64,000 nucleotides of DNA from Anthocerotibacter panamensis C109. Its GTDB lineage: Bacteria; Cyanobacteriota; Cyanobacteriia; Gloeobacterales; Anthocerotibacteraceae. Position numbers and translations under genes: made by a program. The DNA lies in the NCBI RefSeq assembly GCF_018389385.1, contig NZ_CP062698.1, positions 1,801,501-1,865,500 of the forward strand, given 5' to 3'. Positions 1 to 64,000 of this stretch are shown here, piece after piece. The notes under the pieces were generated by a model. That model made no database searches, was not told the DNA's origin, and saw only the letters and a list, made by a program, of their open reading frames with translations. Positions within the stretch are counted from its first letter, which is position 1. Every line of letters begins with the position of its first letter.

Positions 1-1267
1 GCTCAATGCCCTTGAGAAAGTTCTTGTATTTCGAGGGGTTGGGGTTGCGCAGTAAAGCAAAAAGTTCTGGTGGGAATTGGGGGATGCCCGCGAAGTGGAC
101 TGGTTTGCCTACACAGACAGTGTCCCCGATGGCAAAAACCCCCGGATTGGTCAAGCCGATGATATCCCCGGCGTAGGCTTCCTCGATGACCTCGCGCTCC
201 TGCCCAAAAAGCTTTTGCGGGCGGGTGAGGCGGATACGCTTGCCGGTGCGGACATGGTTTACGGTCATGTCCTTCTCAAAACGACCCGAACAGACCCGCA
301 CAAAAGCGATACAGTCGCGGTGTTTGGCGTCCATATTCGCCTGGATCTTGAAAACAAACCCCGAGAATTCCTCCGCCCCCGGATCCACAGCACCCCCCTC
401 GACCGCCCGCGCAGTGGGTCTAAGGGCCATTTGTGTGAACGTGTCGAGGAAAAGCTGCACCCCAAAGTTGGTCATCGCTGACCCAAAAAAGACCGGTGTG
501 ATCTTCCCTGCCTGAACTCCCTGCAAGTCAAACGCGTCTCCGGCAATATCGAGGATCTCAAGCTCTTCGCGGAACTGCCGGTAGGTGTCCGGGTCGGTCG
601 CAGCTTGAATCCGGGGGTCCTCGATCCCCGTCAATTCCACCGGAGCACGGCGACGCCCATGCTCACTGCCGTCGAAGAGGTGCATCTGCCGGGTCAGCCG
701 GTCATAGACGCCCCTGAAGGTCGGTCCCATGCCGATCGGCCAATTGATGGGGAAGACCCCGATACCCAGGATCTTCTCCAACTCGTCTAAAAGTTGTAAG
801 GGCTCGCGCCCCGGACGGTCCAACTTGTTGATAAACGTAAAAATCGGGATACCCCGTCGGCGGCAGACCTCAAAGAGTTTGCGCGTCTGCGGCTCGATAC
901 CCTTGGCGGCGTCGATGAGCATGACGGCATTGTCCGCTGCGGTGAGCGTGCGGTAGGTGTCCTCAGAAAAATCCTGGTGACCGGGCGTATCGAGCAGATT
1001 TATTTGCTGCCCCGCATACGGAAATTGGAGGACTGTGGACGTAATCGAAATGCCCCGCTGTTGCTCTAGCGCCATCCAGTCTGAGGTAGCTGCTCGATGG
1101 TTGCGCTTAGCCCGCACCGAGCCTGCCAGCTCAATCGCCCCGCCATAGAGGAGCAATTTCTCGGTGAGGGTCGTCTTGCCTGCGTCCGGGTGGGAGATAA
1201 TAGCGAACGTACAGCGCCGCTGCACTTGTTCTTTGATACTTTCGTTTCCCGCTGTCGTCGCCAGCAT
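1..1267 (-). CDS. prfC: Peptide chain release factor 3 (3' end outside window)
   Basis: This is a translational GTPase that recycles RF1 and RF2 from the ribosome after peptide release. About 422 codons are visible from ATG at 1267; the gene leaves the window at base 1, so the C-terminus is missing. The GTPase motifs are all present: P-loop SHPDAGKTT near residue 27, the switch region RGISIT, G3 DTPGH, and NKLD in G4. The domain II region that follows ([12 protein letters not shown], then IGLTNPG) is characteristic of RF3 rather than EF-G or LepA. It is transcribed away from fhs. A divergent promoter region probably lies between 1268 and 1422. Identification is firm. Confidence 0.95.
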
Positions 1268-1422
1268 GTGCCTTTTCCTGGAACGTCCTAAGCCTATTTA
1301 ATTTTGGCACCCATTTCAAGGTATTGGGCCGAGTCAACCAGACGATCCCGCATACCCTCTAGATTCATTCTGCCGAAAGATGCGTACTCAGCCCTTTTTG
1401 CAGGAAGCTGGCCTGCATCGCC

Positions 1423-3033
1423 ATGAATCGCCCACTCCTTCCGATCCAATCGATTGCACACAGACTCGGGCTTGCCGATAGGTATCTAGAGCCCATCGGG
1501 ACTTATGGCGCGAAGCTCAAGCTGGAGCTGCTGACTGACCCAGATTACCCACAGCGGGGCAAGCTGGTCTTGGTGACAGCGACCACGCCCACCAAGACTG
1601 GAGAAGGAAAGACCGTAGTTGCCATCGGCTTGGCGCAGGGACTGGACCGCTTGGGCAAAAGAGCTTTGGTTACCTCGCGCGAGCCGTCTCTGGGACCAGT
1701 TTTTGGGGTGAAAGGGGGCGGCGTCGGGGGGGGATGCGCTCAAGTTGAGCCGAGTCAAAAGATCAATTTGCACTTCCACGGCGATTTTCACGCCATCACC
1801 TGCGCCCATAATCTCCTGGCGGCGATGCTTGACGCACAGGTCTTCCATGGCAATGACCTGGGTCTTGACTGCGCTCAGATCACCTGGCCCCGCACGCTCG
1901 ATATGAATGACCGACCGCTGCGTCAGGTCACGATTGGGCTGGGAGGAAAAAGGAATGGACCGCTCCGAGAAACCAATTTTGTCATTACGGCTGCTTCCGA
2001 GATTATGGCCTTAGTAGGATTAGCTGACAGTCGCGAAGATTTGCGTCATCGTCTTGCAGCTCTTGTTGTCGGGTACACGCAGAGCGGTCAACCGGTCCGG
2101 GCGGCTGACTTGGGGGCTACAGGCGCGATGATGGTCCTGCTCTACGAAGCCATCTTGCCGAACTTGGTACAGACGACAGAAGGGACGCCTGCGCTGATTC
2201 ACACCGGACCCTTTGCCAATCTTGCCCATGGCACGAGTAGTGTGCTCGCGCAGGCGATGGGACTGCGGCTAGCCGACTATGTCATCAATGAAACCGGGTT
2301 TGGCGCTGACTTGGGCGCAGAAAAGTACGTCAATCTGGTGATGCGGTCATCCGGCTTAAAGCCTGCTGCTGCTGTGCTCGTCACAACGGTCCAGGGTCTT
2401 CAGAATCAGGGTCAAGGGGTCCTGGAGCAAGGATTCTCCAATCTTGCCCAACATATCCAGATTTTGCGCCGCTTGGGAGTCCCGCTGGTCGTGGCTATCA
2501 ACCGCTTCCAGGAGGATAGCGAACCTGATTTAGCGCGTGTCGCCAGCTATTGCACGGCTGTTGGGTTACCCGTTTCGATTGTCGAGGCGTTTGCAAAAGG
2601 AGGAGCAGGCGCGGTGGATCTGGCTCAGAAGGTTGTGGCAGTCCTCGAAAAGGAAGACGGGTCAGTACAACCGCTCTACGCGCTCGAAGACAGCCTTGAG
2701 CAGAAGATCCAGACTGTCGCCCAAGAAGTGTACGGCGCGGCGGGCATCATGGTCAGCGAAAGAGCGCAGATGAAGTTGCAGCAATTCACGGAGTTAGGTT
2801 TTGCCAACCTACCTATTTGTATGGCTAAGACCCCATACTCGATTTCTGACGATCCCAAGCGCTTGGGTGCGCCTTCAGGTTGGATGCTGCGGGTGACGGA
2901 TGCTGTTTTGGCAGCCGGGGCTGGTTTTATCGTGGTGCTTGCCGGGGATGTGCTGTTGATGCCTGGGTTGCCGAAGGTCTCCCGTGCGCTGTCCTTGGAT
3001 GTTGACAGCATGGGCCAGATCACGGGCTTTTAA
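1423..3033 (+). CDS. fhs: Formate-tetrahydrofolate ligase
   Basis: The enzyme joins formate to tetrahydrofolate using ATP to give 10-formyl-THF for one-carbon metabolism in the cytoplasm. The 536-residue protein is close to the usual 550-560 of the family. The ATP-binding loop TPTKTGEGKT is near residue 55, the SLGP and GVKGG segments follow near residue 90, and family segments such as HGDFHAI and GFGADLGAEK lie further on. The C-terminal LAGDV...MPGLPK segment is also typical. The start at 1423 places the conserved IxxIAxxLG helix right at the N-terminus. The gene stands alone and ends 2 bp before a convergent small gene. Many cyanobacteria rely on FolD instead, so this is a mildly informative accessory enzyme. 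Confidence 0.95.
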   Translation: MNRPLLPIQSIAHRLGLADRYLEPIGTYGAKLKLELLTDPDYPQRGKLVLVTATTPTKTGEGKTVVAIGLAQGLDRLGKRALVTSREPSLGPVFGVKGGGVGGGCAQVEPSQKINLHFHGDFHAITCAHNLLAAMLDAQVFHGNDLGLDCAQITWPRTLDMNDRPLRQVTIGLGGKRNGPLRETNFVITAASEIMALVGLADSREDLRHRLAALVVGYTQSGQPVRAADLGATGAMMVLLYEAILPNLVQTTEGTPALIHTGPFANLAHGTSSVLAQAMGLRLADYVINETGFGADLGAEKYVNLVMRSSGLKPAAAVLVTTVQGLQNQGQGVLEQGFSNLAQHIQILRRLGVPLVVAINRFQEDSEPDLARVASYCTAVGLPVSIVEAFAKGGAGAVDLAQKVVAVLEKEDGSVQPLYALEDSLEQKIQTVAQEVYGAAGIMVSERAQMKLQQFTELGFANLPICMAKTPYSISDDPKRLGAPSGWMLRVTDAVLAAGAGFIVVLAGDVLLMPGLPKVSRALSLDVDSMGQITGF

Positions 3034-3035
3034 CG

Positions 3036-3452
3036 CTACAGGACGGCGTAGAGCCCGTCTAAGGTCAAACTCTGCACGCCATCCTTACCAGGGAGGACCA
3101 CCTCGACCCGGTGCGGACCGGGAGATACCCGAAATCCGTGGACCCGGACTTTGACCTGATGATCTGTAACTTCCTGCTCTACTTGAAGGAATTGCTCGCG
3201 GGGCAGCGCGACAGCAAGAGGACCAGCCAAAACGGTGCGCGCAATGGTCGAGACATCGGTGCCATCCACCAATACTTGGACTTGACTCCAGTCATAGCGG
3301 TCAAGGGTAGCCTTCCCACTGTCCACCAGCACCATGACATCAATCGGATTGCGCAGGGCACTGCTGGGCTTGGGCGTGATCGACAGGCTCTGGGCCATCA
3401 CGGGAATCTGTAAGAGGAGCGCCAGGATTACCAGAGAGAAAATTTTATTCAC
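3036..3452 (-). CDS. Small secreted protein of unknown function
   Basis: A 138-residue protein with a clear Sec signal peptide: MNKIF, a hydrophobic core, then an AQS cleavage site near residue 21. The mature part is short and rich in beta-prone segments, with phrases such as PIDVMVLVDSGKA and SPGPHRVEVVLPG. These suggest an Ig-like or bacterial-adhesin-like fold, but I do not recognise a family. It starts 3 bp after the hrcA stop on the same strand, so it is probably the last gene of the fur-hrcA transcription unit. A periplasmic location is inferred from the signal peptide. Confidence 0.7.
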   Translation of the reverse strand: MNKIFSLVILALLLQIPVMAQSLSITPKPSSALRNPIDVMVLVDSGKATLDRYDWSQVQVLVDGTDVSTIARTVLAGPLAVALPREQFLQVEQEVTDHQVKVRVHGFRVSPGPHRVEVVLPGKDGVQSLTLDGLYAVL

Positions 3453-3455
3453 GGC

Positions 3456-4490
3456 TCACAGAAAGACACTGCTGGAAAGATGTTCGGCGGTAGCCTGGAC
3501 CGAGGCAATAGCCCGGTCATAAGGGAGCCGAGTCGGCCCCAACACCCCGACAGAACCCAAGGTCACGCCCTGATAGGCAAAAGTGCGGCTCACCAGACTA
3601 CAGCTATGCATCGGGGTAAAAGGATTTTCGCTCCCGATACGCACAGTGACCCGTTGACCCGCTCCATCTTTGAGGATGAGGGCTCCTAGGTTGAGGCGTT
3701 CTTGCTCCAGTAGACTGACCATCTCCCAAAGGCGTTGCGGCTGGGTGAATTCAGGCTGGCGCAGCACGGTGCTCAAGCCACTCACAAAGACCTGCCCGAC
3801 GGTCGGAGCTAGGATCTCTTCACGGATCACCTCAACCAAACTACGCAAAAACTCGGCCCACGCCCGGAACTCTTGCCACAGAGGCTCACTCTGGTCGCTT
3901 GCAAAGTCCTTGAGCGTGCGGTTGGAGAGGTGGGTGTTGAGGAAATTGTTGATGGGCTCTAACTCATCTTCAGAAACTTCAGCCGGTAGGTCCAATAACA
4001 ACGAGCGCGTCTGAAGATTGTCGGTCACTACAATCAGCAAGACGTGCCCCTCACTCACAGGCACCAGCCGCAGGTGGCGAATGGAGGTCAATACTCCGGT
4101 GGGGGCGGTGATCAAAGCGACACACCCTGTGAGCATCGAGAGCAACCGGGCTGCCCGTTCCAGAAAACTCTCCAGCGTGCGGTGCAACTCCTCCCCCAAT
4201 TCTTGGAGGACAGCCTCGCGCATCTGCTGCACCAAATCTTCAGAGGGGGCGAGCAGCTCGTCTACATAGACCCGATAGCCAGAGTCAGAAGGGATTCGTC
4301 CTGCTGAAGTATGCGGCTGAAACAAAAGCCCCGCTTGCTCCAGCGCATTCATGGCGTTGCGGATCGAAGCCGAACTCAAGTCGAAGCGGTAGGCTTCCGC
4401 CAGGATCTTTGAGCCTACCGGCTCGGCGGTATCGATATAGCGCTTGACTGTTGCCCAGAGAATCTGACGGTGACGGGGGTTGAGCTTCAT
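3456..4490 (-). CDS. hrcA: Heat-inducible transcription repressor HrcA
   Basis: HrcA represses groESL and other chaperone genes by binding CIRCE operators, and its activity depends on GroEL. The 344-residue length is normal. The N-terminal winged helix is typical (RHRQILWATVKRYIDTAEPVGS, then SSASIRNAMNALEQAGLL and HTSAGRIPSDSGYRVYVD). The central GAF-like domain and C-terminal segment (IRIGSENP, then RTFAYQGVTLGSVGVLGPTRLPYDRAI) also match. The ATG overlaps the stop of the upstream Fur-family gene by 4 bp, so the two are translationally coupled. No CIRCE element (TTAGCACTC-N9-GAGTGCTAA) was seen nearby, so the targets lie elsewhere. Confidence 0.95.
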   Translation of the reverse strand: MKLNPRHRQILWATVKRYIDTAEPVGSKILAEAYRFDLSSASIRNAMNALEQAGLLFQPHTSAGRIPSDSGYRVYVDELLAPSEDLVQQMREAVLQELGEELHRTLESFLERAARLLSMLTGCVALITAPTGVLTSIRHLRLVPVSEGHVLLIVVTDNLQTRSLLLDLPAEVSEDELEPINNFLNTHLSNRTLKDFASDQSEPLWQEFRAWAEFLRSLVEVIREEILAPTVGQVFVSGLSTVLRQPEFTQPQRLWEMVSLLEQERLNLGALILKDGAGQRVTVRIGSENPFTPMHSCSLVSRTFAYQGVTLGSVGVLGPTRLPYDRAIASVQATAEHLSSSVFL

Positions 4491-4930
4491 CGGTTGTTCG
4501 CCTCGAGACAGCGCTCACAGGTCCCAAATAAGTCTACGCTACAGCGCTGAACCTGCCCTTTGACGGAAGGCTGAATCTTGAAAAGATTCGTAGGATCGGG
4601 CAGGTCAATGTCGTGGATCATCCCACATTGGGTGCAATGGAAGTGATGATGGGGATCAGGACGCCAGCCGTAACGGTTACCCTGGGGGTCTTTCAAAACC
4701 TCAATAAACTCGCGGCGAGCCAGGGCTTCTAAATTCTGGTAGACCGAGGAATAGCCCACCGGCTGCCCCATCTGAATTAACTGTTGATAGATTGCCCCGG
4801 CACTCAGGTGGTTATCGGTGTGACAGAGCAGGTCCAGGATAGCCCGACGCTGCGGGCTTAGCCGCATACCCAAAAGCTTACAGCGCTCTAGCACTGCTTC
4901 AAAATTATCTCGGGGGTGCGTTTGGACCAT
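4487..4930 (-). CDS. Fur-family metalloregulator (PerR-like)
   Basis: A 147-residue regulator of the Fur/PerR/Zur superfamily. The DNA-binding winged helix is at residues 10-85 (RLSPQRRAILDLL, GYSSVYQNLEAL). The metal-binding dimerisation domain follows, with a HHHFHC cluster near residue 95 and two CxxC pairs (CTQC and CERC) for the structural zinc. PerR identity is suggested by overall length and the H-rich region, but Fur or Zur cannot be excluded from sequence alone. It sits upstream of hrcA with a 4-bp overlap, so a metal or peroxide regulator and a heat-shock repressor are made from one message. Confidence 0.85.
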   Translation of the reverse strand: MVQTHPRDNFEAVLERCKLLGMRLSPQRRAILDLLCHTDNHLSAGAIYQQLIQMGQPVGYSSVYQNLEALARREFIEVLKDPQGNRYGWRPDPHHHFHCTQCGMIHDIDLPDPTNLFKIQPSVKGQVQRCSVDLFGTCERCLEANNR

Positions 4931-5183
4931 GGCGTACTCTGAGGGATTAAAGAGAAAGGGACCATCAACTTATTAACATTTTAGCCAGAATTCAGCCCAT
5001 CCGTGTATACTGTGGCACCGCTTGGGGAGAGCAGAGCATGGTTGTAGTTTGTTGTGCACCATCTTTCGTGGAAGCACAAGGTAGTCAGGACTACAGTTTC
5101 TAGGGTATGGCTTTGGCCCATTCCTACAAAAAACTTTCGCCAGTATCGCGTATAGACCTGAATAGAGAGATCGTTTATATTGT

Positions 5184-5201
5184 TGCAAGTGCCTACTTGC
5201 A
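5184..5201. promoter_or_regulatory. Palindromic operator candidate upstream of tetR-RND
   Basis: TGCAAGT-GCCT-ACTTGCA is a perfect 7-bp dyad with a 4-bp centre. It ends 6 bp before the ATG of the TetR gene. TetR proteins bind such dyads, and the position would let the repressor control its own gene and the efflux genes downstream. The role is inferred from symmetry and location. Confidence 0.6.
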
Positions 5202-5207
5202 TGATTT

Positions 5208-5864
5208 ATGTGTCGCGCCAATGGTTCCCGCATCCAGACTCGTACCCGTATCCTGAATGCCGCCCTCCAGGTTTTCGCCCAGGCTGGTGTGCAGGGGGCC
5301 ACAACCCGTGAGATTGCCCGAGTAGCCGGGGTGAACGAGGTGACGCTGTTTCGCCATTTCATCAGTAAAGAACTGTTGCTCACAGCCACCATCCAACAAG
5401 TTCTGGCCGTCCAGAACGAGGCGCTAACCCGTATGGAGGAATGGACCCAAGATCTCTATGGGGATTTGAAGTACTATGCCGGTCTCTACAACCAGACCCT
5501 GGAGGAGTATGAAGACCTCGTGCGCACCTTCATTGGGGAGGCTCGCCGTCGCCCCGAAACCACCCGTCAGGTGATCCAGCAGGCCGTCCAACCGCTCCGA
5601 GGCAGGCTTGTAGCCTATCTACATCAGGCCCAACAAGAAGGCAGGGTGCGCTCCCAGGTCAACCCCGAAGCGGCTATTGATCTGTTCACCGGCATGTTGC
5701 TGGCGGGGATGCTCTTGCGGGGGGCCGCCACGATACCGCTGGCCTATGAACGAGAGCACTATCTTGAGAGTTGCGTAGATATTTTTGTATCTGGGATTCA
5801 GACCCACGCGCAAGCGGTCACAACGTTCCCAAGCGTGGCTGCACCGAGCAGAGCACAACCGTGA
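5208..5864 (+). CDS. TetR/AcrR-family transcriptional regulator
   Basis: A 218-residue one-component repressor. The N-terminal helix-turn-helix spans about residues 10-56 (RTRILNAALQVFAQAGVQGATTREIARVAGVNEVTLFRHF), where TTREIARVAGV is the HTH core. The remainder is an all-helical ligand and dimer domain with a hydrophobic segment (FTGMLLAGMLLRGAA) near residue 165. It is 21 bp upstream of an RND adaptor on the same strand and sits right next to a perfect dyad at 5184-5201. The simplest reading is an autoregulated local repressor of the efflux pump. The ligand is unknown. Confidence 0.88.
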   Translation: MCRANGSRIQTRTRILNAALQVFAQAGVQGATTREIARVAGVNEVTLFRHFISKELLLTATIQQVLAVQNEALTRMEEWTQDLYGDLKYYAGLYNQTLEEYEDLVRTFIGEARRRPETTRQVIQQAVQPLRGRLVAYLHQAQQEGRVRSQVNPEAAIDLFTGMLLAGMLLRGAATIPLAYEREHYLESCVDIFVSGIQTHAQAVTTFPSVAAPSRAQP

Positions 5865-5885
5865 ACTATACCAGGGAGAGGGGCC

Positions 5886-7106
5886 ATGCAGTGGAAGAGG
5901 CTGAGTGATCTGAGCAAAAGGGGGGCAGTCCTCCCTATACTGTTTGTGCTGGCTGCCTGTAGTGTCTCGGGCAAAGAAACAGCCAAAGTCCGCCCCGGCA
6001 TCCCGGTCAAACTATCGGTTGTCACCACCGGGGTCATCCATGAAACTTCCGAATACGTGGGACGGGTAGCTTCGCGCCGCTCGGTGGTACTCCAACCACA
6101 AATTGAAGGCCAGGTCACGCAGATCCTGGTCCGTCCCGGAGACCGGGTCGCAGCCGGGGCGCTCCTCATCCAAGTAGACCCAGCCCGTCAGCAGGCTACC
6201 TTGAGTAGCGTTCAGGCTCAAGCTCAGTCCGATGAGGCCAGCCTCCAGAGTGCTCAGGCGTTACTCAAGTCCTACACGGCCAATCGTTTAGGGCGAGAGG
6301 CCGATGTGGAGTTTGCCCAACAGGAGTATCAGCGCTTTAACGAGCTGTTTAAGAGCGGTGCTGTCTCCAAGCAGCAGTTAGACCAAGCCAACAACCGCCT
6401 GCGCTCTGCTCAGTCCGATCTCGCAGCCATCCAGGCGCAGATCCAGGCCCAGCAGGCGACCATCGTCCGTGCTCAACGGGAATATCAAAAATCCCGTGCC
6501 GACAGCCGTGCGCAACAGGTGCAGTTGCAGTACTACCGCATCAACGCTCCATTTGCTGGGATTGTCGGAGATATCCCCGTCAAGGTCGGGGATGCGGTCA
6601 CGCCTGCTACGCGGCTAACCAGCGTGACCCAGAATGATCAACTGGAGGTCGCCCTGGATATCCCCATCGAGCGGGCTCCCGAGTTGCGCCTGGATATGCC
6701 CGTGGAGTTGTTGGACCGCACCGGTCAGATGCTAGGCACCAGCAAGCTCTTTTTTATCGCACCCCAGGCGAGTACCGACACGCAATCCATCCAGATCAAG
6801 TCGATTTACGACAACCGTAAGGGGCAGCTCAGAGCCGACCAGTTCATCCGTGCCCGCGTGGTCTGGGACCGGCGTCCGGGGGTACTGGTCCCCACTTCTG
6901 CCGTGTCGCAATTGGGCGGACAGGACTTCATCTTCGTGGCAGAAGGAGAACCGAACAAGCTGGTGGCTCGCCAAAAGCTGATCCAGGTGGGGAACATTGC
7001 AGGCAACACCTATCCAGTCCTGCAAGGGCTCAAACCGGGCGAGAAAATTATCACCTCGGGTACCCAAAATCTGACTGACGGGACTCCGATCACCCCTGAA
7101 TCTTGA
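5886..7106 (+). CDS. RND efflux periplasmic adaptor (membrane fusion lipoprotein)
   Basis: The adaptor links the inner-membrane RND pump to an outer-membrane channel. This 406-residue precursor has a lipoprotein signal with lipobox LAAC, Cys at residue 25. A lipoyl-like half (VVLQPQIEGQVTQILVRPGDRVAAGALLIQVD) is followed by a long Gln/Ala-rich coiled coil (about residues 105-210). The second lipoyl half is INAPFAGIVGDIPVKVGD, and beta-barrel and membrane-proximal domains complete it. An SD-like GGGAGAGG lies just upstream of the ATG. The RND gene follows after 30 bp. No outer-membrane factor is adjacent; the TolC-like gene at 14.3-15.7 kb is a possible partner. Confidence 0.93.
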   Translation: MQWKRLSDLSKRGAVLPILFVLAACSVSGKETAKVRPGIPVKLSVVTTGVIHETSEYVGRVASRRSVVLQPQIEGQVTQILVRPGDRVAAGALLIQVDPARQQATLSSVQAQAQSDEASLQSAQALLKSYTANRLGREADVEFAQQEYQRFNELFKSGAVSKQQLDQANNRLRSAQSDLAAIQAQIQAQQATIVRAQREYQKSRADSRAQQVQLQYYRINAPFAGIVGDIPVKVGDAVTPATRLTSVTQNDQLEVALDIPIERAPELRLDMPVELLDRTGQMLGTSKLFFIAPQASTDTQSIQIKSIYDNRKGQLRADQFIRARVVWDRRPGVLVPTSAVSQLGGQDFIFVAEGEPNKLVARQKLIQVGNIAGNTYPVLQGLKPGEKIITSGTQNLTDGTPITPES

Positions 7107-7136
7107 CGCTGCCCTATCGCCTCAGGAGACCCGACG

Positions 7137-10100
7137 ATGTTTGTCGAATTTTTTATCAAGCGCCCCATCTTTGCATCGGTCTTTGCGCTGGTGATCATGC
7201 TGGCTGGAGCGGTCAGTATTCCCACCCTGCCCATCGCCCAGTATCCCAACGTTACTCCCCCCCAGGTGAGCGTCACCGCCAACTACACCGGAGCGAGCGC
7301 TGCGGTCGTCGAATCGGCGGTCACCACCCCTCTAGAACAACAGATCAACGGGGTCCAGGGCTTGAAGTATGTCTCCTCTACCAGCGGGAACGATGGCCTG
7401 AGCACGATTAACGTGACCTTCGAGTTGGGGCGCGACCTGGATGCCGCTGCTGTGGATGTCCAGAACCGGGTCTCCACAGCCCAAGGTCGTCTACCCAACG
7501 AAGTGCGCACCACCGGAGTCACCATCAACAAGGTCTCTACGTCTCTGGTCCTGGCGATCGGCTTGGGTTCAGCCAAGGGCGAGTATAACAGTCTCTTTTT
7601 GAGCAACTACGCCGACCTCTATATCCGGGATGCCCTCAAGCGGGTGAAGGGCGTCGGGGACGTGCGTATCTTTGGGGAGCGCAAGTACTCCATGCGTCTC
7701 TGGCTCGACCCCAATCGACTCGCCAACCGCCAACTCACCGCGCTAGATGTGGTCAATGCCCTGCGTGAACAGAACGTGCAGGTGGCCGCCGGACAGATCG
7801 GACAACCGCCCACCGTAGACGGACAGCGCTACCAATTGAGCATCCGGGCGGGGGGGCGGCTAAAAAATCCTGCTGAGTTTGGTGAGGTCATCCTCAAAAC
7901 GGGTGCGGATGGCTCCCTGGTCAAGTTGCGCGATGTGGGCCGCGCCGAGTTAGGAGCCGAAGACTACAGCACGTTCCTCCGCTTCAATGGGCGGGAGGCG
8001 GTGGGTTTGGGTATTTACCAACTCCCGGACGCCAACGCGCTGGACGTGGCGAAGGGGGTCAAAGAGCAGATGGACCTGCTGGCGAAACGTTTCCCGGCGG
8101 GAATGCAGTATAAAGTAGCGCTCGACACGACCCTGGCGGTAACCGAGTCGATCCGCGAAGTCCTCTTCACCCTGGGCGAGGCGATTCTGCTGGTGGTCCT
8201 GGTGATTTTTGTGTTTCTGCAAAACTGGCGCACAACGTTGATCCCCGCTTTGACGATTCCAGTGTCTTTGATTGGGACATTTGCGTTTATCAAACTTTTC
8301 GGTTTCTCTATCAATAACCTGACGCTATTTGGGCTGACCCTGGCGACAGGATTGGTAGTGGATGATGCTATCGTCGTCATCGAGAATATTGCCCGCCTCA
8401 TGGAGGAGAAGGGGCTCAGGCCCATGGAAGCGGCGGTTGAAGCGATGGGCGAAGTGACTGGGGCTTTGATTGCTACAGCCTTAGTTCTGGTGGCGGTCTT
8501 TGTCCCGGTGGCATTCTTTCCGGGGACGACGGGGCAACTCTACAAGCAGTTCGCGCTGACCATCGCTTTCTCGGTCGCCCTGTCTGCCTTTAACGCGCTG
8601 ACCTTGACGCCTGCGCTCTCGGCATTGCTCCTGAACCATCGGGAACCTTCCAGCAATCGCTTCTTTGACGGGTTCAACCAGACTTTTGAGACGGCACGCA
8701 GGGGCTACCGCACTTCATTGCGCTTTTTGCTGCGCTTCAAAACGGTGACGCTTCTGCTTTTTACCCTGTCCTTGGGAGCGACCTACTGGCTCTATCAGCG
8801 CGTGCCGGGAGGCTTTATCCCAAATGAGGACCAAGGCTACTTCCTGATCACGCTCCAAGGGCCGCAGGGGGTCTCACTCAACTACACCAGTCAAGCCGTC
8901 AAGCAAGTGGAAGAGATTCTTTTGAAGCAGCCGGAAGTGGTGGGAGTCTTCGCGGTGGGTGGTTTTGGGCTGACCGGCAACGGCTCTAACAATGCGACCA
9001 TCTTTGCTTCGCTCAAGCCCTGGGAAGAGCGCAAGGGACCGGGGCAGACCCTCGACGGCTTCATCAACCGCATTCGCGGACCCCTGGCTGGGATCACCGA
9101 CGCGGTCGCCATTCCTTTTAATCCCCCAGCGATCCAGGGCTTGGGAAGGTTCGGCGGTTTCCAGTTCGAGCTTCAGGACCAGCTTGGCACCGACCTCAAT
9201 GCCCTAGCTCAAGCGAATGACACCCTCATCCAAAAAGCCAACGCTCAACCGGATCTACGCGGGGTCTTCTCCAGCTTCAAGGCCAACACGCCACAACTGG
9301 TGGTCGAAGTGGACCGGGAGAAAGCCAAGGCTTTGGGGGTGATGCTAGGAGATATTTTCAGCACCCTCCAGGCTTTTTTGGGCTCTCAATATATCAATGA
9401 TTTTGACCTGGGGCCACGTAACTATCGGGTCTTCATCCAGGCGGATGCACCCTTTCGCTCCAATCCTGAGGACATCAAGCGGCTCTATGTGCGTGCCCAA
9501 AACGGAGCCCTGGTCTCCTTAGCAAATCTGCTCACCGTCACGCGCAGCACTGCTCCTCAAAACATCACCCACTACAACTTGGCACGCTCCACGGAGATCA
9601 ACGGCTCAGCCGCTCCGGGGGTCAGCTCAGGCCAAGCCCTCCAGACGATGGAGAGACTGGCCCAAGAAGTCTTGCCCCAGGGGATGACCTTTGCCTGGTC
9701 GGGGATCTCCCTGGAGCAGATCGAAGGGGGTAGCCAAGCGGTGATTATCTTTGCCCTGGGCGTGGTGTTGGTGTTTCTGGTGCTCGCGGCGCAGTATGAG
9801 AGCTTGACGGACCCGCTGGTGATCCTGCTCTCGGTCCCGCTTGCCATTCTAGGAGCACTCTTCGCGCAGTCACTGAGAGGACTATCCAACGATGTCTTCT
9901 GCCAGATCGGTCTGGTGATGCTCGTGGGACTAGCCAGTAAGAACGCGGTCCTCATCGTCGAGTTCGCCAATCAACTCCGGGAGCGGGGGTTACCTTTGGT
10001 TACAGCGGCGGTGGAGGCGGCACAGACCCGGCTCAGGCCAATTCTGATGACTTCTTTTGCCTTTATCCTGGGCATCTTTCCTCTGGTCATTGCGGAGGGA

Positions 10101-10274
10101 GCAGGCGCGGCTAGCCGTAATTCCCTGGGTACGGCGGTCTTTGGAGGGATGATCGTCTCGACGTTCTTGAGTCTCTATATTGTCCCGACGCTGTACGTGG
10201 TAGTCGCGCTGATTCGAGAACAGGTGGGGTCTAAGAAGGCATTGCCGCTGCCTAAGTTGCCCTGGGGTGAATGA
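7137..10274 (+). CDS. RND multidrug efflux pump, AcrB/HAE1 type
   Basis: This is a proton-driven trimeric inner-membrane pump with large periplasmic porter loops. The 1045-residue length is typical of AcrB. It starts FVEFFIKRPIFASV, the classical TM1 opening. The proton-relay Asp pair sits in TM4 (LATGLVVDDAIVVIENI). TM segments cluster at residues 10-30, 335-500, 540-560 and 865-1030, with GFIPNEDQGY opening the second periplasmic loop. It forms an operon with the TetR and adaptor genes. Substrate specificity cannot be read from the sequence, although the HAE1-type repertoire suggests hydrophobic or amphiphilic compounds. Confidence 0.95.
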   Translation: MFVEFFIKRPIFASVFALVIMLAGAVSIPTLPIAQYPNVTPPQVSVTANYTGASAAVVESAVTTPLEQQINGVQGLKYVSSTSGNDGLSTINVTFELGRDLDAAAVDVQNRVSTAQGRLPNEVRTTGVTINKVSTSLVLAIGLGSAKGEYNSLFLSNYADLYIRDALKRVKGVGDVRIFGERKYSMRLWLDPNRLANRQLTALDVVNALREQNVQVAAGQIGQPPTVDGQRYQLSIRAGGRLKNPAEFGEVILKTGADGSLVKLRDVGRAELGAEDYSTFLRFNGREAVGLGIYQLPDANALDVAKGVKEQMDLLAKRFPAGMQYKVALDTTLAVTESIREVLFTLGEAILLVVLVIFVFLQNWRTTLIPALTIPVSLIGTFAFIKLFGFSINNLTLFGLTLATGLVVDDAIVVIENIARLMEEKGLRPMEAAVEAMGEVTGALIATALVLVAVFVPVAFFPGTTGQLYKQFALTIAFSVALSAFNALTLTPALSALLLNHREPSSNRFFDGFNQTFETARRGYRTSLRFLLRFKTVTLLLFTLSLGATYWLYQRVPGGFIPNEDQGYFLITLQGPQGVSLNYTSQAVKQVEEILLKQPEVVGVFAVGGFGLTGNGSNNATIFASLKPWEERKGPGQTLDGFINRIRGPLAGITDAVAIPFNPPAIQGLGRFGGFQFELQDQLGTDLNALAQANDTLIQKANAQPDLRGVFSSFKANTPQLVVEVDREKAKALGVMLGDIFSTLQAFLGSQYINDFDLGPRNYRVFIQADAPFRSNPEDIKRLYVRAQNGALVSLANLLTVTRSTAPQNITHYNLARSTEINGSAAPGVSSGQALQTMERLAQEVLPQGMTFAWSGISLEQIEGGSQAVIIFALGVVLVFLVLAAQYESLTDPLVILLSVPLAILGALFAQSLRGLSNDVFCQIGLVMLVGLASKNAVLIVEFANQLRERGLPLVTAAVEAAQTRLRPILMTSFAFILGIFPLVIAEGAGAASRNSLGTAVFGGMIVSTFLSLYIVPTLYVVVALIREQVGSKKALPLPKLPWGE

Positions 10275-10275
10275 T

Positions 10276-11586
10276 CTATTCCCACTCGCCTTTGGCATGG
10301 TCGTCTTCGTAGTCAGTGCGGAAGACTTCGTAGCCGCCCACAGCGTAGGTGCGCTCTTCGGAGTTGGCGCGGTCAAAGACGTTCTGGCCTTCGACCCAGG
10401 TTTGCTCGATGTGGCTATAGACGCTGAGCGGATCGCCAGAGAGGAGAATAAAATCGGCGTCTTTGCCCGGTTCCAGCGAACCTACCCGCTGGTCGAGGCC
10501 CAGCATCTTGGCTCCGGTCAGGGTCATCGCCTCCAGCGCTTTGGTGCGGGTCATCCCGGCGCGGACCCCGATGGCGGCTGAGCGTAGGAACCAGCGCGAG
10601 TCTGTGATCCCGTCGTCGGTGTGGTAGGCCACAGGAACGCCTGCCTTCTCTAGGGCAGCGCCATTCTCCATGCTGAGGTCTACCGTTTCGAGTTTACCGC
10701 CGGGGGAGTCGAGGGTGATGATCGAACAGGGTACCCCAGCGGCGGCGATTGCTTGGGCTACTTTCCAGGCTTCACTGACATGGTGGAGGACGGGGCGAAA
10801 GCCAAATTCCTGACCGAGGCGGATGGCTGTGAGAATATCGTCCTGACGATGGGTGTGGAAGTGCACGATGCGCTTACCGTCGAGGACTTGTACTAAAGCT
10901 TCCATTTGCAAGTCGCGCTCGGGGAGCTTTTGGGGATCCCCCTTGGCGGCTTTGATTTTGTCGCGGTATTGTCTGGCCTTGACAAACATTTGTCGGGCGA
11001 GGGCTGCGGACTTGGCGCGGGTTCCCGGAAAGGGCGGTTCGCCGATCGAGTTCGTACCGTTAGCCATCTTGAGCCCGCCACAGATATCTTTGAGCGGATC
11101 TTTGCAGTAGAGCAGGTCATTGATCGTCCGGGCGTGGGCGCGGAGTTTTAGGTAGACCGTTTGACCGCTCAGGAGGTGACCAGACCCCGGCATGACATTG
11201 ACGGTGGTGATCCCCCCAGCACGGGCTTTATTGAGGGTGGCGCTACGGACATTGAGCGCATCGAGGATACGGATTTCGGGATTGAGCGGGGCAGAGCGGT
11301 CCGCGCCATCTCCTTCCCCGACATGGGAATGGGTATCCACGAGACCGGGCATGAGCACTTTGCCGGTGACCTCTGTGATTTTTGCCCCGTTGGGAATAGC
11401 TATCTGGTCCGCCGGTCCTACGGCGACAATCTTGCCTTTGTGAACGATAAGGGTGCCCTTGGCAATCGGTGGCCCACTGATGGGGTAGATTTTGGCTCCT
11501 CGGAAAACCTGGATTTGCTCTTGTGCTTGCAGCGAAGGCGCACTAAGGGTCGCCAAAAGCAATAGCAGGGGGATGGTCTGTCTCAT
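10276..11586 (-). CDS. Secreted amidohydrolase (imidazolonepropionase-like)
   Basis: A metal-dependent hydrolase of the amidohydrolase superfamily with a Sec signal peptide (MRQTIPLLLLLATLSAPSLQAQ). Metal ligands are visible: HxH in VDTHSHVGEG, HFHTH, the HH pair in VLHHVSEAW, and Asp in YHTDDGITDS. The C-terminal segment LGLDQRVGSLEPGKDADFILL returns to the small beta sandwich. I start it at ATG 11586, which has GGGAGTG 10 bp upstream and begins the signal peptide; an upstream in-frame start would add 12 unlikely residues. It ends 1 bp after the RND gene, convergently. The substrate is unknown; relatives include periplasmic dipeptidases and imidazolone-type hydrolases. Confidence 0.88.
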   Translation of the reverse strand: MRQTIPLLLLLATLSAPSLQAQEQIQVFRGAKIYPISGPPIAKGTLIVHKGKIVAVGPADQIAIPNGAKITEVTGKVLMPGLVDTHSHVGEGDGADRSAPLNPEIRILDALNVRSATLNKARAGGITTVNVMPGSGHLLSGQTVYLKLRAHARTINDLLYCKDPLKDICGGLKMANGTNSIGEPPFPGTRAKSAALARQMFVKARQYRDKIKAAKGDPQKLPERDLQMEALVQVLDGKRIVHFHTHRQDDILTAIRLGQEFGFRPVLHHVSEAWKVAQAIAAAGVPCSIITLDSPGGKLETVDLSMENGAALEKAGVPVAYHTDDGITDSRWFLRSAAIGVRAGMTRTKALEAMTLTGAKMLGLDQRVGSLEPGKDADFILLSGDPLSVYSHIEQTWVEGQNVFDRANSEERTYAVGGYEVFRTDYEDDHAKGEWE

Positions 11587-11733
11587 TGCAAAACACTCCC
11601 AAAAACGGACCGCTGGGGGCAAGGTTTACTGCGCCATAAGGCGCTTTTACTCTACCATGGCTCCAGCATGATATAGGTCTACAAAACCTGAAGAGTCAAG
11701 ATTTAGGCTTTCGGGTAATGAGGTGGTTTGAAC

Positions 11734-11760
11734 ATATGTTTTGTATTCTAGAAAACATAT
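11734..11760. repeat. 9-bp perfect inverted repeat in AT-rich intergenic DNA
   Basis: ATATGTTTT, a 9-base centre, then AAAACATAT. It lies in the AT-rich 241-bp gap between the amidohydrolase and the PEP-CTERM gene, about 70 bp upstream of the latter. It could be an operator for the PEP-CTERM gene or a weak hairpin. No family of binding protein can be named. Confidence 0.5.
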
Positions 11761-11827
11761 ATTTAGCCAATAACTAATTATCATTTTAGGCAAACAATGG
11801 ATCAATAGTTTCTGAGAGGAGCAACGC

Positions 11828-12415
11828 GTGTCTGGTCTCAAAAATCTATCCTTAGCCTTTGCTGGCTTGACTTTGATGACTGGGTTGGTAGCTGCCCCCC
11901 AAGCTCAAGCAGCGACCTTTGCCTATACGGGGACGACTGTCGGATCCCCGGTCTGGAATCGCCCACTTGCGGGCACGCCCCCGAACGGTCTTTCAGGCGT
12001 TGGCACTGCCACTCCTTTCAGCTTCCAGCCCTTCTTTGTCAATCTTTCAGGCTCTTACACCTTTTTGAGTCTTGGGGTTACTCCTACGAACTGGGACAAC
12101 TACACTTTTCTTTACCAAAATACCTTCAGCCCAACAGCTCAATTGACCAATGCTTTGACTGGGAATGATGACAACCCAACTATCGGTCGCTCTGGATTCA
12201 CCTTTAATCTGACCGCCGGTACTCAGTATTTCTTTGTGACCACGGGTTTTGCGAATACTGACACGGGGATCTTTAATAACACCATTACCGGACCGGGTAA
12301 TATCTTCGCCGGTTCACCCTCGGCAGTACCCGAACCTGCTTCTATGGCTGGGATGCTGGCCTTTGGAGCGGTTGGGGTAGCCACCCGCTTGCGTCGTCAG
12401 AAAACTAAAGTCTGA
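11828..12415 (+). CDS. PEP-CTERM sorting-signal exported protein
   Basis: A 195-residue secreted protein. It starts at GTG 11828 with GAGAGGAG about 8 bp upstream. A signal peptide runs to AQAQA near residue 30. The mature part is rich in Thr, Asn, Gly and aromatic residues. The C-terminus is a PEP-CTERM signal: VPEPAS at residue 167, a hydrophobic segment, then RLRRQ. Such proteins are processed by an exosortase and handed to the envelope or extracellular matrix; no exosortase gene is in this window. Codon use is somewhat AT-richer than neighbours. Function beyond surface export is unknown. A rho-independent terminator follows at 12441. Confidence 0.88.
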   Translation: MSGLKNLSLAFAGLTLMTGLVAAPQAQAATFAYTGTTVGSPVWNRPLAGTPPNGLSGVGTATPFSFQPFFVNLSGSYTFLSLGVTPTNWDNYTFLYQNTFSPTAQLTNALTGNDDNPTIGRSGFTFNLTAGTQYFFVTTGFANTDTGIFNNTITGPGNIFAGSPSAVPEPASMAGMLAFGAVGVATRLRRQKTKV

Positions 12416-12440
12416 GTTTCTCGACAGGTTCATCCTTCTG

Positions 12441-12465
12441 GGATAGCATCGCGCTATCCTTTTTT
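12441..12465 (+). terminator. Rho-independent terminator after PEP-CTERM gene
   Basis: The stem GGATAGC/GCTATCC with loop ATCGC is followed by six T residues. It lies 25 bp after the stop of the PEP-CTERM gene and just before the end of the convergent ABC exporter gene. Confidence 0.85.
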
Positions 12466-12469
12466 GTTG

Positions 12470-14206
12470 CTACTCTACTGAAGCCACTGGCTCCATCTGA
12501 CGAGCGTAGAGTTGGGCGTAGAGGTTGTTATTTTTCAGCAGACTACTGTGGGAGCCCTGCTCGACGATCTGGCCTTGATCGATGACGACAATTCGGTCAG
12601 CGTCGCGGATGGTCGAGAGGCGGTGGGCGATGACGAAGACCGTCCGACCCCGCATCAGGCGGTCGAGGGCAGCCTGAACTAAAGCCTCGGATTCAGCATC
12701 CAGGGCTGAGGTCGCCTCGTCGAGAATCAGGATCTTAGGATCCAGGAGCACAGCACGAGCGATGGCGATGCGCTGGCGCTGCCCCCCCGAAAGCGTCGCG
12801 CCCCGTTCTCCGACCCGCGTATCGTAGCCGAGGGGGAAGCTGGTGATGAAGTCGTGGGCATTGGCGATACGGGCGGCCTGCTCTACCGCTTCTAGGGAAA
12901 TGTCCGAGCGCCCGTAGGCGATATTCTCCGCAATTGTCCCGGAGAAGAGCACCGTTTCCTGGGGGACAATCCCGACTTGGCGGCGCAGACTCGCCAGACT
13001 CACTGTGCGGATATCAATGCCGTCGATAAAGAGATGACCATCTTGGGGGTCCCAAAAACGATTTAACAGATTGACCATAGAGGACTTACCCCCGCCGGAG
13101 GGACCAACTAAAGCTAGAACCTGCCCCGGCTGGACCTCCAAATGGATGTCCTTGAGGACCGGGCGGTCGGTGTAGCCAAAGGTCACCCTATCTAGGCACA
13201 CATGGCCCTTCACCGCAGGCAAGGGTGGAGCATTGGGCACTTCCTGGACCATCGGCCTGACGGCAAGCAGCCCAAAGAGCCGGTCCGCAGAAGATTCAGC
13301 TTGCTTGAGTTCGTTAAAGCAGGTCGTGATGTGCACGATTGGGTCAATCAACAGAGCAATTCCCGTCAGAAACCCCACAAACTGTGGCCCATCCAGCCTT
13401 CCGGTACTGATCTGCCAGCCTCCGACCCAGACCAGCAATAAGACCCCCAATGCCTGCAAAAAGCCCCCGACCGGGAACTGAACGGCCTTCACCTGCTCAC
13501 TTCTCAGACGAGCCTTGCGGTTTGCTTCAGACTTGTGGGTGAACCGCTGCGCTTCATAGGTCTCTGCGGCAAAACCCTGGATCACCCGGATGCCCCCAAA
13601 GAGTTCGGTCAAAGTAGCCGATAAGTCTGAGGTCAGGTCCTGGCTCTCACGGGAGAGATCGCGCAGTTTCCCACCAAATTGGGCCAGGGTTAGGGCCAAT
13701 AGGGGAGCCACCGTCAGGGTGAGCAGGGTCAGCGCCCAATTGAGGTAAATCAAGTAGCCTAGGACCGCGAGGATCGTGAGGACGCAAGGAATGAAGTCGC
13801 CAAAAAATTTGCGCACCGCATCAGAGAGTCGATCCACGTCTGCCGTCAGCGTATAGGCCAAGTCCCCAGCCCGAGTACGCATGAAAAAAGCCATATCCAG
13901 CGTCTGCACATAGGCAAAGACATGATTGCGCAGATCGGTGACCGCCTGGAGCGAAGCCTTCGCCATCAAGGTGTCCTGTCCATACTGGAAGAACCCCCGG
14001 ACAATAAAAACAACAATCGTGATGAGCGTCAACTCGCGGATGGCATCAAAATTTCCTTCCCCGATAAATTTGGATAGCCGTTCTGCTAGGTGGGCTAATA
14101 AGGGCATAGTCGCCACAAATCCCAGCGTGCAGGTGAGGGCACCCGCTAAGACGTACCGTTGGGGCCAGATGAAAGGGGAGAGCCGTTCAAAATTTGATTG
14201 GGCCAT
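12470..14206 (-). CDS. ABC exporter, fused permease and ATPase (MsbA-like)
   Basis: A 578-residue half-transporter. Six TM helices occupy residues 15-310, including an ALTLLTLTVAPLLALTLAQ helix. The nucleotide-binding domain has Walker A GPSGGGKSS near 370, Q-loop VPQETVLF, signature LSGGQRQRIAIARA, Walker B ILILDEATSALD and H-loop VIAHRLSTI. All catalytic residues are present, so it should be an active homodimeric exporter of lipid-like or drug substrates. The order TM then NBD and the length match MsbA/LmrA-type proteins. A TolC-like gene lies upstream on the same strand after a 78-bp gap, so the two might cooperate, but no adaptor lies between them. Confidence 0.93.
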   Translation of the reverse strand: MAQSNFERLSPFIWPQRYVLAGALTCTLGFVATMPLLAHLAERLSKFIGEGNFDAIRELTLITIVVFIVRGFFQYGQDTLMAKASLQAVTDLRNHVFAYVQTLDMAFFMRTRAGDLAYTLTADVDRLSDAVRKFFGDFIPCVLTILAVLGYLIYLNWALTLLTLTVAPLLALTLAQFGGKLRDLSRESQDLTSDLSATLTELFGGIRVIQGFAAETYEAQRFTHKSEANRKARLRSEQVKAVQFPVGGFLQALGVLLLVWVGGWQISTGRLDGPQFVGFLTGIALLIDPIVHITTCFNELKQAESSADRLFGLLAVRPMVQEVPNAPPLPAVKGHVCLDRVTFGYTDRPVLKDIHLEVQPGQVLALVGPSGGGKSSMVNLLNRFWDPQDGHLFIDGIDIRTVSLASLRRQVGIVPQETVLFSGTIAENIAYGRSDISLEAVEQAARIANAHDFITSFPLGYDTRVGERGATLSGGQRQRIAIARAVLLDPKILILDEATSALDAESEALVQAALDRLMRGRTVFVIAHRLSTIRDADRIVVIDQGQIVEQGSHSSLLKNNNLYAQLYARQMEPVASVE

Positions 14207-14284
14207 TAGGTTATTTTAACGTGTATCTCCCGAAGTCCAGCACGGTACCCGATCCCGACACCTGACTGCCTCACCTCGGCCAAT

Positions 14285-15742
14285 CTAGAGCAGATTGAGG
14301 GAGCGACGCAGCTCCGCGAGGGAGCGGTTATAGCTGATGATGGCCTGGAGTAGGTTCACTTGAGCTTGGGTGAGGGCGGTCTCAGCGGCGATGACGTCTG
14401 TTTGGGTGCCCACCCCGGCCCTGAAGCGCAACCGGGCCAAGCGCAAACTTTCTTCCGCCTGCCCCTGGGCTTTGCGGGCGGTAGTGATCTGCTGTTGTGA
14501 AGTCCTGAGGGTGAAGTATGAAGTTTCCACGCCAAGGCGGATTGTGTTTTTGGTGTCCTGGAACTGAGCCTGGGCAATCTGACTGGTGCGGTGGGCCTGT
14601 TCAGCACGGGCGTAGGCAGCCCCCCCGTCGTAGATACTCCAGGTGAGCTGGGCGCGGAAGGTGTAGCCATCGAAGAACCCAACGTTTCTAAAATTGAGGT
14701 CATTGAAGAGGAAATAGGAGGCTGAAAGAACCACCGAAGGTAGTTGAGAGCGGCGGTTGAAGTCAGCTTGAGCCTCCGATGAGCGCTGCTGAGCCTCAAA
14801 TTGCTGGAGTTCGGTGCGGTCGTTGAGCGCGCGGAAAATGCTCTCATCCGCTTCTAGGTCCCAGGTTCCGCTTTGCACAACCTCTTCGACCTTCACATCC
14901 GTCGGGGTGAGGAAGTTGAGGAGGCTCGCCAGATTGCGTTGGGCTACGACGCTCTGGTTTTGGCTACCTAGTAATTGTTGCTGGGCATTAGCCACCTGGA
15001 CTTCCGAGCGCAGCACGTCAAATTGGGTCCCGACCCCAGCCCGTAATTGGGCTTGGGCGTCTTTCAAACTCGCTTGGGCGTTGCGGACCGCAGATTCACC
15101 GATCTTGACGTTGCTGTTGGCCTGTTGTAGGTCGTAGTAGCGCTCAATTACGCTGAGTTTGACGGCTTGGAGCTGGGTCTGGAGGTTCAGTTCCTGGTTG
15201 CGCAGGCTCTCCTGGGACGATGTAACCTGGGCCTCATTGGCCCCAAAGCTGAAAACGGTCCAACTGGCGGAGAGATTTGGCTGGGCAGTAAGGGTGTCTA
15301 CGCTCGAGAAAATCCCGCCCCCCCCCGCTCCCGTGGCTGCCTGGGAAAACTTACTATTAGCAGCCTGGTTAAAGGTGATGGGAAGCGCCAGACTAAAGGT
15401 GGGATAGAGTGCTGCTTCCGAAACTCGGAGTTGCGCTTTGGACTGCTCGATCTGGAGGCGGGCTGCCTGTAAGGTCGGACTGCGTTCTAGCGCAAGCTCA
15501 ATGGCTTCGGGTAAAGAGAGGGTGCGGGTGGCTTGAATACCCACTTCTAGAGATTTCTGGGGTCTGGAGGGCGGCGTGGGATCGACAGGGGGGAGCGTAG
15601 TAGACGGGGTACTAAGCGCATCTGCCGAAGTAGAGACGGGCTGAGCTGGCGTCGTTGGGGCTGTCTGAGCAGGGCTAGCCGGGGGGAGAAGCCCCATAAG
15701 AACCAGTACTGGGATAGTCTTTTGAGCAATCGACACGGCCAC
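14285..15742 (-). CDS. TolC-family outer-membrane efflux protein
   Basis: A 485-residue outer-membrane factor. It has a signal peptide (VSIAQKTIPVLVLMGLLPPASPAQ) and a Pro/Thr/Ser-rich linker to residue 60. Two OEP repeats of alternating helices and beta strands follow: TLSLPEAIELALERSPTL opens the first, and QADFNRRSQLPSVVLSASY the second. The repeated pattern of RAGVGTQ-phrases (near 240 and 440) reflects the internal duplication typical of TolC trimers. It could serve as the channel for the RND pump at 5.9-10.3 kb or the neighbouring ABC exporter; the sequence does not decide. Confidence 0.9.
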   Translation of the reverse strand: MAVSIAQKTIPVLVLMGLLPPASPAQTAPTTPAQPVSTSADALSTPSTTLPPVDPTPPSRPQKSLEVGIQATRTLSLPEAIELALERSPTLQAARLQIEQSKAQLRVSEAALYPTFSLALPITFNQAANSKFSQAATGAGGGGIFSSVDTLTAQPNLSASWTVFSFGANEAQVTSSQESLRNQELNLQTQLQAVKLSVIERYYDLQQANSNVKIGESAVRNAQASLKDAQAQLRAGVGTQFDVLRSEVQVANAQQQLLGSQNQSVVAQRNLASLLNFLTPTDVKVEEVVQSGTWDLEADESIFRALNDRTELQQFEAQQRSSEAQADFNRRSQLPSVVLSASYFLFNDLNFRNVGFFDGYTFRAQLTWSIYDGGAAYARAEQAHRTSQIAQAQFQDTKNTIRLGVETSYFTLRTSQQQITTARKAQGQAEESLRLARLRFRAGVGTQTDVIAAETALTQAQVNLLQAIISYNRSLAELRRSLNLL

Positions 15743-15799
15743 ACACTCCTTTCAAAACGTTTGCACAAGACAGGGGGGGGTCAGCGTAAAACGCGCGCT

Positions 15800-16381
15800 T
15801 CAAGGGGCGGGTAGAACCTGAAAAGAGTTGGCAATAGCGGTGATTTTTTCTTTGCGCGCAGCCCAAGTGTCATCGCTACAGCCGACGATGGCAGTATACA
15901 GGGAGCCTTTGTCTATGACTGCTGTGACCAGGGTATGGTTCGCCCGCCCTGCCGTAGCAATTACAATTTCGTAGGCGTAATAGACGCGGTTTTGCTTGTC
16001 TGTGCGTTGGGACTCCTTGCGGATTTCGACTACAGTTTTGGGCAACTGTACATCGTCCGCTCCAGAACGGGGGATGAGGGTTTTGCCAATCTGCTCCCCG
16101 AATTGTTTGCGCGGGAACTGAGATACGCTCTTGATATTTTCGCGGGGAACCTTGCCAGAAAAGACGGTCACCTGATAGGAGGAATCGGCGGGATCAGAAA
16201 GCTTAACGCCTGCATCCGGTCCAGGCTGGAAGGTCCAGTTATTAGGATAAAGAATGGCAAAGCGTCCATCGGAGTCGGTGAACTGCTCAAAACCCGCAGG
16301 CAAATTGGCCGACCGGGGAGCACAACCGGCTAGTGTCAGCATCAGCCCTAACCCAAACCACACAAAGCGATCCATACGCAC
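15800..16381 (-). CDS. PsbP-like (CyanoP) lipoprotein
   Basis: A 193-residue lipoprotein with lipobox LAGC (Cys near residue 20). The mature part follows the PsbP fold signature: FEQFTDSDGRFAILYPNNW at the first strand, GVKLSDPADSSYQVTVFSG, and the closing NHTLVTAVIDKGSLYTAIVGCSDDTWAARKEKITAIANSFQV. That last part matches the conserved PsbP C-terminus, where residues contact the membrane-side partners. CyanoP assists early assembly of photosystem II in cyanobacteria. This copy is more divergent than typical CyanoP, so a general PsbP-domain protein is the alternative. The gene is monocistronic on the minus strand. Confidence 0.75.
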   Translation of the reverse strand: MRMDRFVWFGLGLMLTLAGCAPRSANLPAGFEQFTDSDGRFAILYPNNWTFQPGPDAGVKLSDPADSSYQVTVFSGKVPRENIKSVSQFPRKQFGEQIGKTLIPRSGADDVQLPKTVVEIRKESQRTDKQNRVYYAYEIVIATAGRANHTLVTAVIDKGSLYTAIVGCSDDTWAARKEKITAIANSFQVLPAP

Positions 16382-16461
16382 GTTTTTGTCGCCGCGATAC
16401 AGTTGTGATTCTACCAGCCCGCCCGACTGCCACTAACAAATTAATTCATTAGTAGGAGCAT

Positions 16462-17052
16462 CTAGAGATCGCGTCGGTCTTCCAGGGCACGAGCGAGGGT
16501 CATCTCGTCAGCGTATTCGAGATCGCCCCCCATCGGCAGCCCCGAGGCGAGGCGAGTCACCCGAGTAAAGGGCTTGAGGAGCTTCCCGACATAGAGAATC
16601 GTGGTCTCACCCTCTACACTCGGATTGATAGCCATGATCACCTCCTGCACCTCATCCCGATTGACCCGTTGGACCAACTCTTTAATCTTGAGCTGTTCCG
16701 GGCCGACGCCCTCCATCGGCGAGAGGAGCCCTCCAAGGACGTGGTAGCGCCCTTTAAATTCGCGGGTGCGCTCGAGCGCGACGATATCTCGGGGCTCGGC
16801 TACCACACAGATCTGACCTATCTCCCGATTGGGGTTGGTACAGATAGTGCAGGGGTCCTCGGCGGAGAGCGTGAAGCAGACGCTACAGACCCCAATTTGC
16901 TCGGTGGCATCAATGAGCGATTGGGCCAACTGCAAGGTCTCGTGCTTAGGACGCTTGAGCAGGTAAAAGGCCAGACGCTGGGCCGTCTTTGGCCCAATTC
17001 CCGGCAGGCGTTGCAGTTGGTCGATGAGCCGAGCCAAAGGGCGCGTATACAC
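16462..17052 (-). CDS. recR: Recombination mediator RecR
   Basis: RecR loads RecA at gaps together with RecF and RecO. The 196 residues match the family's usual 198-200. The N-terminal HhH motif ([20 protein letters not shown]), the zinc finger CSVC...CTIC at residues 56-71, and the Toprim core ([38 protein letters not shown]) are all visible. It begins 3 bp after the stop of ebfC on the same strand; ebfC-recR pairs are widely conserved, so they likely form one operon. Confidence 0.97.
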
Positions 17053-17055
17053 CGC

Positions 17056-17385
17056 TTAGAAAAGCCCCGGAACGCTAATGCCGCCGGTCAGCTCGTTCAT
17101 TTTGTTGCGCATCATATCCGTAGAACGGGTGTAGGCGTCCTTAAAAGCGGTCAAGATCAGGTCTTCCAGGACTTCGCGCTCTTCCTTGAGCGCTTCGGGA
17201 TCAATGCTCAAGGACAGCGGTTCCTGATTGCCGGTCATGGTGATTTTGATAAGCCCACCGGCAGCCGAACCCTCGACCGTTGTTTCAGCCAGCTCATCTT
17301 GCAGGCGGGTGGCATTTTGCTGGACCTGTTTAGCCTTTTTGAGGGCTTCCTGCATCTGAGCGAATTGGCCAAATCCTTTTGCCAT
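17056..17385 (-). CDS. ebfC: Nucleoid-associated protein, YbaB/EbfC family
   Basis: A 109-residue homodimeric DNA-binding protein. I start it at ATG 17385 (MAKGFGQFAQMQEALKKAKQ), the family start, which has GGGAG 8 bp upstream; an in-frame extension upstream would add 38 residues with no family resemblance. The helical pair with a central sheet (KIT, then LSIDPEALKEEREVLEDLILTAFKDAYTRS) is typical. It precedes recR. Known members coat DNA and influence transcription and nucleoid shape. Confidence 0.93.
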   Translation of the reverse strand: MAKGFGQFAQMQEALKKAKQVQQNATRLQDELAETTVEGSAAGGLIKITMTGNQEPLSLSIDPEALKEEREVLEDLILTAFKDAYTRSTDMMRNKMNELTGGISVPGLF

Positions 17386-17571
17386 GATGTAACTCCCGAG
17401 TGTATAGATATCGTTGTTGACCCTCAGCCCAAGAGTGCCCAAACCGGAACCCGAAAGAGAGCGGGGACCCGTGGGTTCTGCCAGCGAAGCACTCATCATT
17501 TTAGCTGAACTCTCCCTCCAATGGAGCCTACTCCTCCGCGCTGGCGTGCTGGGCTACTCCAGAGCTGTAGC

Positions 17572-18330
17572 TCAGGTGGGTGAGCTGTCTAGCTTACCGA
17601 AGCGGCGATTTCGGCTCTGGTAGTGTTTGAGGGCTTGGTAAAAGCAGGCGCGGTCAAAGTCAGGCCAGAAGACTTGGGAGACGTAGAGTTCGGAGTAGGC
17701 TGACTGCCACAGCAGGAAGTTACTGAGCCGTGACTCCCCACTGCTGCGGATCAACAGGTCAGGGTCGGGGAGTAGACCGGTGTAGAGTTCGTGGGCGAAA
17801 GTTTCCTCGGTGATCTGCTCTACTCTTAACGCCCCTTGTTCTACCTGGCGGGCGAGAGCTTGGGTAGCCTGGAGGATCTCCCGGCGACCACCATAGTTCA
17901 TCGCGACATTGAAGAGGATGGCTCGGTTGTGGGCAGTCGCCTGCACCGACTCCTCAATGAAGTCGCGCAGGGCTTTGGGCAGGGGCGCAAAGTCGCCCAT
18001 AAAGCGTAGACAGACGCCCTCCTCGACCATAGCTCTCAGTTCGCGCTGGAGAACTTCATGGAACAGTCCCATCAAAAAATTGACCTCCTCCGCCGGACGG
18101 CCCCAGTTTTCTGTGGAGAAGGCAAAGACTGTGAGGATGGGCACTCCCCAGTCTTTGCAGCAGCGCACGAGGTCGTTGATGGCTTCTACACCCTGGCGAT
18201 GCCCAAAAAAACGGGGTTTACCCCGCTCTTTGGCCCACCGACCATTGCCGTCCATAATTACGGCCACATGGGCAGGTAAGCGCCGGGGATCGAGGTCAGG
18301 GGGCAAAAGGGTCATCGGTTGGACAGCCAT
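17572..18330 (-). CDS. uppS: Isoprenyl (undecaprenyl diphosphate) synthase
   Basis: A cis-prenyltransferase that extends farnesyl diphosphate to C55 lipid carrier for peptidoglycan and polysaccharide synthesis. The 252 residues contain the signature AVIMDGNGRWA with the Mg-binding Asp, GHRQGVEAINDLVRCC, LTVFAFSTENWGRP, and the closing DPDLLIRSSGESRLSNFLLWQSAYSEL. All hallmark residues are in place. It begins 4 bp after cdaA, so the lipid-carrier enzyme and the diadenylate cyclase share an operon. Confidence 0.96.
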   Translation of the reverse strand: MAVQPMTLLPPDLDPRRLPAHVAVIMDGNGRWAKERGKPRFFGHRQGVEAINDLVRCCKDWGVPILTVFAFSTENWGRPAEEVNFLMGLFHEVLQRELRAMVEEGVCLRFMGDFAPLPKALRDFIEESVQATAHNRAILFNVAMNYGGRREILQATQALARQVEQGALRVEQITEETFAHELYTGLLPDPDLLIRSSGESRLSNFLLWQSAYSELYVSQVFWPDFDRACFYQALKHYQSRNRRFGKLDSSPT

Positions 18331-18334
18331 AGGA

Positions 18335-19180
18335 TTATTGTAGGGTGCTGGGTAAAAAAAACTTTTTAAACCAAACCGGTAGGGAGAGGGGTTTAGGAAT
18401 CACCGGGGGCGTGCTCCCCAAGCGGTTCTTGAGGTCGTCCAGGCAAAGGGGACGCTGGAGCTTGCCCCCTGCGGCATAGGAGATCGAGCCGGTTTCCTCC
18501 GAGACTACAATACAGTGGCTGTCGCTTTGTTCTGTGATCCCAATCGCTGCTCGATGGCGGGTACCCAACTGTTTGGAGGTGATTTGGTCGGTGATGGGTA
18601 AGATCACCCCCGCCGCCCAAAGGCGTCCCTCCCGGATCACCACCGCTCCATCGTGCAGTGGGCTTCTGGGCAAGAACAGCGTGATCAGTAGTTCGGAGGA
18701 GAGTTCCGCATCCAGGAGCACCCCTACATCTGAGAAGATCTGCTCATCCAGGGTCGTGCGCTCCAGAACGATCAAGGCTCCGATACGCTGTTGGGAAAGT
18801 TCTTGAACCGCCTCCAAAAGCGCCATCACCTGTTGGGCTTCACGGGTCAAGAGAGGCTGATTGGGCAGTAGATTGGTGATGAAATCTCCTCGGCCCAACT
18901 GTTCTAGAAATTTGCGCAACTCTGGCTGGAACAGCACCGGAATCGCGACAGCCACCCCAATCAAGACCTTGTCTAGGATTAAGTTGAGCAGCGTAAGTCG
19001 GGCCAGAGAACTTAAAAAGTAGGCTCCGACTAAAATGAGAAAGCCTCGAATCAGCCAGACAGCGCGGGTCCGGCGCACCAGTTGAAACAACCAATACAGC
19101 AGTAGCGCAACAATGGCCCAATCGATCAAGTCAATAGGGCCGATGGCCTTAAACCAGTTTTTAAGGATGGTCTCGTCCAC
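18335..19180 (-). CDS. cdaA: Membrane diadenylate cyclase (CdaA/DacA type)
   Basis: Makes the second messenger c-di-AMP from two ATP. The 281-residue protein has three TM helices at residues 15-85 (PIDLIDWAIVALLLYWLF, LIRGFLILVGAYFL, VAVAIPVLFQPE). A DisA_N cyclase domain follows, with the catalytic DGA in SPLHDGAVVI near residue 180 and RHR in GTRHRAAIG near residue 212. Both motifs are intact. c-di-AMP in cyanobacteria is linked to potassium and osmotic control. It lies directly upstream of uppS, where firmicutes have cdaR; no CdaR gene is present here. Confidence 0.94.
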   Translation of the reverse strand: MDETILKNWFKAIGPIDLIDWAIVALLLYWLFQLVRRTRAVWLIRGFLILVGAYFLSSLARLTLLNLILDKVLIGVAVAIPVLFQPELRKFLEQLGRGDFITNLLPNQPLLTREAQQVMALLEAVQELSQQRIGALIVLERTTLDEQIFSDVGVLLDAELSSELLITLFLPRSPLHDGAVVIREGRLWAAGVILPITDQITSKQLGTRHRAAIGITEQSDSHCIVVSEETGSISYAAGGKLQRPLCLDDLKNRLGSTPPVIPKPLSLPVWFKKFFLPSTLQ

Positions 19181-19236
19181 GCTTTATGCCCAGCCTCTTT
19201 CCAGAGTAGTGACTTCTGCTCGTTCATGCCAGGGTT

Positions 19237-20148
19237 CTAACGCTCTTGAATCAGTCCGGGGGGGCGTTTGCTGACTTTTAGTACCTTGCGTAGCGCCCGT
19301 TGCGCCGCGTAGCGGTGCGCCGCAGTAGTCGGGTGAATTTCGTCGTAAAAAAGATACTGTTCGGGATTGCGGCAGGGGATCAACAGCAAAGTAAGACAAG
19401 GCTCAGTCACCTGGGTGAACCGATACTGGGCAGGGTTGCCAGCCATATCGTTGAGCAGAGTATACACATCCAGCAACGAGATATTAACGCCTGTACGCTG
19501 CTGTAGCTGGTCTAGCGCCACCTGTAAACGCGCATTGTGCTCCAGGATCAAGCCGTGAAAGACAGAGGCAACCGGCGTACCGACTATCCTGGGGATGAGG
19601 CCCAAGTCCGGCAGGTTGGCGACCAGGAAGTTTTTAGCCCCGGCTGCGATCAATTTGTTCGTAGCCTGGATCACGTTGGCGACAGGTACAGCAGGGTTGG
19701 TTTCCGTAAAACTGAGATAATCGTTGGCTCCAGCCAGCATGACGTAGAGCGCACCGGGGTCTGCCCTCCCGTCTGTCGCCACGTAGCGGTCAACCTGCTG
19801 CTGTAATCCCAGCAATCCGGGGAACTGCTGCGCGAGCGTGTTGGTTGTTCCGCTTGTAGCCCCGCTGAAGGCAAAATCATGGCGCAGGTCCAAAGACAGG
19901 CCCAAACCCAGGGCGAGGTCTTCAACCCAGAGCGGACCATCACAAAAACGCCCAGCCAGATAGGGCGGGCTGGGTGGCACTTGGGTATTGGTCGCACGGT
20001 AAACCTGACCGATATCGGAGAGGCTATCCCCAAAAACATACATCCCACTAAAAGGCTGAGCACGGACGCTGCGCCATCCCCCAAAGACCCCTACGATCAA
20101 GATGATCAAGGTGGGCAGTCTGGCGACATGAGCCGCTACGACCTTCAC
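19237..20148 (-). CDS. Secreted SGNH/GDSL hydrolase (lipase/esterase-like)
   Basis: A 303-residue precursor. Its likely start is GTG 20148, which overlaps the fabH stop by 4 bp (GTGA); longer in-frame starts run backwards into fabH. Signal peptide: KVVAAHVARLPTLIILIVGVFGGWRSVRAQ. The GDSL block is MYVFGDSLSD near residue 35, with the nucleophile Ser in GDSL. Block III is GANDYLSF (Asn). The catalytic DxxH pair is DEIHPTTAAHRYAA near the C-terminus. All SGNH residues are present. The substrate is not clear; secreted relatives act on lipid esters. It is probably translated with the fabH-plsX operon. Confidence 0.85.
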   Translation of the reverse strand: MKVVAAHVARLPTLIILIVGVFGGWRSVRAQPFSGMYVFGDSLSDIGQVYRATNTQVPPSPPYLAGRFCDGPLWVEDLALGLGLSLDLRHDFAFSGATSGTTNTLAQQFPGLLGLQQQVDRYVATDGRADPGALYVMLAGANDYLSFTETNPAVPVANVIQATNKLIAAGAKNFLVANLPDLGLIPRIVGTPVASVFHGLILEHNARLQVALDQLQQRTGVNISLLDVYTLLNDMAGNPAQYRFTQVTEPCLTLLLIPCRNPEQYLFYDEIHPTTAAHRYAAQRALRKVLKVSKRPPGLIQER

Positions 20149-21158
20149 GCCACCCGCCCCCAACGGCAGACGACCGCTCCCCACGTCAGCCCCGCTCCAA
20201 AACCGGCTAGGACCATCAGTTCGCTGGGCTGTAGCAAACCCTGGGTAATCCACTCTTCCATGGTGATGGGGATCGAAGCCGCAGAAGTGTTGGCGTAGTG
20301 AGCAAGGGTGGAAGGAAAACACTCCCGAGGTACGCCCAGGCGTTCAGCCACCGCATCCAGGATACGCTGGTTAGCCTGGTGTAAAAAATAGTGGCGCACC
20401 GTATGAGGGTCGATGTCGGCACGGTGGAGGGCTTTTTCGATGACATCGGGGACCGCCGTTACCGCGAAGCGATAAACTTCCCGGCCATTCATGCTGATGG
20501 GTTGGTAGGCGTTCTGGCGGATGGTGAGGTCCTCTCGGATCTCGACTTCCGGGCCGCTGGCGGCAATATTGAGCATGCCCGCATTCCGCCCATCCGAACG
20601 CAGTTCCATCCCCAAGATCTGGTCTACTGGGCTTTGCTCCAGGACTACAGCCCCCGCCCCGTCCCCAAAGAGGACACAGGTGCTCCGGTCTCGCCAATCC
20701 ATAAAGCGCGTCAAGCCGTCTGCCGCCACCACCAACGCCCGCCCGCAGGAGCCCGTGCGGATAAACTGAGCCGCTGTCGCCAGAGCAAAGACAAAACCAG
20801 TGCAGGCTGCGGTGAGGTCAAAGGCAAAAGCGCGGGTCGCACCCAAGCGGGTCGCCAACAGGCTGGCGGTGCCGAAGAGGTCCTCTGGCGTGCTTGTAGC
20901 AAGGATGACCATCTCCAGGTCTTCAGGGACGAGTCCCGCCTGAGCCAGAGCCTGTTGGCTCGCCCTCAGGGCCAGGTCCAGCACCGTCTCGTCGAGAGCC
21001 AAGACCCGACGTTCTTTAATGCCTGTGCGCGTGTAAATCCACTCATCGGAGGTATCGATTACTTGTGCAAACTGGTCATTGGTCAGGCAAAACTCTGGTA
21101 CGGCCTTCCCCACCCCAGTCAGTTGGACTCCCTGTAAACCGCTGTTGCCGTACTTCAT
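20145..21158 (-). CDS. fabH: Beta-ketoacyl-ACP synthase III
   Basis: Starts fatty-acid synthesis by condensing acetyl-CoA with malonyl-ACP. The 337-residue sequence has the catalytic Cys in DLTAACTGFVFAL, His in YFLHQANQRI, and Asn in HYANTSAASIP. The specificity segment DEWIYTRTGIKERR is at residue 37. The ATG at 21158 overlaps the plsX stop by 4 bp. The plsX-fabH order is common, tying acyl-phosphate and fatty-acid chain initiation together. Confidence 0.97.
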   Translation of the reverse strand: MKYGNSGLQGVQLTGVGKAVPEFCLTNDQFAQVIDTSDEWIYTRTGIKERRVLALDETVLDLALRASQQALAQAGLVPEDLEMVILATSTPEDLFGTASLLATRLGATRAFAFDLTAACTGFVFALATAAQFIRTGSCGRALVVAADGLTRFMDWRDRSTCVLFGDGAGAVVLEQSPVDQILGMELRSDGRNAGMLNIAASGPEVEIREDLTIRQNAYQPISMNGREVYRFAVTAVPDVIEKALHRADIDPHTVRHYFLHQANQRILDAVAERLGVPRECFPSTLAHYANTSAASIPITMEEWITQGLLQPSELMVLAGFGAGLTWGAVVCRWGRVA

Positions 21159-22153
21159 AGCGAAGGCAGCTTCTCCTGAATGCGATCTAAAACGCGATTA
21201 TCGACCGCTTCTTTAGCCAGACGCAAAGCATTGGCAACCCCTACCGCCCGAGAACTGCCATGAGTGATAATGCAGACCCCATTGACCCCGAGCAGCAACC
21301 CTCCGCCGTACTCAGCATAGTCCATGCGTTGACGGACTTTTTGTAAATTATCCCTGAGCAGCATGGTCCCCAAGGTGCCAGCCAGTCCTTGGAGTAATTC
21401 TTCTTTGAGGATCTGCATGGCGACCAGACCGACACCTTCAGCAAACTTAAGTAGGATATTGCCGATAAACCCGTCTGTCACGACCACATCGAAACGGCCC
21501 TGGAGGACATCGCGCCCCTCACAGTTGCCTGCGAAAGGAATAGCGGGGTTTTCCTTGAGCAATTCATAGGTCTCTTGAGCCTGCTGCCCGCCTTTGCCCG
21601 CTTCTTCTCCGATATTCAACAAACCCACTCGGGGATTGGCAACGCCTAGGACATGACGGGCATAGAGATAGCCCATCAGCGCAAACTGCTCCAGGATCTT
21701 AGGCCGCACGTCTACATTGGCCCCAGCGTCCAGCAAAAGCACGGGCTTGCGCGGAACTACCGTAGGCAAGAGTGCCCCAACCGCAGGACGGAGGATTCCT
21801 GGCGAAGTCCGCAGACGCAACAGCGCTGCTGCCATCGCCGCCCCTGTATTGCCCGCTGTGACGGCTGCCTGAGCGTGGCCCTGCTTCACCTGCTCCATGA
21901 TCAGATTGATAGAGGCGCGGCGTTTGGTGCGCAGGGCTTGGACCGGCTCCTCGCCCATCTCAATCACTTGGTCGGTGTCGATGAGTCCGATCCCGCGCAC
22001 GGGCGCATTGTGCTTCTTGAGCAGGGTCTCTACGAGGTCCTGGCGACCTACTAGGAGGAGTTCGACTCCGTATTGCTGTTGGGCTTGGAGTGCCCCCAGG
22101 ACAATCTCCTCCGGGGCGTAATCTCCACCCATGACATCAATGGCGATGCGCAT
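21155..22153 (-). CDS. plsX: Phosphate acyltransferase PlsX
   Basis: Makes acyl-phosphate from acyl-ACP for phospholipid synthesis. The 332 residues begin MRIAIDVMGGDYAPEEIVLGAL, the typical opening. Other family segments are QVIEMGEEPVQALRTKR, AGNTGAAMAAAL and NIGEEAGKG, and the protein ends near residue 332 after the helix-rich tail. It is first of the plsX-fabH-GDSL run. The 98-bp gap to the khpB gene upstream contains a possible 36-codon reading frame (22137-22247), which I do not annotate as a gene. Confidence 0.97.
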   Translation of the reverse strand: MRIAIDVMGGDYAPEEIVLGALQAQQQYGVELLLVGRQDLVETLLKKHNAPVRGIGLIDTDQVIEMGEEPVQALRTKRRASINLIMEQVKQGHAQAAVTAGNTGAAMAAALLRLRTSPGILRPAVGALLPTVVPRKPVLLLDAGANVDVRPKILEQFALMGYLYARHVLGVANPRVGLLNIGEEAGKGGQQAQETYELLKENPAIPFAGNCEGRDVLQGRFDVVVTDGFIGNILLKFAEGVGLVAMQILKEELLQGLAGTLGTMLLRDNLQKVRQRMDYAEYGGGLLLGVNGVCIITHGSSRAVGVANALRLAKEAVDNRVLDRIQEKLPSL

Positions 22154-22251
22154 CCGCCGCCTCCGGGGTCTCTATGCGCCTCGTCCGCTCCGTTGTCATC
22201 TCCTCCACCTGGTCCTTGATCTGTGCAGGGGTCATAGATCGCGCCATCGCG

Positions 22252-22767
22252 CTAGGAAGCCTCTTCTCCCTCTTCGGCAGTAGACCGTTCAGGATTGGCC
22301 TTGGGCGAGAGGACCAGATAGCGGTCAGGTTCTTTTCCCCGGCTGAAGGTGAACAAGTCCGTTTCAGCGCTCAGCATCAGATGTAGCTGTCTGCGCTCCG
22401 CTGAACGTAGGGGCTCAAAGACATATTCCTGACTGGTGCGCCGCACGGTCTCGACAGCCTGCTCAGCCAGAGCGAGCAGTTCTTTGTGACGTTGGGAGCG
22501 ATAGCCCAAAAGCTCAATGGTGTAGGCGCGTTCCTGGCTGGCATCCAGGTTGAGATGGGTGTTGACCAAAAACTGGATCGAATCGAGGATGACCCCGTCT
22601 TTGCCCAGGAGATTTTGGCTGGCATCCGCGCCAAGGGGCTGAGCATCAATTTCCAACCAGTAGTGATTATCGGCGAGGGCCTGGGCCATAACATGGGTCT
22701 TGAGGCCCATCAGGTGAAGGAGTTTCTCTAGCCATTGCTGGCCCTCAAGCATGGTCGATGCGGTCAT
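22252..22767 (-). CDS. khpB: RNA-binding protein KhpB/Jag (KH-R3H)
   Basis: A 171-residue protein with a KH domain (about residues 35-100, containing the GKDGVILDSIQFL loop) and an R3H domain (about 105-155, with the RRQLH motif). The N-terminal Jag domain of firmicute homologues is missing, as in other cyanobacteria. KhpB binds RNA together with KhpA and, in firmicutes, affects cell elongation. Its ATG overlaps the yidC stop by 4 bp, fitting the conserved rpmH-rnpA-yidC-jag order. Confidence 0.9.
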   Translation of the reverse strand: MTASTMLEGQQWLEKLLHLMGLKTHVMAQALADNHYWLEIDAQPLGADASQNLLGKDGVILDSIQFLVNTHLNLDASQERAYTIELLGYRSQRHKELLALAEQAVETVRRTSQEYVFEPLRSAERRQLHLMLSAETDLFTFSRGKEPDRYLVLSPKANPERSTAEEGEEAS

Positions 22768-23873
22768 TTTTTTCTTTTCCGACGCTGTTTCTTTTCAAAG
22801 GGCATAGGAGCCCGAGATTGGTTGGCGAGTACCAATTCCTCTTGTAGCCGTTGAATCTCCTCAGGCAGAGGCTCACGGTACAGCAGGTAGGTCTGCGTCA
22901 ACTGGAACATGTTAGAAACAATCATATAGATGAAGACCCCCGCTGGTAAGGGGAAGAACAGGAAACTTCCCACAACGATGACGGGAGTGAACCGACCAAT
23001 CTGTTTTTGCTGGTCGGTCATCGCGGGATTATTGCGGGAGGAGACCTCTGTCGAGAGCCACAGCGTCCCGCCAAAGAGGAGAATCATCAGGGCAATATCC
23101 CAGTGGAAAGCCCCATCGGGACCGGTCAGTCCTGAGCGGCCCAACGCCTGGATAAACAGAAAACCGTCATTCGCTGCGATCCCCGGCACTTCTGCTGCCA
23201 CCAGCGCCGTGCCTTCTTTTTTGGCCCGGAAGCTTTCGCCCACCAGTTCGACGTTTTCCCCCCCGCTCAAGACCTTCCAATAGATGGCGCGGCCTCCGGG
23301 TTGGTCGGTGAAGGGCTGCCCGTCTTCTTTGAGCACCTGAAACTGAAAACTCTGACCCACGGGCAGGTTTACTTCGCTGGGGCGCACCAGGACCGGGATA
23401 TGGGTCTTGGCATCAAGATAGATGTTATGGACAGAGGTCTGGTTTTTCGTCTCAAGTTGCTGGGTAGCGGGGACGACATGGATGTTGAGCTGATACTTCT
23501 GGTCAGCAAAGGGCGTGCCCTGGAGGGTAGCAAATAGGGCGATGAAGACCGGCATCTGAGCGAGAAGCGGGAGGCAGCCCCCAAAGGGATTTACCCCCAA
23601 TTCTTTGTAGAGCTCCATCTGTGCTTTTTGAAGCTCTTGGGGATCGTCAGCATGCTTCTTTTTGATCTCTTCGGTTTTTTTGGCAAGCAGGGGCTGGACC
23701 GCTTGCATCTTGCGCATACTGCGGATGCTCCTAGCCCCCAACGGATACAGGGCGAACCGCACCACAATCGTCAGTAGTGCGATGGACAGGCCGTAGCTGT
23801 GGAAGAACTGGAAAAAGAAATCCAGGATCGGCAGCATTATGTTTTTGGTGATAAACCCGGTACCGAAGTCCAT
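22764..23873 (-). CDS. yidC: Membrane protein insertase YidC
   Basis: Inserts membrane proteins, alone or with SecYEG. The 369 residues start with a membrane anchor (PILDFFFQFFHSYGLSIALLTI) and a cytoplasmic coiled coil (RKMQAVQPLLAKKTEEIKK). The conserved TM GGCLPLLAQMPVFIAL and the late TMs (DIALMILLFGGTLWLS, VIVVGSFLFFPLPAGVFIY) are also seen. Between TM2 and TM3 (about residues 130-245) lies an unusually long lumenal segment with an Ig-like Big2 flavour (PSEVNLPVGQSFQFQV). The C-terminus is Lys/Arg-rich, ending KKQRRKRKK, suiting ribosome contact. It lies in the rpmH-rnpA cluster. Confidence 0.94.
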   Translation of the reverse strand: MDFGTGFITKNIMLPILDFFFQFFHSYGLSIALLTIVVRFALYPLGARSIRSMRKMQAVQPLLAKKTEEIKKKHADDPQELQKAQMELYKELGVNPFGGCLPLLAQMPVFIALFATLQGTPFADQKYQLNIHVVPATQQLETKNQTSVHNIYLDAKTHIPVLVRPSEVNLPVGQSFQFQVLKEDGQPFTDQPGGRAIYWKVLSGGENVELVGESFRAKKEGTALVAAEVPGIAANDGFLFIQALGRSGLTGPDGAFHWDIALMILLFGGTLWLSTEVSSRNNPAMTDQQKQIGRFTPVIVVGSFLFFPLPAGVFIYMIVSNMFQLTQTYLLYREPLPEEIQRLQEELVLANQSRAPMPFEKKQRRKRKK

Positions 23874-23909
23874 CAGGCAACAACCTACGTGAGCAGTGCT
23901 TTGAATATT

Positions 23910-24317
23910 TTAACTTTTTGTTGCTGACTTCGCCTTACGGTCTACATACTGTGCTGTCCGTTCGCGGACGTATTGCGCCAATTCCCGGAAGCGTGGAACA
24001 GCGCGAAGCTCAAGTCTGGAGCCATCTTTGAGCGTGATGAGCAGGACGCCATAGCCCATGAAACTCCCGGCTAAAGTCGCAGGAACATCGCGCACCTCGG
24101 ACACTTCACGGTAGATGATATCGGTGCGCTTGCGCCCCAACCACCCCCCCTCGACGGTGATGCGTCGGTTGGTGAAGCGGTAGCGGGTGAAAATATAGCG
24201 GACCAGCGACGCCACAAAGAAGGGTAGCCACACAATGGTCACTAATAGAAACGTGTTGCTGATGAGATCGCCCACATGGGAACGACCTTCAAAAATGACT
24301 TCTTCCTGAATAGCCAC
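23910..24317 (-). CDS. PH-domain membrane protein
   Basis: A 135-residue protein with one strong TM helix (NTFLLVTIVWLPFFVASLVRYI, residues 20-42) followed by a bacterial PH-like (YdbS/bPH2) domain: YRFTNRRITVEGGWLGRKRTDIIYREVSEV, then LLITLKDGSRLELRAVPRFRELAQYV. Its start overlaps rnpA by 29 bp in another frame, so expression is probably coupled. In this position many bacteria have yidD, whereas cyanobacteria commonly have this protein. The exact role is unknown. Confidence 0.85.
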   Translation of the reverse strand: MAIQEEVIFEGRSHVGDLISNTFLLVTIVWLPFFVASLVRYIFTRYRFTNRRITVEGGWLGRKRTDIIYREVSEVRDVPATLAGSFMGYGVLLITLKDGSRLELRAVPRFRELAQYVRERTAQYVDRKAKSATKS

Positions 24318-24651
24318 CCGCTACCTCCGCGCGTTCTAAAAGACTCCCAAGCTGCTGGTCGATCTCGCCGAGGGTTGCCCCGACTGCCGTCGATTGCAGA
24401 ACTACCACTAGATTAAACCCTGGGCGCAAAGCGGGCCATCGCTCACGTAAAACTTCCCGCACCAACCGGCGCAGACGGTTACGGACGACGGCAATACCCA
24501 CTTTACGGCTGGTCACGATCCCGACTTGAGTCTGTTCCGTCCGGTTAGGGAGGTAGTAAAGCGTCATCAGGGGGGAGCGGACCCTACGCCCTTTGCGGTA
24601 GATCTCTTCAAACTGGCGATGCTGGCGCAGCCGACACGGCTTGGGGAGCAT
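24289..24651 (-). CDS. rnpA: Ribonuclease P protein component
   Basis: The protein subunit that helps the RNase P RNA cleave tRNA 5' leaders. It has 120 residues. The N-terminus LPKPCRLRQHRQFEEIYRKGRR and the RNR motif in AVVRNRLRRLVREVLRER are the family hallmarks. The start lies 3 bp after the rpmH stop. The C-terminus overlaps the PH-domain gene by 29 bp. Confidence 0.96.
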   Translation of the reverse strand: MLPKPCRLRQHRQFEEIYRKGRRVRSPLMTLYYLPNRTEQTQVGIVTSRKVGIAVVRNRLRRLVREVLRERWPALRPGFNLVVVLQSTAVGATLGEIDQQLGSLLERAEVAGGYSGRSHF

Positions 24652-24654
24652 GTC

Positions 24655-24789
24655 CTAGAGGGCGATCTTGTGCCGCCCGCGCTGACGGCGTGCTCGGAGG
24701 ACACGGCGGCCCCCCGGCGTCTGCATCCGGGCGCGAAAACCGGAAACGCGCCTGCGTTTGCGGCTGGTACCTTCTAAAGTGCGTTTCAC
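24655..24789 (-). CDS. rpmH: Ribosomal protein bL34
   Basis: A 44-residue, Arg-rich protein read from GTG 24789. It begins [19 protein letters not shown], continues [19 protein letters not shown] and ends KIAL, the usual L34 pattern. It opens the rpmH-rnpA-PH-yidC-khpB set, divergent from dnaA. In many bacteria this is the origin neighbourhood, but cyanobacterial origins need not be here and I saw no consensus DnaA boxes. Confidence 0.96.
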
Positions 24790-25036
24790 AAAAATAAATC
24801 CTTAATTGACCCAGTCTTGTAGTTTAATCTAAGCTAAGTACTTCAAGCAACGACCACCCCTCTCGACCTTCGCTGACTCGGGGGGATTGCCGCTATATGT
24901 ACGAATTGGCTTCGTTGATTTCAGCAGGAATAGCGTCTTAACACCTGGACGCCCCAGAAATTGAAGGATACAATGAGCCAACATTGAACTGATATCGCTC
25001 GGTGCCGTTTGTGCCCCCTTGGGGAGGAGGACTGTC

Positions 25037-26383
25037 TTGACCGCCGTACTCATCGACCAGCTCTGGCAAGAAATCCTCCAGCATCTGCGTGTCCGCCTGA
25101 ACCGTCCCTCCATGGAGGCCTGGATCAAGCAGGTATCCCTAGTACACCAGAGCGATGAGGAACTGGTCATCCAGGCTAACAGCCCTTTCTATCGCGACAC
25201 CATCCAGAAACAGTATGGTAAGGCTATAGCTGAGGCCGCCCAAGCCGTGACGGGTCGCTCCTGGCAGATCACGTTTACTGCGCTCGACACAGCCCCGATC
25301 CACCGAACGCTCACGGTAGCTCCAGAACGTATGCCACGTCCCCAGATCAATTCCAGCGCGTCTGCCCTCAACCCCAAATATGTCTTTGACCGTTTTGTAG
25401 TCGGCTCAAACAACAAAATGGGCCATGCCTCCTGTCAGGCAGTAGCAGAGATGCCGGGGCAGCACTTCAATCCTCTTTTTCTGTGCGGCGGGGTAGGGTT
25501 GGGCAAGACCCACCTCATGCACGCCATCGGGCATTACCGTCTAGAGGCAGACCCCCACTGCCGGGTCTGCTACGTCACTACTGAGCGCTTCACCAATGAC
25601 CTGATCGAGGCCATCAACCGCAACGCGATGCAGTCCTTCCGGGAGCGCTACCGTAAGGTGGATGTCCTGTTGGTGGACGATGTGCAATTCCTGGAGGGCA
25701 AAGAATATACCCAGGAAGAGTTTTTTCACACCTTCAATGTCCTCTATGAGGACGGCAAGCAGGTGGTCCTCGCTGCCGACCGCCCGCCCAACCTCCTGCC
25801 GGGGTTGCAGGAGCGCCTGTGTTCGCGCTTTTCGATGGGGTTGGTCGCCGATATCCAACAGCCTGACTTGGAGACGCGCATTGCCATCCTCCAAAAGAAG
25901 GCAGAATACGAAAACATGGATATCCCCTACGAGGTGATGCACTATATCGCCTCCACCTACACCTCCAATATCCGGGAATTGGAGGGGGCCTTAATCCGAG
26001 CTATCGCCTATGTTTCGATTTCGGGTCTGCCCCTCAAGGTCAGCACAATCCGCCATATTCTGGCTCCGCAACCCCTCGTCGGGGAGGTCACCCCCGAGAA
26101 AATCGTCGAAATGGTGTGTGAAGAGTTGAGCGTCAGTATGGAAGACATCAAGAGCGACTCGCGCAAACGTGAGATCTCCGAAGCCCGCCAAATCGCCATG
26201 TTTTTGTTGCGCAACTACACTGACTTGAGCCTGCCCAAAATTGGTAATGTCCTTGGCGGGAAAGACCACACCACGGTCATGTACGCCGCCCAAAAAGTGA
26301 CCAAGACCAAGCACTCCGACCCACAGATGGCCCGCCTCTTACAACGTTTAGGCCAGCGCATTGTCTCCGAATCCCATTACTGA
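25037..26383 (+). CDS. dnaA: Chromosomal replication initiator DnaA
   Basis: DnaA opens the replication origin as an ATP-bound filament. I start it at TTG 25037, because GGGGAGGAGG at 25021-25030 is a strong ribosome-binding site that an earlier in-frame start (25019) would swallow. This gives 448 residues. Domain I is [28 protein letters not shown]. The AAA domain has Walker [11 protein letters not shown] and Walker [14 protein letters not shown]. Domain IV holds the DNA-binding helix [19 protein letters not shown]. It is convergent with the S41-like gene and divergent from rpmH. Confidence 0.97.
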
Positions 26384-26388
26384 ACCCC

Positions 26389-27759
26389 TCAACTCCCTGG
26401 CTTGAACAACCCAATGCCAGCCACCCGATTCGTCCCGCTCTCGAAGAGGAAGGAGACGCCTAGGGCATCATAGTCCACGACATAGCGCTCGGGGGTGTCC
26501 CCCCGCGAACCGATGGGGAAGGGGAAACGCTCCACGTAGCCGTTCTCGTTGGGTCCGCCATAGACCGCAATAACCTGCGCGTAGGTACTCCCTAGCGCGA
26601 TGCCCTTCTCGGTCAGGGTACTGGAGCCCAAGCTGTAGATACGGTCGGCATAAAAAGTAAACAAAGACCCTTGAGGACGGTAGGTAAACACCGTGTAGTC
26701 GCCCAGGTACCAGATTTTGAGGTCATTGGCGGGACGCAGTGGGCGCTTCTCGCTCTGACCAATCGCTTCTACCAATCCCGGAACACCCAGGTCGCCCGTC
26801 CCCGCATCAAAACCCAGCTTATACTTACCGATACGCCCCTGGTCAGGAAAAACCGTTGTCTCCAGCGTCCGGGGGGGCTGTGTTGCCAGGAAGTTGATGG
26901 CGCGGGTGATGGGGTCTTGTGTGACTTCTAGGTCGGGGGTGACCGGGCTTAAGGTGGCACTGCCCTCAGTCTGCCAGCGTCCCATCACCAACCGTACCGC
27001 CGCGCCAGAGGGTAGCTCGTAGATAGCAGTCCTGAGGCTATCACCGCTGGTCTTGACCCCGAGGACCCTGGCGCGCCCCGACAGTTGCAGCCCCCCCGCC
27101 AAAGCCTCAGCAGCCCCCCGCGTCCGAGCATCGACCAGCATGACCAGCGGCATCCCCTGTGCTAGGGTGCGGCTTGTAGAAGTGTGGGGCTGAGACTGGT
27201 TTTTGTTGAGGAGTGTGGCGAAGACCGGCGTCTTGGGCTCAAAAACCCGGCTCATGTCAGCCAATGCCTGCGCGTCGTCGCCATCACTGCCCCGCAGGTC
27301 GAGGACGATCCCCTGGCTGTAGGAATAGCGGTGGAGTGCCTGCGCCACTTGGTCAGCAATGCTCCCCTCCAACTGTGGGATCTTGATATAGACGCGGTCC
27401 CCCTGGAGCGAGCGGCTCTCAATTTTGGGCTGGGGGGCACTGACCAATTGCTGGACTTCGCTGGGGTCGTAAAAACGGTCTTTGGGGGTGCCCTCTTTTT
27501 TTACCAGATCCCGCAAGAAGCGATACTCGACCGTCTGGGGGTTCTCACCCTTGTAGGTCACATCCTGGGCAACGATAAGCCCCCGGTCCAACTTCTCACG
27601 GTTGAGGTAGATGCCCGTGCCGCGCTCGCCCAGCGATACTTTGCGAAAGAGCTGGAGTAGCTCGTCCAGGTCACGCCCGGAGGATGCCTGGGCCAGAGCC
27701 GGGAGGGCATACATCGTCCCTAAAAGCCCTGCCATCACCGCTCGCCGTGTGAATTCCAT
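26389..27759 (-). CDS. S41 peptidase-like protein lacking the catalytic Ser-Lys dyad
   Basis: A 456-residue exported protein. The N-terminus (FTRRAVMAGLLGTMYALPALAQA) carries a twin-arginine pattern and a signal cleavage site. Residues about 120-260 fold as an S41 (tail-specific protease) core: VYIKIPQL, GIVLDLRGSDGDD and PLVMLVDARTRGAAEALAGGL. In active members the last block reads GGSASASE..AG; here the nucleophile position is Gly215, and the Lys position (FGKG in CtpA) is Asp240. It is therefore probably not a protease. The C-terminal 150 residues are of unknown family. Contrast the intact CtpA at 29.8-31.1 kb. Confidence 0.75.
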   Translation of the reverse strand: MEFTRRAVMAGLLGTMYALPALAQASSGRDLDELLQLFRKVSLGERGTGIYLNREKLDRGLIVAQDVTYKGENPQTVEYRFLRDLVKKEGTPKDRFYDPSEVQQLVSAPQPKIESRSLQGDRVYIKIPQLEGSIADQVAQALHRYSYSQGIVLDLRGSDGDDAQALADMSRVFEPKTPVFATLLNKNQSQPHTSTSRTLAQGMPLVMLVDARTRGAAEALAGGLQLSGRARVLGVKTSGDSLRTAIYELPSGAAVRLVMGRWQTEGSATLSPVTPDLEVTQDPITRAINFLATQPPRTLETTVFPDQGRIGKYKLGFDAGTGDLGVPGLVEAIGQSEKRPLRPANDLKIWYLGDYTVFTYRPQGSLFTFYADRIYSLGSSTLTEKGIALGSTYAQVIAVYGGPNENGYVERFPFPIGSRGDTPERYVVDYDALGVSFLFESGTNRVAGIGLFKPGS

Positions 27760-27824
27760 AGCCGCCTCATCGCCTCTGACAACAAATATAGCAGGGTGGT
27801 GGGAGATAAACGCTACTGGTAGGG

Positions 27825-28208
27825 CTAAGGATTGCTACGGCTGCCGGGAAGCTCACCAGTTTCCGGGAAGCGTACTACATCTTCCTCGTCCAGGTATTCG
27901 CCGGACTGTACCTCAATGACGACAGCGGGGACTTTGCCGGGGTTCTCGACCCGATGCTTGGTGCAGCGGGGGACGAAAGTGGATTGGCCTTCGTGGACCA
28001 GTGTAATCTGCTCATCACACTCTACCTGGATCGTACCGGTCACCACAATCCAATGCTCGGAACGATGGTAGTGCAGTTGGGTCATAATGCGTCGTCCCGG
28101 TTCGAGGACGACCCGGTTGATACGGTAGCGTTTGCCGCTCTCCAGGGTGGTGCTGGAGCCGTAGAACTTGTGGACTGCATCGGGCAGGTTAGACTCGGGC
28201 ATAGTCAT
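27825..28208 (-). CDS. Cupin (mannose-6-phosphate isomerase type II-like), copy 2
   Basis: A small single-cupin protein of about 127 residues from ATG 28208. Cupin motif 1 is LHYHRSEHWIVVTGTIQVE and motif 2 is FVPRCTKHRVENPG. It has the HxHxxxEHW metal pattern of the C-terminal domain of bifunctional phosphomannose isomerase/GDP-mannose pyrophosphorylase. Only this domain is present. Its start overlaps the end of a sister cupin gene by about 20 bp, pointing to tandem duplication. Both may sense or act on a sugar, but their substrates are not known. The upstream ribosome-binding site is weak. Confidence 0.8.
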   Translation of the reverse strand: MTMPESNLPDAVHKFYGSSTTLESGKRYRINRVVLEPGRRIMTQLHYHRSEHWIVVTGTIQVECDEQITLVHEGQSTFVPRCTKHRVENPGKVPAVVIEVQSGEYLDEEDVVRFPETGELPGSRSNP

Positions 28209-28554
28209 CAGAGAAGCGCACAATATCATCTTCGCCTAAATATTCGCCACATTGCACTTCAATCACTACTAGAGGCACCAGACCTGGATTTTCCAGGCGG
28301 TGCTTGGTGCAGCAGGGTACAAAAATCGACTCGCCCTCAGAGAGCAAGATGGTCTTGTCATCGAGGGTGACACGAGCGGTACCGGAGGTGACTACCCAGT
28401 GCTCAGAGCGGTGGTAATGCTGCTGGTAGCTCAGACGCTGCTTCTGGTTGACAACGATACGTTTGATCTGATAGCGCTCCGAATCAAGAAGAACCTGATA
28501 GGTTCCCCAGGGTCGGCTGACGGCGGTGGTGGGGGCTATAGAAGAATTGTGCAT
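28189..28554 (-). CDS. Cupin (mannose-6-phosphate isomerase type II-like), copy 1
   Basis: A 121-residue single-cupin protein that begins MHNSSIAPTTAVSRPWGTYQVL. RPWGTY is the conserved opening of phosphomannose-isomerase C-terminal domains. The metal motif is HYHRSEHWVVTSGTARV and the second motif is FVPCCTKHRLENPG. The next gene is a paralogue with the same order of motifs (HRSEHW, PxCTKHR, CGEYL versus SGEYL). The two may form a heterodimer or a redundant pair. A typical full-length bifunctional partner is not adjacent. Confidence 0.82.
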   Translation of the reverse strand: MHNSSIAPTTAVSRPWGTYQVLLDSERYQIKRIVVNQKQRLSYQQHYHRSEHWVVTSGTARVTLDDKTILLSEGESIFVPCCTKHRLENPGLVPLVVIEVQCGEYLGEDDIVRFSDDYARV

Positions 28555-28858
28555 CGCGCTGTTCTCAAAAAAATTCTTACGTACACTAACATAGGTAACC
28601 TGCGTAGTTCTATATCTTGAGCATGTTGATTGGGTAAAGCTAGTCTGTTGCCAGTGTTTGAAGGAGGAGGATACGGGGGGTCAGGTAGAGGAAAAACAGT
28701 GCAGCCACCCCTCCTCGGTACGAAATTTCTCCCGTACTTAAGGGTATATTCAAGTACCCTGCTCTACCCTAAGTCATACTCCGCAGCCGCCTGCGCAAAA
28801 TTTCGGACTGACCTGCTACGATTGCTCCCGACGCTGACGAAAGACATGGTACATCCTC
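28555..28858. other. Intergenic region between cupins and cofG
   Basis: About 300 bp without a recognised gene. It holds an AT-rich stretch near 28570-28620 that likely contains the divergent cupin promoter. There is also an AGGGTA/TACCCT stem near 28740-28760. I see no riboswitch that I can name. Confidence 0.5.
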
Positions 28859-29812
28859 ATGAAGCGCCCTCGACCCACGGTTACCTATAGTCCTTCTTTT
28901 ACCCTAGTGCCTACCTACGAGTGCTTCAACCGCTGTACCTACTGCAACTTTCGGCAGGAACGGGGGGCTCCCTGGTTGGGGATCAAAGAGGCACGGGCGC
29001 TCCTGGAACCGCTGTGCGGGCAAGGGATCATCGAGATTTTACTCTTGTCGGGGGAGGTCCATCCTCGGGACCCGCGTCGGGGGGATTGGTTTCAGCGGCT
29101 GTATGACTTGGCGGCGCTCGCTTTGGACTTGGGCTTCCTACCTCATACCAACGCGGGCATCCTGACTTATGCCGAGATGCAGGCGCTTAAAGAGGTCAAC
29201 AGTTCGATGGGGCTGATGCTAGAAAATCTTTCGGAGCGGCTTGCGGTCCATCGCCTCGCCCCCAGCAAAGTCCCTGGGCTGCGGTTAGAACAGTTGGTCT
29301 GGGCGGGGCAGTTGCAGATTGCTTTCACTACCGGGCTGCTGTTGGGGATCGGGGAGACCCACGCCGAACGGCTCTTGACCCTAGAGGCAATCGCTCAAGT
29401 CCACCGGGAGTACGGTCATATCCAGGAAGTGATCCTACAACCCTACCGTCCAGGAAACCGCCAGGGCTATCCAGGAACAACCCTTCCTCAGGAAGAATTG
29501 CTCGAGCTAGTCGCCGTGAGCCAGCAGATCCTCGGCCCTGATATCGCTCTTCAAGTCCCGCCCAATCTGGTACAAGACTTGGCTAGCTTGCTCCAGGCAG
29601 GGGTTTCGGACTTGGGGGGGATCGGTCCTGTAGACGTGGTCAACCCTGACTACGACCAGCCAGTGCGCTCCGTTTTGCAAGAGCAGTTGTCCCGAGCGGG
29701 GTGGGATCTCCAGATCCGGCTACCCGTTTACCCACATCTGTGGTCTACGGTGAGTCCTCGGGTGCGCACGGTTTTAGAACGGTATACGACGGGCGTACTT
29801 AGCCACTTTTGA
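28859..29812 (+). CDS. cofG: 7,8-didemethyl-8-hydroxy-5-deazariboflavin synthase subunit CofG
   Basis: A radical-SAM enzyme that, with CofH, makes FO, the chromophore of F420 and of many cyanobacterial photolyases. The 317-residue sequence has the cluster motif CFNRCTYC (CxxxCxxC) at residues 22-29, typical of CofG rather than CofH. It has the GEVHPRDPR, MLENLSERL and LLGIGETHAERL segments of the family, followed by IQEVILQPYRPG. The first half of the SAM site is intact. CofH is not in the window. The 3' end overlaps the convergent ctpA by 14 bp. Confidence 0.93.
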   Translation: MKRPRPTVTYSPSFTLVPTYECFNRCTYCNFRQERGAPWLGIKEARALLEPLCGQGIIEILLLSGEVHPRDPRRGDWFQRLYDLAALALDLGFLPHTNAGILTYAEMQALKEVNSSMGLMLENLSERLAVHRLAPSKVPGLRLEQLVWAGQLQIAFTTGLLLGIGETHAERLLTLEAIAQVHREYGHIQEVILQPYRPGNRQGYPGTTLPQEELLELVAVSQQILGPDIALQVPPNLVQDLASLLQAGVSDLGGIGPVDVVNPDYDQPVRSVLQEQLSRAGWDLQIRLPVYPHLWSTVSPRVRTVLERYTTGVLSHF

Positions 29813-31061
29813 CCGGTTGTGCGCCCCGCTCGGCCATCTGCCGGGTAAGCAGGTGGGCAGCAGCGATGAACTGGGGGTCCTGGGGTGTAGCAAGGGCTGT
29901 GGGGGCAAAATCAGCGGGTGGGTCCACTTTGAGGTCGGGTTCGATGCCTATTTTGTGAATGTCTTTACCCGAAGGCGTCTGGTAGCGAGCGATGGAGACG
30001 CGTAGCCCGGAGCCATCGGAGAGGGCGTAGACCTGTTGGACCAAGCCCTTGCCAAAGGTGCGGTTGCCGACTAATTGAGCGCGTTTGTTGTCCTGGAGGG
30101 CTCCAGCCAGGATTTCACTGGCGCTGGCACTCCCGCCATTGACCAAGAGGACTAGGGGTTTGCGGGTGAGGGGGCCACCCGAAGCGGACGGTGCGGCATC
30201 GCGCACACCCTCACGGTTCACCGTCGAGACTACGGTTTGACCGGGCTCCAGCCAGAAGCGGGCAATCTCGACCCCAGCGATGAAAAGACCTCCGGGATTG
30301 TAGCGCAGGTCTAGGATGTAGCCTTTGACCTTGCGGTGTTCCAGATTTTTGATGGCCTGCCGGACCTCCTCGGTGGCGTTGCTGTTAAAAGCAGGCAGGC
30401 GGATATAGCCTAGGCTCATCCCCCCGACCTCTTTGACCGATGAGTGCACCGGGTTGATCTCAATGCGGTCACGGGCGAGGGTGACCGTAAATTGTTGGCG
30501 GTTGCGGCGGATGGTCAACGCGACTTTACTTCCGGGAGCCCCGCGCAGTTTCGCCGCCGCCCCATCTAGGTCCAAGCCCTTCGTGGATACCCGGTCAATC
30601 GCGGTGATGACATCGCGGGGTCTAAGCCCCGCCCGGTACGCTGGCGAGCCTTCAAAAGGTGAAACAACTGTGAGTTCTTGGGTGTCATTGGTCAAGACAA
30701 TCTGGAGCCCTACCCCCAACAACTCGCCGCTCACCTGTGTCTGGAGGGCGCTATAGTCCTTGGGGTTCAAAAAACTGGTGTAGGGGTCTTTGAGGGTCGC
30801 CACCATCTCCTGAACCGCTTGATAGGTCTGTTCGGTGGTAATAAGAGACCGGGCTAAGTACTCTTTACGAACCGTCGTCCAATCCTGATAGTTGAAGGTT
30901 CCGTCTACATAATCCCGGTTGATGATCTGCCAGACCTCGGTGATGAGTTGGTCCGTTTTGGGTGTGCCAGAAGCTGCACTGCGTTCGGAAAAGCCACAGC
31001 CAGTCAGCAGGAGCAGAGCGGTAAGCACAAGGCTAAATAGGCGCGGGATAGGACTAGACAT
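29799..31061 (-). CDS. ctpA: Carboxyl-terminal processing protease (S41, CtpA family)
   Basis: A periplasmic or lumenal serine protease. About 420 residues from ATG 31061; the in-frame TTG upstream is less likely. The N-terminus is a lipoprotein-like signal (LVLTALLLLTGCGF). A PDZ domain (LGVGLQIVL, SPFEGSPAYRAGLRPRDVITAID) spans about residues 110-200. The S41 core has the complete dyad: the nucleophile Ser in NGGSASASEILAG and Lys in NRTFGKGLVQQ. CtpA in cyanobacteria trims the D1 C-terminus, but several paralogues exist and this may be one of the others (CtpB or CtpC). The signal type slightly favours a lipid-anchored form. Confidence 0.92.
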   Translation of the reverse strand: MSSPIPRLFSLVLTALLLLTGCGFSERSAASGTPKTDQLITEVWQIINRDYVDGTFNYQDWTTVRKEYLARSLITTEQTYQAVQEMVATLKDPYTSFLNPKDYSALQTQVSGELLGVGLQIVLTNDTQELTVVSPFEGSPAYRAGLRPRDVITAIDRVSTKGLDLDGAAAKLRGAPGSKVALTIRRNRQQFTVTLARDRIEINPVHSSVKEVGGMSLGYIRLPAFNSNATEEVRQAIKNLEHRKVKGYILDLRYNPGGLFIAGVEIARFWLEPGQTVVSTVNREGVRDAAPSASGGPLTRKPLVLLVNGGSASASEILAGALQDNKRAQLVGNRTFGKGLVQQVYALSDGSGLRVSIARYQTPSGKDIHKIGIEPDLKVDPPADFAPTALATPQDPQFIAAAHLLTRQMAERGAQPVKSG

Positions 31062-31246
31062 GGCAGACAAGAACGCTACTTATAAAAATAACTCCTGGAA
31101 GCTGAAGATGGCGCAGCAGCCAGCCAATTCCCATGAATAGAGCCAAGCGCAGATGCGCGGTAGGACGGAGTCCTGTAGCGCACGCTTGTGTATACTACAG
31201 TAAGTGATACAAGTTTGTCCGAGGGCTTTAGCCGGGGAGCAAAAAA

Positions 31247-31594
31247 ATGTTTACAGCCGCCAAGACCCCGACCACCGAGATGGAAGTCACGAGCATTCGT
31301 CTGGAGCATGACCTCAAGGAGAAGCTCAAAGAACTCGCCAAGGGGCAGGGCTATCAAGCGTTGATTCGAGACATCCTCTGGGACTATGTGCGCCAGCAAA
31401 AGGGCAGCAGTCTACCGGGGCTTGCCCGCGCTGACCTTCAAGCGAGTATTCCGTCCACCGCTGAGCAGGAGCTACGGTGTGCGCTGACCGGGCGGGTCCT
31501 TCATGCTCAAGAATCCATATTGTTGGGATTAACGCGTACTGGAGAGATAGTCCCCCTCAGTTTGGAGAGTATGAGCCCATCTATAATCAGATAG
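31247..31594 (+). CDS. Ribbon-helix-helix DNA-binding protein (CopG/Arc-like)
   Basis: A 115-residue protein whose N-terminal part (MEVTSIRLEHDLKEKLKELAKGQGYQALIRDILWDYV) is a textbook ribbon-helix-helix: a beta strand, then two helices. The C-terminal 60 residues are unstructured with no clear domain. An AT-rich promoter region with TATACT at 31192 lies about 50 bp upstream, overlapping an imperfect CTTGT/ACAAG dyad (31188-31216) that may be its own operator. No toxin partner is adjacent, so an antitoxin role is not supported. Confidence 0.75.
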   Translation: MFTAAKTPTTEMEVTSIRLEHDLKEKLKELAKGQGYQALIRDILWDYVRQQKGSSLPGLARADLQASIPSTAEQELRCALTGRVLHAQESILLGLTRTGEIVPLSLESMSPSIIR

Positions 31595-31600
31595 GTCTTA

Positions 31601-32230
31601 TTATAGTTTTTCCTCACCCGTAATTAAATGGATCAGCACACTAATGATGCGACCCCGTTCTATGGGCATAATGTCTTTACCATGTAAGATCTCTTGCACA
31701 ATCAGAAAATGAATAATTGCACCAATAAAAACTCGCGCTGTTGCTTCTGGGTCATCTAGTTTCAGATGCGGACTATTTGCAAAATATTGACAGAGATTTC
31801 TAAAGGCAGTCTGCTCGACGTTGCGGACAAAAGTGCGAGCTAACGCTGGGAACCTCTCTGATTCTCCTAAAATGAGCCGCATAAAGTTAAGAAATTGAGG
31901 CTCATTCATCCCAATATCTAACACTCGATTGGCAAACTCTTGCAGAACAACTTTGGGTGGGGCTTGCAAAATTTGAGCGTCAGCCACATCAAACACAGAT
32001 CCAAATTTTTTTTCGACGAGACGTTGAATAAGTACCGTAAACAGGCTTTCTTTGTCTTGGAAGTGACTATAGACAGTAGCTTTTGAGACTTTTGCGGCAA
32101 GTGCCACCCGATCCATGCTCGTTGCCGCGTAACCATGGGCCAAAAATTCTTGCATTCCACCTTCTAAAATCGCTTCGGCTTTCTCTAAAGAGAGCTGTCT
32201 ATCGGGACGTGGGGTTTTTGCCTGTCTCAT
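31601..32230 (-). CDS. TetR-family regulator of the DevBCA cassette
   Basis: A 209-residue TetR-type repressor. The HTH sits in residues 15-65 (LEKAEAILEGGMQEFLAHGYAATSMDRVALAAKVSKATVYSHFQDKESLF). The rest is a helical C-terminal domain (AcrR-C-like). It is divergent from devBCA, with a perfect dyad (32319-32334) in between. The coding sequence is clearly AT-richer than the surrounding chromosome, as is the whole 31.6-35.5 kb block, pointing to shared recent origin. Its likely role is to repress devBCA until an inducer appears. The inducer is unknown. Confidence 0.88.
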   Translation of the reverse strand: MRQAKTPRPDRQLSLEKAEAILEGGMQEFLAHGYAATSMDRVALAAKVSKATVYSHFQDKESLFTVLIQRLVEKKFGSVFDVADAQILQAPPKVVLQEFANRVLDIGMNEPQFLNFMRLILGESERFPALARTFVRNVEQTAFRNLCQYFANSPHLKLDDPEATARVFIGAIIHFLIVQEILHGKDIMPIERGRIISVLIHLITGEEKL

Positions 32231-32270
32231 TCCGTCCTGTCTTCCTTGAGGTGCACCTATTAAGTTTAGC

Positions 32271-32298
32271 TTGACAAATTTATACTATACAGTTTAGT
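32271..32298 (+). promoter_or_regulatory. Candidate sigma70-type promoter of devBCA
   Basis: TTGACA at 32271-32276 is a perfect -35 box. TTTAGT at 32293-32298 would be the -10 after a 16-bp spacer. It lies 62 bp upstream of the devB start, just before the dyad operator. The -10 is imperfect, so the exact start is uncertain. Confidence 0.45.
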
Positions 32299-32318
32299 CT
32301 TGTTTTAAAAGGACAAAC

Positions 32319-32334
32319 TAGACTGACTAGTCTA
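32319..32334. promoter_or_regulatory. Palindromic operator between tetR and devBCA
   Basis: TAGACT-GACT-AGTCTA is a perfect 6-bp dyad. It lies between the promoter and the devB start, where a bound TetR dimer would block initiation or elongation. The position and symmetry support an operator for the adjacent TetR gene. Confidence 0.65.
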
Positions 32335-32359
32335 TTACTCCAAGGAGAGGGCGGCGACT

Positions 32360-33544
32360 GTGCAGAATTCACCTGTTCAGGCAAGTTCACTTGTAAAATT
32401 TTATAAAGCTCGTTGGCGGCTCGCTGCTGCACTTGCATTGTGTGGTGTCGGGGCTGTCGGGCTGTGGCGTTTTTATTCAATCTCCTCTACGCCCCCGCCG
32501 CCTGTGAGCGTGAGTGAACTGACCATCAAAACCGTTACTGCACTGGGACGACTGGCACCGCAGGGCGAAGTGATTAAACTTTCGGCTTCTACAAGTCAGG
32601 GAAATCGGGTTGAGCGCCTGCTTGTGAACGAGGGTGATCCCGTCAAAGCGGGTCAGGTGATTGCGATTCTGGACGCACATGACCGTCTTGTCGCTGCCCT
32701 TGCAGAAGCGCAAGAACAAGTGAGTGTAGCGCAAGCAAAACTAGCCGTGATTCAAGCCGGAGCCAAACAAGGCGAGATCGCAGCTCAAGGCGCTGAACTT
32801 GCTCGCCTAAGAGCGGAACGCCAAGGAAATCTTGAGGTGCAATCGGTAATAGTAGCTCGGTTGCAAGCAGAACTGCAAAATGCTCAGACCGAATATAATC
32901 GCTATCAATTTATATATCAGGAAGGAGGAATTTCGACTTCTGAACGTGACAGTCAGCGATTAACCCTAGACAAAACCCAAAAGTCTTTATATGAAGCACA
33001 GACTACCCTTGAGCACATTCGTTCAACCAGTTCCCAGGAATTAAATAAAGCGAAAGCAACGCTGGCTCAGATTTCTGAAGTGCGTCCTGTGGATATTCGT
33101 TCGGCTCAAGCAGAAGTGAATCGTGCGCTTGCGACTTACAATCATGCAAAAGCAAGTTTAGCAGAAGCCGAGGTACGGTCTTCTGTGGATGGTGAAGTGC
33201 TCTATATCCACACGCGTCCTGGAGAAGTAATCTCAGCAAATGGTATTGTAGAGATTGGGCAAACGCAGCAGATGCAGGCGATTGCAGAAGTTTATCAAAG
33301 CGATGTAAGTAAAGTACATCCTGGACAACAAGCGCGAGTGACAAGTAGTTCGATTTCTGGTGTATTGATGGGAACAGTTAAGTATGTGGGTTCACAGGTC
33401 CGCCGCCAAACGATTGTCAACACTGATCCAAGCACTAATATTGATGCCAGAGTGGTTGAGGCTCATGTAAACCTGGATGGCGTTTCCAGCCAAAAAGCCG
33501 CAAAGTTTACGAATCTACAAGTCCAGGTGGTGATTGAACAATGA
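32360..33544 (+). CDS. devB: ABC exporter membrane-fusion protein, DevB/HlyD type
   Basis: The 394-residue adaptor starts at GTG 32360 with AAGGAGAGG 10 bp upstream. It has an N-terminal TM anchor (RLAAALALCGVGAVGLWRFY). A lipoyl half (TALGRLAPQGEVIKLSA, VERLLVNEGDPVKAGQVIAILD) follows. A coiled-coil hairpin of about 150 residues comes next, then VRSSVDGEVLYIHTRPGEV. It matches the DevB component of the DevBCA exporter, which in heterocystous cyanobacteria exports glycolipid. Heterocysts need not exist here; many cyanobacteria carry DevBCA homologues. It overlaps devC by 4 bp. Confidence 0.92.
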   Translation: MQNSPVQASSLVKFYKARWRLAAALALCGVGAVGLWRFYSISSTPPPPVSVSELTIKTVTALGRLAPQGEVIKLSASTSQGNRVERLLVNEGDPVKAGQVIAILDAHDRLVAALAEAQEQVSVAQAKLAVIQAGAKQGEIAAQGAELARLRAERQGNLEVQSVIVARLQAELQNAQTEYNRYQFIYQEGGISTSERDSQRLTLDKTQKSLYEAQTTLEHIRSTSSQELNKAKATLAQISEVRPVDIRSAQAEVNRALATYNHAKASLAEAEVRSSVDGEVLYIHTRPGEVISANGIVEIGQTQQMQAIAEVYQSDVSKVHPGQQARVTSSSISGVLMGTVKYVGSQVRRQTIVNTDPSTNIDARVVEAHVNLDGVSSQKAAKFTNLQVQVVIEQ

Positions 33545-34728
33545 TTGAAAAAATGCCTCAGCTAATCCGACAGTTTCAGCATCGCACTCCACTCGGATGG
33601 CTACAGCTAAGTCATGAAAAAAGTCGCTTTCTAGTCGCGCTGGCAGGAATTGCATTTGCGGACGTACTGATGTTCATGCAGCTTGGTTTTCAGAGTTCAT
33701 TATATGACAGTAATACCCGTGTCAACCGTGCTATATCAGCAGATATTATTTTACTCAGTCCTAAGGCTCTTAACCTACAAAATCTGTCTACATTTTCCCG
33801 TAGGCGGCTCCTGCAAGCCATGGATATTCCAGGAGTACAGAGAGCAGAAGCGCTATATATCAATAGCATTACATGGAGAAACCCTCAAACTCGCCTCAAT
33901 GCAACAGTACAAGTTTTGGGATTTGATCCTGATCAATCCACGTTCAACTTACTACAAGTTAACCAACAACTTGACAAAATAAAGTTGCCCGATGTGATTC
34001 TTTTTGATCGTGGTTCTAGAGGTAAATATGCAGAAGTCATAGCCCAATTGGATCAAGGAGTATATGTAACTACTGAAGTTGAGCGACGCACCCTGACGAT
34101 AGCAGGACTGTTTAGCTTAGGTGCTTCCTTTGGTGCAGATGCCAACGTGATAACAAGTGACCAAACCTTTCTGCGCTTATTTCCTCGGCGAGATGCCGCT
34201 AGTATTAGTCTCGGACTCATTGGCCTAAAACCGGGTTGTGAGCCACAGAAGGCTGTTGCTGTCTTAAGGTCTCATCTACCGCAAGATGTTCGTGTACTGA
34301 CTGCTGAGGAGTTTGTACAGTTTGAGGAAAACTATTGGCGAACTGCAAGCCCAGTCGGATTCGTTTTTGGTTTGGGGACAGCAATGGCTTTTGTGGTTGG
34401 CGTTGTAATTGTCTATCAAGTTCTATCCACTGATGTCAATGCTCATCTCAGAGAATACGCAACCTTCAAGGCAATGGGCTACCACAATTCCTATTTGTTG
34501 AGTGTGGTTTTTGAAGAAGCAATTATTCTGGCATTACTAGGATTCATTCCTGGTACTCTGTTACCGATTGGACTGTATGCCTTAGCCGCTCAAGCAACGG
34601 CTCTACCGATTTATATGACATTCGCAAGAGCTATACTGGTATTAACACTAACAGTTGTGATGTGTATGCTTTCTGGTGCAATTGCTACACGAAAATTACA
34701 ATCTGCTGATCCAGCTGACATGTTTTAG
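33541..34728 (+). CDS. devC: ABC exporter permease, DevC type
   Basis: A 395-residue FtsX/MacB-like permease. TM1 is RFLVALAGIAFADVLMFMQLGF near residue 35, followed by a large periplasmic domain (residues 60-265). Three TM helices lie at the C-terminus (VGFVFGLGTAMAFVVGVVIVYQ, ILALLGFIPGTLLPIGLYAL, FARAILVLTLTVVMCML). MacB-type permeases work with an adaptor and an outer-membrane channel to expel substrates from the periplasm. It begins within the devB stop (ATGA). Codon use is AT-rich. Confidence 0.92.
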   Translation: MIEKMPQLIRQFQHRTPLGWLQLSHEKSRFLVALAGIAFADVLMFMQLGFQSSLYDSNTRVNRAISADIILLSPKALNLQNLSTFSRRRLLQAMDIPGVQRAEALYINSITWRNPQTRLNATVQVLGFDPDQSTFNLLQVNQQLDKIKLPDVILFDRGSRGKYAEVIAQLDQGVYVTTEVERRTLTIAGLFSLGASFGADANVITSDQTFLRLFPRRDAASISLGLIGLKPGCEPQKAVAVLRSHLPQDVRVLTAEEFVQFEENYWRTASPVGFVFGLGTAMAFVVGVVIVYQVLSTDVNAHLREYATFKAMGYHNSYLLSVVFEEAIILALLGFIPGTLLPIGLYALAAQATALPIYMTFARAILVLTLTVVMCMLSGAIATRKLQSADPADMF

Positions 34729-34741
34729 GAGTAAACACCTC

Positions 34742-35464
34742 ATGACGCTTGCAATTTCCATTCATGACCTCAATCATTATTTTGGTCAAGGACAGTTACA
34801 GAAACAAGTTTTGTTTGATATCAACCTCGAAATTAACAAGGGCGAAATTGTCATTATGACTGGGCCTTCTGGCTCTGGAAAGACAACCTTGCTGACCTTA
34901 GCGGGCGGATTGCGATCTGCTCAATCTGGCAGTTTACAGGTGTTGGGTCAAGAACTTTGTTCGGCAACCGCACAACACTTGACTGAAGCGCGTCGTCATC
35001 ATGGCTATATTTTTCAAGCTCATAATCTACATAGCAGCCTGACTGCCCTACAAAATGTGAGAATGGGACTGGAGCTTCATCCCAAGCTTTCAACTACAGA
35101 AATGCAAACTCGCTCTGCTGAGATGTTAGAACAAGTTGGACTGGGTAATCGCTTAAATTACTATCCTGACGATTTATCAGGTGGACAAAAACAACGGGTT
35201 GCAATCGCACGAGCCTTAGTCAGCCATCCGCAACTCGTCCTTGCAGATGAACCGACGGCTGCTTTGGATAGTAAGTCTGGTCGAGATGTGGTCAATCTAA
35301 TGCAAACCTTAGCCAAAGAGCAAGGCTGCACTATTTTATTGGTTACTCACGATAATCGAATTTTGGATGTTGCTGATCGGATTGTGAACATGGAGGATGG
35401 ACGGCTCGTTAACGTGGGTTCGACCTCAAGGGGTGACGCTGGTATAACAAGCCTGACGGGTTGA
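34742..35464 (+). CDS. devA: ABC exporter ATPase, DevA/LolD type
   Basis: The 240-residue ATPase that drives DevC. I start at ATG 34742 with GGAG 10 bp upstream; earlier in-frame starts run back into devC. Walker A is GPSGSGKTTL, Q-loop FQAHNLHSSL, signature LSGGQKQRVAIARAL, Walker B LVLADEPTAALD, and the H-loop VTHDNRI. All motifs are intact. It ends the devBCA operon. Confidence 0.93.
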   Translation: MTLAISIHDLNHYFGQGQLQKQVLFDINLEINKGEIVIMTGPSGSGKTTLLTLAGGLRSAQSGSLQVLGQELCSATAQHLTEARRHHGYIFQAHNLHSSLTALQNVRMGLELHPKLSTTEMQTRSAEMLEQVGLGNRLNYYPDDLSGGQKQRVAIARALVSHPQLVLADEPTAALDSKSGRDVVNLMQTLAKEQGCTILLVTHDNRILDVADRIVNMEDGRLVNVGSTSRGDAGITSLTG

Positions 35465-35612
35465 TAAAATGCATACGTCGAGCAAGAAGAAGGGATTCCT
35501 GACGCAAGATAGGTAAGATTCGGCGCTTATAGACCGGGCACTGGTTTAGTAACTAGTGAAGCATGAATACCTTCGGGCACAGAGCATTTCTACTATGGTC
35601 AGGGGGCGGGGG

Positions 35613-35965
35613 ATGAATCCCATTGCCATCGCCGGGGTGCTTCCTTCGCGAAGAGCTACCAGATGAAACCATCAATCGCTTGGTGTGGCAAAGTTTGGGC
35701 TATCGACCAGACCCCGTGACCGGAGCATGGGACCTCAGCGCAGTCCCCCCCTTCTTGGCGCGATGAATATCCCCATCCCCCCAATTTCGTCGAGAGCCGT
35801 CCCGCTACGGTCAAACTCACCCGCTCCATCCCCCCCGCCGACAAACAACTGCTCAAAGAAACCTTGGGGTTTGCAGGCTATAGCGTCTCTGCGCTGACCC
35901 CCCGCCGCACCCGTCGTGCCACAGCAGTGAACTGGCTCTTGAGCTACTGCAAGGCGCAATTGTGA
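35613..35965 (+). pseudogene. Frameshifted DUF1823-like gene
   Basis: A cyanobacterial DUF1823-type protein can be pieced together from three reading frames. MNPIAIAGVL starts at 35613. It shifts by one base near 35643-35646 into EELPDETINRLVWQSLGYR and then VTGAWDLSAVPPFLAR, and stops at TGA 35764. One base later the frame resumes as EYPHPPNFVESRPATVKL, TRSIPP, KQLLKETLGFAGYS and LTPRRTRRATAVNWLL to TGA 35965. Two one-base insertions therefore break what looks like a conserved gene. Sequencing error is the alternative. The family assignment rests on my recollection of its conserved LTRSIP, KQLLKE.LGF and TRRATAVNWLL segments. This small protein has no known function. Confidence 0.75.
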
Positions 35966-35990
35966 CTCTTTTGTGGGACGACTGGAAGCA

Positions 35991-36338
35991 TCAAGCGAGT
36001 TTCTCTGCCTTACCAAAGATTTTCTCGGGGGCTACGGCGAAGTACTTGAATAGCACCGGACAGAGCCACCCTTGCATATCCTTCCCTTCCCAGGTATACC
36101 AATAGCCGCCGTACTCTTCTTGTACACAGGTGAGTTCCACCTGATAGCCCGGAAAAGGTGCTGCCGAGAAGAGTAGCCGAAACCCTTTTTCTGCCTGAGG
36201 AATATCTTCAACCAACAAATCAATCATCTCGGGGATGCCCAAGACAAAAGGTTCCCGCTTCAACCCAGCCGCTGCATCATCAAAGACCCAGGTCTGTTCG
36301 TATTGATAGGGGAAGATCACCATCATGGCATTCGGCAT
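35991..36338 (-). CDS. Conserved hypothetical protein, DUF6717-like
   Basis: A 115-residue soluble protein without signal or TM segments. It has a conserved-looking pattern: VIFPYQYEQTWVFDDAAAGLKREPF, then GIPEMIDLLVEDIPQAEKGFRLLFSA, then PGYQVEL and YGGYWYTWEG. These resemble the DUF6717 family as I remember it. Function is unknown. It stands alone between the DUF1823 remnant and glmU. Confidence 0.7.
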   Translation of the reverse strand: MPNAMMVIFPYQYEQTWVFDDAAAGLKREPFVLGIPEMIDLLVEDIPQAEKGFRLLFSAAPFPGYQVELTCVQEEYGGYWYTWEGKDMQGWLCPVLFKYFAVAPEKIFGKAEKLA

Positions 36339-36406
36339 AGCCCTGCGTCCTTTTCATCTATTCACTTGACTCTAATTACTAAAGTTAGCAGGGGCAAGCC
36401 CACGGT

Positions 36407-37762
36407 TTAGTCTTCATGGGCACACTCTTCTTGCGGGGAACGCGGCTTCCACCCTTCCTTGACCACCTGTCGGGCACGGGCTATCGCCAGACTATGGGGC
36501 GGAACATCCTCATTAATGACCGACCCGGCAGCAATGGTTGCCCCCTCCCCAACCGTGACCGGAGCGACAAAGGTACAGTTCACGCCTGTCTTCACGTCGT
36601 CCTTGAGGATGGTGGGGTGTTTATGCATACCATCGTAGTTGGCGGTGATCGTCCCGGCGGCAATGTTGACGCGCGCTCCAACCGTACTGTCTCCTAGGTA
36701 GCTGAGGTGGGCGGCATTGGTGCGCGCTCCGATCTGCGTGTTTTTAATTTCGACGAAATTCCCAATCCGGCAGCAGTCCGCAATGACTGTGCCCGCGCGC
36801 AGATGAGCGTAAGGACCGACGGTCACCCGTTCTCCGACCACTGAATTGCGCACCACCGAGTAAAGAATTTCCGATCCTGCACCAATCGCACTGTTCTCGA
36901 TCAGCGAACCGGGGCCAATGACGGCTCCCGCCGCAACGGTCGTGTTTCCGCGTAGATGGCTCCCCGGCTCGATGACCACCTCTGGAGCCAAGTCCACGGT
37001 CACCTCAATCGTGGTCGTAACCGGATCGATGACCTCCACCCCTGCCAACAGCCAATGTTCGAGGATGCGCTGGTTGAGGGCCTGACCGGCGCGGCTCAAT
37101 TCCGCCCGGTTGTTGACCCCCCAGACCTCCCGCCAATCGCTGGCCTCAAGGGCGACCACCCGCTCTAGGTGCTGGAAAACGTCCGTGAGATAATACTCCC
37201 CCTGGGAATTAGCAGCACCCAAACCCTGGAGTAAAGGGGCTAAGGTCGGCCAGTCAAAGCAGTACGCCCCACCATTGATAAAGCTGTGTGCCCGCTCTGC
37301 TGGAGTACACTCTTTTTCCTCGACAATCGCCCGGACATAGGGACCGGAGCAGAAGACCCGTCCATAGCCCGTAGGGTCAGGCACAGTAGCGGCAAGCAGC
37401 GCCGCAGTCTGGGCCTGAACCAAGCGCTGGAGTGTGTATGGGGTGACAAGCGGGGCATCCCCATTGACGACGAGGACCCGCCCCTGAAAGTCCCGTAAGG
37501 GTGTGAGCAATTGTTGAAGAGCGTGACCAGTACCTTTTTGTTCTCGTTGCAGAACCCAGGTAATCGGCTCCTGACTGAAGTGGGCCTGGACCTCCTCAGC
37601 CCCGTGGCCCACAATAACGGTCACCGGTCCAATCCCCTGACAAGCTGCAAGGACATGGCCCAAAAGGGTCCGGCCCATAACTCGGTGGAGGACTTTAGGT
37701 CGGGGGGAGCGCATCCGCGTCCCCTTGCCGGCAGCCAGGATGACGACCCTAACCTCTGTCAC
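36407..37762 (-). CDS. glmU: Bifunctional UDP-GlcNAc pyrophosphorylase / GlcN-1-P acetyltransferase
   Basis: GlmU makes UDP-GlcNAc, the entry sugar for peptidoglycan and lipopolysaccharide. 451 residues. The uridyltransferase domain (1-225) starts VRVVILAAGKGTRMRSPRPKVLH with the GTRM loop; QREQKGTGHA and GDAPL bind substrate and metal. The acetyltransferase half (250-451) is a left-handed beta helix with hexapeptide repeats (for example VTVGEGATIAAGSVI). It lies upstream of the cyclophilin on the chromosome but is read in the same direction, 9 bp downstream of it. Intact. Confidence 0.97.
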   Translation of the reverse strand: MTEVRVVILAAGKGTRMRSPRPKVLHRVMGRTLLGHVLAACQGIGPVTVIVGHGAEEVQAHFSQEPITWVLQREQKGTGHALQQLLTPLRDFQGRVLVVNGDAPLVTPYTLQRLVQAQTAALLAATVPDPTGYGRVFCSGPYVRAIVEEKECTPAERAHSFINGGAYCFDWPTLAPLLQGLGAANSQGEYYLTDVFQHLERVVALEASDWREVWGVNNRAELSRAGQALNQRILEHWLLAGVEVIDPVTTTIEVTVDLAPEVVIEPGSHLRGNTTVAAGAVIGPGSLIENSAIGAGSEILYSVVRNSVVGERVTVGPYAHLRAGTVIADCCRIGNFVEIKNTQIGARTNAAHLSYLGDSTVGARVNIAAGTITANYDGMHKHPTILKDDVKTGVNCTFVAPVTVGEGATIAAGSVINEDVPPHSLAIARARQVVKEGWKPRSPQEECAHED

Positions 37763-37771
37763 GGTTTTTCC

Positions 37772-38431
37772 TCAGCTCTTGTCCGCCAGGGTCGCTTTGA
37801 CGATCTTGTCGCCCTGGGTGATTTTTTCGACGACCTCAAGGCCCTTGACCACCTTGCCGAAGACCGCATACTTACCATCCAAAAATGGAGTGTCTGCCAG
37901 CGTGATATAGAACTGGGAGGACGCGGAGTTAGGGTCCTGGCTCCTAGCCCAGGCTAGGACGCCTTTGTTATGGCGCAGGATGGGTGGTGCACTCCCCAAG
38001 TTGGGGTCAAGGGTCTTCCCGTAGCTGGGCTCTTTGGCGCTCTCTACTTTGATCTCCAGCGGAATGGTGCGCTCGCGCTTGGTCAAGGGATCAATAAATC
38101 CACCCGTTCCATTACCCTGGGGATCGCCGCCTTGAACCACAAAGTCAGGGACTACCCGATGAAAGGTCAGCCCATTGTAAAAACTGCGCTTCACCAGATC
38201 CAGGAAGTTTCCTGCCGAAACCGGGGCATTCTCCCCGTCCACCTCCACAACAATCAAGCCCTTGGTGGTCTCCAGGTTGACCAGAGCCTTCTTGGGATAC
38301 TTAGGAAGGCCCTGCGTAGGGTCAAGCGCCCCTGCCGGCTGAACCGGGGCTGAAGTACTCGGCCCCGCAGCGCTCCCGCACCCGACCATCAACGGCACTA
38401 TCAATAAAGCACACCAAAAGTGACGACGCAT
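37772..38431 (-). CDS. Peptidyl-prolyl cis-trans isomerase lipoprotein (cyclophilin)
   Basis: A 219-residue cyclophilin-type foldase from ATG 38431, which has GAGG 8 bp upstream; the in-frame start 48 bases further upstream is unlikely. A lipoprotein signal ([19 protein letters not shown]) directs it to the periplasm. The catalytic core has [22 protein letters not shown] with the Arg and Phe of the active site, and [31 protein letters not shown] at the end. It should accelerate proline isomerisation in the envelope. It shares strand with glmU downstream. Confidence 0.92.
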
Positions 38432-38562
38432 AGCTGCCTCAAAAAGCCCTTGCCAATCGTAAGCCAAGCTGGGCTGCAATGCCAGTGGCCCCTAACTCCT
38501 GTCAACGGGGGACAGAAAAACGACGGCTGCTGCTCGCTTGACTCAGATAGGAGCAGAGCAGC

Positions 38563-39651
38563 TTAGACCCGCGTCGCCAACGCATCCAGGCGAATTTTCT
38601 GGTCAGCAGCTACACAGGACTGGATCACGCCTTCGAGGTCACCATCCAGGATGGGGTTGAGCGGGAAATTTTGGCCCAGACGGTGCTCGGTGAGGCGGTT
38701 GTCCTTGTAATTGTAGGTGCGGATCTTCTCGGAGCGGTCCCCAGAACCGACCTGAGCGCGGCGCAAAGAAGTGATCTCCTCCTGCTGTTCGCGCAGCTTC
38801 ATCTCGTAGAGCTTAGCGCGGAGGATCTGCATCGCTCGGGCCTTGTTCTGGAGTTGGGAGCGCTCTTCGGTGCAGTGGATGTGCAGCCCGGTAGGTTTGT
38901 GGACCAGGTGGACCGCCGTTTCAACTTTGTTGACGTTCTGACCCCCAGCCCCCCCAGAGCGGGCAGTCGTGATTTCAATGTCGTTGGGGCTGATCACTAC
39001 ATCCACCTCTTCGACCTCAGGCATGATAGCTACTGTGGCTGTCGAGGTATGGACCCGGCCCTGCGCCTCGGTCACCGGCACCCGCTGAACCCGGTGCACC
39101 CCCGATTCAAATTTGAGGCGCGAATAGACACACTCCCCCGTGACCTCGACAATAACCTCTTTAAATCCCCCCATATCCGCGAGGGATTCACTGACGAGTT
39201 TTACCTTCCAGCCCTGGGTTTCGGCGTAGCGAGTGTACATCCGCAACAAATCTCCGACAAAGATCGCAGCCTCATCGCCCCCGGTACCCGCCCGGATCTC
39301 CAGCATGATGTTCTTTTCATCATTGGGGTCTGTGGGTAACAGCAGAACCGTCAGTTCTGTCTCCGCCCTGCGGATGCGCTCCTCCAGGTCACCGATCTCT
39401 ATCTGGGCCAGCTCGCGCAATTCCAGGTCCGTCTCCTCGCGCAAGACGGCTTGAGCACCTTTGAGTTCGTCCTGGAGGCGCTCCCAGCCATGAAATTTAT
39501 CTACCAAGGTCTCCAGGTCAGCCCTGGCTTTGGCAATGCGGTAGGATTCCTTGGGGTCTCCCAGGACGTTCGGGTCGGTCAGCTTTTGGGTCAGTCCTTC
39601 AAAGGTCTGCTTGACGTTATTCAGTTTCTCTAGCATTAAGGGGTCAGCCAT
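38563..39651 (-). CDS. prfA: Peptide chain release factor 1
   Basis: RF1 reads UAA and UAG and releases the peptide. 362 residues. The GGQ catalytic motif is in [18 protein letters not shown] near residue 235, and the stop-codon anticodon region is [23 protein letters not shown]. The C-terminal tail ([24 protein letters not shown]) is typical. It is monocistronic. In many cyanobacteria prfA follows rpmE; here it lies 24 kb away from that operon. Confidence 0.97.
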
Positions 39652-39807
39652 GGTCTCCTCCAGGTATGCGAAAGTTTACAGTCGTCGAACTACAGGCGAC
39701 CGCACAGCTACCAGAAGGGACGGGCAAACAACATAACCGTATTCCAGATGATTTCTTTTTCTAGCGTAGCGCAAGAGGACCCGCTCGTTCTAGATTTCGC
39801 GGACATA

Positions 39808-40719
39808 CTACCAAGGGGCACGGGTGGTTTGGGAGGATTTATTGTGGGGCAGATATTCCTCGACCAGACCACTGTTGAGGGCCTGTTGCTCTTGGGCGAG
39901 TTCCTCCCCCCAGTGTAGACAGCTTTCCAGGGTCAGGGGCTTTGGGGTGAAGGGAATGGGGTCTCCGGCGGGGTTGACCAGATTCAGGCTGAGGTTCTCC
40001 AGCCCCCAGGATTTAATCTGGGCGAGCAAGTGCCCATCGTAGGCTTTAGCCCGAATGGCGGCAAAGAAGTCAATGGCCTGGTCAGGGAACGTATCCATGA
40101 GTCGCGTCAGCCCGTAGCTATCAAGGGCATCCCTGGCGAAGACCCGCTCCAGAATGGCCCGTTTTTCTAGGGGAGTCGGGCTCCAGAAAAATTTCTCCAT
40201 ACGCCCGTCTCGGGTCAAAGGGGCGTAAAGTCGGGCGAAATCATTACCCGTCACAAGGATAGGAATTCGGGGTAGCGGTGTGAGGTCGTAGCTCCCAGGC
40301 AGTTGTACGTTATGGGGATTGTCGGCAATAGCCATCAACGTTGCGTTTACCAGTTGGGTGTTGACCGTGTACTGGGTCAAATCCGTCCAGCGCCCCGCAC
40401 CCGCATCCAGGTCATGGACCACCAGCACTGCCACCCGACCACGCACCCGCAGGAGTTCTGCTGCTTCCCGGTAGCGCAGGCGAATCAGGCGGCTGGGCTC
40501 TCCCGCATCCGGGCTCTCCAGTTCTGCCGCTGAGATATGGACCGGATTTGCCCCCAAGTGCTTGAGGATCGCTTCCACCATAAAGGTTTTGCCCTGGCCC
40601 TTGGGTCCGTGCACACCCAAAATGAGGGGTACTTGGACCTGGGGCAGACGGGCGAAATTGCGGGCGATGTGTAGGGCGACCCGGTCCCGAAAGCGCTCAG
40701 GAATATAGCAATCAGTCAT
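39808..40719 (-). CDS. RuBisCO activase-like AAA ATPase (no SSUL domain)
   Basis: A 303-residue AAA protein very similar to the core of cyanobacterial/plant RuBisCO activase. I start at ATG 40719 (MTDCYIPERFRDR), with AAAGGTG upstream. Walker A is GPKGQGKTF, and the substrate segment is AAELESPDAGEPSRLIRLRYREAAELL. Walker B is VLVVHDLDAGAGR, and RIPILVTGNDFARLYAPLTRDGRMEKFFW carries sensor 1 and the Arg finger. The C-terminus stops after a short polar tail, with no small-subunit-like (SSUL) domain that targets cyanobacterial activase to carboxysomes. It likely removes inhibitory sugar phosphates from RuBisCO, but no rbc gene is near. Confidence 0.85.
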   Translation of the reverse strand: MTDCYIPERFRDRVALHIARNFARLPQVQVPLILGVHGPKGQGKTFMVEAILKHLGANPVHISAAELESPDAGEPSRLIRLRYREAAELLRVRGRVAVLVVHDLDAGAGRWTDLTQYTVNTQLVNATLMAIADNPHNVQLPGSYDLTPLPRIPILVTGNDFARLYAPLTRDGRMEKFFWSPTPLEKRAILERVFARDALDSYGLTRLMDTFPDQAIDFFAAIRAKAYDGHLLAQIKSWGLENLSLNLVNPAGDPIPFTPKPLTLESCLHWGEELAQEQQALNSGLVEEYLPHNKSSQTTRAPW

Positions 40720-40858
40720 TACCAACACCTTTAGCGGCAGCCGAATCATGGTATCACTGAATAAATGTAGCAGTTTACACAAAATCTGGCTTTGGCTTAA
40801 CGTATTCACTTTGCCTAAGCAGGTTGCTATACCAAGCAGCACTAGAGCGGGTGCAGCC

Positions 40859-40890
40859 AAAAATTATCCGCCTGGAGCTAGCCCCGGCGG
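40859..40890 (-). terminator. Terminator of the rplQ operon
   Basis: On the minus strand a CCGCC/GGCGG stem is followed by ATAATTTTT. It lies 58 bp after the rplQ stop, which fits termination of the rpmJ-rplQ operon before rca. Confidence 0.65.
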
Positions 40891-40947
40891 AATATGTTCC
40901 ATTACCAAAAAGATCTGGGTGACCACAGGGGTAGCCACAACTGGCGC

Positions 40948-41301
40948 TTAATCGACCAGCTCGATGATCGCCATAGGGGTAGCGTCACCCCGGCGGGGCA
41001 GCGTCTGGATAATGCGGGTATAGCCACCCGAGCGGTTGCCGTACCGGCTGCTGACCGCTTCAAAGAGGCCCTTTACCACAGCTTGGTCGTAGACGTAGCC
41101 GTTCACTTGGCGGCGGGCAGCGATGGTTCCGCTCTTGGCGAGGGTGATGATGTTCTCGACTTCAGAGCGCAGAGCTTTCGCCTTGGTGAGCGTAGTGGTG
41201 ATACGGCCATGGGTCAAGAGGGCGGTGGTCAGACTCCTTAACAGAGCCTTGCGCTGGTCGGCGGGACGGCCCAGACGGGCAACGCGGCAGCGGTGTCTCA
41301 T
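40948..41301 (-). CDS. rplQ: Ribosomal protein bL17
   Basis: A 117-residue large-subunit protein. It begins [24 protein letters not shown], continues [21 protein letters not shown] and [10 protein letters not shown], and ends [21 protein letters not shown], all family hallmarks. It is the last gene of the operon rpmJ-rpsM-rpsK-rpsD-rpoA-rplQ. Confidence 0.98.
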
Positions 41302-41317
41302 GGTTATTCCTCACACA

Positions 41318-42265
41318 TCAGGAGCGGACGGGGCGTTCTTTGGGCAGGGTCAGACCCAACTTGTCACGGAGGGCCTCAATTACTTCCTCGGCAGACTTCT
41401 GGCCGAAGTTTTTGATCTCAAGCAAGTCTTCTTCCGTAAACTGCAATAGGTCGGCTACATAGTTGATCTGGGCACGTTTGAGGCAGTTGTAGGCCCGCAC
41501 CGAAAGCTGAAGCTCTTCGATAGCGATCTGCGCGGTTTTGTCTTGAGTGGGCTTGCTCGTTTCTACTAGGGCCTCGAAAGTAATTTCCTGGAGCGGCTTG
41601 AGTAGATCGACCAAGACCCGTGCTGACTGGGAGAGTGCCTCCTGGGGGGTGATCGAACCATTGGTCCAGATCTCCAGGGTCAGGCGGTCCTTATCGAGGG
41701 TCTCTCCAACCAGAGCAGCTTCAACGGTGTAGTTGACCTTGCGCACGGGCATGAAGACAGCATCTATAGCCAAATAGTCCACCGAAATGGCGTCTTGGCC
41801 GTTGCTGCGGTCTACCACGCGGTAGCCCTTGCCGCGCTCGATCTGAAACTCCATCTCTAACTGAGCCCCCTCAGCCAAGTGGGCAATGGGGTGGTAGCGG
41901 TTGACTACCTCAGCCTCTGAAGGCAATTCCAGGTCGGCAGCGGTGACGATCTTCGGACCTTGAGTAGCAAGTCGTCCCACTTGTAGGTCGCTGGTGTAGC
42001 TGCGGATGACCAGCTCTTTCATGTTGAGGAGGATGTCTAGTACATCCTCACGCACACCAGGGATCGTGGCAAACTCATGGTTGACTCCTGTGATGCGCAC
42101 AGCGGTCACAGAAGAGCCCTCCAGGTTTGAGAGGAGGACACGGCGCAGGGCATTGCCCAAAGTGGTACCCTGGCCGCGCTCTAGGGGTTCCAGTACGAAG
42201 CGACCATACTGGGTCAGGTCTTTTTCAGCCCGTGAATCCACACATTCAATCGTGTACGGTGCCAT
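41318..42265 (-). CDS. rpoA: RNA polymerase alpha subunit
   Basis: 315 residues. The N-terminal assembly domain (FVLEPLERGQGTTLGNALRRVLLSNLEGSSVTAVRI, GVREDVLDILLNMKEL) nucleates the polymerase. The C-terminal domain (LSVRAYNCLKRAQINYVADLLQFTEEDLLEIKNFGQKSAEEV) contacts UP elements and activators. It lies between rpsD and rplQ. Confidence 0.98.
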   Translation of the reverse strand: MAPYTIECVDSRAEKDLTQYGRFVLEPLERGQGTTLGNALRRVLLSNLEGSSVTAVRITGVNHEFATIPGVREDVLDILLNMKELVIRSYTSDLQVGRLATQGPKIVTAADLELPSEAEVVNRYHPIAHLAEGAQLEMEFQIERGKGYRVVDRSNGQDAISVDYLAIDAVFMPVRKVNYTVEAALVGETLDKDRLTLEIWTNGSITPQEALSQSARVLVDLLKPLQEITFEALVETSKPTQDKTAQIAIEELQLSVRAYNCLKRAQINYVADLLQFTEEDLLEIKNFGQKSAEEVIEALRDKLGLTLPKERPVRS

Positions 42266-42288
42266 GCTCCCTCCTGCACGCGCGCCAG

Positions 42289-42909
42289 TTAGCGCGAATA
42301 GAATTCAACGATCAACAACTCCTGGACCGGGGTGTCCACATCCTCACGCTCTGGCAGACTGACCACGGTCCCTTGGAGGTTAGCGCGGTCACTGAGAAGC
42401 CATTTAGGCGAGGGGGGGTTGGTTATCCCTTCGAGGTTGTCCAGGACGAACTTACGGGAGGAAGGCATGGCCGTCATCGCATCACCCGGCTTGACGCGGT
42501 AACTGGGGATCGTCACTCGTTGCCCATTCACCGCAAAATGGCCGTGGCTAACCCACTGGCGGGCTTGCTGGCGCGACAGGGCAAAGCCTAGACGGTAAAC
42601 AACGTTGTCCAGCCTGCGCTCCAGAAGCTGCATGAAGGTAGCTCCAGTGTTGCCCTGGGCACGACCAGCATCGGCAAAAGTACGCCGGAACTGTTTCTCG
42701 GTCATACCGTAGCTCCAGCGGGCTTTTTGTTTTTCTTTGAGCCGGATAGCGTACTCGCTAGGTTTGATACGGTTCTGACCCGCTTGACCAGGGCGGTAGT
42801 TGCGCCGTTCGATAGCACACTTGGGCGAAGTGCAGCGAGTGCCTTTCAGATAGAGCTTGAGGCCAGCAGCACGGCAGAGCTTACAACGTGGTCCAGTGTA
42901 ACGAGACAT
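42289..42909 (-). CDS. rpsD: Ribosomal protein uS4
   Basis: 206 residues. It begins MSRYTGPRCKLCRAAGLKLYLKG with a zinc-type Cys set (CKLC, then CTSPKC). The S4 RNA-binding domain is QLLERRLDNVVYRLGFALSRQQARQWVSHGHFAVNGQRV. It sits between rpsK and rpoA, an order known from enterobacteria; in most cyanobacteria I recall rpsD lying outside the alpha operon. S4 can regulate its own operon translationally, but no leader structure was identified here. Confidence 0.97.
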   Translation of the reverse strand: MSRYTGPRCKLCRAAGLKLYLKGTRCTSPKCAIERRNYRPGQAGQNRIKPSEYAIRLKEKQKARWSYGMTEKQFRRTFADAGRAQGNTGATFMQLLERRLDNVVYRLGFALSRQQARQWVSHGHFAVNGQRVTIPSYRVKPGDAMTAMPSSRKFVLDNLEGITNPPSPKWLLSDRANLQGTVVSLPEREDVDTPVQELLIVEFYSR

Positions 42910-42928
42910 GGTGATTTAAGCCCGATAG

Positions 42929-43321
42929 TTATACGCGACGACGCTTGGGTGGACGAACTCCGTTGTGGGGGATGGGAGTAACGTCCCGGATGAGGGTGAT
43001 CTCCAGACCAGAGGACTGTAGCGCTCGAATCGCGGTCTCTCGGCCTGCACCCGGCCCGCTGACCATGACCTCGATTTGGCGCATCCCTGCCTCAGAGGCG
43101 CGGCGGGCCACCACTTCGGCAGCCTGCTGTGCAGCAAAGGGCGTACCCTTTTTTGCTCCCTTGAAGCCACTGGAGCCTGCCGAGGCCCAGGCAATAACGC
43201 CCCCTTGGGTATCGGCCACTGTGACAATGGTGTTGTTAAAGGTTGACTGAATGTACGCCACGCCATTGGGGACGTTGCGTTTGATTTTCTTCTTGCCCTT
43301 GGGTGTGGATGGTTGAGCCAT
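42929..43321 (-). CDS. rpsK: Ribosomal protein uS11
   Basis: 130 residues. Segments such as [50 protein letters not shown], then [23 protein letters not shown], identify S11. The basic C-terminus ([11 protein letters not shown]) is the end of the protein. It overlaps no neighbour; rpsM is 6 bp upstream. Confidence 0.98.
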
Positions 43322-43327
43322 GGATCC

Positions 43328-43711
43328 TTACTTCTTGGCGGCGGGTTTCTTCTTACCCGCCACAGTACGGCGGGTCGTACCCCGTCGGGTACGGGCGTTG
43401 GTCTTGGTCCGCTGGCCCCGGACTGGCAGGCCCAAGCGATGGCGTCGTCCTCTCAGGCAGCCGATGTCCATCAAACGCTTGATGTTCATCCCCTCGACCC
43501 GACGCAGGTCGCCTTCGACAGCGTAGGCTTCAAGAGTTTCGCGCAGGGTTTTCACCTGGACCTCAGTGAGGTTGCGGACGCGAATGTTGGGGTCGATCCC
43601 GGCATTCGCCAGGATCTCTTGAGAGCGGGCCAAACCAACACCATAGATGTAGGTCAGAGAGATCTCAATCCGCTTCTCACGGGGTATGTCAACACCGGCA
43701 ATGCGTGCCAT
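43328..43711 (-). CDS. rpsM: Ribosomal protein uS13
   Basis: 127 residues from ATG 43711, with GAGG 7 bp upstream; an in-frame TTG one codon earlier is less likely. It has [68 protein letters not shown]. The C-terminus is Lys-rich. It bridges the head of the 30S subunit to the 50S. It follows rpmJ after 16 bp. Confidence 0.98.
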
Positions 43712-43727
43712 CAATGGTCCTCAAAAA

Positions 43728-43841
43728 TCAACCCTGACGTTGCTTATGCTTGGCATTTTGACAGATCACTATGACCCGGCCCTTCCGGCGAATGACCCGG
43801 CATTTCTCGCAAATGGTCTTAACCGATGAACGAACCTTCAT
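43728..43841 (-). CDS. rpmJ: Ribosomal protein bL36
   Basis: A 37-residue protein: [19 protein letters not shown], then [18 protein letters not shown]. The Cys/His set (C, C, C, H) is that of the zinc-type L36. It is the first gene of the rpmJ-rpsM-rpsK-rpsD-rpoA-rplQ operon. infA and adk, its usual upstream neighbours, are not here. Confidence 0.96.
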
Positions 43842-43872
43842 AGCGCTCTTGAAAATAAAGCAGCAAATATCA

Positions 43873-43901
43873 ATTGTACAGACTCATTAGACTTGAGTCA
43901 A
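43873..43901 (-). promoter_or_regulatory. Sigma70-type promoter of the rpmJ-rplQ operon
   Basis: On the minus strand TTGACT (43901-43896) and TACAAT (43878-43873) are separated by exactly 17 bp. The -10 lies about 30 bp upstream of the rpmJ ATG. This is the best promoter match in the window. Confidence 0.8.
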
Positions 43902-44194
43902 GTATATGTTTTAGAGCTTGGGAGCGGCAAGCAGCAGGTATACCCGTCGTCAGCCGCGAAAGAAACGGAGTCACGACGAGGACAGACGTCAAGATTGAGT
44001 AGATGCGTCTATAACTTCTGAGAGCCATTTAGGATTTCACGAAGCATGACCCAGGGACATGCATGGTTTCTCCTGCATGGACCGACTCCACCCTAAGGCA
44101 GATGCTCCCTGTAGACCCCAGCCATAAGCTTACAGACCAATACCGACCTTGCGTTAATCAGTACCTGCCGCTTCTTCGTTACGGAACCGTAGTT
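43902..44194. other. Intergenic DNA upstream of the TatD-like gene
   Basis: Nearly 300 bp without a recognisable gene. The in-frame extension 44063-44194 of the TatD-like reading frame has no family resemblance and is probably leader rather than coding sequence. Confidence 0.4.
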
Positions 44195-45094
44195 ATGCCT
44201 CTGGACCCGATGTTCCTAGATCCACACGTCCATATGACCTCCCGCACCACCGACGACTATCAGGCGATGCAGCAAGCTGGGATTGTCGCGGTCATTGAGC
44301 CTGCCTTCTGGTTGGGACAGCCACGCACGAGCGTGGGCTCCTTCCGGGATTACTTCAGCAATCTGGTGGGTTGGGAACGCTTCCGGGCAGCTCAATTTGG
44401 CATCCGCCACTACTGCACCATCGGTTTGAATTCCAAGGAGGCCAATAACGAGCCTTTAGCCGAGCAAGTGATGGAATTACTGCCCCGCTTCGCTACCAAA
44501 GAAGGCGTAGTCGCAATAGGTGAAATCGGCTACGACGACATGACCCACGCCGAGGACCATTACTTTCGCCAGCAGCTACAGCTAGCGCGGGAACTGGAGA
44601 TGCTTGTACTCGTCCACACCCCGCACCGCAACAAGAAACAGGGCACCAGCCGCAGTATGGATGTCTGCCTGGAACACGGACTCGACCCAATCCGGGTCAT
44701 CATCGACCACAACAATGAAGAGACCGTCCGCGAAACCTTAGAGCGTGGCTTCTGGGCCGCTTTTACGATCTATCCCAAAACTAAGATGGGCAGTGCACGG
44801 ATGGTCGAGATTCTGCGCCAGTATGGCCCGCAACGGATCATCGTCGATAGCAGTGCCGATTGGGGAGTGAGCGATCCTCTGGCAGTGCCCAAGACCGCCC
44901 GCTTGATGCTGGAGCGGGGCATTCCGAAAGAACACATCCGCGCCGTCTGCTACGGGAATGCGCTGCTCGCCTATGGTCAGAGCGGTCAACTGCGTGCCGA
45001 CGACTGGCTGAATCCTGCTCCTATTGACCTGCGGCAACTCCTCAACGGCAACTCGGTGCTGCGTGGGCAAGAACCATCCGCCGTCATCGTCTAG
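44195..45094 (+). CDS. TatD-family metal-dependent hydrolase (EboB-like)
   Basis: About 299 residues from ATG 44195 (MPLDPMFLDPHVHM). The metal-binding residues of TatD enzymes are all visible: HxH in LDPHVHM, Glu in AIGEIGYDD, His in VLVHTPHR, His in VIIDHNNEE and Asp in IIVDSSADWG. Strong similarity of the opening (TSRTTDDYQAMQQAGIVAVIEPAFW) suggests the EboB branch, known from the ebo metabolite cluster of cyanobacteria and other bacteria. No eboA, C, D or E genes surround it, so the ebo pathway is not shown here. Substrate unknown. The exact start is not certain; a start at 44063 would add 44 residues. Confidence 0.8.
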   Translation: MPLDPMFLDPHVHMTSRTTDDYQAMQQAGIVAVIEPAFWLGQPRTSVGSFRDYFSNLVGWERFRAAQFGIRHYCTIGLNSKEANNEPLAEQVMELLPRFATKEGVVAIGEIGYDDMTHAEDHYFRQQLQLARELEMLVLVHTPHRNKKQGTSRSMDVCLEHGLDPIRVIIDHNNEETVRETLERGFWAAFTIYPKTKMGSARMVEILRQYGPQRIIVDSSADWGVSDPLAVPKTARLMLERGIPKEHIRAVCYGNALLAYGQSGQLRADDWLNPAPIDLRQLLNGNSVLRGQEPSAVIV

Positions 45095-45100
45095 CACCGC

Positions 45101-46006
45101 TTACAGCGCCAACGCTGGAGGTGGGGGGCACGTCAGATGGAGCACTTCGCTGGTAACTGGGTGCCGAAAGCTTAGATATTGCGCGTGGAGATGATAGCCG
45201 CAGTCGCCCGGAACCGGCAGTTCTCCCTCGCTCGCGGTCGGGTACGGGACGCCTCCAGGTGGATAGAGCGGGTCACCAAGCAGCGGATAGCCATAGGTCG
45301 CGAGGTGAATCCGGATCTGATGGGGCCGTCCGGTGGTAATGGCGACCTCTAGGAGTGTCGTCTCCAGCCCTCGATGGAGGACGCGGCAAGAACTCAGCGC
45401 CGGCAGCCCATCCGGGTTCGCAGCCCAAATATGGCCCAGCACAGCATGAGGAATGCGACCAATGGGCTGCGTCACCGTGAAGGTATCCGGCATCCCCGTC
45501 CCTTTAGCAAGCGCGCGGTAGACCTTATGCAGGCGGTGTTCCCGAAATTGCTGGCTCAAGTCAGCTCTGGCTTCAGCAGAGCAGGCTAGGAGTACCAGAC
45601 CTGAAGTCCCACGTCCCAGGCGGTGGATGGGTAAAGGGGTCCGGTCAGGGTAGTGGATTTTAAGCTGACCCAGCAGGGTGTTTTCCAAAAAACCACCCCC
45701 CGGCAGGACGGGTAGCCCACTGGGTTTCGCGACGACCATCACCTGGGAGTCCGCATAGACCACCGTGAAGTGGAGCGGTACGGGAGGCTCTTGCCAGGGT
45801 GGGCGGCGATAGCTTAGGATTTGCCCCGAAGTAAGCAGCGTGGTAGCGGTCGTCGGGGCTCCATCGAGCAGCACCGCACCTGCTAAAATCCGTTCCTCCC
45901 ACTCCTCAGGGCTGGAGTGGCGGTAGTGCCGGGTGTAATAGGCCAGAACTGTCCAGCCTTGAGCACTAGCCGCCACTTGTTCTTGATAGGTCCAGCCCTG
46001 ATTCAT
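45101..46006 (-). CDS. RluA-like pseudouridine synthase homologue with a missing catalytic Asp
   Basis: A 301-residue protein. It has an N-terminal S4-like segment (residues 10-70; VLLDGAPTTATTLLTSGQIL) and an RluA/RsuA core. The catalytic block of RluA proteins reads HRLD..TSG; here it is HRLGRGTSGLVLL at residues 128-140, so Gly131 takes the place of the catalytic Asp. The later motif RVLHRGLETTLLEVAITTGRPHQIRIHLA is normal. The gene may therefore code for an inactive RNA-binding relative, or belong to a subgroup with altered chemistry. Fold assignment is confident, activity is not. It starts 4 bp after azoR. Confidence 0.82.
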   Translation of the reverse strand: MNQGWTYQEQVAASAQGWTVLAYYTRHYRHSSPEEWEERILAGAVLLDGAPTTATTLLTSGQILSYRRPPWQEPPVPLHFTVVYADSQVMVVAKPSGLPVLPGGGFLENTLLGQLKIHYPDRTPLPIHRLGRGTSGLVLLACSAEARADLSQQFREHRLHKVYRALAKGTGMPDTFTVTQPIGRIPHAVLGHIWAANPDGLPALSSCRVLHRGLETTLLEVAITTGRPHQIRIHLATYGYPLLGDPLYPPGGVPYPTASEGELPVPGDCGYHLHAQYLSFRHPVTSEVLHLTCPPPPALAL

Positions 46007-46010
46007 CGTG

Positions 46011-46631
46011 CTACCAGGAAGTTGCCGCTACTTGGAGGGCCTTTTGAGCGTCCGCCAAGGATTGGGTGCGAAACGCATCGCCTAGGTTGAGGCCATCTGC
46101 GTGGATAAAAGTAACGTCGGTGACGCCCATAAATCCAAAGATTCCTCTGAGGTAGGGCTCCTGGAAATCATAGGACGCTGCCGGAGTCCCCGGTCGGAAC
46201 ATACCGCCTCGGGCGGTGATGATGAGGAGTTTCCTGCCTTCCACCAATCCTTTATAGCCCTCGGAAGTGACACCAAAGGTCCGTCCGGCCCGCACAATCT
46301 GGTCAATATAAGCCTTGAAGGTCGAGGGGATATTTAAGTTGTACATCGGTACGCTGAAGACATAGCGGTCTGCTGCCAGGAATTCATCGATGAGGGCATC
46401 GGAGGTCTTGATGGCTGCGTCCAACTCGGGGGTGCGGGCATCCGGCGGGGTAAAAGCTGCGGCAATCCAGGCTTCGTCTACGTGGGGGACCGGCGCATGA
46501 CCGAGGTCGCGGTAGCTAAAGGTATCTTCGGGATGGGCGGTTTTCCAGGCGGTGATAAATTCCTGGGCAAGGGTGCGGGAGTGGGAACGGTCGCCTCGGG
46601 GGCTGGAATCGATGTGTAGGATATGGGCCAC
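46011..46631 (-). CDS. azoR: FMN-dependent NADH-azoreductase
   Basis: 206 residues of flavodoxin-like fold. The opening AHILHIDSSPRGDRSHSRTLAQEF binds FMN phosphate. SVPMYNLNIPSTFKAYIDQIVRAGRTF is the conserved central segment, and IITARGGMF contacts the flavin. Known members reduce quinones and azo dyes in two-electron steps, using NADH. It is divergently placed from an HxlR/YodB-like regulator (46767), an arrangement that in Bacillus controls azoreductase in response to quinones. Confidence 0.92.
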   Translation of the reverse strand: MAHILHIDSSPRGDRSHSRTLAQEFITAWKTAHPEDTFSYRDLGHAPVPHVDEAWIAAAFTPPDARTPELDAAIKTSDALIDEFLAADRYVFSVPMYNLNIPSTFKAYIDQIVRAGRTFGVTSEGYKGLVEGRKLLIITARGGMFRPGTPAASYDFQEPYLRGIFGFMGVTDVTFIHADGLNLGDAFRTQSLADAQKALQVAATSW

Positions 46632-46697
46632 GGTTTTAGCTCCTAAAGAGTGTCTCTAGATCCGGCAGGACCCCTGTCTTGCCCAGAGGGGCACAAT

Positions 46698-46752
46698 AAG
46701 GTACCTTATACTTACATAAAGCAAATCACTTGCTTTAGTAAAGTAGGTACCT
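46698..46752. promoter_or_regulatory. Symmetric operator array between azoR and hxlR
   Basis: Two AGGTACCT palindromes (46699-46706 and 46745-46752) flank a perfect inverted repeat AAAGCAA-ATCAC-TTGCTTT (46718-46736). The whole region is roughly dyad-symmetric around 46726 and lies between the divergent azoR and HxlR starts. It is a strong candidate for binding of a dimeric winged-helix regulator. Confidence 0.7.
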
Positions 46753-46766
46753 CAAAGTAACTACCC

Positions 46767-47147
46767 ATGAATCCTAAAAGTTCCGACGCCAGTTGTCCCA
46801 TGAATGTGTTGTTACGGCTGTTGATGGGGCCATGGACAACCTATATCCTCTGGACCTTACGGACTCAGGGGTCAGTTCGGTTCGGGGTACTCAGGCGGGC
46901 GGTTCCGGGAATTTCCGCCAAAGTCCTCACCGAACGGTTGCGCCTGCTCGAAGAACACAAGCTCATCCACCGTCACTACACCCCGACGATTCCGCCGCAG
47001 GTGACCTATAGTCTGGCAGGGCGCGGAGCGGAGTTGAGCGGAGTCTTGGACCAACTCGATAGCATCGCCCGCCGTTGGCGCGAAGAAGACCTGCATGGTA
47101 CGCCCGTTGATTCCTCGGCGTCCGCGTTGGACTCTCTGTCACCCTAA
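46767..47147 (+). CDS. HxlR/DUF24-family redox-type regulator
   Basis: A 126-residue winged-helix regulator. It has the N-terminal Cys-Pro (Cys10) followed by LLMGPWTTYILWTLRTQGSVRFGVLRRAVPGISAKVLTERLRLLEEHKLIHR, typical of the MarR/DUF24 (HxlR) family. In YodB-type members that Cys senses quinones and electrophiles. The divergent azoR and the symmetric operators at 46698-46752 fit autoregulated control of quinone detoxification. Only one further aspect is odd: a Ser-rich C-terminal tail of 25 residues. Confidence 0.88.
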   Translation: MNPKSSDASCPMNVLLRLLMGPWTTYILWTLRTQGSVRFGVLRRAVPGISAKVLTERLRLLEEHKLIHRHYTPTIPPQVTYSLAGRGAELSGVLDQLDSIARRWREEDLHGTPVDSSASALDSLSP

Positions 47148-47215
47148 GCAAGCTGGTCCGACCCTGCGCGGAGCGTCAGACAACGTACGGGAGAATAACC
47201 TCCCGGATCGGGAAT

Positions 47216-47488
47216 TTGGGTCTATTAATGGGGGAGGAGATGAAATCACGCCTCCTCTTTGAATCCAAAATCCCATTTCCCTTGGCTATGAATCCTCTAA
47301 AATCCTTCTTGCTCAGTAACGGGGCAACACCCGTCAAAGCGTCTAACCTGGATATCCTGCGCCACACCTACGGTTGCCCTGACCCGACCAAGGAAGAATG
47401 GTATCGAGATGACCTAGCGGGCGGGTTTCAGTGCGTGGGGTGCTGGAAAATGTGCATGAGCCGTAACGCGGAGGATTTTGCGGGCTGA
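47216..47488 (+). CDS. Short Cys-containing hypothetical protein
   Basis: A possible 90-residue protein in a 347-bp gap that would otherwise hold no gene. It carries CPDPTKEEWYRDD and FQCVGCWKMC near its C-terminus (four Cys in all), and may be a small metal-binding protein. Several in-frame ATGs exist (47216, 47240 and 47288), and the GGGAGGAG just before the second is too close to be a good site for it. No family is recognised. A CGGGAG/CTCCCG hairpin lies upstream near 47187-47205. Could be spurious. Confidence 0.35.
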   Translation: MGLLMGEEMKSRLLFESKIPFPLAMNPLKSFLLSNGATPVKASNLDILRHTYGCPDPTKEEWYRDDLAGGFQCVGCWKMCMSRNAEDFAG

Positions 47489-47494
47489 CTCGGG

Positions 47495-48973
47495 CTATTG
47501 GCGCACCGGTTCCGGTGGGACAGGGGACGGGGACGTTTTGCGGACAGGATTCATCCAGCGCTCCAAAAAGCTAAACGCTTGGGAAGAGAGCAGGGTCAGC
47601 ACGAGGTAGAGGAGCGCGACAGCGGCGTAGATCTCAAAAGCCCGATAGTTTTGGGCGACGATGAGCTGTCCTTGGCGAAATAGCTCCGTGAAACCGATGA
47701 CCGCCACCAGGCTGGTATCTTTTAAAAGCGTGATGAATTCATTGCCCAAGGGCGGGATCATCCGCCGAAATGCCTGTGGAAAGATGACATAGCGCATCGT
47801 CGGGACCGGACCCATCCCCAGGGATTGAGCCGCTTCCCACTGTCCCGGATCGATGGATTGGATCCCTCCGCGCACGATCTCTGCGATATAGGCGGCACTA
47901 TTGAGGCTGAGCGCGAGCACCGCCGCTACCCATTGGTCAAAGGTAAAAGTCAGTCCAAAGCTCTTGATCAGCGCCGGGAGCCCGAAGTAGATCATGAAAA
48001 TTTGGACTAACAAAGGCGTCCCTCGGAAGAAGTCGATATAGACCCGAGCGGCAAGGCTGATCGGGGTCGTAGGCGAGAGGCGGGCAATCCCGATCAGCGA
48101 ACCAGCTACCATCCCGAATAAGACCGAGATTGCTGTGAGTTGGATGGTGACGACCGCACCGTAGAGAAGGACCGGCAACCCCGCCAGGATAATATCGAGG
48201 GTTCCGGTTGCAGAGATTTTGGGCGGCTCGGTCGCGAACCATTTTTGATAAAGCTGGTCGTAGACGCCATTTTGATGGATGATTTCCAGACCCCGGTTAA
48301 TGGATTCCAGGTTGGGAGAATTTTGGGGTAGCGCGATGCCGTAGCGCTCTTCGGTGAGTAGGCGGCTGACTACACGCAGACCTTTGAGGTCGCGGCTCTT
48401 GATGGCGTAGAGGGTGACAGGAGCATCATTGATGACTGCATCCACATTGCCATTGAGCAGTTCCTGGAGTGCCAGAGGCGCAGCATCAAAGGTGCGGACC
48501 TTGGCTTTGGGAACACTGCGGGCTTTCGCTGCCCCTGTAGTCCCAATTTGGACTGCGATAGTTTTACCCTGGAGTGCATCCAAGGAGGTGATTCCGGTAT
48601 TCTCAGCGCGGACAGCAATCGCCAGCCCCGCATTGAAGTAAGGCTCAGAAAAAGAAACTGTCTTGGCCCGCTCCGGGGTGATGGTAATCGTGCTGATGGC
48701 TGCGTCCACCGTCCCCGCCTGGAGCGCCGGAATGATGCCATCAAAGGGCAAACTCTTAAACTGGACCTGAAAGCCTGCTGCCGCCCCTATGGCCCGCATC
48801 AGGTCAATATCAAACCCCTCCAACTCCCCGGTCGCTGATTGCGCCTCAAAGGGCGGGAACGCTGGCTCCGTCGCAACGTTGAGCGTGGTCCCCTGCGCCT
48901 GAGCTACGCCACGTACAAACAACCAAGCTAGAAGTAGCAGGGTTGGGGGAATAAAACGGATGGAGCGGGGCAT
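47495..48973 (-). CDS. Amino-acid ABC transporter, substrate-binding protein fused to permease
   Basis: A 492-residue fusion. A signal peptide (RSIRFIPPTLLLLAWLFVRGVAQA) leads into a type-3 solute-binding domain (residues 30-245: TLNVATEPAFPPFEAQSATGELEGFDIDLMRAIGAA, ISTITITPERAKTVSF). A GlnP/HisM-like permease domain (residues 260-480) has the EAA loop LNSAAYIAEIVRGGIQSIDPGQWEAAQSLGMG. The layout matches the fused BgtB protein of cyanobacterial basic-amino-acid uptake. The ATPase partner (BgtA) is not adjacent. Substrate could be basic amino acids or glutamine. Confidence 0.9.
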   Translation of the reverse strand: MPRSIRFIPPTLLLLAWLFVRGVAQAQGTTLNVATEPAFPPFEAQSATGELEGFDIDLMRAIGAAAGFQVQFKSLPFDGIIPALQAGTVDAAISTITITPERAKTVSFSEPYFNAGLAIAVRAENTGITSLDALQGKTIAVQIGTTGAAKARSVPKAKVRTFDAAPLALQELLNGNVDAVINDAPVTLYAIKSRDLKGLRVVSRLLTEERYGIALPQNSPNLESINRGLEIIHQNGVYDQLYQKWFATEPPKISATGTLDIILAGLPVLLYGAVVTIQLTAISVLFGMVAGSLIGIARLSPTTPISLAARVYIDFFRGTPLLVQIFMIYFGLPALIKSFGLTFTFDQWVAAVLALSLNSAAYIAEIVRGGIQSIDPGQWEAAQSLGMGPVPTMRYVIFPQAFRRMIPPLGNEFITLLKDTSLVAVIGFTELFRQGQLIVAQNYRAFEIYAAVALLYLVLTLLSSQAFSFLERWMNPVRKTSPSPVPPEPVRQ

Positions 48974-49117
48974 GGCTTTTCTCTGCTGGGGTCTGGATAT
49001 TGGACCGGGCAGGTGAAGCCCCGGAGCCGGACGGACTTATCATAAGATATCGTGGCCTAGGGCTTTGCCGGTACAACCCATTGCTTGCGGGCTACTCTTT
49101 CTCTCTACCCAACCACC

Positions 49118-49744
49118 ATGGACCTTGCGACCATCCGCTTCAATAATCAGGGCCTTGTACCTGCTATCGTTCAGGATTACTTGGACGCAACTGTTTTGAT
49201 GATGGCTTGGATGAATGCTGAGAGTCTGGACAAGACCTTGGCTACAGGTGAAACGTGGTTCTGGAGTCGTTCGCGCCAGCAATTGTGGCACAAGGGCGCG
49301 ACCTCGGGGCATCTGCAAAAAGTCCACGCGCTACGCTATGACTGTGACCAAGATGTTTTGTTACTCACCGTCGAGCAGTTAGGCGGGATCGCCTGTCATC
49401 TCGGCGAACGCAGTTGCTTTCACCAACTAGAATGGCCCACTGCTCCAGTGAAATCCGCCCCCCCCGCAGATACACTCTCTCAAGTCTTTCGGGTCATTCA
49501 GGAGCGCAAGGCCAATCCCGCAGAGTCTTCTTATACCAGTCGTCTATTGGCGAAGGGCAACAATCAGATTCTCAAGAAACTGGGTGAAGAGACAGTAGAA
49601 GTAGCGATGGCAGCAGTTGCCGAAAGCCGAGAGCGTTTGGTCTCAGAAGTAAGCGATCTCTTGTACCACACGCTCGTTTTATTGGCTCACCACGACCTAG
49701 ATATTTTGGAGGTCTATCAGGAACTCCAACAGCGACGAAAATAG
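49118..49744 (+). CDS. hisIE: Bifunctional phosphoribosyl-AMP cyclohydrolase / phosphoribosyl-ATP pyrophosphatase
   Basis: Two steps of histidine synthesis in one polypeptide. About 208 residues from ATG 49118 ([12 protein letters not shown]); an in-frame TTG at 49085 is the alternative. HisI half (residues 1-105): [46 protein letters not shown], and [14 protein letters not shown] with metal Cys and Asp. HisE half (120-208): [29 protein letters not shown], with the Mg-binding EE motif. Complete and intact. Not next to other his genes. Confidence 0.95.
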
Positions 49745-49771
49745 CCCCCGATGGGCGAACGTTACGGGAGG

Positions 49772-49966
49772 CTACTGAACCTTCCTGCCTTCTTTGACTG
49801 CGGTGATGAATAGATAAATCGTAGCCGGGGCACTGACGATGAGAATGACCGCAGTGGTGAGGGAGCCGTATTTGGGAACCCCAGAAGCCAACTCAAAAAC
49901 ACAACCTACCGCCGCTATCGCCGCGACACAGGATGCTGCCAACAACAGACCAACTTTGGGGGTCAC
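49772..49966 (-). CDS. Small two-helix membrane protein
   Basis: A 64-residue protein read from GTG 49966. It has two TM helices: VGLLLAASCVAAIAAVGCVFEL (residues 5-26) and TTAVILIVSAPATIYLFIT (37-55), joined by GVPKYG. The Lys/Arg-rich C-terminus (KEGRKVQ) favours a cytoplasmic tail. I do not recognise a family. The ribosome-binding site is weak. Confidence 0.55.
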   Translation of the reverse strand: MTPKVGLLLAASCVAAIAAVGCVFELASGVPKYGSLTTAVILIVSAPATIYLFITAVKEGRKVQ

Positions 49967-50020
49967 TTTTTCTCTTTAGCTCCGTAGGCTGGTGGTCTGC
50001 AAAACAGTCAAGAAACAATT

Positions 50021-51505
50021 TTAGTGCTCCAAGGCCCGGTCCAGGATGTGGATACGGCGGGCGGGGGCAAGGCTGTCGAGCAGGGGCGGACCATAGCTGC
50101 GTTTGAGCACCCGACTGTCGAGAAGCGCCACCAAGCCCCGGTTCTTACGTAGGGTATTGGCGGCTCGTTGTAGGCGACCAAGGGCCACCGGCAGGAGATA
50201 TTCTCGGAACCAGTCCCGGTGTTCGCGCTTGAGATACTCTACCTTGGCCTGGACCAGCGGATGCTCCCAAGAGGGCAGGGGCAAATTGGCTAAGACGAGG
50301 GTGTGGGGCAGGGGCAATCCCTCCCAATGGCGCTCCCAAAAATCCCAGTCGCAGACCAGAATATCCCGGCTCTGATCGAGGGTGCGCACGCCTACCCGAG
50401 AACCGAATTGCGCTGCCAGACAGGTCGCCACCTGCTGCTGTAGGCTCCAGGAATCGACCAAGATCACCACTGCTCCCAAACTTGCCAGAACCAGTTGACC
50501 AATCAGGGGCTGGACATGCTCCCAAAAATGGGGGCTGGTCTGGTCCGGCAAGGCGGTGGGGATATAGAGATTGATCTCTTCCTCATTGCGGTCAGGAGGG
50601 AATTGCAGACAAGTCAGCGCTTCTAGGCCAAGGCGTTCGCGAAAGGCCGTAGCCTGCTTCTGGGGGTCCAGACTTTCTCCGATCAAGACTACAGGTTGAC
50701 GAGACCAGAGATTTTGGGCCAATAATTTTTCTAGTTGAACCGGCGTGCAGTGGAGGGTAAACTGCCCGGTGCTGCGGTGTACTTCAGCCCACAGTGCCCA
50801 GGATTCTTCCAGACAGCGCTCCAGAGCACTCCAAGGGGGCTCATCCGGCTCCAGACGTTCTAGCAGATTGCTGAGGTCAGCTTGAAGCTCAGGGGGCCAA
50901 CTCTGCTGGGGCGCACTCTGGCTAAGGACATGATGCGCCATGCGCGTGGAAAGCTCGAGGACTTCCTCTGCACCCCGTTGGGTCGTCCTGCTCATCAGGA
51001 GACAGTCGCGCCACTCCTGCCAGTGATAGGGATAGACTTTGAGCCCCAGAGCTTCTTGGACCCAGGTCTCCAACTCGTGAGCCCGGTCCACCACTACCGG
51101 GACGCCTTCGGGAAAAGCAGTACCCCCTGTCAAGCGGTCCTTGAGCCAAACTACAGGGTCCGTGATGAGCACCCCCTGCCATCCTGGTTCCGGCCAATGG
51201 TCCGCCACCACCAGTGGTTTGGTCAGGGCAAATTCGGCGCGCAAAAAAGGTAAGTCCCGCGTCAAGAGCTGTTCGCGCACTGGAGCCGAGACTGCCAGGA
51301 TGAGTGACTGGGGCCAACTCAAGGCCGGGAGGAAATAGCTTAGACGGTACTCCGTGCGGCTGGTGACCTGAATTAAAGCACTGCGCCCGGTCGAGAGACT
51401 GCGTGCTACCAAACGCGCCATCGTCAATTGATGGGGCCAGGGAAGACTCCCCGGCTGGCGGCGTAGCAGGTCTTTGAGCTGGCGATGGACTTCGACTTCG
51501 ATCAT
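50021..51505 (-). CDS. DinG-like helicase homologue with degenerate ATPase motifs
   Basis: A 494-residue protein that follows the layout of cyanobacterial DinG/XPD-type helicases. Its C-terminal motif VI block (LGRLQRAANTLRKNRGLVALLDSRVLKRSYGPPLLDSL) is a clear match. The N-terminal half opens PWPHQLTMARLVARSL, followed by STGRSALIQ where an active enzyme would have a Gly-rich GKT Walker A. The DEAH box reads DRAH (residues 140-143). The FeS cysteines of XPD/DinG are not obvious. The protein probably binds nucleic acid but may not hydrolyse ATP normally. This may be a feature of the whole cyanobacterial subfamily. Confidence 0.72.
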   Translation of the reverse strand: MIEVEVHRQLKDLLRRQPGSLPWPHQLTMARLVARSLSTGRSALIQVTSRTEYRLSYFLPALSWPQSLILAVSAPVREQLLTRDLPFLRAEFALTKPLVVADHWPEPGWQGVLITDPVVWLKDRLTGGTAFPEGVPVVVDRAHELETWVQEALGLKVYPYHWQEWRDCLLMSRTTQRGAEEVLELSTRMAHHVLSQSAPQQSWPPELQADLSNLLERLEPDEPPWSALERCLEESWALWAEVHRSTGQFTLHCTPVQLEKLLAQNLWSRQPVVLIGESLDPQKQATAFRERLGLEALTCLQFPPDRNEEEINLYIPTALPDQTSPHFWEHVQPLIGQLVLASLGAVVILVDSWSLQQQVATCLAAQFGSRVGVRTLDQSRDILVCDWDFWERHWEGLPLPHTLVLANLPLPSWEHPLVQAKVEYLKREHRDWFREYLLPVALGRLQRAANTLRKNRGLVALLDSRVLKRSYGPPLLDSLAPARRIHILDRALEH

Positions 51506-51642
51506 CTCAGGCGATAAATAAGCCCTACCACGGGCAGGGTGGGAAACACAGATTACTAAAGAGTAGCACCCCCGCTCCAGAAGCTTGGGGAAATGCTGAG
51601 ATGGTTCTCCAGCCGAGTCCGGGGCCTAATGCGCTCAAGCCA

Positions 51643-51993
51643 TCAGTGGCTCTGGGCGGCGGCCTCAGGGCTGGTCGAGAAGGAGGAGCCGCAGCCGCAG
51701 GTATGGGTGGCATTGGGATTGCGGAACCGGAACCCCCCGCCCATCAAGTCCCCGGAATAGTCCAGGGTTAAGTTGTCCAGGTAGACCAGATGCTCGGGTT
51801 CTACGACCACCTGGATATCGCCGTACTCATAGACCGTATCGGTGGGCTGAACCGTGCGGTCCAGTTTCATGTCGTAGGACATCCCCGAACATCCTGCGTT
51901 TTTGACCCCGAGGCGCAAGACCATTTGGTCGTCATTCTGCTTGCGGCGCAGACGACGGACCTGGGCGAGGGCGGAATCAGTGACGGTGATCAT
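51643..51993 (-). CDS. Iron-sulfur assembly protein, A-type (IscA/SufA-like)
   Basis: A 116-residue A-type carrier of the IscA/SufA/ErpA family. The three cluster-binding cysteines are in place: GCSGMSYD near residue 34 and CGCGSSF near residue 100. The rest (VVVEPEHLVYLDNLTLDYSGDLMGGGFRFRNPNA) is the family core. It moves or stores FeS clusters. Monocistronic. Confidence 0.94.
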   Translation of the reverse strand: MITVTDSALAQVRRLRRKQNDDQMVLRLGVKNAGCSGMSYDMKLDRTVQPTDTVYEYGDIQVVVEPEHLVYLDNLTLDYSGDLMGGGFRFRNPNATHTCGCGSSFSTSPEAAAQSH

Positions 51994-52062
51994 CGGGTTT
52001 TCCTTGTGGCTACTTTCTTAATTGAGTATAGCTGCACCATCCCATCAGCCTAACACCGGACC

Positions 52063-52845
52063 TCAAGAGACCCGTTGCTTACGGGCTAGGGGTAGACGAT
52101 GCCAGGGTAGGTGGGGATACTCGTGGTGTTCCCAATGGTAGCCAAAGTGATAACAACTGACTAAGGACCAGAAGACCGGAAAGTTACTGGTCGTGGCGCG
52201 GTGGCGGTCAGTGTAGCCCTGCGGCAGTTCGCGGTGCGGCAGATAGGTCCCGAAATAAAACAGTTGCACCGTACTTAAGACCGTAGGCAATCCCCAGAAG
52301 AGCAGGAGATTGAGTAGGGGGATGTGAAAGCCAAGCAAGAGCGTATAAAACGTGAGATTCATCCCCACCACCATGAAGAGGCTCTCAGGAATATCCTTGA
52401 GGTAATCCTTCATGAAGTTCAGGTACCAGACCAGGGCCGAAGCTCCATCCGCTCCGTGAAAATCCGGGTCCTGAGCGCTGGCAGGGGCACGGTGATGGAG
52501 GCGATGCTTGGCAACCAGTTTCCGGTAAGAAAGAAAGGCGTAGGCGATGACAGCCACAGCCCCAATGCAGTCGTTGAGCTTCCGGTTAGCAGGGCAGACC
52601 GAGCCGTGCATGGCATCGTGGGCGGTGATAAAGAGACCTGTCTGTAAAAAGATCCGCAATAAGACCATAGCCCCAAGGCTCCACAGGGGTACCTGAGCGA
52701 GGTCCATCTGCAACCCCAACCACAGACTGACCACCCATAAGCCCAAAATCCCTAAAGCCAGCACAAGCTCTTTGTAGGGCCCATCGCTCCAGGTTGGTTT
52801 AAAGTGAGGACGACATACCGAGGCCGCGTCCGTGGTACTTTTCAT
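52063..52845 (-). CDS. crtW: Beta-carotene ketolase, CrtW type
   Basis: A 260-residue integral-membrane di-iron enzyme that adds a keto group to carotenoid ionone rings, giving echinenone or canthaxanthin. The three His boxes are present: HDAMHG near residue 95, HRLHHRAPASAQDPDFH near 131, and HWEHHEYPHLPWHRLP near the C-terminus. About four TM helices surround them. The lack of an adjacent crt gene is normal in cyanobacteria. Ketocarotenoids serve in photoprotection. Confidence 0.93.
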   Translation of the reverse strand: MKSTTDAASVCRPHFKPTWSDGPYKELVLALGILGLWVVSLWLGLQMDLAQVPLWSLGAMVLLRIFLQTGLFITAHDAMHGSVCPANRKLNDCIGAVAVIAYAFLSYRKLVAKHRLHHRAPASAQDPDFHGADGASALVWYLNFMKDYLKDIPESLFMVVGMNLTFYTLLLGFHIPLLNLLLFWGLPTVLSTVQLFYFGTYLPHRELPQGYTDRHRATTSNFPVFWSLVSCYHFGYHWEHHEYPHLPWHRLPLARKQRVS

Positions 52846-53417
52846 GGCAGCTTAACCTGTGCCCTTTTACGCAACTACATCCCCCTTCACCAGTCTCAAA
52901 CCGAGCACGGTACAAGCGACAGTACTATGGATGAATGCTAAGGACCCCGAGCAGCGTCCTCTATGGCTTGCCTTGCCATCAAAGGCCCCTTGTCCATCTA
53001 CTCTGATTCCTCTCACTAATTGCAGGAACAGGCAGGCCAACAGAGGGGCAAAAATTTTGCCAACGAGCCGAAAGAATTGGTAACCGTCTGTAGGGGACTG
53101 AGATGGGAAGGTACAATGCGCACAACCTCTTGGCTAAATTCGTCGTTTCTGTGGAAATTCTAAGGGGTAGACTTAGTCCCGACAGTCCGCCTGGAGTATA
53201 GACTAGAAGCCTATCTGCAAGAGGAGTTTAGCGCGGGTTTGCCCTGCAACAAGAGGTAGGCCAGAAGCTGCATGGAACTTCTGTACGACAGTACCACCAG
53301 GATACCTGATGAAGTCTCTTCTAGCCACTGGCCTGAGGTGCTTCACAGGAACGCGTGGGGCCTGTATTAAGCGTTGTATTTGGCTGCTAAACATTTTATA
53401 GTAAAGAAAGGTAAACT
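52846..53417. other. 570-bp intergenic region with one possible structured RNA
   Basis: No protein-coding gene is supported. Short reading frames on both strands lack family resemblance. The only structured element I find is the multi-hairpin element at 53258-53334. Confidence 0.5.
53258..53334 (+). ncRNA. Candidate structured RNA (four hairpins in a closing stem)
   Basis: A 77-nt region is closed by AGGCCAG (53258-53264) and CTGGCCT (53328-53334), a perfect 7-bp stem. Inside are AGAAG/CTTCT, GTAC-GACA-GTAC, CAGG-ATA-CCTG and GAAG-TCT-CTTC hairpins. It looks like a cloverleaf, but there is no GTTCRA T-loop, so it is not a normal tRNA. It lies 84 nt upstream of the aarF-like start and could be a leader or small RNA. 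Purely a visual fold. Confidence 0.3.
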
Positions 53418-55130
53418 TTGTTGCCAGAAATGATGTTCCGCAAACCAAACGCCATCGGTGAACTCCGCACCTACGACCTGGAAGTCATCAACAATTATTA
53501 CGTCTGGCGACCCTGGTTACCCCTAGCCCGCTTTTTTCAGGTTACCTTTAAGTTCCTTAAATTTTTCACAGCCCTACAGTTTGACCGTCTTTGGGGGCAC
53601 CCTGACCAGAGTCCGGTGAAGCGAGCGAGCCAGTTACGCCAGATCCTGACGGATTTGGGGCCAGGGACGATCAAGATCGGTCAGGCCCTCTCGACGCGTC
53701 CCGACCTCGTCCCGCAGTCTTATATGTACGAGCTGACCAAGCTCCAGGACAATTTGCCGCCCTTTGACAAAAAACTGGCGCGGACCATCATTGAGGAGCA
53801 ATTGCGCGCTCCGATAGACGCTTATTTTTCCGAATTCAGCCCCGATCCTGTGGCAGCGGCGAGCCTCGGACAGGTCCACCGGGCGCGGCTCAGGACGGGT
53901 GAAGAAGTGGCTGTCAAGGTCCAACGCCCCAATCTGCGGGGCATGATCACCCTAGACCTCTTTCTACTGCGCCGCCTTGCTGTATGGTTTGGCCCCTATC
54001 TACCGCTAAATCTAGGTTTTAATTTGGATTTCATCGTCGATGAGTTTGGGATCAAGCTCTTCGAGGAGATCAACTATGTCCAGGAGGGGAAAAATTGCGA
54101 ACGGTTCGCCCAGTATTTTGCCCAGGACCCCAACGTCTGCGTCCCCAAGATCTACTGGCACGCCTCAGCGGAGAAAGTCCTAACCCTGGAGTGGATCAAC
54201 GGCATCAAGCTCACCGATGTTCAGCAGATCCAGCAAACGGGCCTTGATATCGAGCGCTTGATCCGTATCGGAGTGGAGTCGGGCTTAAAGCAACTGCTCG
54301 AATTTGGCTTCTTCCATGCTGACCCCCATCCCGGCAATCTCTTTGCACTAAAAGATGGACGCATCGCCTACATTGACTTTGGGATGATGGACCAACTCAG
54401 CGAGGCCAACAAAGAAAACCTCGTTGACGCCCTAGTACATCTGATGAACCGGGAGTACGAGGCGCTCAGCGGCGACTTTATCCGGTTGGGCTTTTTGGCC
54501 CCGACCACCGATATTAAAGTCATTGTCCCAGCCCTCGAAAAAGTACTCGGAGATCTCTTTGGAGCCAGGGTTTCCCAGGTGAATTTCAAAGCGGTGACCG
54601 ACCAGTTTTCAGACCTCGTCTATGAATACCCCTTCCGGGTTCCAGCCCAGTTTGCCCTGATCATCCGCTCGCTGGTGACCCAAGAAGGGGTTGCGCTCTC
54701 TCTGGACCCTGACTTTCAGATCCTCAAGGTGGCCTATCCCTATGTCGCCCGCCGCTTGCTCACCGATGAGTCGCCGCGCATCCGCCAACGGCTTATTGAG
54801 ATTCTCTTCAAAAGCGGCAAATTCCAGTGGCAGCGCTTGGAGAACCTGATCACCATCGCAGGTACTTCTGGGGCACATTTTGACCTCGGACCTACCGCCC
54901 GACTCGGGGTGCGCTACTTACTCTCAGAAGAAGGCCGCCCGGTCCGTGAGCGGCTAGCTCTGGCCTTGACCCAGGATGACCGCCTGCACGCGCGCGAACT
55001 TTTTAACCTATGGCACTTGCTCGCCCCGCGTATTCCCGCCCGTGACCTTGCGCGCAACGTCCTCCAGGAAATGTGGGATGTCACCCGCGAACGCCTCAGC
55101 CCGGTTGCGACCCTGCCTCGCAGTTCATAG
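53418..55130 (+). CDS. AarF/UbiB-family ABC1 kinase-like protein
   Basis: A 570-residue ABC1/ADCK atypical kinase. The N-terminal KxGQ signature is in LGPGTIKIGQALSTRPDL. The A-rich loop and kinase Lys follow (AAASLGQVHRARL, EVAVKVQRPNLRG). The catalytic loop is FHADPHPGNLFAL and the DFG-like motif is YIDFGMMD. All are intact. Such proteins in plastids and cyanobacteria influence prenylquinone metabolism and stress response. The start at TTG 53418 is suggested by AAAGG 8-10 bp upstream, but ATG 53430 or 53433 (MMFRKPN) is as plausible. Confidence 0.92.
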   Translation: MLPEMMFRKPNAIGELRTYDLEVINNYYVWRPWLPLARFFQVTFKFLKFFTALQFDRLWGHPDQSPVKRASQLRQILTDLGPGTIKIGQALSTRPDLVPQSYMYELTKLQDNLPPFDKKLARTIIEEQLRAPIDAYFSEFSPDPVAAASLGQVHRARLRTGEEVAVKVQRPNLRGMITLDLFLLRRLAVWFGPYLPLNLGFNLDFIVDEFGIKLFEEINYVQEGKNCERFAQYFAQDPNVCVPKIYWHASAEKVLTLEWINGIKLTDVQQIQQTGLDIERLIRIGVESGLKQLLEFGFFHADPHPGNLFALKDGRIAYIDFGMMDQLSEANKENLVDALVHLMNREYEALSGDFIRLGFLAPTTDIKVIVPALEKVLGDLFGARVSQVNFKAVTDQFSDLVYEYPFRVPAQFALIIRSLVTQEGVALSLDPDFQILKVAYPYVARRLLTDESPRIRQRLIEILFKSGKFQWQRLENLITIAGTSGAHFDLGPTARLGVRYLLSEEGRPVRERLALALTQDDRLHARELFNLWHLLAPRIPARDLARNVLQEMWDVTRERLSPVATLPRSS

Positions 55131-55158
55131 GCGCGCCATCAGGCCCCAAGGTTGAGTG

Positions 55159-56211
55159 TCACGGGGAAGAGTGGAAGGAACCAACTTCCTCGCGATCCGG
55201 CAGGAGCAAGACCAAGTGGGCGAATTCGATATCGTCATAGTCCGTACCGTTATAGCGGCCTTCTCCATACAAGGCGGCAATTACCGAGGCATCAGCGGTC
55301 TGCCCTGCGGCGCTTGCGGTAACCAAAACCAGTTCGTTGGACCCGATTTTGAGCAGTTTGCGGGTCAGGGGGATGACAATATTATCGCCATTGACGGTGA
55401 TCCGTTGGACTAAAGTTCCATTGAGGTAGACTCGGAAAGCCGCGTTGGGTCCAATGCGGAAGGTATTTTCGACCGGCAGTTGGGATTGACCGGCAGCCAC
55501 CGAATCGGGCGTGTCGATCCCGACTAGCGAACCGATACGTAGGTAGGGGTCCTGGTCAGGAAGTTGGGCAAGTTCGAACGTGCGTTTAAATTGCGATCCC
55601 TCCGACGAACGCCGCAACTGTCCAGCGTTGGCGGAGGTACTGCCAAATTGGTCATCTCCCAGATGATGGACCTGATCGTCCAGGACTATACTCCGGGCGT
55701 TTTTCTGCTCCAACCGCAGATCAAAAGGAGTGCGTTGGTCTTTGCGGGTGGTCAGGGAAAAGGGGGTATAGTTTGGGGCACGCACGGTCAAAATCCGGTT
55801 GGGGGGTAAATTGGGGGGTAGCGTGAAGCGACCCTCGCTATCAGCGGTTACCCGGATTCCCTCCTGAGGAACTTCGATATCCGCCCCACCCAGAGGTTTG
55901 CCTGTCTTTTGGTCAATGACCCGCCCACTCGCGCTCCCAGGTTGGTCCCGGATTGCCACCGGAGCCGCAACCTTGCCTTCCAGACTTTGCCGGAGCAGTT
56001 TCATATCCGCTTGGGTAACCGCGCCATCCTGATTGAGGTCCGCCGCCTGTTGTTGGGCTTCTGTGAATAGCTCCTCGCCCTTCAAGTAGGCTTCTAGGAG
56101 CTGGAGGTCAGCTTGATCCATCCGCCCATCACGATTGAGATCTGCCGCCCAAGCAGCATTCCCTAATACCCATCCGAAGAGCATTAAACCTACCAGAAAT
56201 CGCCACTGCAT
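55159..56211 (-). CDS. Exported dockerin-repeat and carboxypeptidase-regulatory-like protein
   Basis: About 350 residues from ATG 56211 (GGGGA 6 bp upstream). After a signal peptide (FLVGLMLFGWVLGNAAWA) come two calcium-binding dockerin type I repeats: DLNRDGRMDQADLQLLEAYL and DLNQDGAVTQADMKLLRQSL. A CarboxypepD_reg-like beta domain (SASGRVIDQKTGKPLGGADIEVP, then DSEGRFTLPPN) follows near residue 95-165. The C-terminal half is a galactose-binding-like beta region of unknown family. Dockerin pairs bind cohesins in cellulosomes, but no cohesin is present, so the role here is likely another calcium-dependent surface contact. Confidence 0.78.
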   Translation of the reverse strand: MQWRFLVGLMLFGWVLGNAAWAADLNRDGRMDQADLQLLEAYLKGEELFTEAQQQAADLNQDGAVTQADMKLLRQSLEGKVAAPVAIRDQPGSASGRVIDQKTGKPLGGADIEVPQEGIRVTADSEGRFTLPPNLPPNRILTVRAPNYTPFSLTTRKDQRTPFDLRLEQKNARSIVLDDQVHHLGDDQFGSTSANAGQLRRSSEGSQFKRTFELAQLPDQDPYLRIGSLVGIDTPDSVAAGQSQLPVENTFRIGPNAAFRVYLNGTLVQRITVNGDNIVIPLTRKLLKIGSNELVLVTASAAGQTADASVIAALYGEGRYNGTDYDDIEFAHLVLLLPDREEVGSFHSSP

Positions 56212-56514
56212 AGTCATCCCCGGTATATTCCCGCTTCACTGCTCCTAGGGCGATAGCCCCGGCCTTTGACGCATTAAAGGGAATGGGGCAATGGTCAGCG
56301 ATTGGAGCTGTGGAGGCGTCTGCCCAAAGGCACATCTTGGGAAAATTCTACTGCAAGTTCCTTGAGAAGGGGAGGACCGGTTGAGGTCAGTCTTCGGGCT
56401 CCCCATCCGCAGGACTGCGTCTCTCTCTCATCCCGGCTCCTGGAAAGTACGGATACTGGCTTCAGGACGCATGGCTTCCTATAATCATGAGGATCGTCTA
56501 CCAAGAGAAGACCT

Positions 56515-57201
56515 ATGGTCATGGTTGTTCACCGCTCCGCCGGACGCCTTTGGGAGGCTGCTCAGGAGGTCATTGCGGCCCACCACCTGCTCAAACACCC
56601 CTTTTATCAGTTGTGGACGGAGGGGAAACTGCCTCTGGAGGCCCTGCGCTGCTATACCCGCCAATATTTCCATCAGGTCCTGGCCTTCCCGCGTTATCTG
56701 AGCGCAGTCCACGCCCACTGCCCGAACCTCGCGGACCGGCAAGAGATCCTCAGCAACCTCGCCGCAGAAGAGCTGGGTACGGAGAACCACCCCGAATTGT
56801 GGTTACGCTTCGCAGAGGGGCTAGGGGTCGAGCGCAGCACCATGGGAGCGCCCAATCCCCAGACTCAAGAGGCTCTAGCCACCCAACTGCGGCTGAGCCA
56901 ACAGCCAGAGTACGGGGCCGGTCTGGCTGTGGTCTGGGCCTATGAAGTCCAGGTGCCGGAGGTAGCGAGCCAAAAAATCGACGGGCTCACCCGCCACTAT
57001 GGGATTCAGGACGAACGGACGCTGCAATTCTTCCGGGTGCACGCAGTAGCGGACGAACACCACAGCCGCACCGAAGAGGCTATTATCGGACGCTGGGCGG
57101 ACACCTCATTACGGCAAGAAGCGGTCCTGTCAACGGTCACCCAGACGGCTCAAGCGCTCAACCGTATTCTGGATGGGGTCATGATCGAAGCGCGGCTGTA
57201 A
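56515..57201 (+). CDS. CADD-family heme-oxygenase-fold diiron protein
   Basis: A 228-residue all-helical protein of the TenA/PqqC/heme-oxygenase superfamily, closest to the CADD (putative folate metabolism) branch. HPFYQLWTEGKLPLEALRCYTRQYF opens it. Metal-ligand candidates are Glu85 or Glu86, His92 (AAEELGTENHPELW), Glu144, and Asp180, His182 or His183 (ADEHHSRTEE). Residues equivalent to the chlamydial CADD Tyr27, Tyr141 and Lys152 seem to be Tyr31, Tyr143 and Lys154, with the 11-residue spacing of the last two kept. Chlamydial CADD makes para-aminobenzoate from its own side chains. Such an activity here is an inference. Confidence 0.83.
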   Translation: MVMVVHRSAGRLWEAAQEVIAAHHLLKHPFYQLWTEGKLPLEALRCYTRQYFHQVLAFPRYLSAVHAHCPNLADRQEILSNLAAEELGTENHPELWLRFAEGLGVERSTMGAPNPQTQEALATQLRLSQQPEYGAGLAVVWAYEVQVPEVASQKIDGLTRHYGIQDERTLQFFRVHAVADEHHSRTEEAIIGRWADTSLRQEAVLSTVTQTAQALNRILDGVMIEARL

Positions 57202-57205
57202 GGCG

Positions 57206-58498
57206 TTAACCCAAGACAGCAATGGCCGTAAAGCCCTTGCGGGTCAACTTTTCTACCAGGGCTTGGGCGTTGTTTTGGGAGCCAAAGACTCCTACTTGCA
57301 ATACCTCCCGGCCCTGGTAGTTACGGGGCACTACTTTGGGGACAAGGGTCTTGAGCAGTTTGGTGTTGGGTTTGGCGCTTGTCACAAAGACACGGTATTG
57401 GTTGGCGTTGACCGTAGCCGCCGATGCCGCAGCTTTGGGGGTCGGCTTGCTCGGTTTAGCTGGGGGCTTGGGACTGGGCTTGGAGCTGGGCTTGGCGGGC
57501 GGGACCTCGGGCTTGGCTGGAGGTTCCGCTGGAGGTTCCGGCGGTGGTAGTTCCTCTGTCGGGACTGGAGTGACCGTCTCTTCCGTCAGGACATTCCCAA
57601 GGTGAGCCTTGTTAGTGTAGAGATTGCCGTAGGCTGCCACGGGCTCCTGGGAGCGCTTGGCGTTGTTGATATCCGAGAGCCCATTCTGGATAAAGCGGTT
57701 TTGTCCGGGGTCTTCGAGGGTGCCCATATCCGGCTGGGCATCACCTGTGACGGCGATGGCGCTACGCTGATGGCGCTCGAAACGATTTTTGCGGAAGATG
57801 GGCTGGGATTTGTTGAGCACCACCGCCCCGTCCTTGCACTTGCGGATGGTGTTCTCTTCGATCCTGGGTGTGGCCTTGCCATCGATGTTGATGGCAAAGC
57901 CCGTTTCTTCAAAGAGATTACTTTTGACTAGGGGCTGCGCTGTGCTGAGGATGGTGATTCCGTCGGAGCTATTTTTATAGAAGTAATTGTCTAGGATCTG
58001 GGCCTCACTGTTGCCGGTGACCAGGACGCCATCGTTGTTGGAGCCGGTGAAGGTGTTATGGGTCACCAGGGCGTTGGTCCCCTCAATCCAGATGCCAAAG
58101 CCGCGCTTATTGGCGTTGGTTATGGTCAAGCCGCTGATCTTGGTGTCTTTACTGGCGACTAGAGCGACATTTTGACCGGCTACCGTGGGCGAGAGGAATT
58201 TGCCTCCGCCTGTGATCACGATGTCTTTCCCCTTGGTCTCCTCATTGCCGGTGAGGGTGACCCCCGGCGGGACAATCAGGGGGAAGATTTCGCCTGTTTC
58301 AGGGCTGTAGGTCCCCGGACTCACGGAAATCGTGGTACCGGGTCCAGCCTGCTGTAGCGCCTGAGTCAGGGTAAGCCCGCCCTGCGTGACCACCAGATTG
58401 GAGTCCACCGCCAGAAGCGGGAGCAGTAGGGGGGTAGAGAGGACCAAGCCCGTACAAAGCAGGGCTAGAGTCAGTTTTTGGGCAATTCCGCGCACCAT
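57206..58498 (-). CDS. Exported beta-helix (DUF1565-like) and SPOR-domain protein
   Basis: A 430-residue protein from ATG 58498, which has GAGGT 7 bp upstream; a longer in-frame start is less likely. A signal peptide is followed by a right-handed beta-helix (residues 30-300) of DUF1565/NosD type: LTLTQALQQAGPGTTISVSPGTY, then repeats with NxFxxxxxDGVxV patterns. A Pro/Lys/Ser-rich linker follows (about residues 300-360). The C-terminal 75 residues have SPOR-domain character (QYRVFV, then LQVGVFGSQNNAQALVEKLTRKGF). SPOR domains bind denuded peptidoglycan glycan strands. A cell-wall-bound protein with a carbohydrate-binding helix is the likely reading. Confidence 0.82.
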   Translation of the reverse strand: MVRGIAQKLTLALLCTGLVLSTPLLLPLLAVDSNLVVTQGGLTLTQALQQAGPGTTISVSPGTYSPETGEIFPLIVPPGVTLTGNEETKGKDIVITGGGKFLSPTVAGQNVALVASKDTKISGLTITNANKRGFGIWIEGTNALVTHNTFTGSNNDGVLVTGNSEAQILDNYFYKNSSDGITILSTAQPLVKSNLFEETGFAINIDGKATPRIEENTIRKCKDGAVVLNKSQPIFRKNRFERHQRSAIAVTGDAQPDMGTLEDPGQNRFIQNGLSDINNAKRSQEPVAAYGNLYTNKAHLGNVLTEETVTPVPTEELPPPEPPAEPPAKPEVPPAKPSSKPSPKPPAKPSKPTPKAAASAATVNANQYRVFVTSAKPNTKLLKTLVPKVVPRNYQGREVLQVGVFGSQNNAQALVEKLTRKGFTAIAVLG

Positions 58499-58710
58499 CG
58501 CAAACCTCGTTGCTGAAAGGGCAACTGTTATGAGTTGGGCTGATCCTAGCAAAGATCTCCTCTAGAATCTCCCCAAAAACAATATTTTGACACTACTGGT
58601 GGTGTTATTTTCATTCTGCTTTCTACAGGTTGTGGTTATCCCTGAGCGATGCAAAGATGGGGCTGGTGCGTCTTCGGGGAGAGGAGCCCGTTGCGGTACA
58701 ATACCTTCCC

Positions 58711-60165
58711 ATGACGCTATTGCCGCCTGTCCCTGCTCAAGAAGACCTCTACCGTGCCCACCGGGACGCTATTGCCAAACACTTTGACCGCTTCGCGCCG
58801 GAGCGGGACCGTTGGCGGGAGCGGGGGGCTTACTATCACGACGATTTGACTCGGGTGTGCCGCTTTGTCATTCCGGTGGGGGCACGGGTCTTGGAGGTCG
58901 GCTGTAGCACCGGATCGCTGCTTGCGAGCCTGGAGCCGGGGTATGGGGTGGGCATTGACATCAGTGCCGAGAGTATCGCTTTTGCCCGCACCCGCTACCC
59001 GCATCTGCATTTTCACCACGCGGATGTCGAGGAGTTTAGACCGGCAGAGACCTTTGAATATATCGTCCTCGCTGGGACCATTGGCTATCTCTCCGATTTG
59101 CAGCGTACCCTCGCCGCTCTGTGCACTCTGTGCACGCCACGCACCCGCTTGCTGATTGTGCACCACAGCTATCTGTGGGAACCCCTATTGCGCCTGGGTC
59201 AGAAGTTGGGGCTGCGGATGCCCCAGCCGGCGGAGAATTGGCTCAGTGCTGATGATTTGGTCAATCTGCTTCAGTTGGGTGGGTTTGAGACCGTCAAGCG
59301 CGGTCGGCGCTTGCTCTGTCCGGTCAATCTGGGTCCGCTGAGTACCCTGCTCAATCGCTTCCTCGCGCCGCTACCTTGGCTCAATCAGCTCTGTCTGAGC
59401 AATGTGCTGATCGCCCGTCCCTTTCCCCAACCCCAGGCGGAGCAACCTTCGGTCTCCATTATCATTCCAGCACGCAATGAGCGCGGCAATATTGAGAATG
59501 CCCTGGCCCTCATGCCGCGCCTAGGCTGCCACACCCAGGTCATCTATGTGGAGGGCCATTCTAAGGATGATACTTGGGGCGAAATCCAACGGGTAGCCCA
59601 GCACTATGGCGACCAATGGGATATTCAAACCCTCCAGCAGACTGGCAAGGGCAAAGGCGATGCCGTGCGTCTTGGGTTTGCCAAGGCGACAGGCGCCATC
59701 GTCATGATCTTGGATGCGGACCTGACGGTTGCACCCCCGGATATGGAGAAATTTTACGCGGCGTTAGTCAGTGGTCAGGCGGAATTTGCCAACGGCTCCC
59801 GGCTGGTCTACCCCCGTTCGGCCCAAGCTATGCCTTGGCTCAATACCGCCGCCAACAAATTCTTTGGGCTGGCTTTCAGCTATCTGTTAGACCAACGGTT
59901 CAAAGATACGCTGTGCGGTACCAAAGCGCTTTGGCGCGAGGACTACGAACGCATTGCTCAGGGGCGCAGCTACTTCGGCGACTTTGACCCGTTTGGTGAC
60001 TTCGACCTGCTCTTTGGGGCAGCCAAGCTCAATCTCAAGATCCTCGATGTCCCGGTGCGCTACCACGAGCGAGTCTACGGCCAATCTAATATCCAACATG
60101 TCCGGGAAGGACTGATTTTGTTGAAGATGTGTCTGTACGCGTTGCGTAAAATCAAGTTTGTCTAG
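58711..60165 (+). CDS. SAM methyltransferase fused to a family-2 glycosyltransferase
   Basis: About 484 residues from ATG 58711 (MTLLPPVPAQEDLYRAHRDAIAKHF); upstream in-frame starts at 58630 and 58657 exist. The N-terminal half (residues 50-210) is a class-I methyltransferase with motif I VLEVGCSTGSLLASLEPGYGVGIDIS. The C-terminal half (residues 245-480) is a GT-A glycosyltransferase: PSVSIIIPARNERGNIENAL, then YVEGHSKDDTW, GKGKGDAVRLGF and the metal motif MILDADLTV. A later DFDPFGDFDLL segment completes it. The fusion suggests a polysaccharide or lipid-linked-sugar enzyme that methylates and extends a glycan. No TM segment is present. Confidence 0.85.
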   Translation: MTLLPPVPAQEDLYRAHRDAIAKHFDRFAPERDRWRERGAYYHDDLTRVCRFVIPVGARVLEVGCSTGSLLASLEPGYGVGIDISAESIAFARTRYPHLHFHHADVEEFRPAETFEYIVLAGTIGYLSDLQRTLAALCTLCTPRTRLLIVHHSYLWEPLLRLGQKLGLRMPQPAENWLSADDLVNLLQLGGFETVKRGRRLLCPVNLGPLSTLLNRFLAPLPWLNQLCLSNVLIARPFPQPQAEQPSVSIIIPARNERGNIENALALMPRLGCHTQVIYVEGHSKDDTWGEIQRVAQHYGDQWDIQTLQQTGKGKGDAVRLGFAKATGAIVMILDADLTVAPPDMEKFYAALVSGQAEFANGSRLVYPRSAQAMPWLNTAANKFFGLAFSYLLDQRFKDTLCGTKALWREDYERIAQGRSYFGDFDPFGDFDLLFGAAKLNLKILDVPVRYHERVYGQSNIQHVREGLILLKMCLYALRKIKFV

Positions 60166-60261
60166 GTGACCCGCTGTAGCCATCCCATAATCGGCGTAGA
60201 GATTCCCGAATTCACCCTAGAACCTTAAATCCCTAGGAGGACCGCTCACCTAAGGGGACAT

Positions 60262-62046
60262 ATGGAGGTATTCTTTTTGGGAAGCGTGTCCCTTGTAACC
60301 ATGGCTGAAATCCTGCACCGCACTAAGATCGTCGCCACCGTCGGTCCGGCCACAGACAGTCCAGAAGTAATGCGCCAGCTCATTCTGGCAGGGGCCACTA
60401 CCCTCCGGCTCAACTTCTCTCACGGCACCCACCGTGACCACCTACGGCGCATCCAGCAAATCCGCCAGATCGAACAGGAAATTGACCGTCCTGTCGCCAT
60501 TCTCCAGGACCTCCAAGGCCCGAAGATCCGCTTGGGCAAATTTGCCGGAGGACCGATCCAGCTTGCGGCTGGAGAACCTTTTATCCTGACCAGCCGTCCT
60601 GTGGTCTGCGACCGGACTATCGCCACAGTGACCTACGACCAACTGGCCCAGGAAGTGCCTGTCGGGGCCAATATCCTCCTGGACGATGGTCGGGTCGAGA
60701 TGAAAGTCGAGCAGGTAGACCTCGAGAACGAAGCCCTCCACTGTCGCTTGGTGATCGGGGGGAAGCTCTCGGATAGCAAGGGTGTGAACTTCCCTGGAGT
60801 TTTCCTCTCGATCCGTGCTCTTACAGACAAGGACCGTGAAGACTTGGTCTTTGGGCTACAGCAGGGCGTGGACTGGGTTGCGCTCTCCTTTGTGCGCAAT
60901 GGGGAGGATGTCCTCGAACTCAAAAACCTGATGAAACAGCACGGGCGGATGGTTCCGGTCATCTCCAAGATCGAGAAACACGAAGCGATGAAGGTCATTG
61001 AGGACATCGTGGCGGTCTCCGATGGCATTATGGTCGCCCGAGGCGATCTGGGAGTCGAGATGCCCGCCGAACAAGTGCCCCTGCTCCAAAAACGCCTGAT
61101 CCGTCTCGCCAACGCTGCCGGGAAGCCTGTTATCACCGCGACCCAGATGCTCGATTCGATGGTCTCTGCTCCGCGACCTACCCGCGCTGAAGTCTCTGAT
61201 GTCGCCAACGCCATCCTCGACGGCACCGATGCGGTCATGCTCTCCAACGAAACCGCTGTGGGCCAGTATCCGGTGGCGGCGGTCGAGACGATGGTCCGTA
61301 TTGCCGGGAGCACCGAGGGCGAGTTTTGCCGCCCCACCTACCCGGACTTGGAGCCTTCGATCACCAACTCCATTGCCCAAGCGGTCACCAACGTTGCTGA
61401 ACAGCTCCACGCCACAGCCATTGTTTCTTTGACCAAGTCGGGGGCCACAGGCCGCAACGTGAGCAAATTTCGCCCCTGTGTCCCCATCCTGGCAGTGACT
61501 CCCAGCGAAGAAGTGGCCCGCCAACTCCAAGTGGTCTGGGGCGTCCATCCCCTCGTCACCCGCGACCATCCCTCCACCCGACAGACCTTCCAGGATGCGA
61601 TAGGCGTGGCCCTCAACCAAAACCTGATCGCTCAGGGGGACTTGGTGGTAATGACCGCCGGGACACTCTCTGGAGTCTCAGGCTCGACGGATCTACTCAA
61701 GGTGGAGGTTGTGACTGCTGTGCTGGGACGAGGTCGGGGGATCGGTGCTCAGGTGGTCAGTGGTCGCGCTCGGGTAGTCTCTCCACGTGACGTGAGCCGG
61801 GTGCAGCCCAATGACATTCTGGTGACCCAATCCACCAACGTGGACTTCATTGAGGCCATCCGCAAGTGCAATGGCATCATCACCGAACAGAGCGGACTCA
61901 ACTCTCACGCCGCCGTGATTGCCGAAAAGCTGGGTATCCCGGTCCTGATTGGGGTCGAGAATGCTACCCAACACATCCATGACGGCACGATTCTCACCCT
62001 CGATCCCCGGCAGGGCATCGTCTATTCGGGCACCCCTGAGGGGTAA
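60262..62046 (+). CDS. pyk: Pyruvate kinase with C-terminal PEP-utiliser domain
   Basis: Converts phosphoenolpyruvate and ADP to pyruvate and ATP. The (beta/alpha)8 core starts RTKIVATVGPATDSPEVMRQLILAG, then NFSHGTHRDH. The catalytic segment VISKIEKHEAMKVIEDIV and MVARGDLGVEMPAEQVPLLQKRLI follow, with the Lys and K+ site intact. The extra C-terminal ~110 residues (VSGRARVVSP, IITEQSGLNSHAAVIAEKLGIPVLIG) form a PEP-utiliser domain with its His, as in firmicute and cyanobacterial enzymes. Start 60262 has AAGGGG 4 bp upstream; ATG 60301, at the family-conserved MAEILHRTK, is equally possible. Confidence 0.95.
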   Translation: MEVFFLGSVSLVTMAEILHRTKIVATVGPATDSPEVMRQLILAGATTLRLNFSHGTHRDHLRRIQQIRQIEQEIDRPVAILQDLQGPKIRLGKFAGGPIQLAAGEPFILTSRPVVCDRTIATVTYDQLAQEVPVGANILLDDGRVEMKVEQVDLENEALHCRLVIGGKLSDSKGVNFPGVFLSIRALTDKDREDLVFGLQQGVDWVALSFVRNGEDVLELKNLMKQHGRMVPVISKIEKHEAMKVIEDIVAVSDGIMVARGDLGVEMPAEQVPLLQKRLIRLANAAGKPVITATQMLDSMVSAPRPTRAEVSDVANAILDGTDAVMLSNETAVGQYPVAAVETMVRIAGSTEGEFCRPTYPDLEPSITNSIAQAVTNVAEQLHATAIVSLTKSGATGRNVSKFRPCVPILAVTPSEEVARQLQVVWGVHPLVTRDHPSTRQTFQDAIGVALNQNLIAQGDLVVMTAGTLSGVSGSTDLLKVEVVTAVLGRGRGIGAQVVSGRARVVSPRDVSRVQPNDILVTQSTNVDFIEAIRKCNGIITEQSGLNSHAAVIAEKLGIPVLIGVENATQHIHDGTILTLDPRQGIVYSGTPEG

Positions 62047-62162
62047 CCAGCCGCTTCATCTGAAGTTTATGGAATCCACATCCCTGGTTTATTGAACGAT
62101 AGAGCGGCTAGGGAATTTTAGAGATGAGTGGATACTACGTGTACCCCAAAGGTTAATTCAAC

Positions 62163-62189
62163 CCCCGCCCATCCCCCGGCGGGGTTTTT
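62163..62189 (+). terminator. Rho-independent terminator after pyk
   Basis: CCCCGCC and GGCGGGG form a 7-bp GC stem followed by five T residues. It is about 115 bp downstream of the pyk stop on the same strand. Confidence 0.8.
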
Positions 62190-62254
62190 CGTACAGCAGA
62201 GGATTTGCTTGAGCCTGAGATCTAATTCTTTTTAGTTGGAAAACCTAATCCATG

Positions 62255-62286
62255 CAGAAGGGGGCTATCAAAATAGCCCCCTTCTG
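62255..62286 (-). terminator. Perfect 14-bp hairpin after rpmE
   Basis: CAGAAGGGGGCTAT, a four-base loop, then ATAGCCCCCTTCTG. It lies 20 bp after the rpmE stop on the minus strand, the expected place for a terminator of rplM-rpsI-rpmE. No immediate T-run follows, so it may instead or also protect the mRNA 3' end. Confidence 0.75.
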
Positions 62287-62305
62287 TTACCTGCTGAAGT
62301 TGAGG

Positions 62306-62548
62306 TTACTTTTTGGGCTGGGCGCGGCGTTGCGCCATGGCCTCGCGGCTGTACTTCTTATTGAAGCGGTCCACACGGCCCTCGGTGTCCACCAGACGCT
62401 GCTGTCCTGTGTAGTAGGGATGGCAGGCGGCGCAGATCTCGACGGAGATGTTGGAGGTGCTGGTAGAGCGCGTGTTATAGACTGTTTTGCAGCCTGCGCA
62501 GGTAATCGTGATCGGGTTGTACTTGGGGTGCAGGTTTGCCTTGGGCAT
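62306..62548 (-). CDS. rpmE: Ribosomal protein bL31
   Basis: 80 residues from ATG 62548 (MPKANLHPKYN). The C+ form with four zinc Cys (CAGC, CAAC) is seen. EICAACHPYYTGQQRLVDTEGRVDRFNKKY is diagnostic. A longer in-frame reading frame upstream (to 63019) is antisense-shift noise inside rpsI. It ends the rplM-rpsI-rpmE operon. Confidence 0.97.
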   Translation of the reverse strand: MPKANLHPKYNPITITCAGCKTVYNTRSTSTSNISVEICAACHPYYTGQQRLVDTEGRVDRFNKKYSREAMAQRRAQPKK

Positions 62549-62574
62549 CGGAGACCTCACGGGGTAGTAGAGAT

Positions 62575-62979
62575 TTAGCGTTTGGAGTACTGTTTGGCCT
62601 TGCGAGCTTTGCGCAGACCGTACTTCTTGCGCTCCACAGCGCGTGGGTCGCGGGTCAAATGTCCCTCGCGCTTGAGCGGAACGCGGTTGTCTGGGTCCTG
62701 GTCGAGCAGAGCACGGGCAACACCGAGCCGGATGGCCCCCGCTTGACCGGAGACGCCGCCACCGTGGGCTGTGACGATGATGTCGTAGGCGCTCTCCAGC
62801 CCGAGGGTCTCCAAGGGTTGGCGAGCAAAGGAGATCAGGTTTTGGCGATAGTGCAGGTATAGATCCCCAGGGACGCCGTTGATGGTCATAGTGCCATCTC
62901 CTGGCATGAGGCGCACTCGGGCGACGGCCTCTTTGCGGCGGCCCGTACCCATGTAGACAGCGGTGTTGACAGGGCTCAT
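62575..62979 (-). CDS. rpsI: Ribosomal protein uS9
   Basis: 134 residues. Core: [31 protein letters not shown]. The C-terminal QYSKR-type tail, which reaches the P-site tRNA, reads [18 protein letters not shown]. Its ATG overlaps the rplM stop by 4 bp. Confidence 0.98.
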
Positions 62980-63428
62980 GAACTACCTTCCACGGTATAT
63001 ACGGTGGGTTGTTGGGCATCGTGCGGGTGATGGGGGCCTTTGTACACCTTGAGCTTGGTGTACTGCTGACGGCCCAGCCGAGTGTGGGGTATCATCCCCC
63101 ACACAGCCTTCTCGATGATGCGCTCCGGCAGACGAACTTGGAGGTGCGCGAAGGTCTCAATCTTCATCCCTCCAGGTCGCCCGGAGTTGCGCCGGTACAG
63201 TTTTTGGGTGGATTTCTTGCCTGTCACGACTACTTTTTCAGCATTGATGACGATGACAAAGTCTCCGGTGTCCTGAAAGGGGACAAAGTTGGGCTTATGT
63301 TTGCCCCGCAACAAATTTGCAACCGCCGTCCCCAAGCGCCCCAAGTGCAGACCCGTGGCATCGATCAGGTGCCAGCGTCGGTCCACCGTCTCAGGGGTGG
63401 GGAGGATGGTCTTTTCTACAGCAGGCAT
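62976..63428 (-). CDS. rplM: Ribosomal protein uL13
   Basis: 150 residues. Segments [56 protein letters not shown], then [35 protein letters not shown], are those of L13. It is first gene of rplM-rpsI-rpmE. AAGGAAG lies 6-7 bp before the ATG. truA, its usual cyanobacterial neighbour, is absent. Confidence 0.98.
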
Positions 63429-63480
63429 GACCGCTTCCTTTAACGCTCCTCAAGAGCAGAAAATTTAGGCACAAGTATAA

Positions 63481-63510
63481 ATCATACCAAATGGTGACAA
63501 ACCAAGACAA
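63481..63510 (-). promoter_or_regulatory. Candidate promoter of rplM-rpsI-rpmE
   Basis: On the minus strand TTGTCT (63510-63505) and TATGAT (63486-63481) are 18 bp apart. The -10 is preceded by TGG, giving an extended -10. It is about 50 bp before the rplM ATG. Confidence 0.55.
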
Positions 63511-63578
63511 GGTCAATTTTGTAATAAATGTGGGGAGAGGCACAACAGTACAATAGCGAGAAGCAGTGCGGGATTGCG

Positions 63579-64000
63579 GTGGTTGAACGATTTGCTCTGC
63601 GCTTGGATGTAGAAGACGGGGCGTTAGCCGGTGAATTGGTGGCAGGAGCACCGCCTGGGGTCGTCTTTGCCTGCGGTAGTGCCTTGGCAGACCGGGATGG
63701 CAATGACCAGGATGTGGGATTTGCGCCCTTAGGACAGTTAGCGCTGCAGCTAGGGGACCAAGGAGTGAGTTCTTTGCGCTTTGACCGTCGGGGGGTGGGG
63801 GAGAGTGCAGGGAATTTTGCGGGGCCGCAGCAGGCGGTCGAAGATTTCCTCAAGGTGGTGGAACAAGCAGCCCAACTGCCGGAAATCGGCCCGGACCCCG
63901 TGCTGTTGGGTCATGCCGAGGGCGCGGGCATGGCCGTTGTCGGGGCTGGGCGCACTGCTGTGCGTGGGCTTGTCCTCATTGCTCCCCCGGCGACCATGAT
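63579..64000 (+). CDS. Alpha/beta hydrolase-like protein with Ala at the nucleophile position (3' end outside window)
   Basis: About 140 codons from GTG 63579 are visible; the gene runs off the window. The fold is recognisable: RFDRRGVGESAG (a DxRGxGxS turn) and the nucleophile elbow LLGHAEGAG at residues 109-117. In active enzymes the elbow is GHSEG; here Ala113 replaces the Ser (codon GCC, at 63915-63917). The His and acid residues would be further on, outside the window. Without the nucleophile it may be inactive or bind ligand only. It is divergent from rplM. Confidence 0.7.
   Translation, partial: MVERFALRLDVEDGALAGELVAGAPPGVVFACGSALADRDGNDQDVGFAPLGQLALQLGDQGVSSLRFDRRGVGESAGNFAGPQQAVEDFLKVVEQAAQLPEIGPDPVLLGHAEGAGMAVVGAGRTAVRGLVLIAPPATM

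Follow-up and report, generated by a model that had tools for sequence, protein, structure and literature searches.

A predicted self-sacrificing para-aminobenzoate synthase of the CADD type in a cyanobacterium without recognisable pabB and pabC

How does a cyanobacterium supply para-aminobenzoate (pABA) for folate when its genome holds no recognisable pabB or pabC? The question is raised by one gene in a 64,000-nucleotide stretch of the Anthocerotibacter panamensis C109 genome (hereafter the window), located at 56515..57201 on the plus strand. An earlier note had called an open reading frame there and proposed that its CADD-type product could be a chorismate-independent source of pABA. The open reading frame is real, with exactly these coordinates, and its translation and family match define a pabS/CADD-type gene of 228 codons. 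Taken together, sequence, structural model and genome comparison indicate that the product of this gene is very probably a CADD/PabS-type, self-sacrificing pABA synthase, a member of the heme-oxygenase-like dimetal oxidase superfamily, and would be the only pABA source for folate that can be recognised in the host. The kind of enzyme is already known from CADD and NePabS; the cyanobacterial role seems to be unreported. We found no report of a CADD/PabS role in cyanobacteria in the open-access literature searched, and the likely relatives named in PMC11965152 are Wolbachia, Rickettsia, Chloroflexi, Sphingomonas and Nitrosomonas, with cyanobacteria not among them.

The window protein matched the NCBIfam model of the CADD family (TIGR04305) at 241.3 bits, above the cut-off of 200 (E = 7.9e-72), and its best sequence matches in the PDB were 4-aminobenzoate synthases: 9pj4 (E = 6.3e-49), 1rcw (3.8e-38) and 8va9 (5e-38). 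An AlphaFold2 model built from 41 homologues (mean pLDDT 95.7) predicted a heme-oxygenase-like helical bundle of the CtCADD type, and its top Foldseek matches were the CtCADD structures 8va9, 8vag and 1rcw (TM 0.89/0.94, rmsd 1.3). Although the superfamily fold is shared with PqqC, BesC, UndA, FlcD and other heme-oxygenase-like oxidases, their fold matches were less similar than those of CtCADD, and the window protein fell far below the cut-offs for PqqC (TIGR02111; 46.6 vs 240 bits) and BesC (NF042919; 24.7 vs 500 bits). Score and fold thus bear out the CADD-type assignment of the earlier note. CtCADD (CT610 of Chlamydia trachomatis; PDB 1RCW, 8VA9) agrees with the window protein in fold and in its six metal ligands at ~33% identity in the structural match, but it serves an intracellular pathogen, whereas the window host is a free-living oxygenic phototroph. 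The sequence of PDB chain 9pj4 ("4-aminobenzoate synthase") closely matches the published peptides of NePabS (NE1434 of Nitrosomonas europaea) and carries an insertion of about nine residues that the window protein lacks.

We counted residue conservation in an alignment of 44 members of the family, drawn from about ten phyla. The six residues that we take, after 1RCW, to be the metal ligands correspond to Glu85 (56767..56769, plus strand as for all codons given here), His92 (56788..56790), Glu144 (56944..56946) and His176, Asp180 and His183 (within 57040..57063), and each is invariant (44/44). They make up three histidines and three carboxylates, the composition described for the CADD-type metal site (PMC11965152). 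Equally invariant (44/44) are Tyr31 (56605..56607) and Lys154 (56974..56976), which align with the published sacrificed pairs Tyr27/Lys152 of CtCADD and Tyr25/Lys159 of NePabS (PMC11965152), Lys152 and Lys159 being the amine donors. The same holds for Tyr47 (56653..56655), equivalent to the essential Tyr43 of CtCADD and Tyr41 of NePabS, and for Tyr51 (56665..56667) and Trp96 (56800..56802), which correspond to Tyr45 and Trp99 on the proposed radical path of NePabS.

The earlier note had rested on the metal ligands and on Tyr143 and Lys154, 11 residues apart like Tyr141 and Lys152 of CADD. Ligands and pair are present, but Tyr143 is not the key tyrosine, because the published sacrificed residue is Tyr27/Tyr25, the equivalent of Tyr31, which that note did not mention. 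We discarded the spacing as evidence: alone it is weak, since a Tyr-x10-Lys pair occurs in ~9% of shuffles of the protein, and Tyr143 varies in the family; the family match counts instead. A contrast is offered by HDO paralogues, CADD-like proteins below the family cut-off in PabB-bearing genomes of other cyanobacteria (e.g., L014, L018 and L050), which keep all six metal ligands as the window protein does but, unlike it, lack Tyr31, Tyr47 and Lys154.

The host genome is complete, comprising a single contig of 4,187,797 bases (99.99% complete), and profile searches found neither pabB nor pabC in it. Its one chorismate-binding enzyme (Chorismate_bind) is TrpE (TIGR00564; 540 bits, above 517.7), and its one class-IV aminotransferase over the cut-off (Aminotran_4) is IlvE (307 bits, above 245.6); "no PabC" here means that the one aminotransferase present scores as IlvE, PabC-type enzymes being hard to separate by sequence. 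FolP is present. The complete chorismate-based pABA pathway that the earlier note had named as evidence against its proposal was therefore not found, and the proposed function gains support from the missing PabB and PabC and the retained FolP. Its wording as "chorismate-independent" does not stand: what the route would bypass is aminodeoxychorismate synthase and lyase, and the tyrosine that it uses is itself made from chorismate.

The same pattern, CADD without pabB and pabC, was found in the sister Cyanaurora, where genome G292 and Candidatus Cyanaurora vandensis have identical CADD proteins. Across nine Gloeobacterales genomes, the two with CADD each contain a single chorismate-binding enzyme and a single aminotransferase, and the seven without CADD have two of each, the second chorismate-binding enzyme being PabB-like and the second aminotransferase not IlvE. 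As a separate observation, no isochorismate synthase-type enzyme was found in these nine genomes. With at most two chorismate-binding matches per genome (TrpE and PabB), the whole order seems to lack the MenF route to phylloquinone/menaquinone.

Beyond this order, CADD exceeded the cut-off in nine of 292 cyanobacterial genomes, and in the eight other than the window's neither PabB nor a second aminotransferase was found. All six comparison genomes without an over-cut-off CADD contained PabB. Nor was PabB found in eight further CADD-bearing cyanobacteria (Planktothrix, Okeania, Trichodesmium, Lyngbya, Spirulina, Microcoleus, Tychonema and Coleofasciculus) or in six CADD-bearing genomes from other phyla, several of these further genomes being metagenome-assembled and possibly incomplete. 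In total, PabB occurred in 0/18 CADD-bearing and 13/13 CADD-lacking cyanobacteria examined (Fisher p = 4.8e-9 for all 31 genomes and 8.7e-7 for the first 23), values that ignore shared ancestry in a related, non-random sample with fewer independent contrasts. Such contrasts are Anthocerotibacteraceae against Gloeobacteraceae, G203 and G039 against G099 within genus g13, and G060 against G185 and G289 within family f15. Every cyanobacterial genome examined with PF00425 had either CADD or PabB, and none had neither.

Two choices shaped these counts. A phylum-wide PabB count by NF004610 (54/292 genomes; 0/9 with CADD) was demoted from main statistic to check, because this model catches one cyanobacterial PabB type and others occur in L069 and L084. 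Additional chorismate-binding enzymes, a third one in G129 and two more in Lyngbya aestuarii, were rejected as PabB, since they classify as salicylate-synthase-like and TrpE-clade3. On the model itself, NF004610 is named "anthranilate synthase component I" and best fits a cyanobacterial PabB clade; two of three matching proteins tested exceeded the PabB-clade2 cut-off, the match in G099 adjoins a second class-IV aminotransferase gene, and the name looks wrong. Salicylate-synthase-like enzymes were seen in three CADD-bearing cyanobacteria, G129 (L091; 323 bits against a cut-off of 325), Lyngbya aestuarii (L217) and Coleofasciculus (L222), and are perhaps siderophore-related. PabAa is reported to be missing from Rhopalodian diatom endosymbionts, for which no source of pABA is named (PMC12903740).

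The converse event was observed in the Microcoleaceae. G099, which shares its genus with the CADD-bearing G203 and G039, has a pabB adjoining a second aminotransferase gene and retains only a CADD remnant (L025, G099 C1:3114802-3117897, around 1486-1605). This pseudogene comprises ~40 codons, has lost its ATG and sits at the syntenic site of the intact gene of its congeners (L007 and L009), between flanks that are 85–89% identical. Thus, CADD has decayed in G099, where pabB and pabC are present, those genes having been kept or regained.

These distributions bear on whether the host might instead take pABA or folate from its surroundings, be it the plant host or neighbours, with the CADD-like protein serving as an oxidase of other function. 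Some cyanobacteria possess folate carriers of the Slr0642 type (PMC1971073), and the CADD gene has no folate-gene neighbourhood, both of which would fit uptake. We nevertheless consider it improbable, given that PabB loss goes hand in hand with CADD in cyanobacteria that are free-living and unrelated, Planktothrix and Microcoleus for example, that no cyanobacterial genome examined with PF00425 lacked both proteins, that the sacrificed residues are invariant in CADD and lost in the HDO paralogues, and that CADD decays where pabB and pabC are present.

How a CADD/PabS-type synthase would make pABA can be projected from CtCADD and NePabS. The dimetal site (E85, H92, E144, H176, D180, H183) would activate O2, and a radical would travel via the aromatic residues Y51, W96 and Y143, with Y47 essential, to Tyr31. 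The side chain of Tyr31 would be cleaved between C-alpha and C-beta, leaving glycine, and oxidation with O2-derived oxygen would turn its ring carbon into the carboxylate. Lys154 would donate the amine and become aminoadipate, so that each protein molecule would yield at most one pABA, which FolP would then use. That a protein of this family can supply pABA in a cell is known for NePabS, since an E. coli pabABC deletion is rescued by ne1434 (PMC11965152). Catalysis of the ordinary multi-turnover kind, acting on a free small molecule with no self-sacrifice, might be suggested by the low in vitro yields of NePabS (<0.1 per monomer), for which unknown activators have been suggested (PMC11965152). 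Yet both characterised relatives are self-sacrificing, with modified peptides detected by mass spectrometry, and addition of chorismate, tyrosine or 4-hydroxybenzoate did not increase NePabS activity (PMC11965152). With the sacrificed Tyr and Lys invariant in the alignment as well, multi-turnover catalysis seems very unlikely. A disguised chorismate route, with TrpE supplying the aminodeoxychorismate synthase activity and IlvE that of the lyase, is extremely unlikely: TrpE does reach 357 bits on PabB-clade2 (cut-off 408.6), IlvE gives weak lyase matches and a bifunctional lyase/transaminase, Rv0812, has been described in mycobacteria (PMC8105722), but TrpE scores above its own cut-off and below those for PabB, and orthologues of TrpE and IlvE occur alongside a distinct PabB and another aminotransferase in 7/7 sister genomes.

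Two positions linked to metal choice vary among the homologues. CADD position 141 (Phe148 in NePabS) sets metal preference together with position 170 (Phe177) (PMC11965152). In the window protein these are Tyr143 (56941..56943; Tyr in 37/44, Phe in 7/44), which agrees with Tyr141 of CtCADD and differs from Phe148 of NePabS, and Phe172 (57028..57030; Phe in 40/44, Tyr in 4/44), which agrees with Phe177 of NePabS and differs from Tyr170 of CtCADD. The Tyr/Phe pair of the window protein occurs in 33 of the 44 aligned homologues and is the commonest state of the site. The NePabS F148Y variant carries the same pair and has similar activity with Fe/Fe and Mn/Fe (PMC11965152), and the window enzyme is therefore predicted to accept both metal pairs. 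We found no assay of a natural Tyr/Phe enzyme in the literature searched, and such a predicted site could be used to test the proposed rule of metal choice.

A phylogenetic tree of 54 CADD proteins, several of whose branches are long, placed the cyanobacterial sequences in three separate groups, each with 100/100 support: the window protein with Cyanaurora, on a long stem; Spirulina with Microcoleaceae; and Coleofasciculus with G060, inside a group that contains Nitrosomonadaceae. On the well-supported branches the cyanobacterial label must change at least twice, and the best tree gives three changes. On this basis we put forward, as a joint proposal that is rather more probable than its negation, that a single-turnover, self-consuming protein replaced the chorismate-based pABA branch at least three times in cyanobacteria (in Anthocerotibacteraceae; in Spirulina/Microcoleaceae, including Planktothrix, Okeania, Trichodesmium and Microcoleus; and in Coleofasciculus and a second genome with a Nitrosomonas-like copy), that CADD was lost at least once in a relative bearing pabB and pabC, and that the characterised Tyr/Tyr and Phe/Phe enzymes may be unusual ends of the family, because Tyr/Phe is its commonest state.

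If the assignment is correct, vitamin-precursor biosynthesis at the cost of one protein per molecule would extend to oxygenic phototrophs, from the basal Gloeobacterales, here a thylakoid-less host that has lost the usual pABA genes, to the bloom-formers Planktothrix and Trichodesmium. CADD would fill a gap in folate synthesis otherwise apparent in CADD-bearing cyanobacterial genomes, which are predicted to belong to organisms that resist inhibitors of aminodeoxychorismate synthase and need O2 for pABA. A long-open question, why and how a cell gives up an inexpensive catalytic pathway in favour of one that consumes its own enzyme, would thereby become testable, and G099, with a dead CADD gene beside congeners that would depend on CADD, offers a natural experiment.

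Genome neighbourhood was dropped as functional evidence. The gene stands isolated between 55159-56217 and 57206-58552, both on the minus strand and neither a folate gene, and thus lies outside any folate gene cluster, unlike that of CtCADD. Cyanaurora CADD likewise adjoins no folate genes and has different neighbours, and no neighbour was common to the window locus and the other cyanobacterial CADD loci compared. In Microcoleus vaginatus and a relative (L153:2245-4433; L186), two CobW-family G3E GTPases (metallochaperone-like) are encoded ~1.5–4 kb upstream of CADD; a connection with metal loading is conceivable but unsupported. At 61%, the GC content of the window gene lies slightly above the average for the window (56%) and does not point to recent arrival. 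A perfect TATAAT hexamer at 56480..56485 (plus strand), ~30 bases upstream of the start codon, was noticed by eye as a weak candidate for a −10 element; it lacks a good −35 and was not called by a promoter scan. Elsewhere in the window, 55159-56217 (minus strand) encodes a protein with type I dockerin and carboxypeptidase-regulatory-like domains, in a cyanobacterial host, 58630-60165 (plus strand) a methyltransferase fused to a family 2 glycosyltransferase, and 52063-52845 (minus strand) a CrtW-like beta-carotene ketolase scoring 305 bits, just under the curated cut-off of 350.
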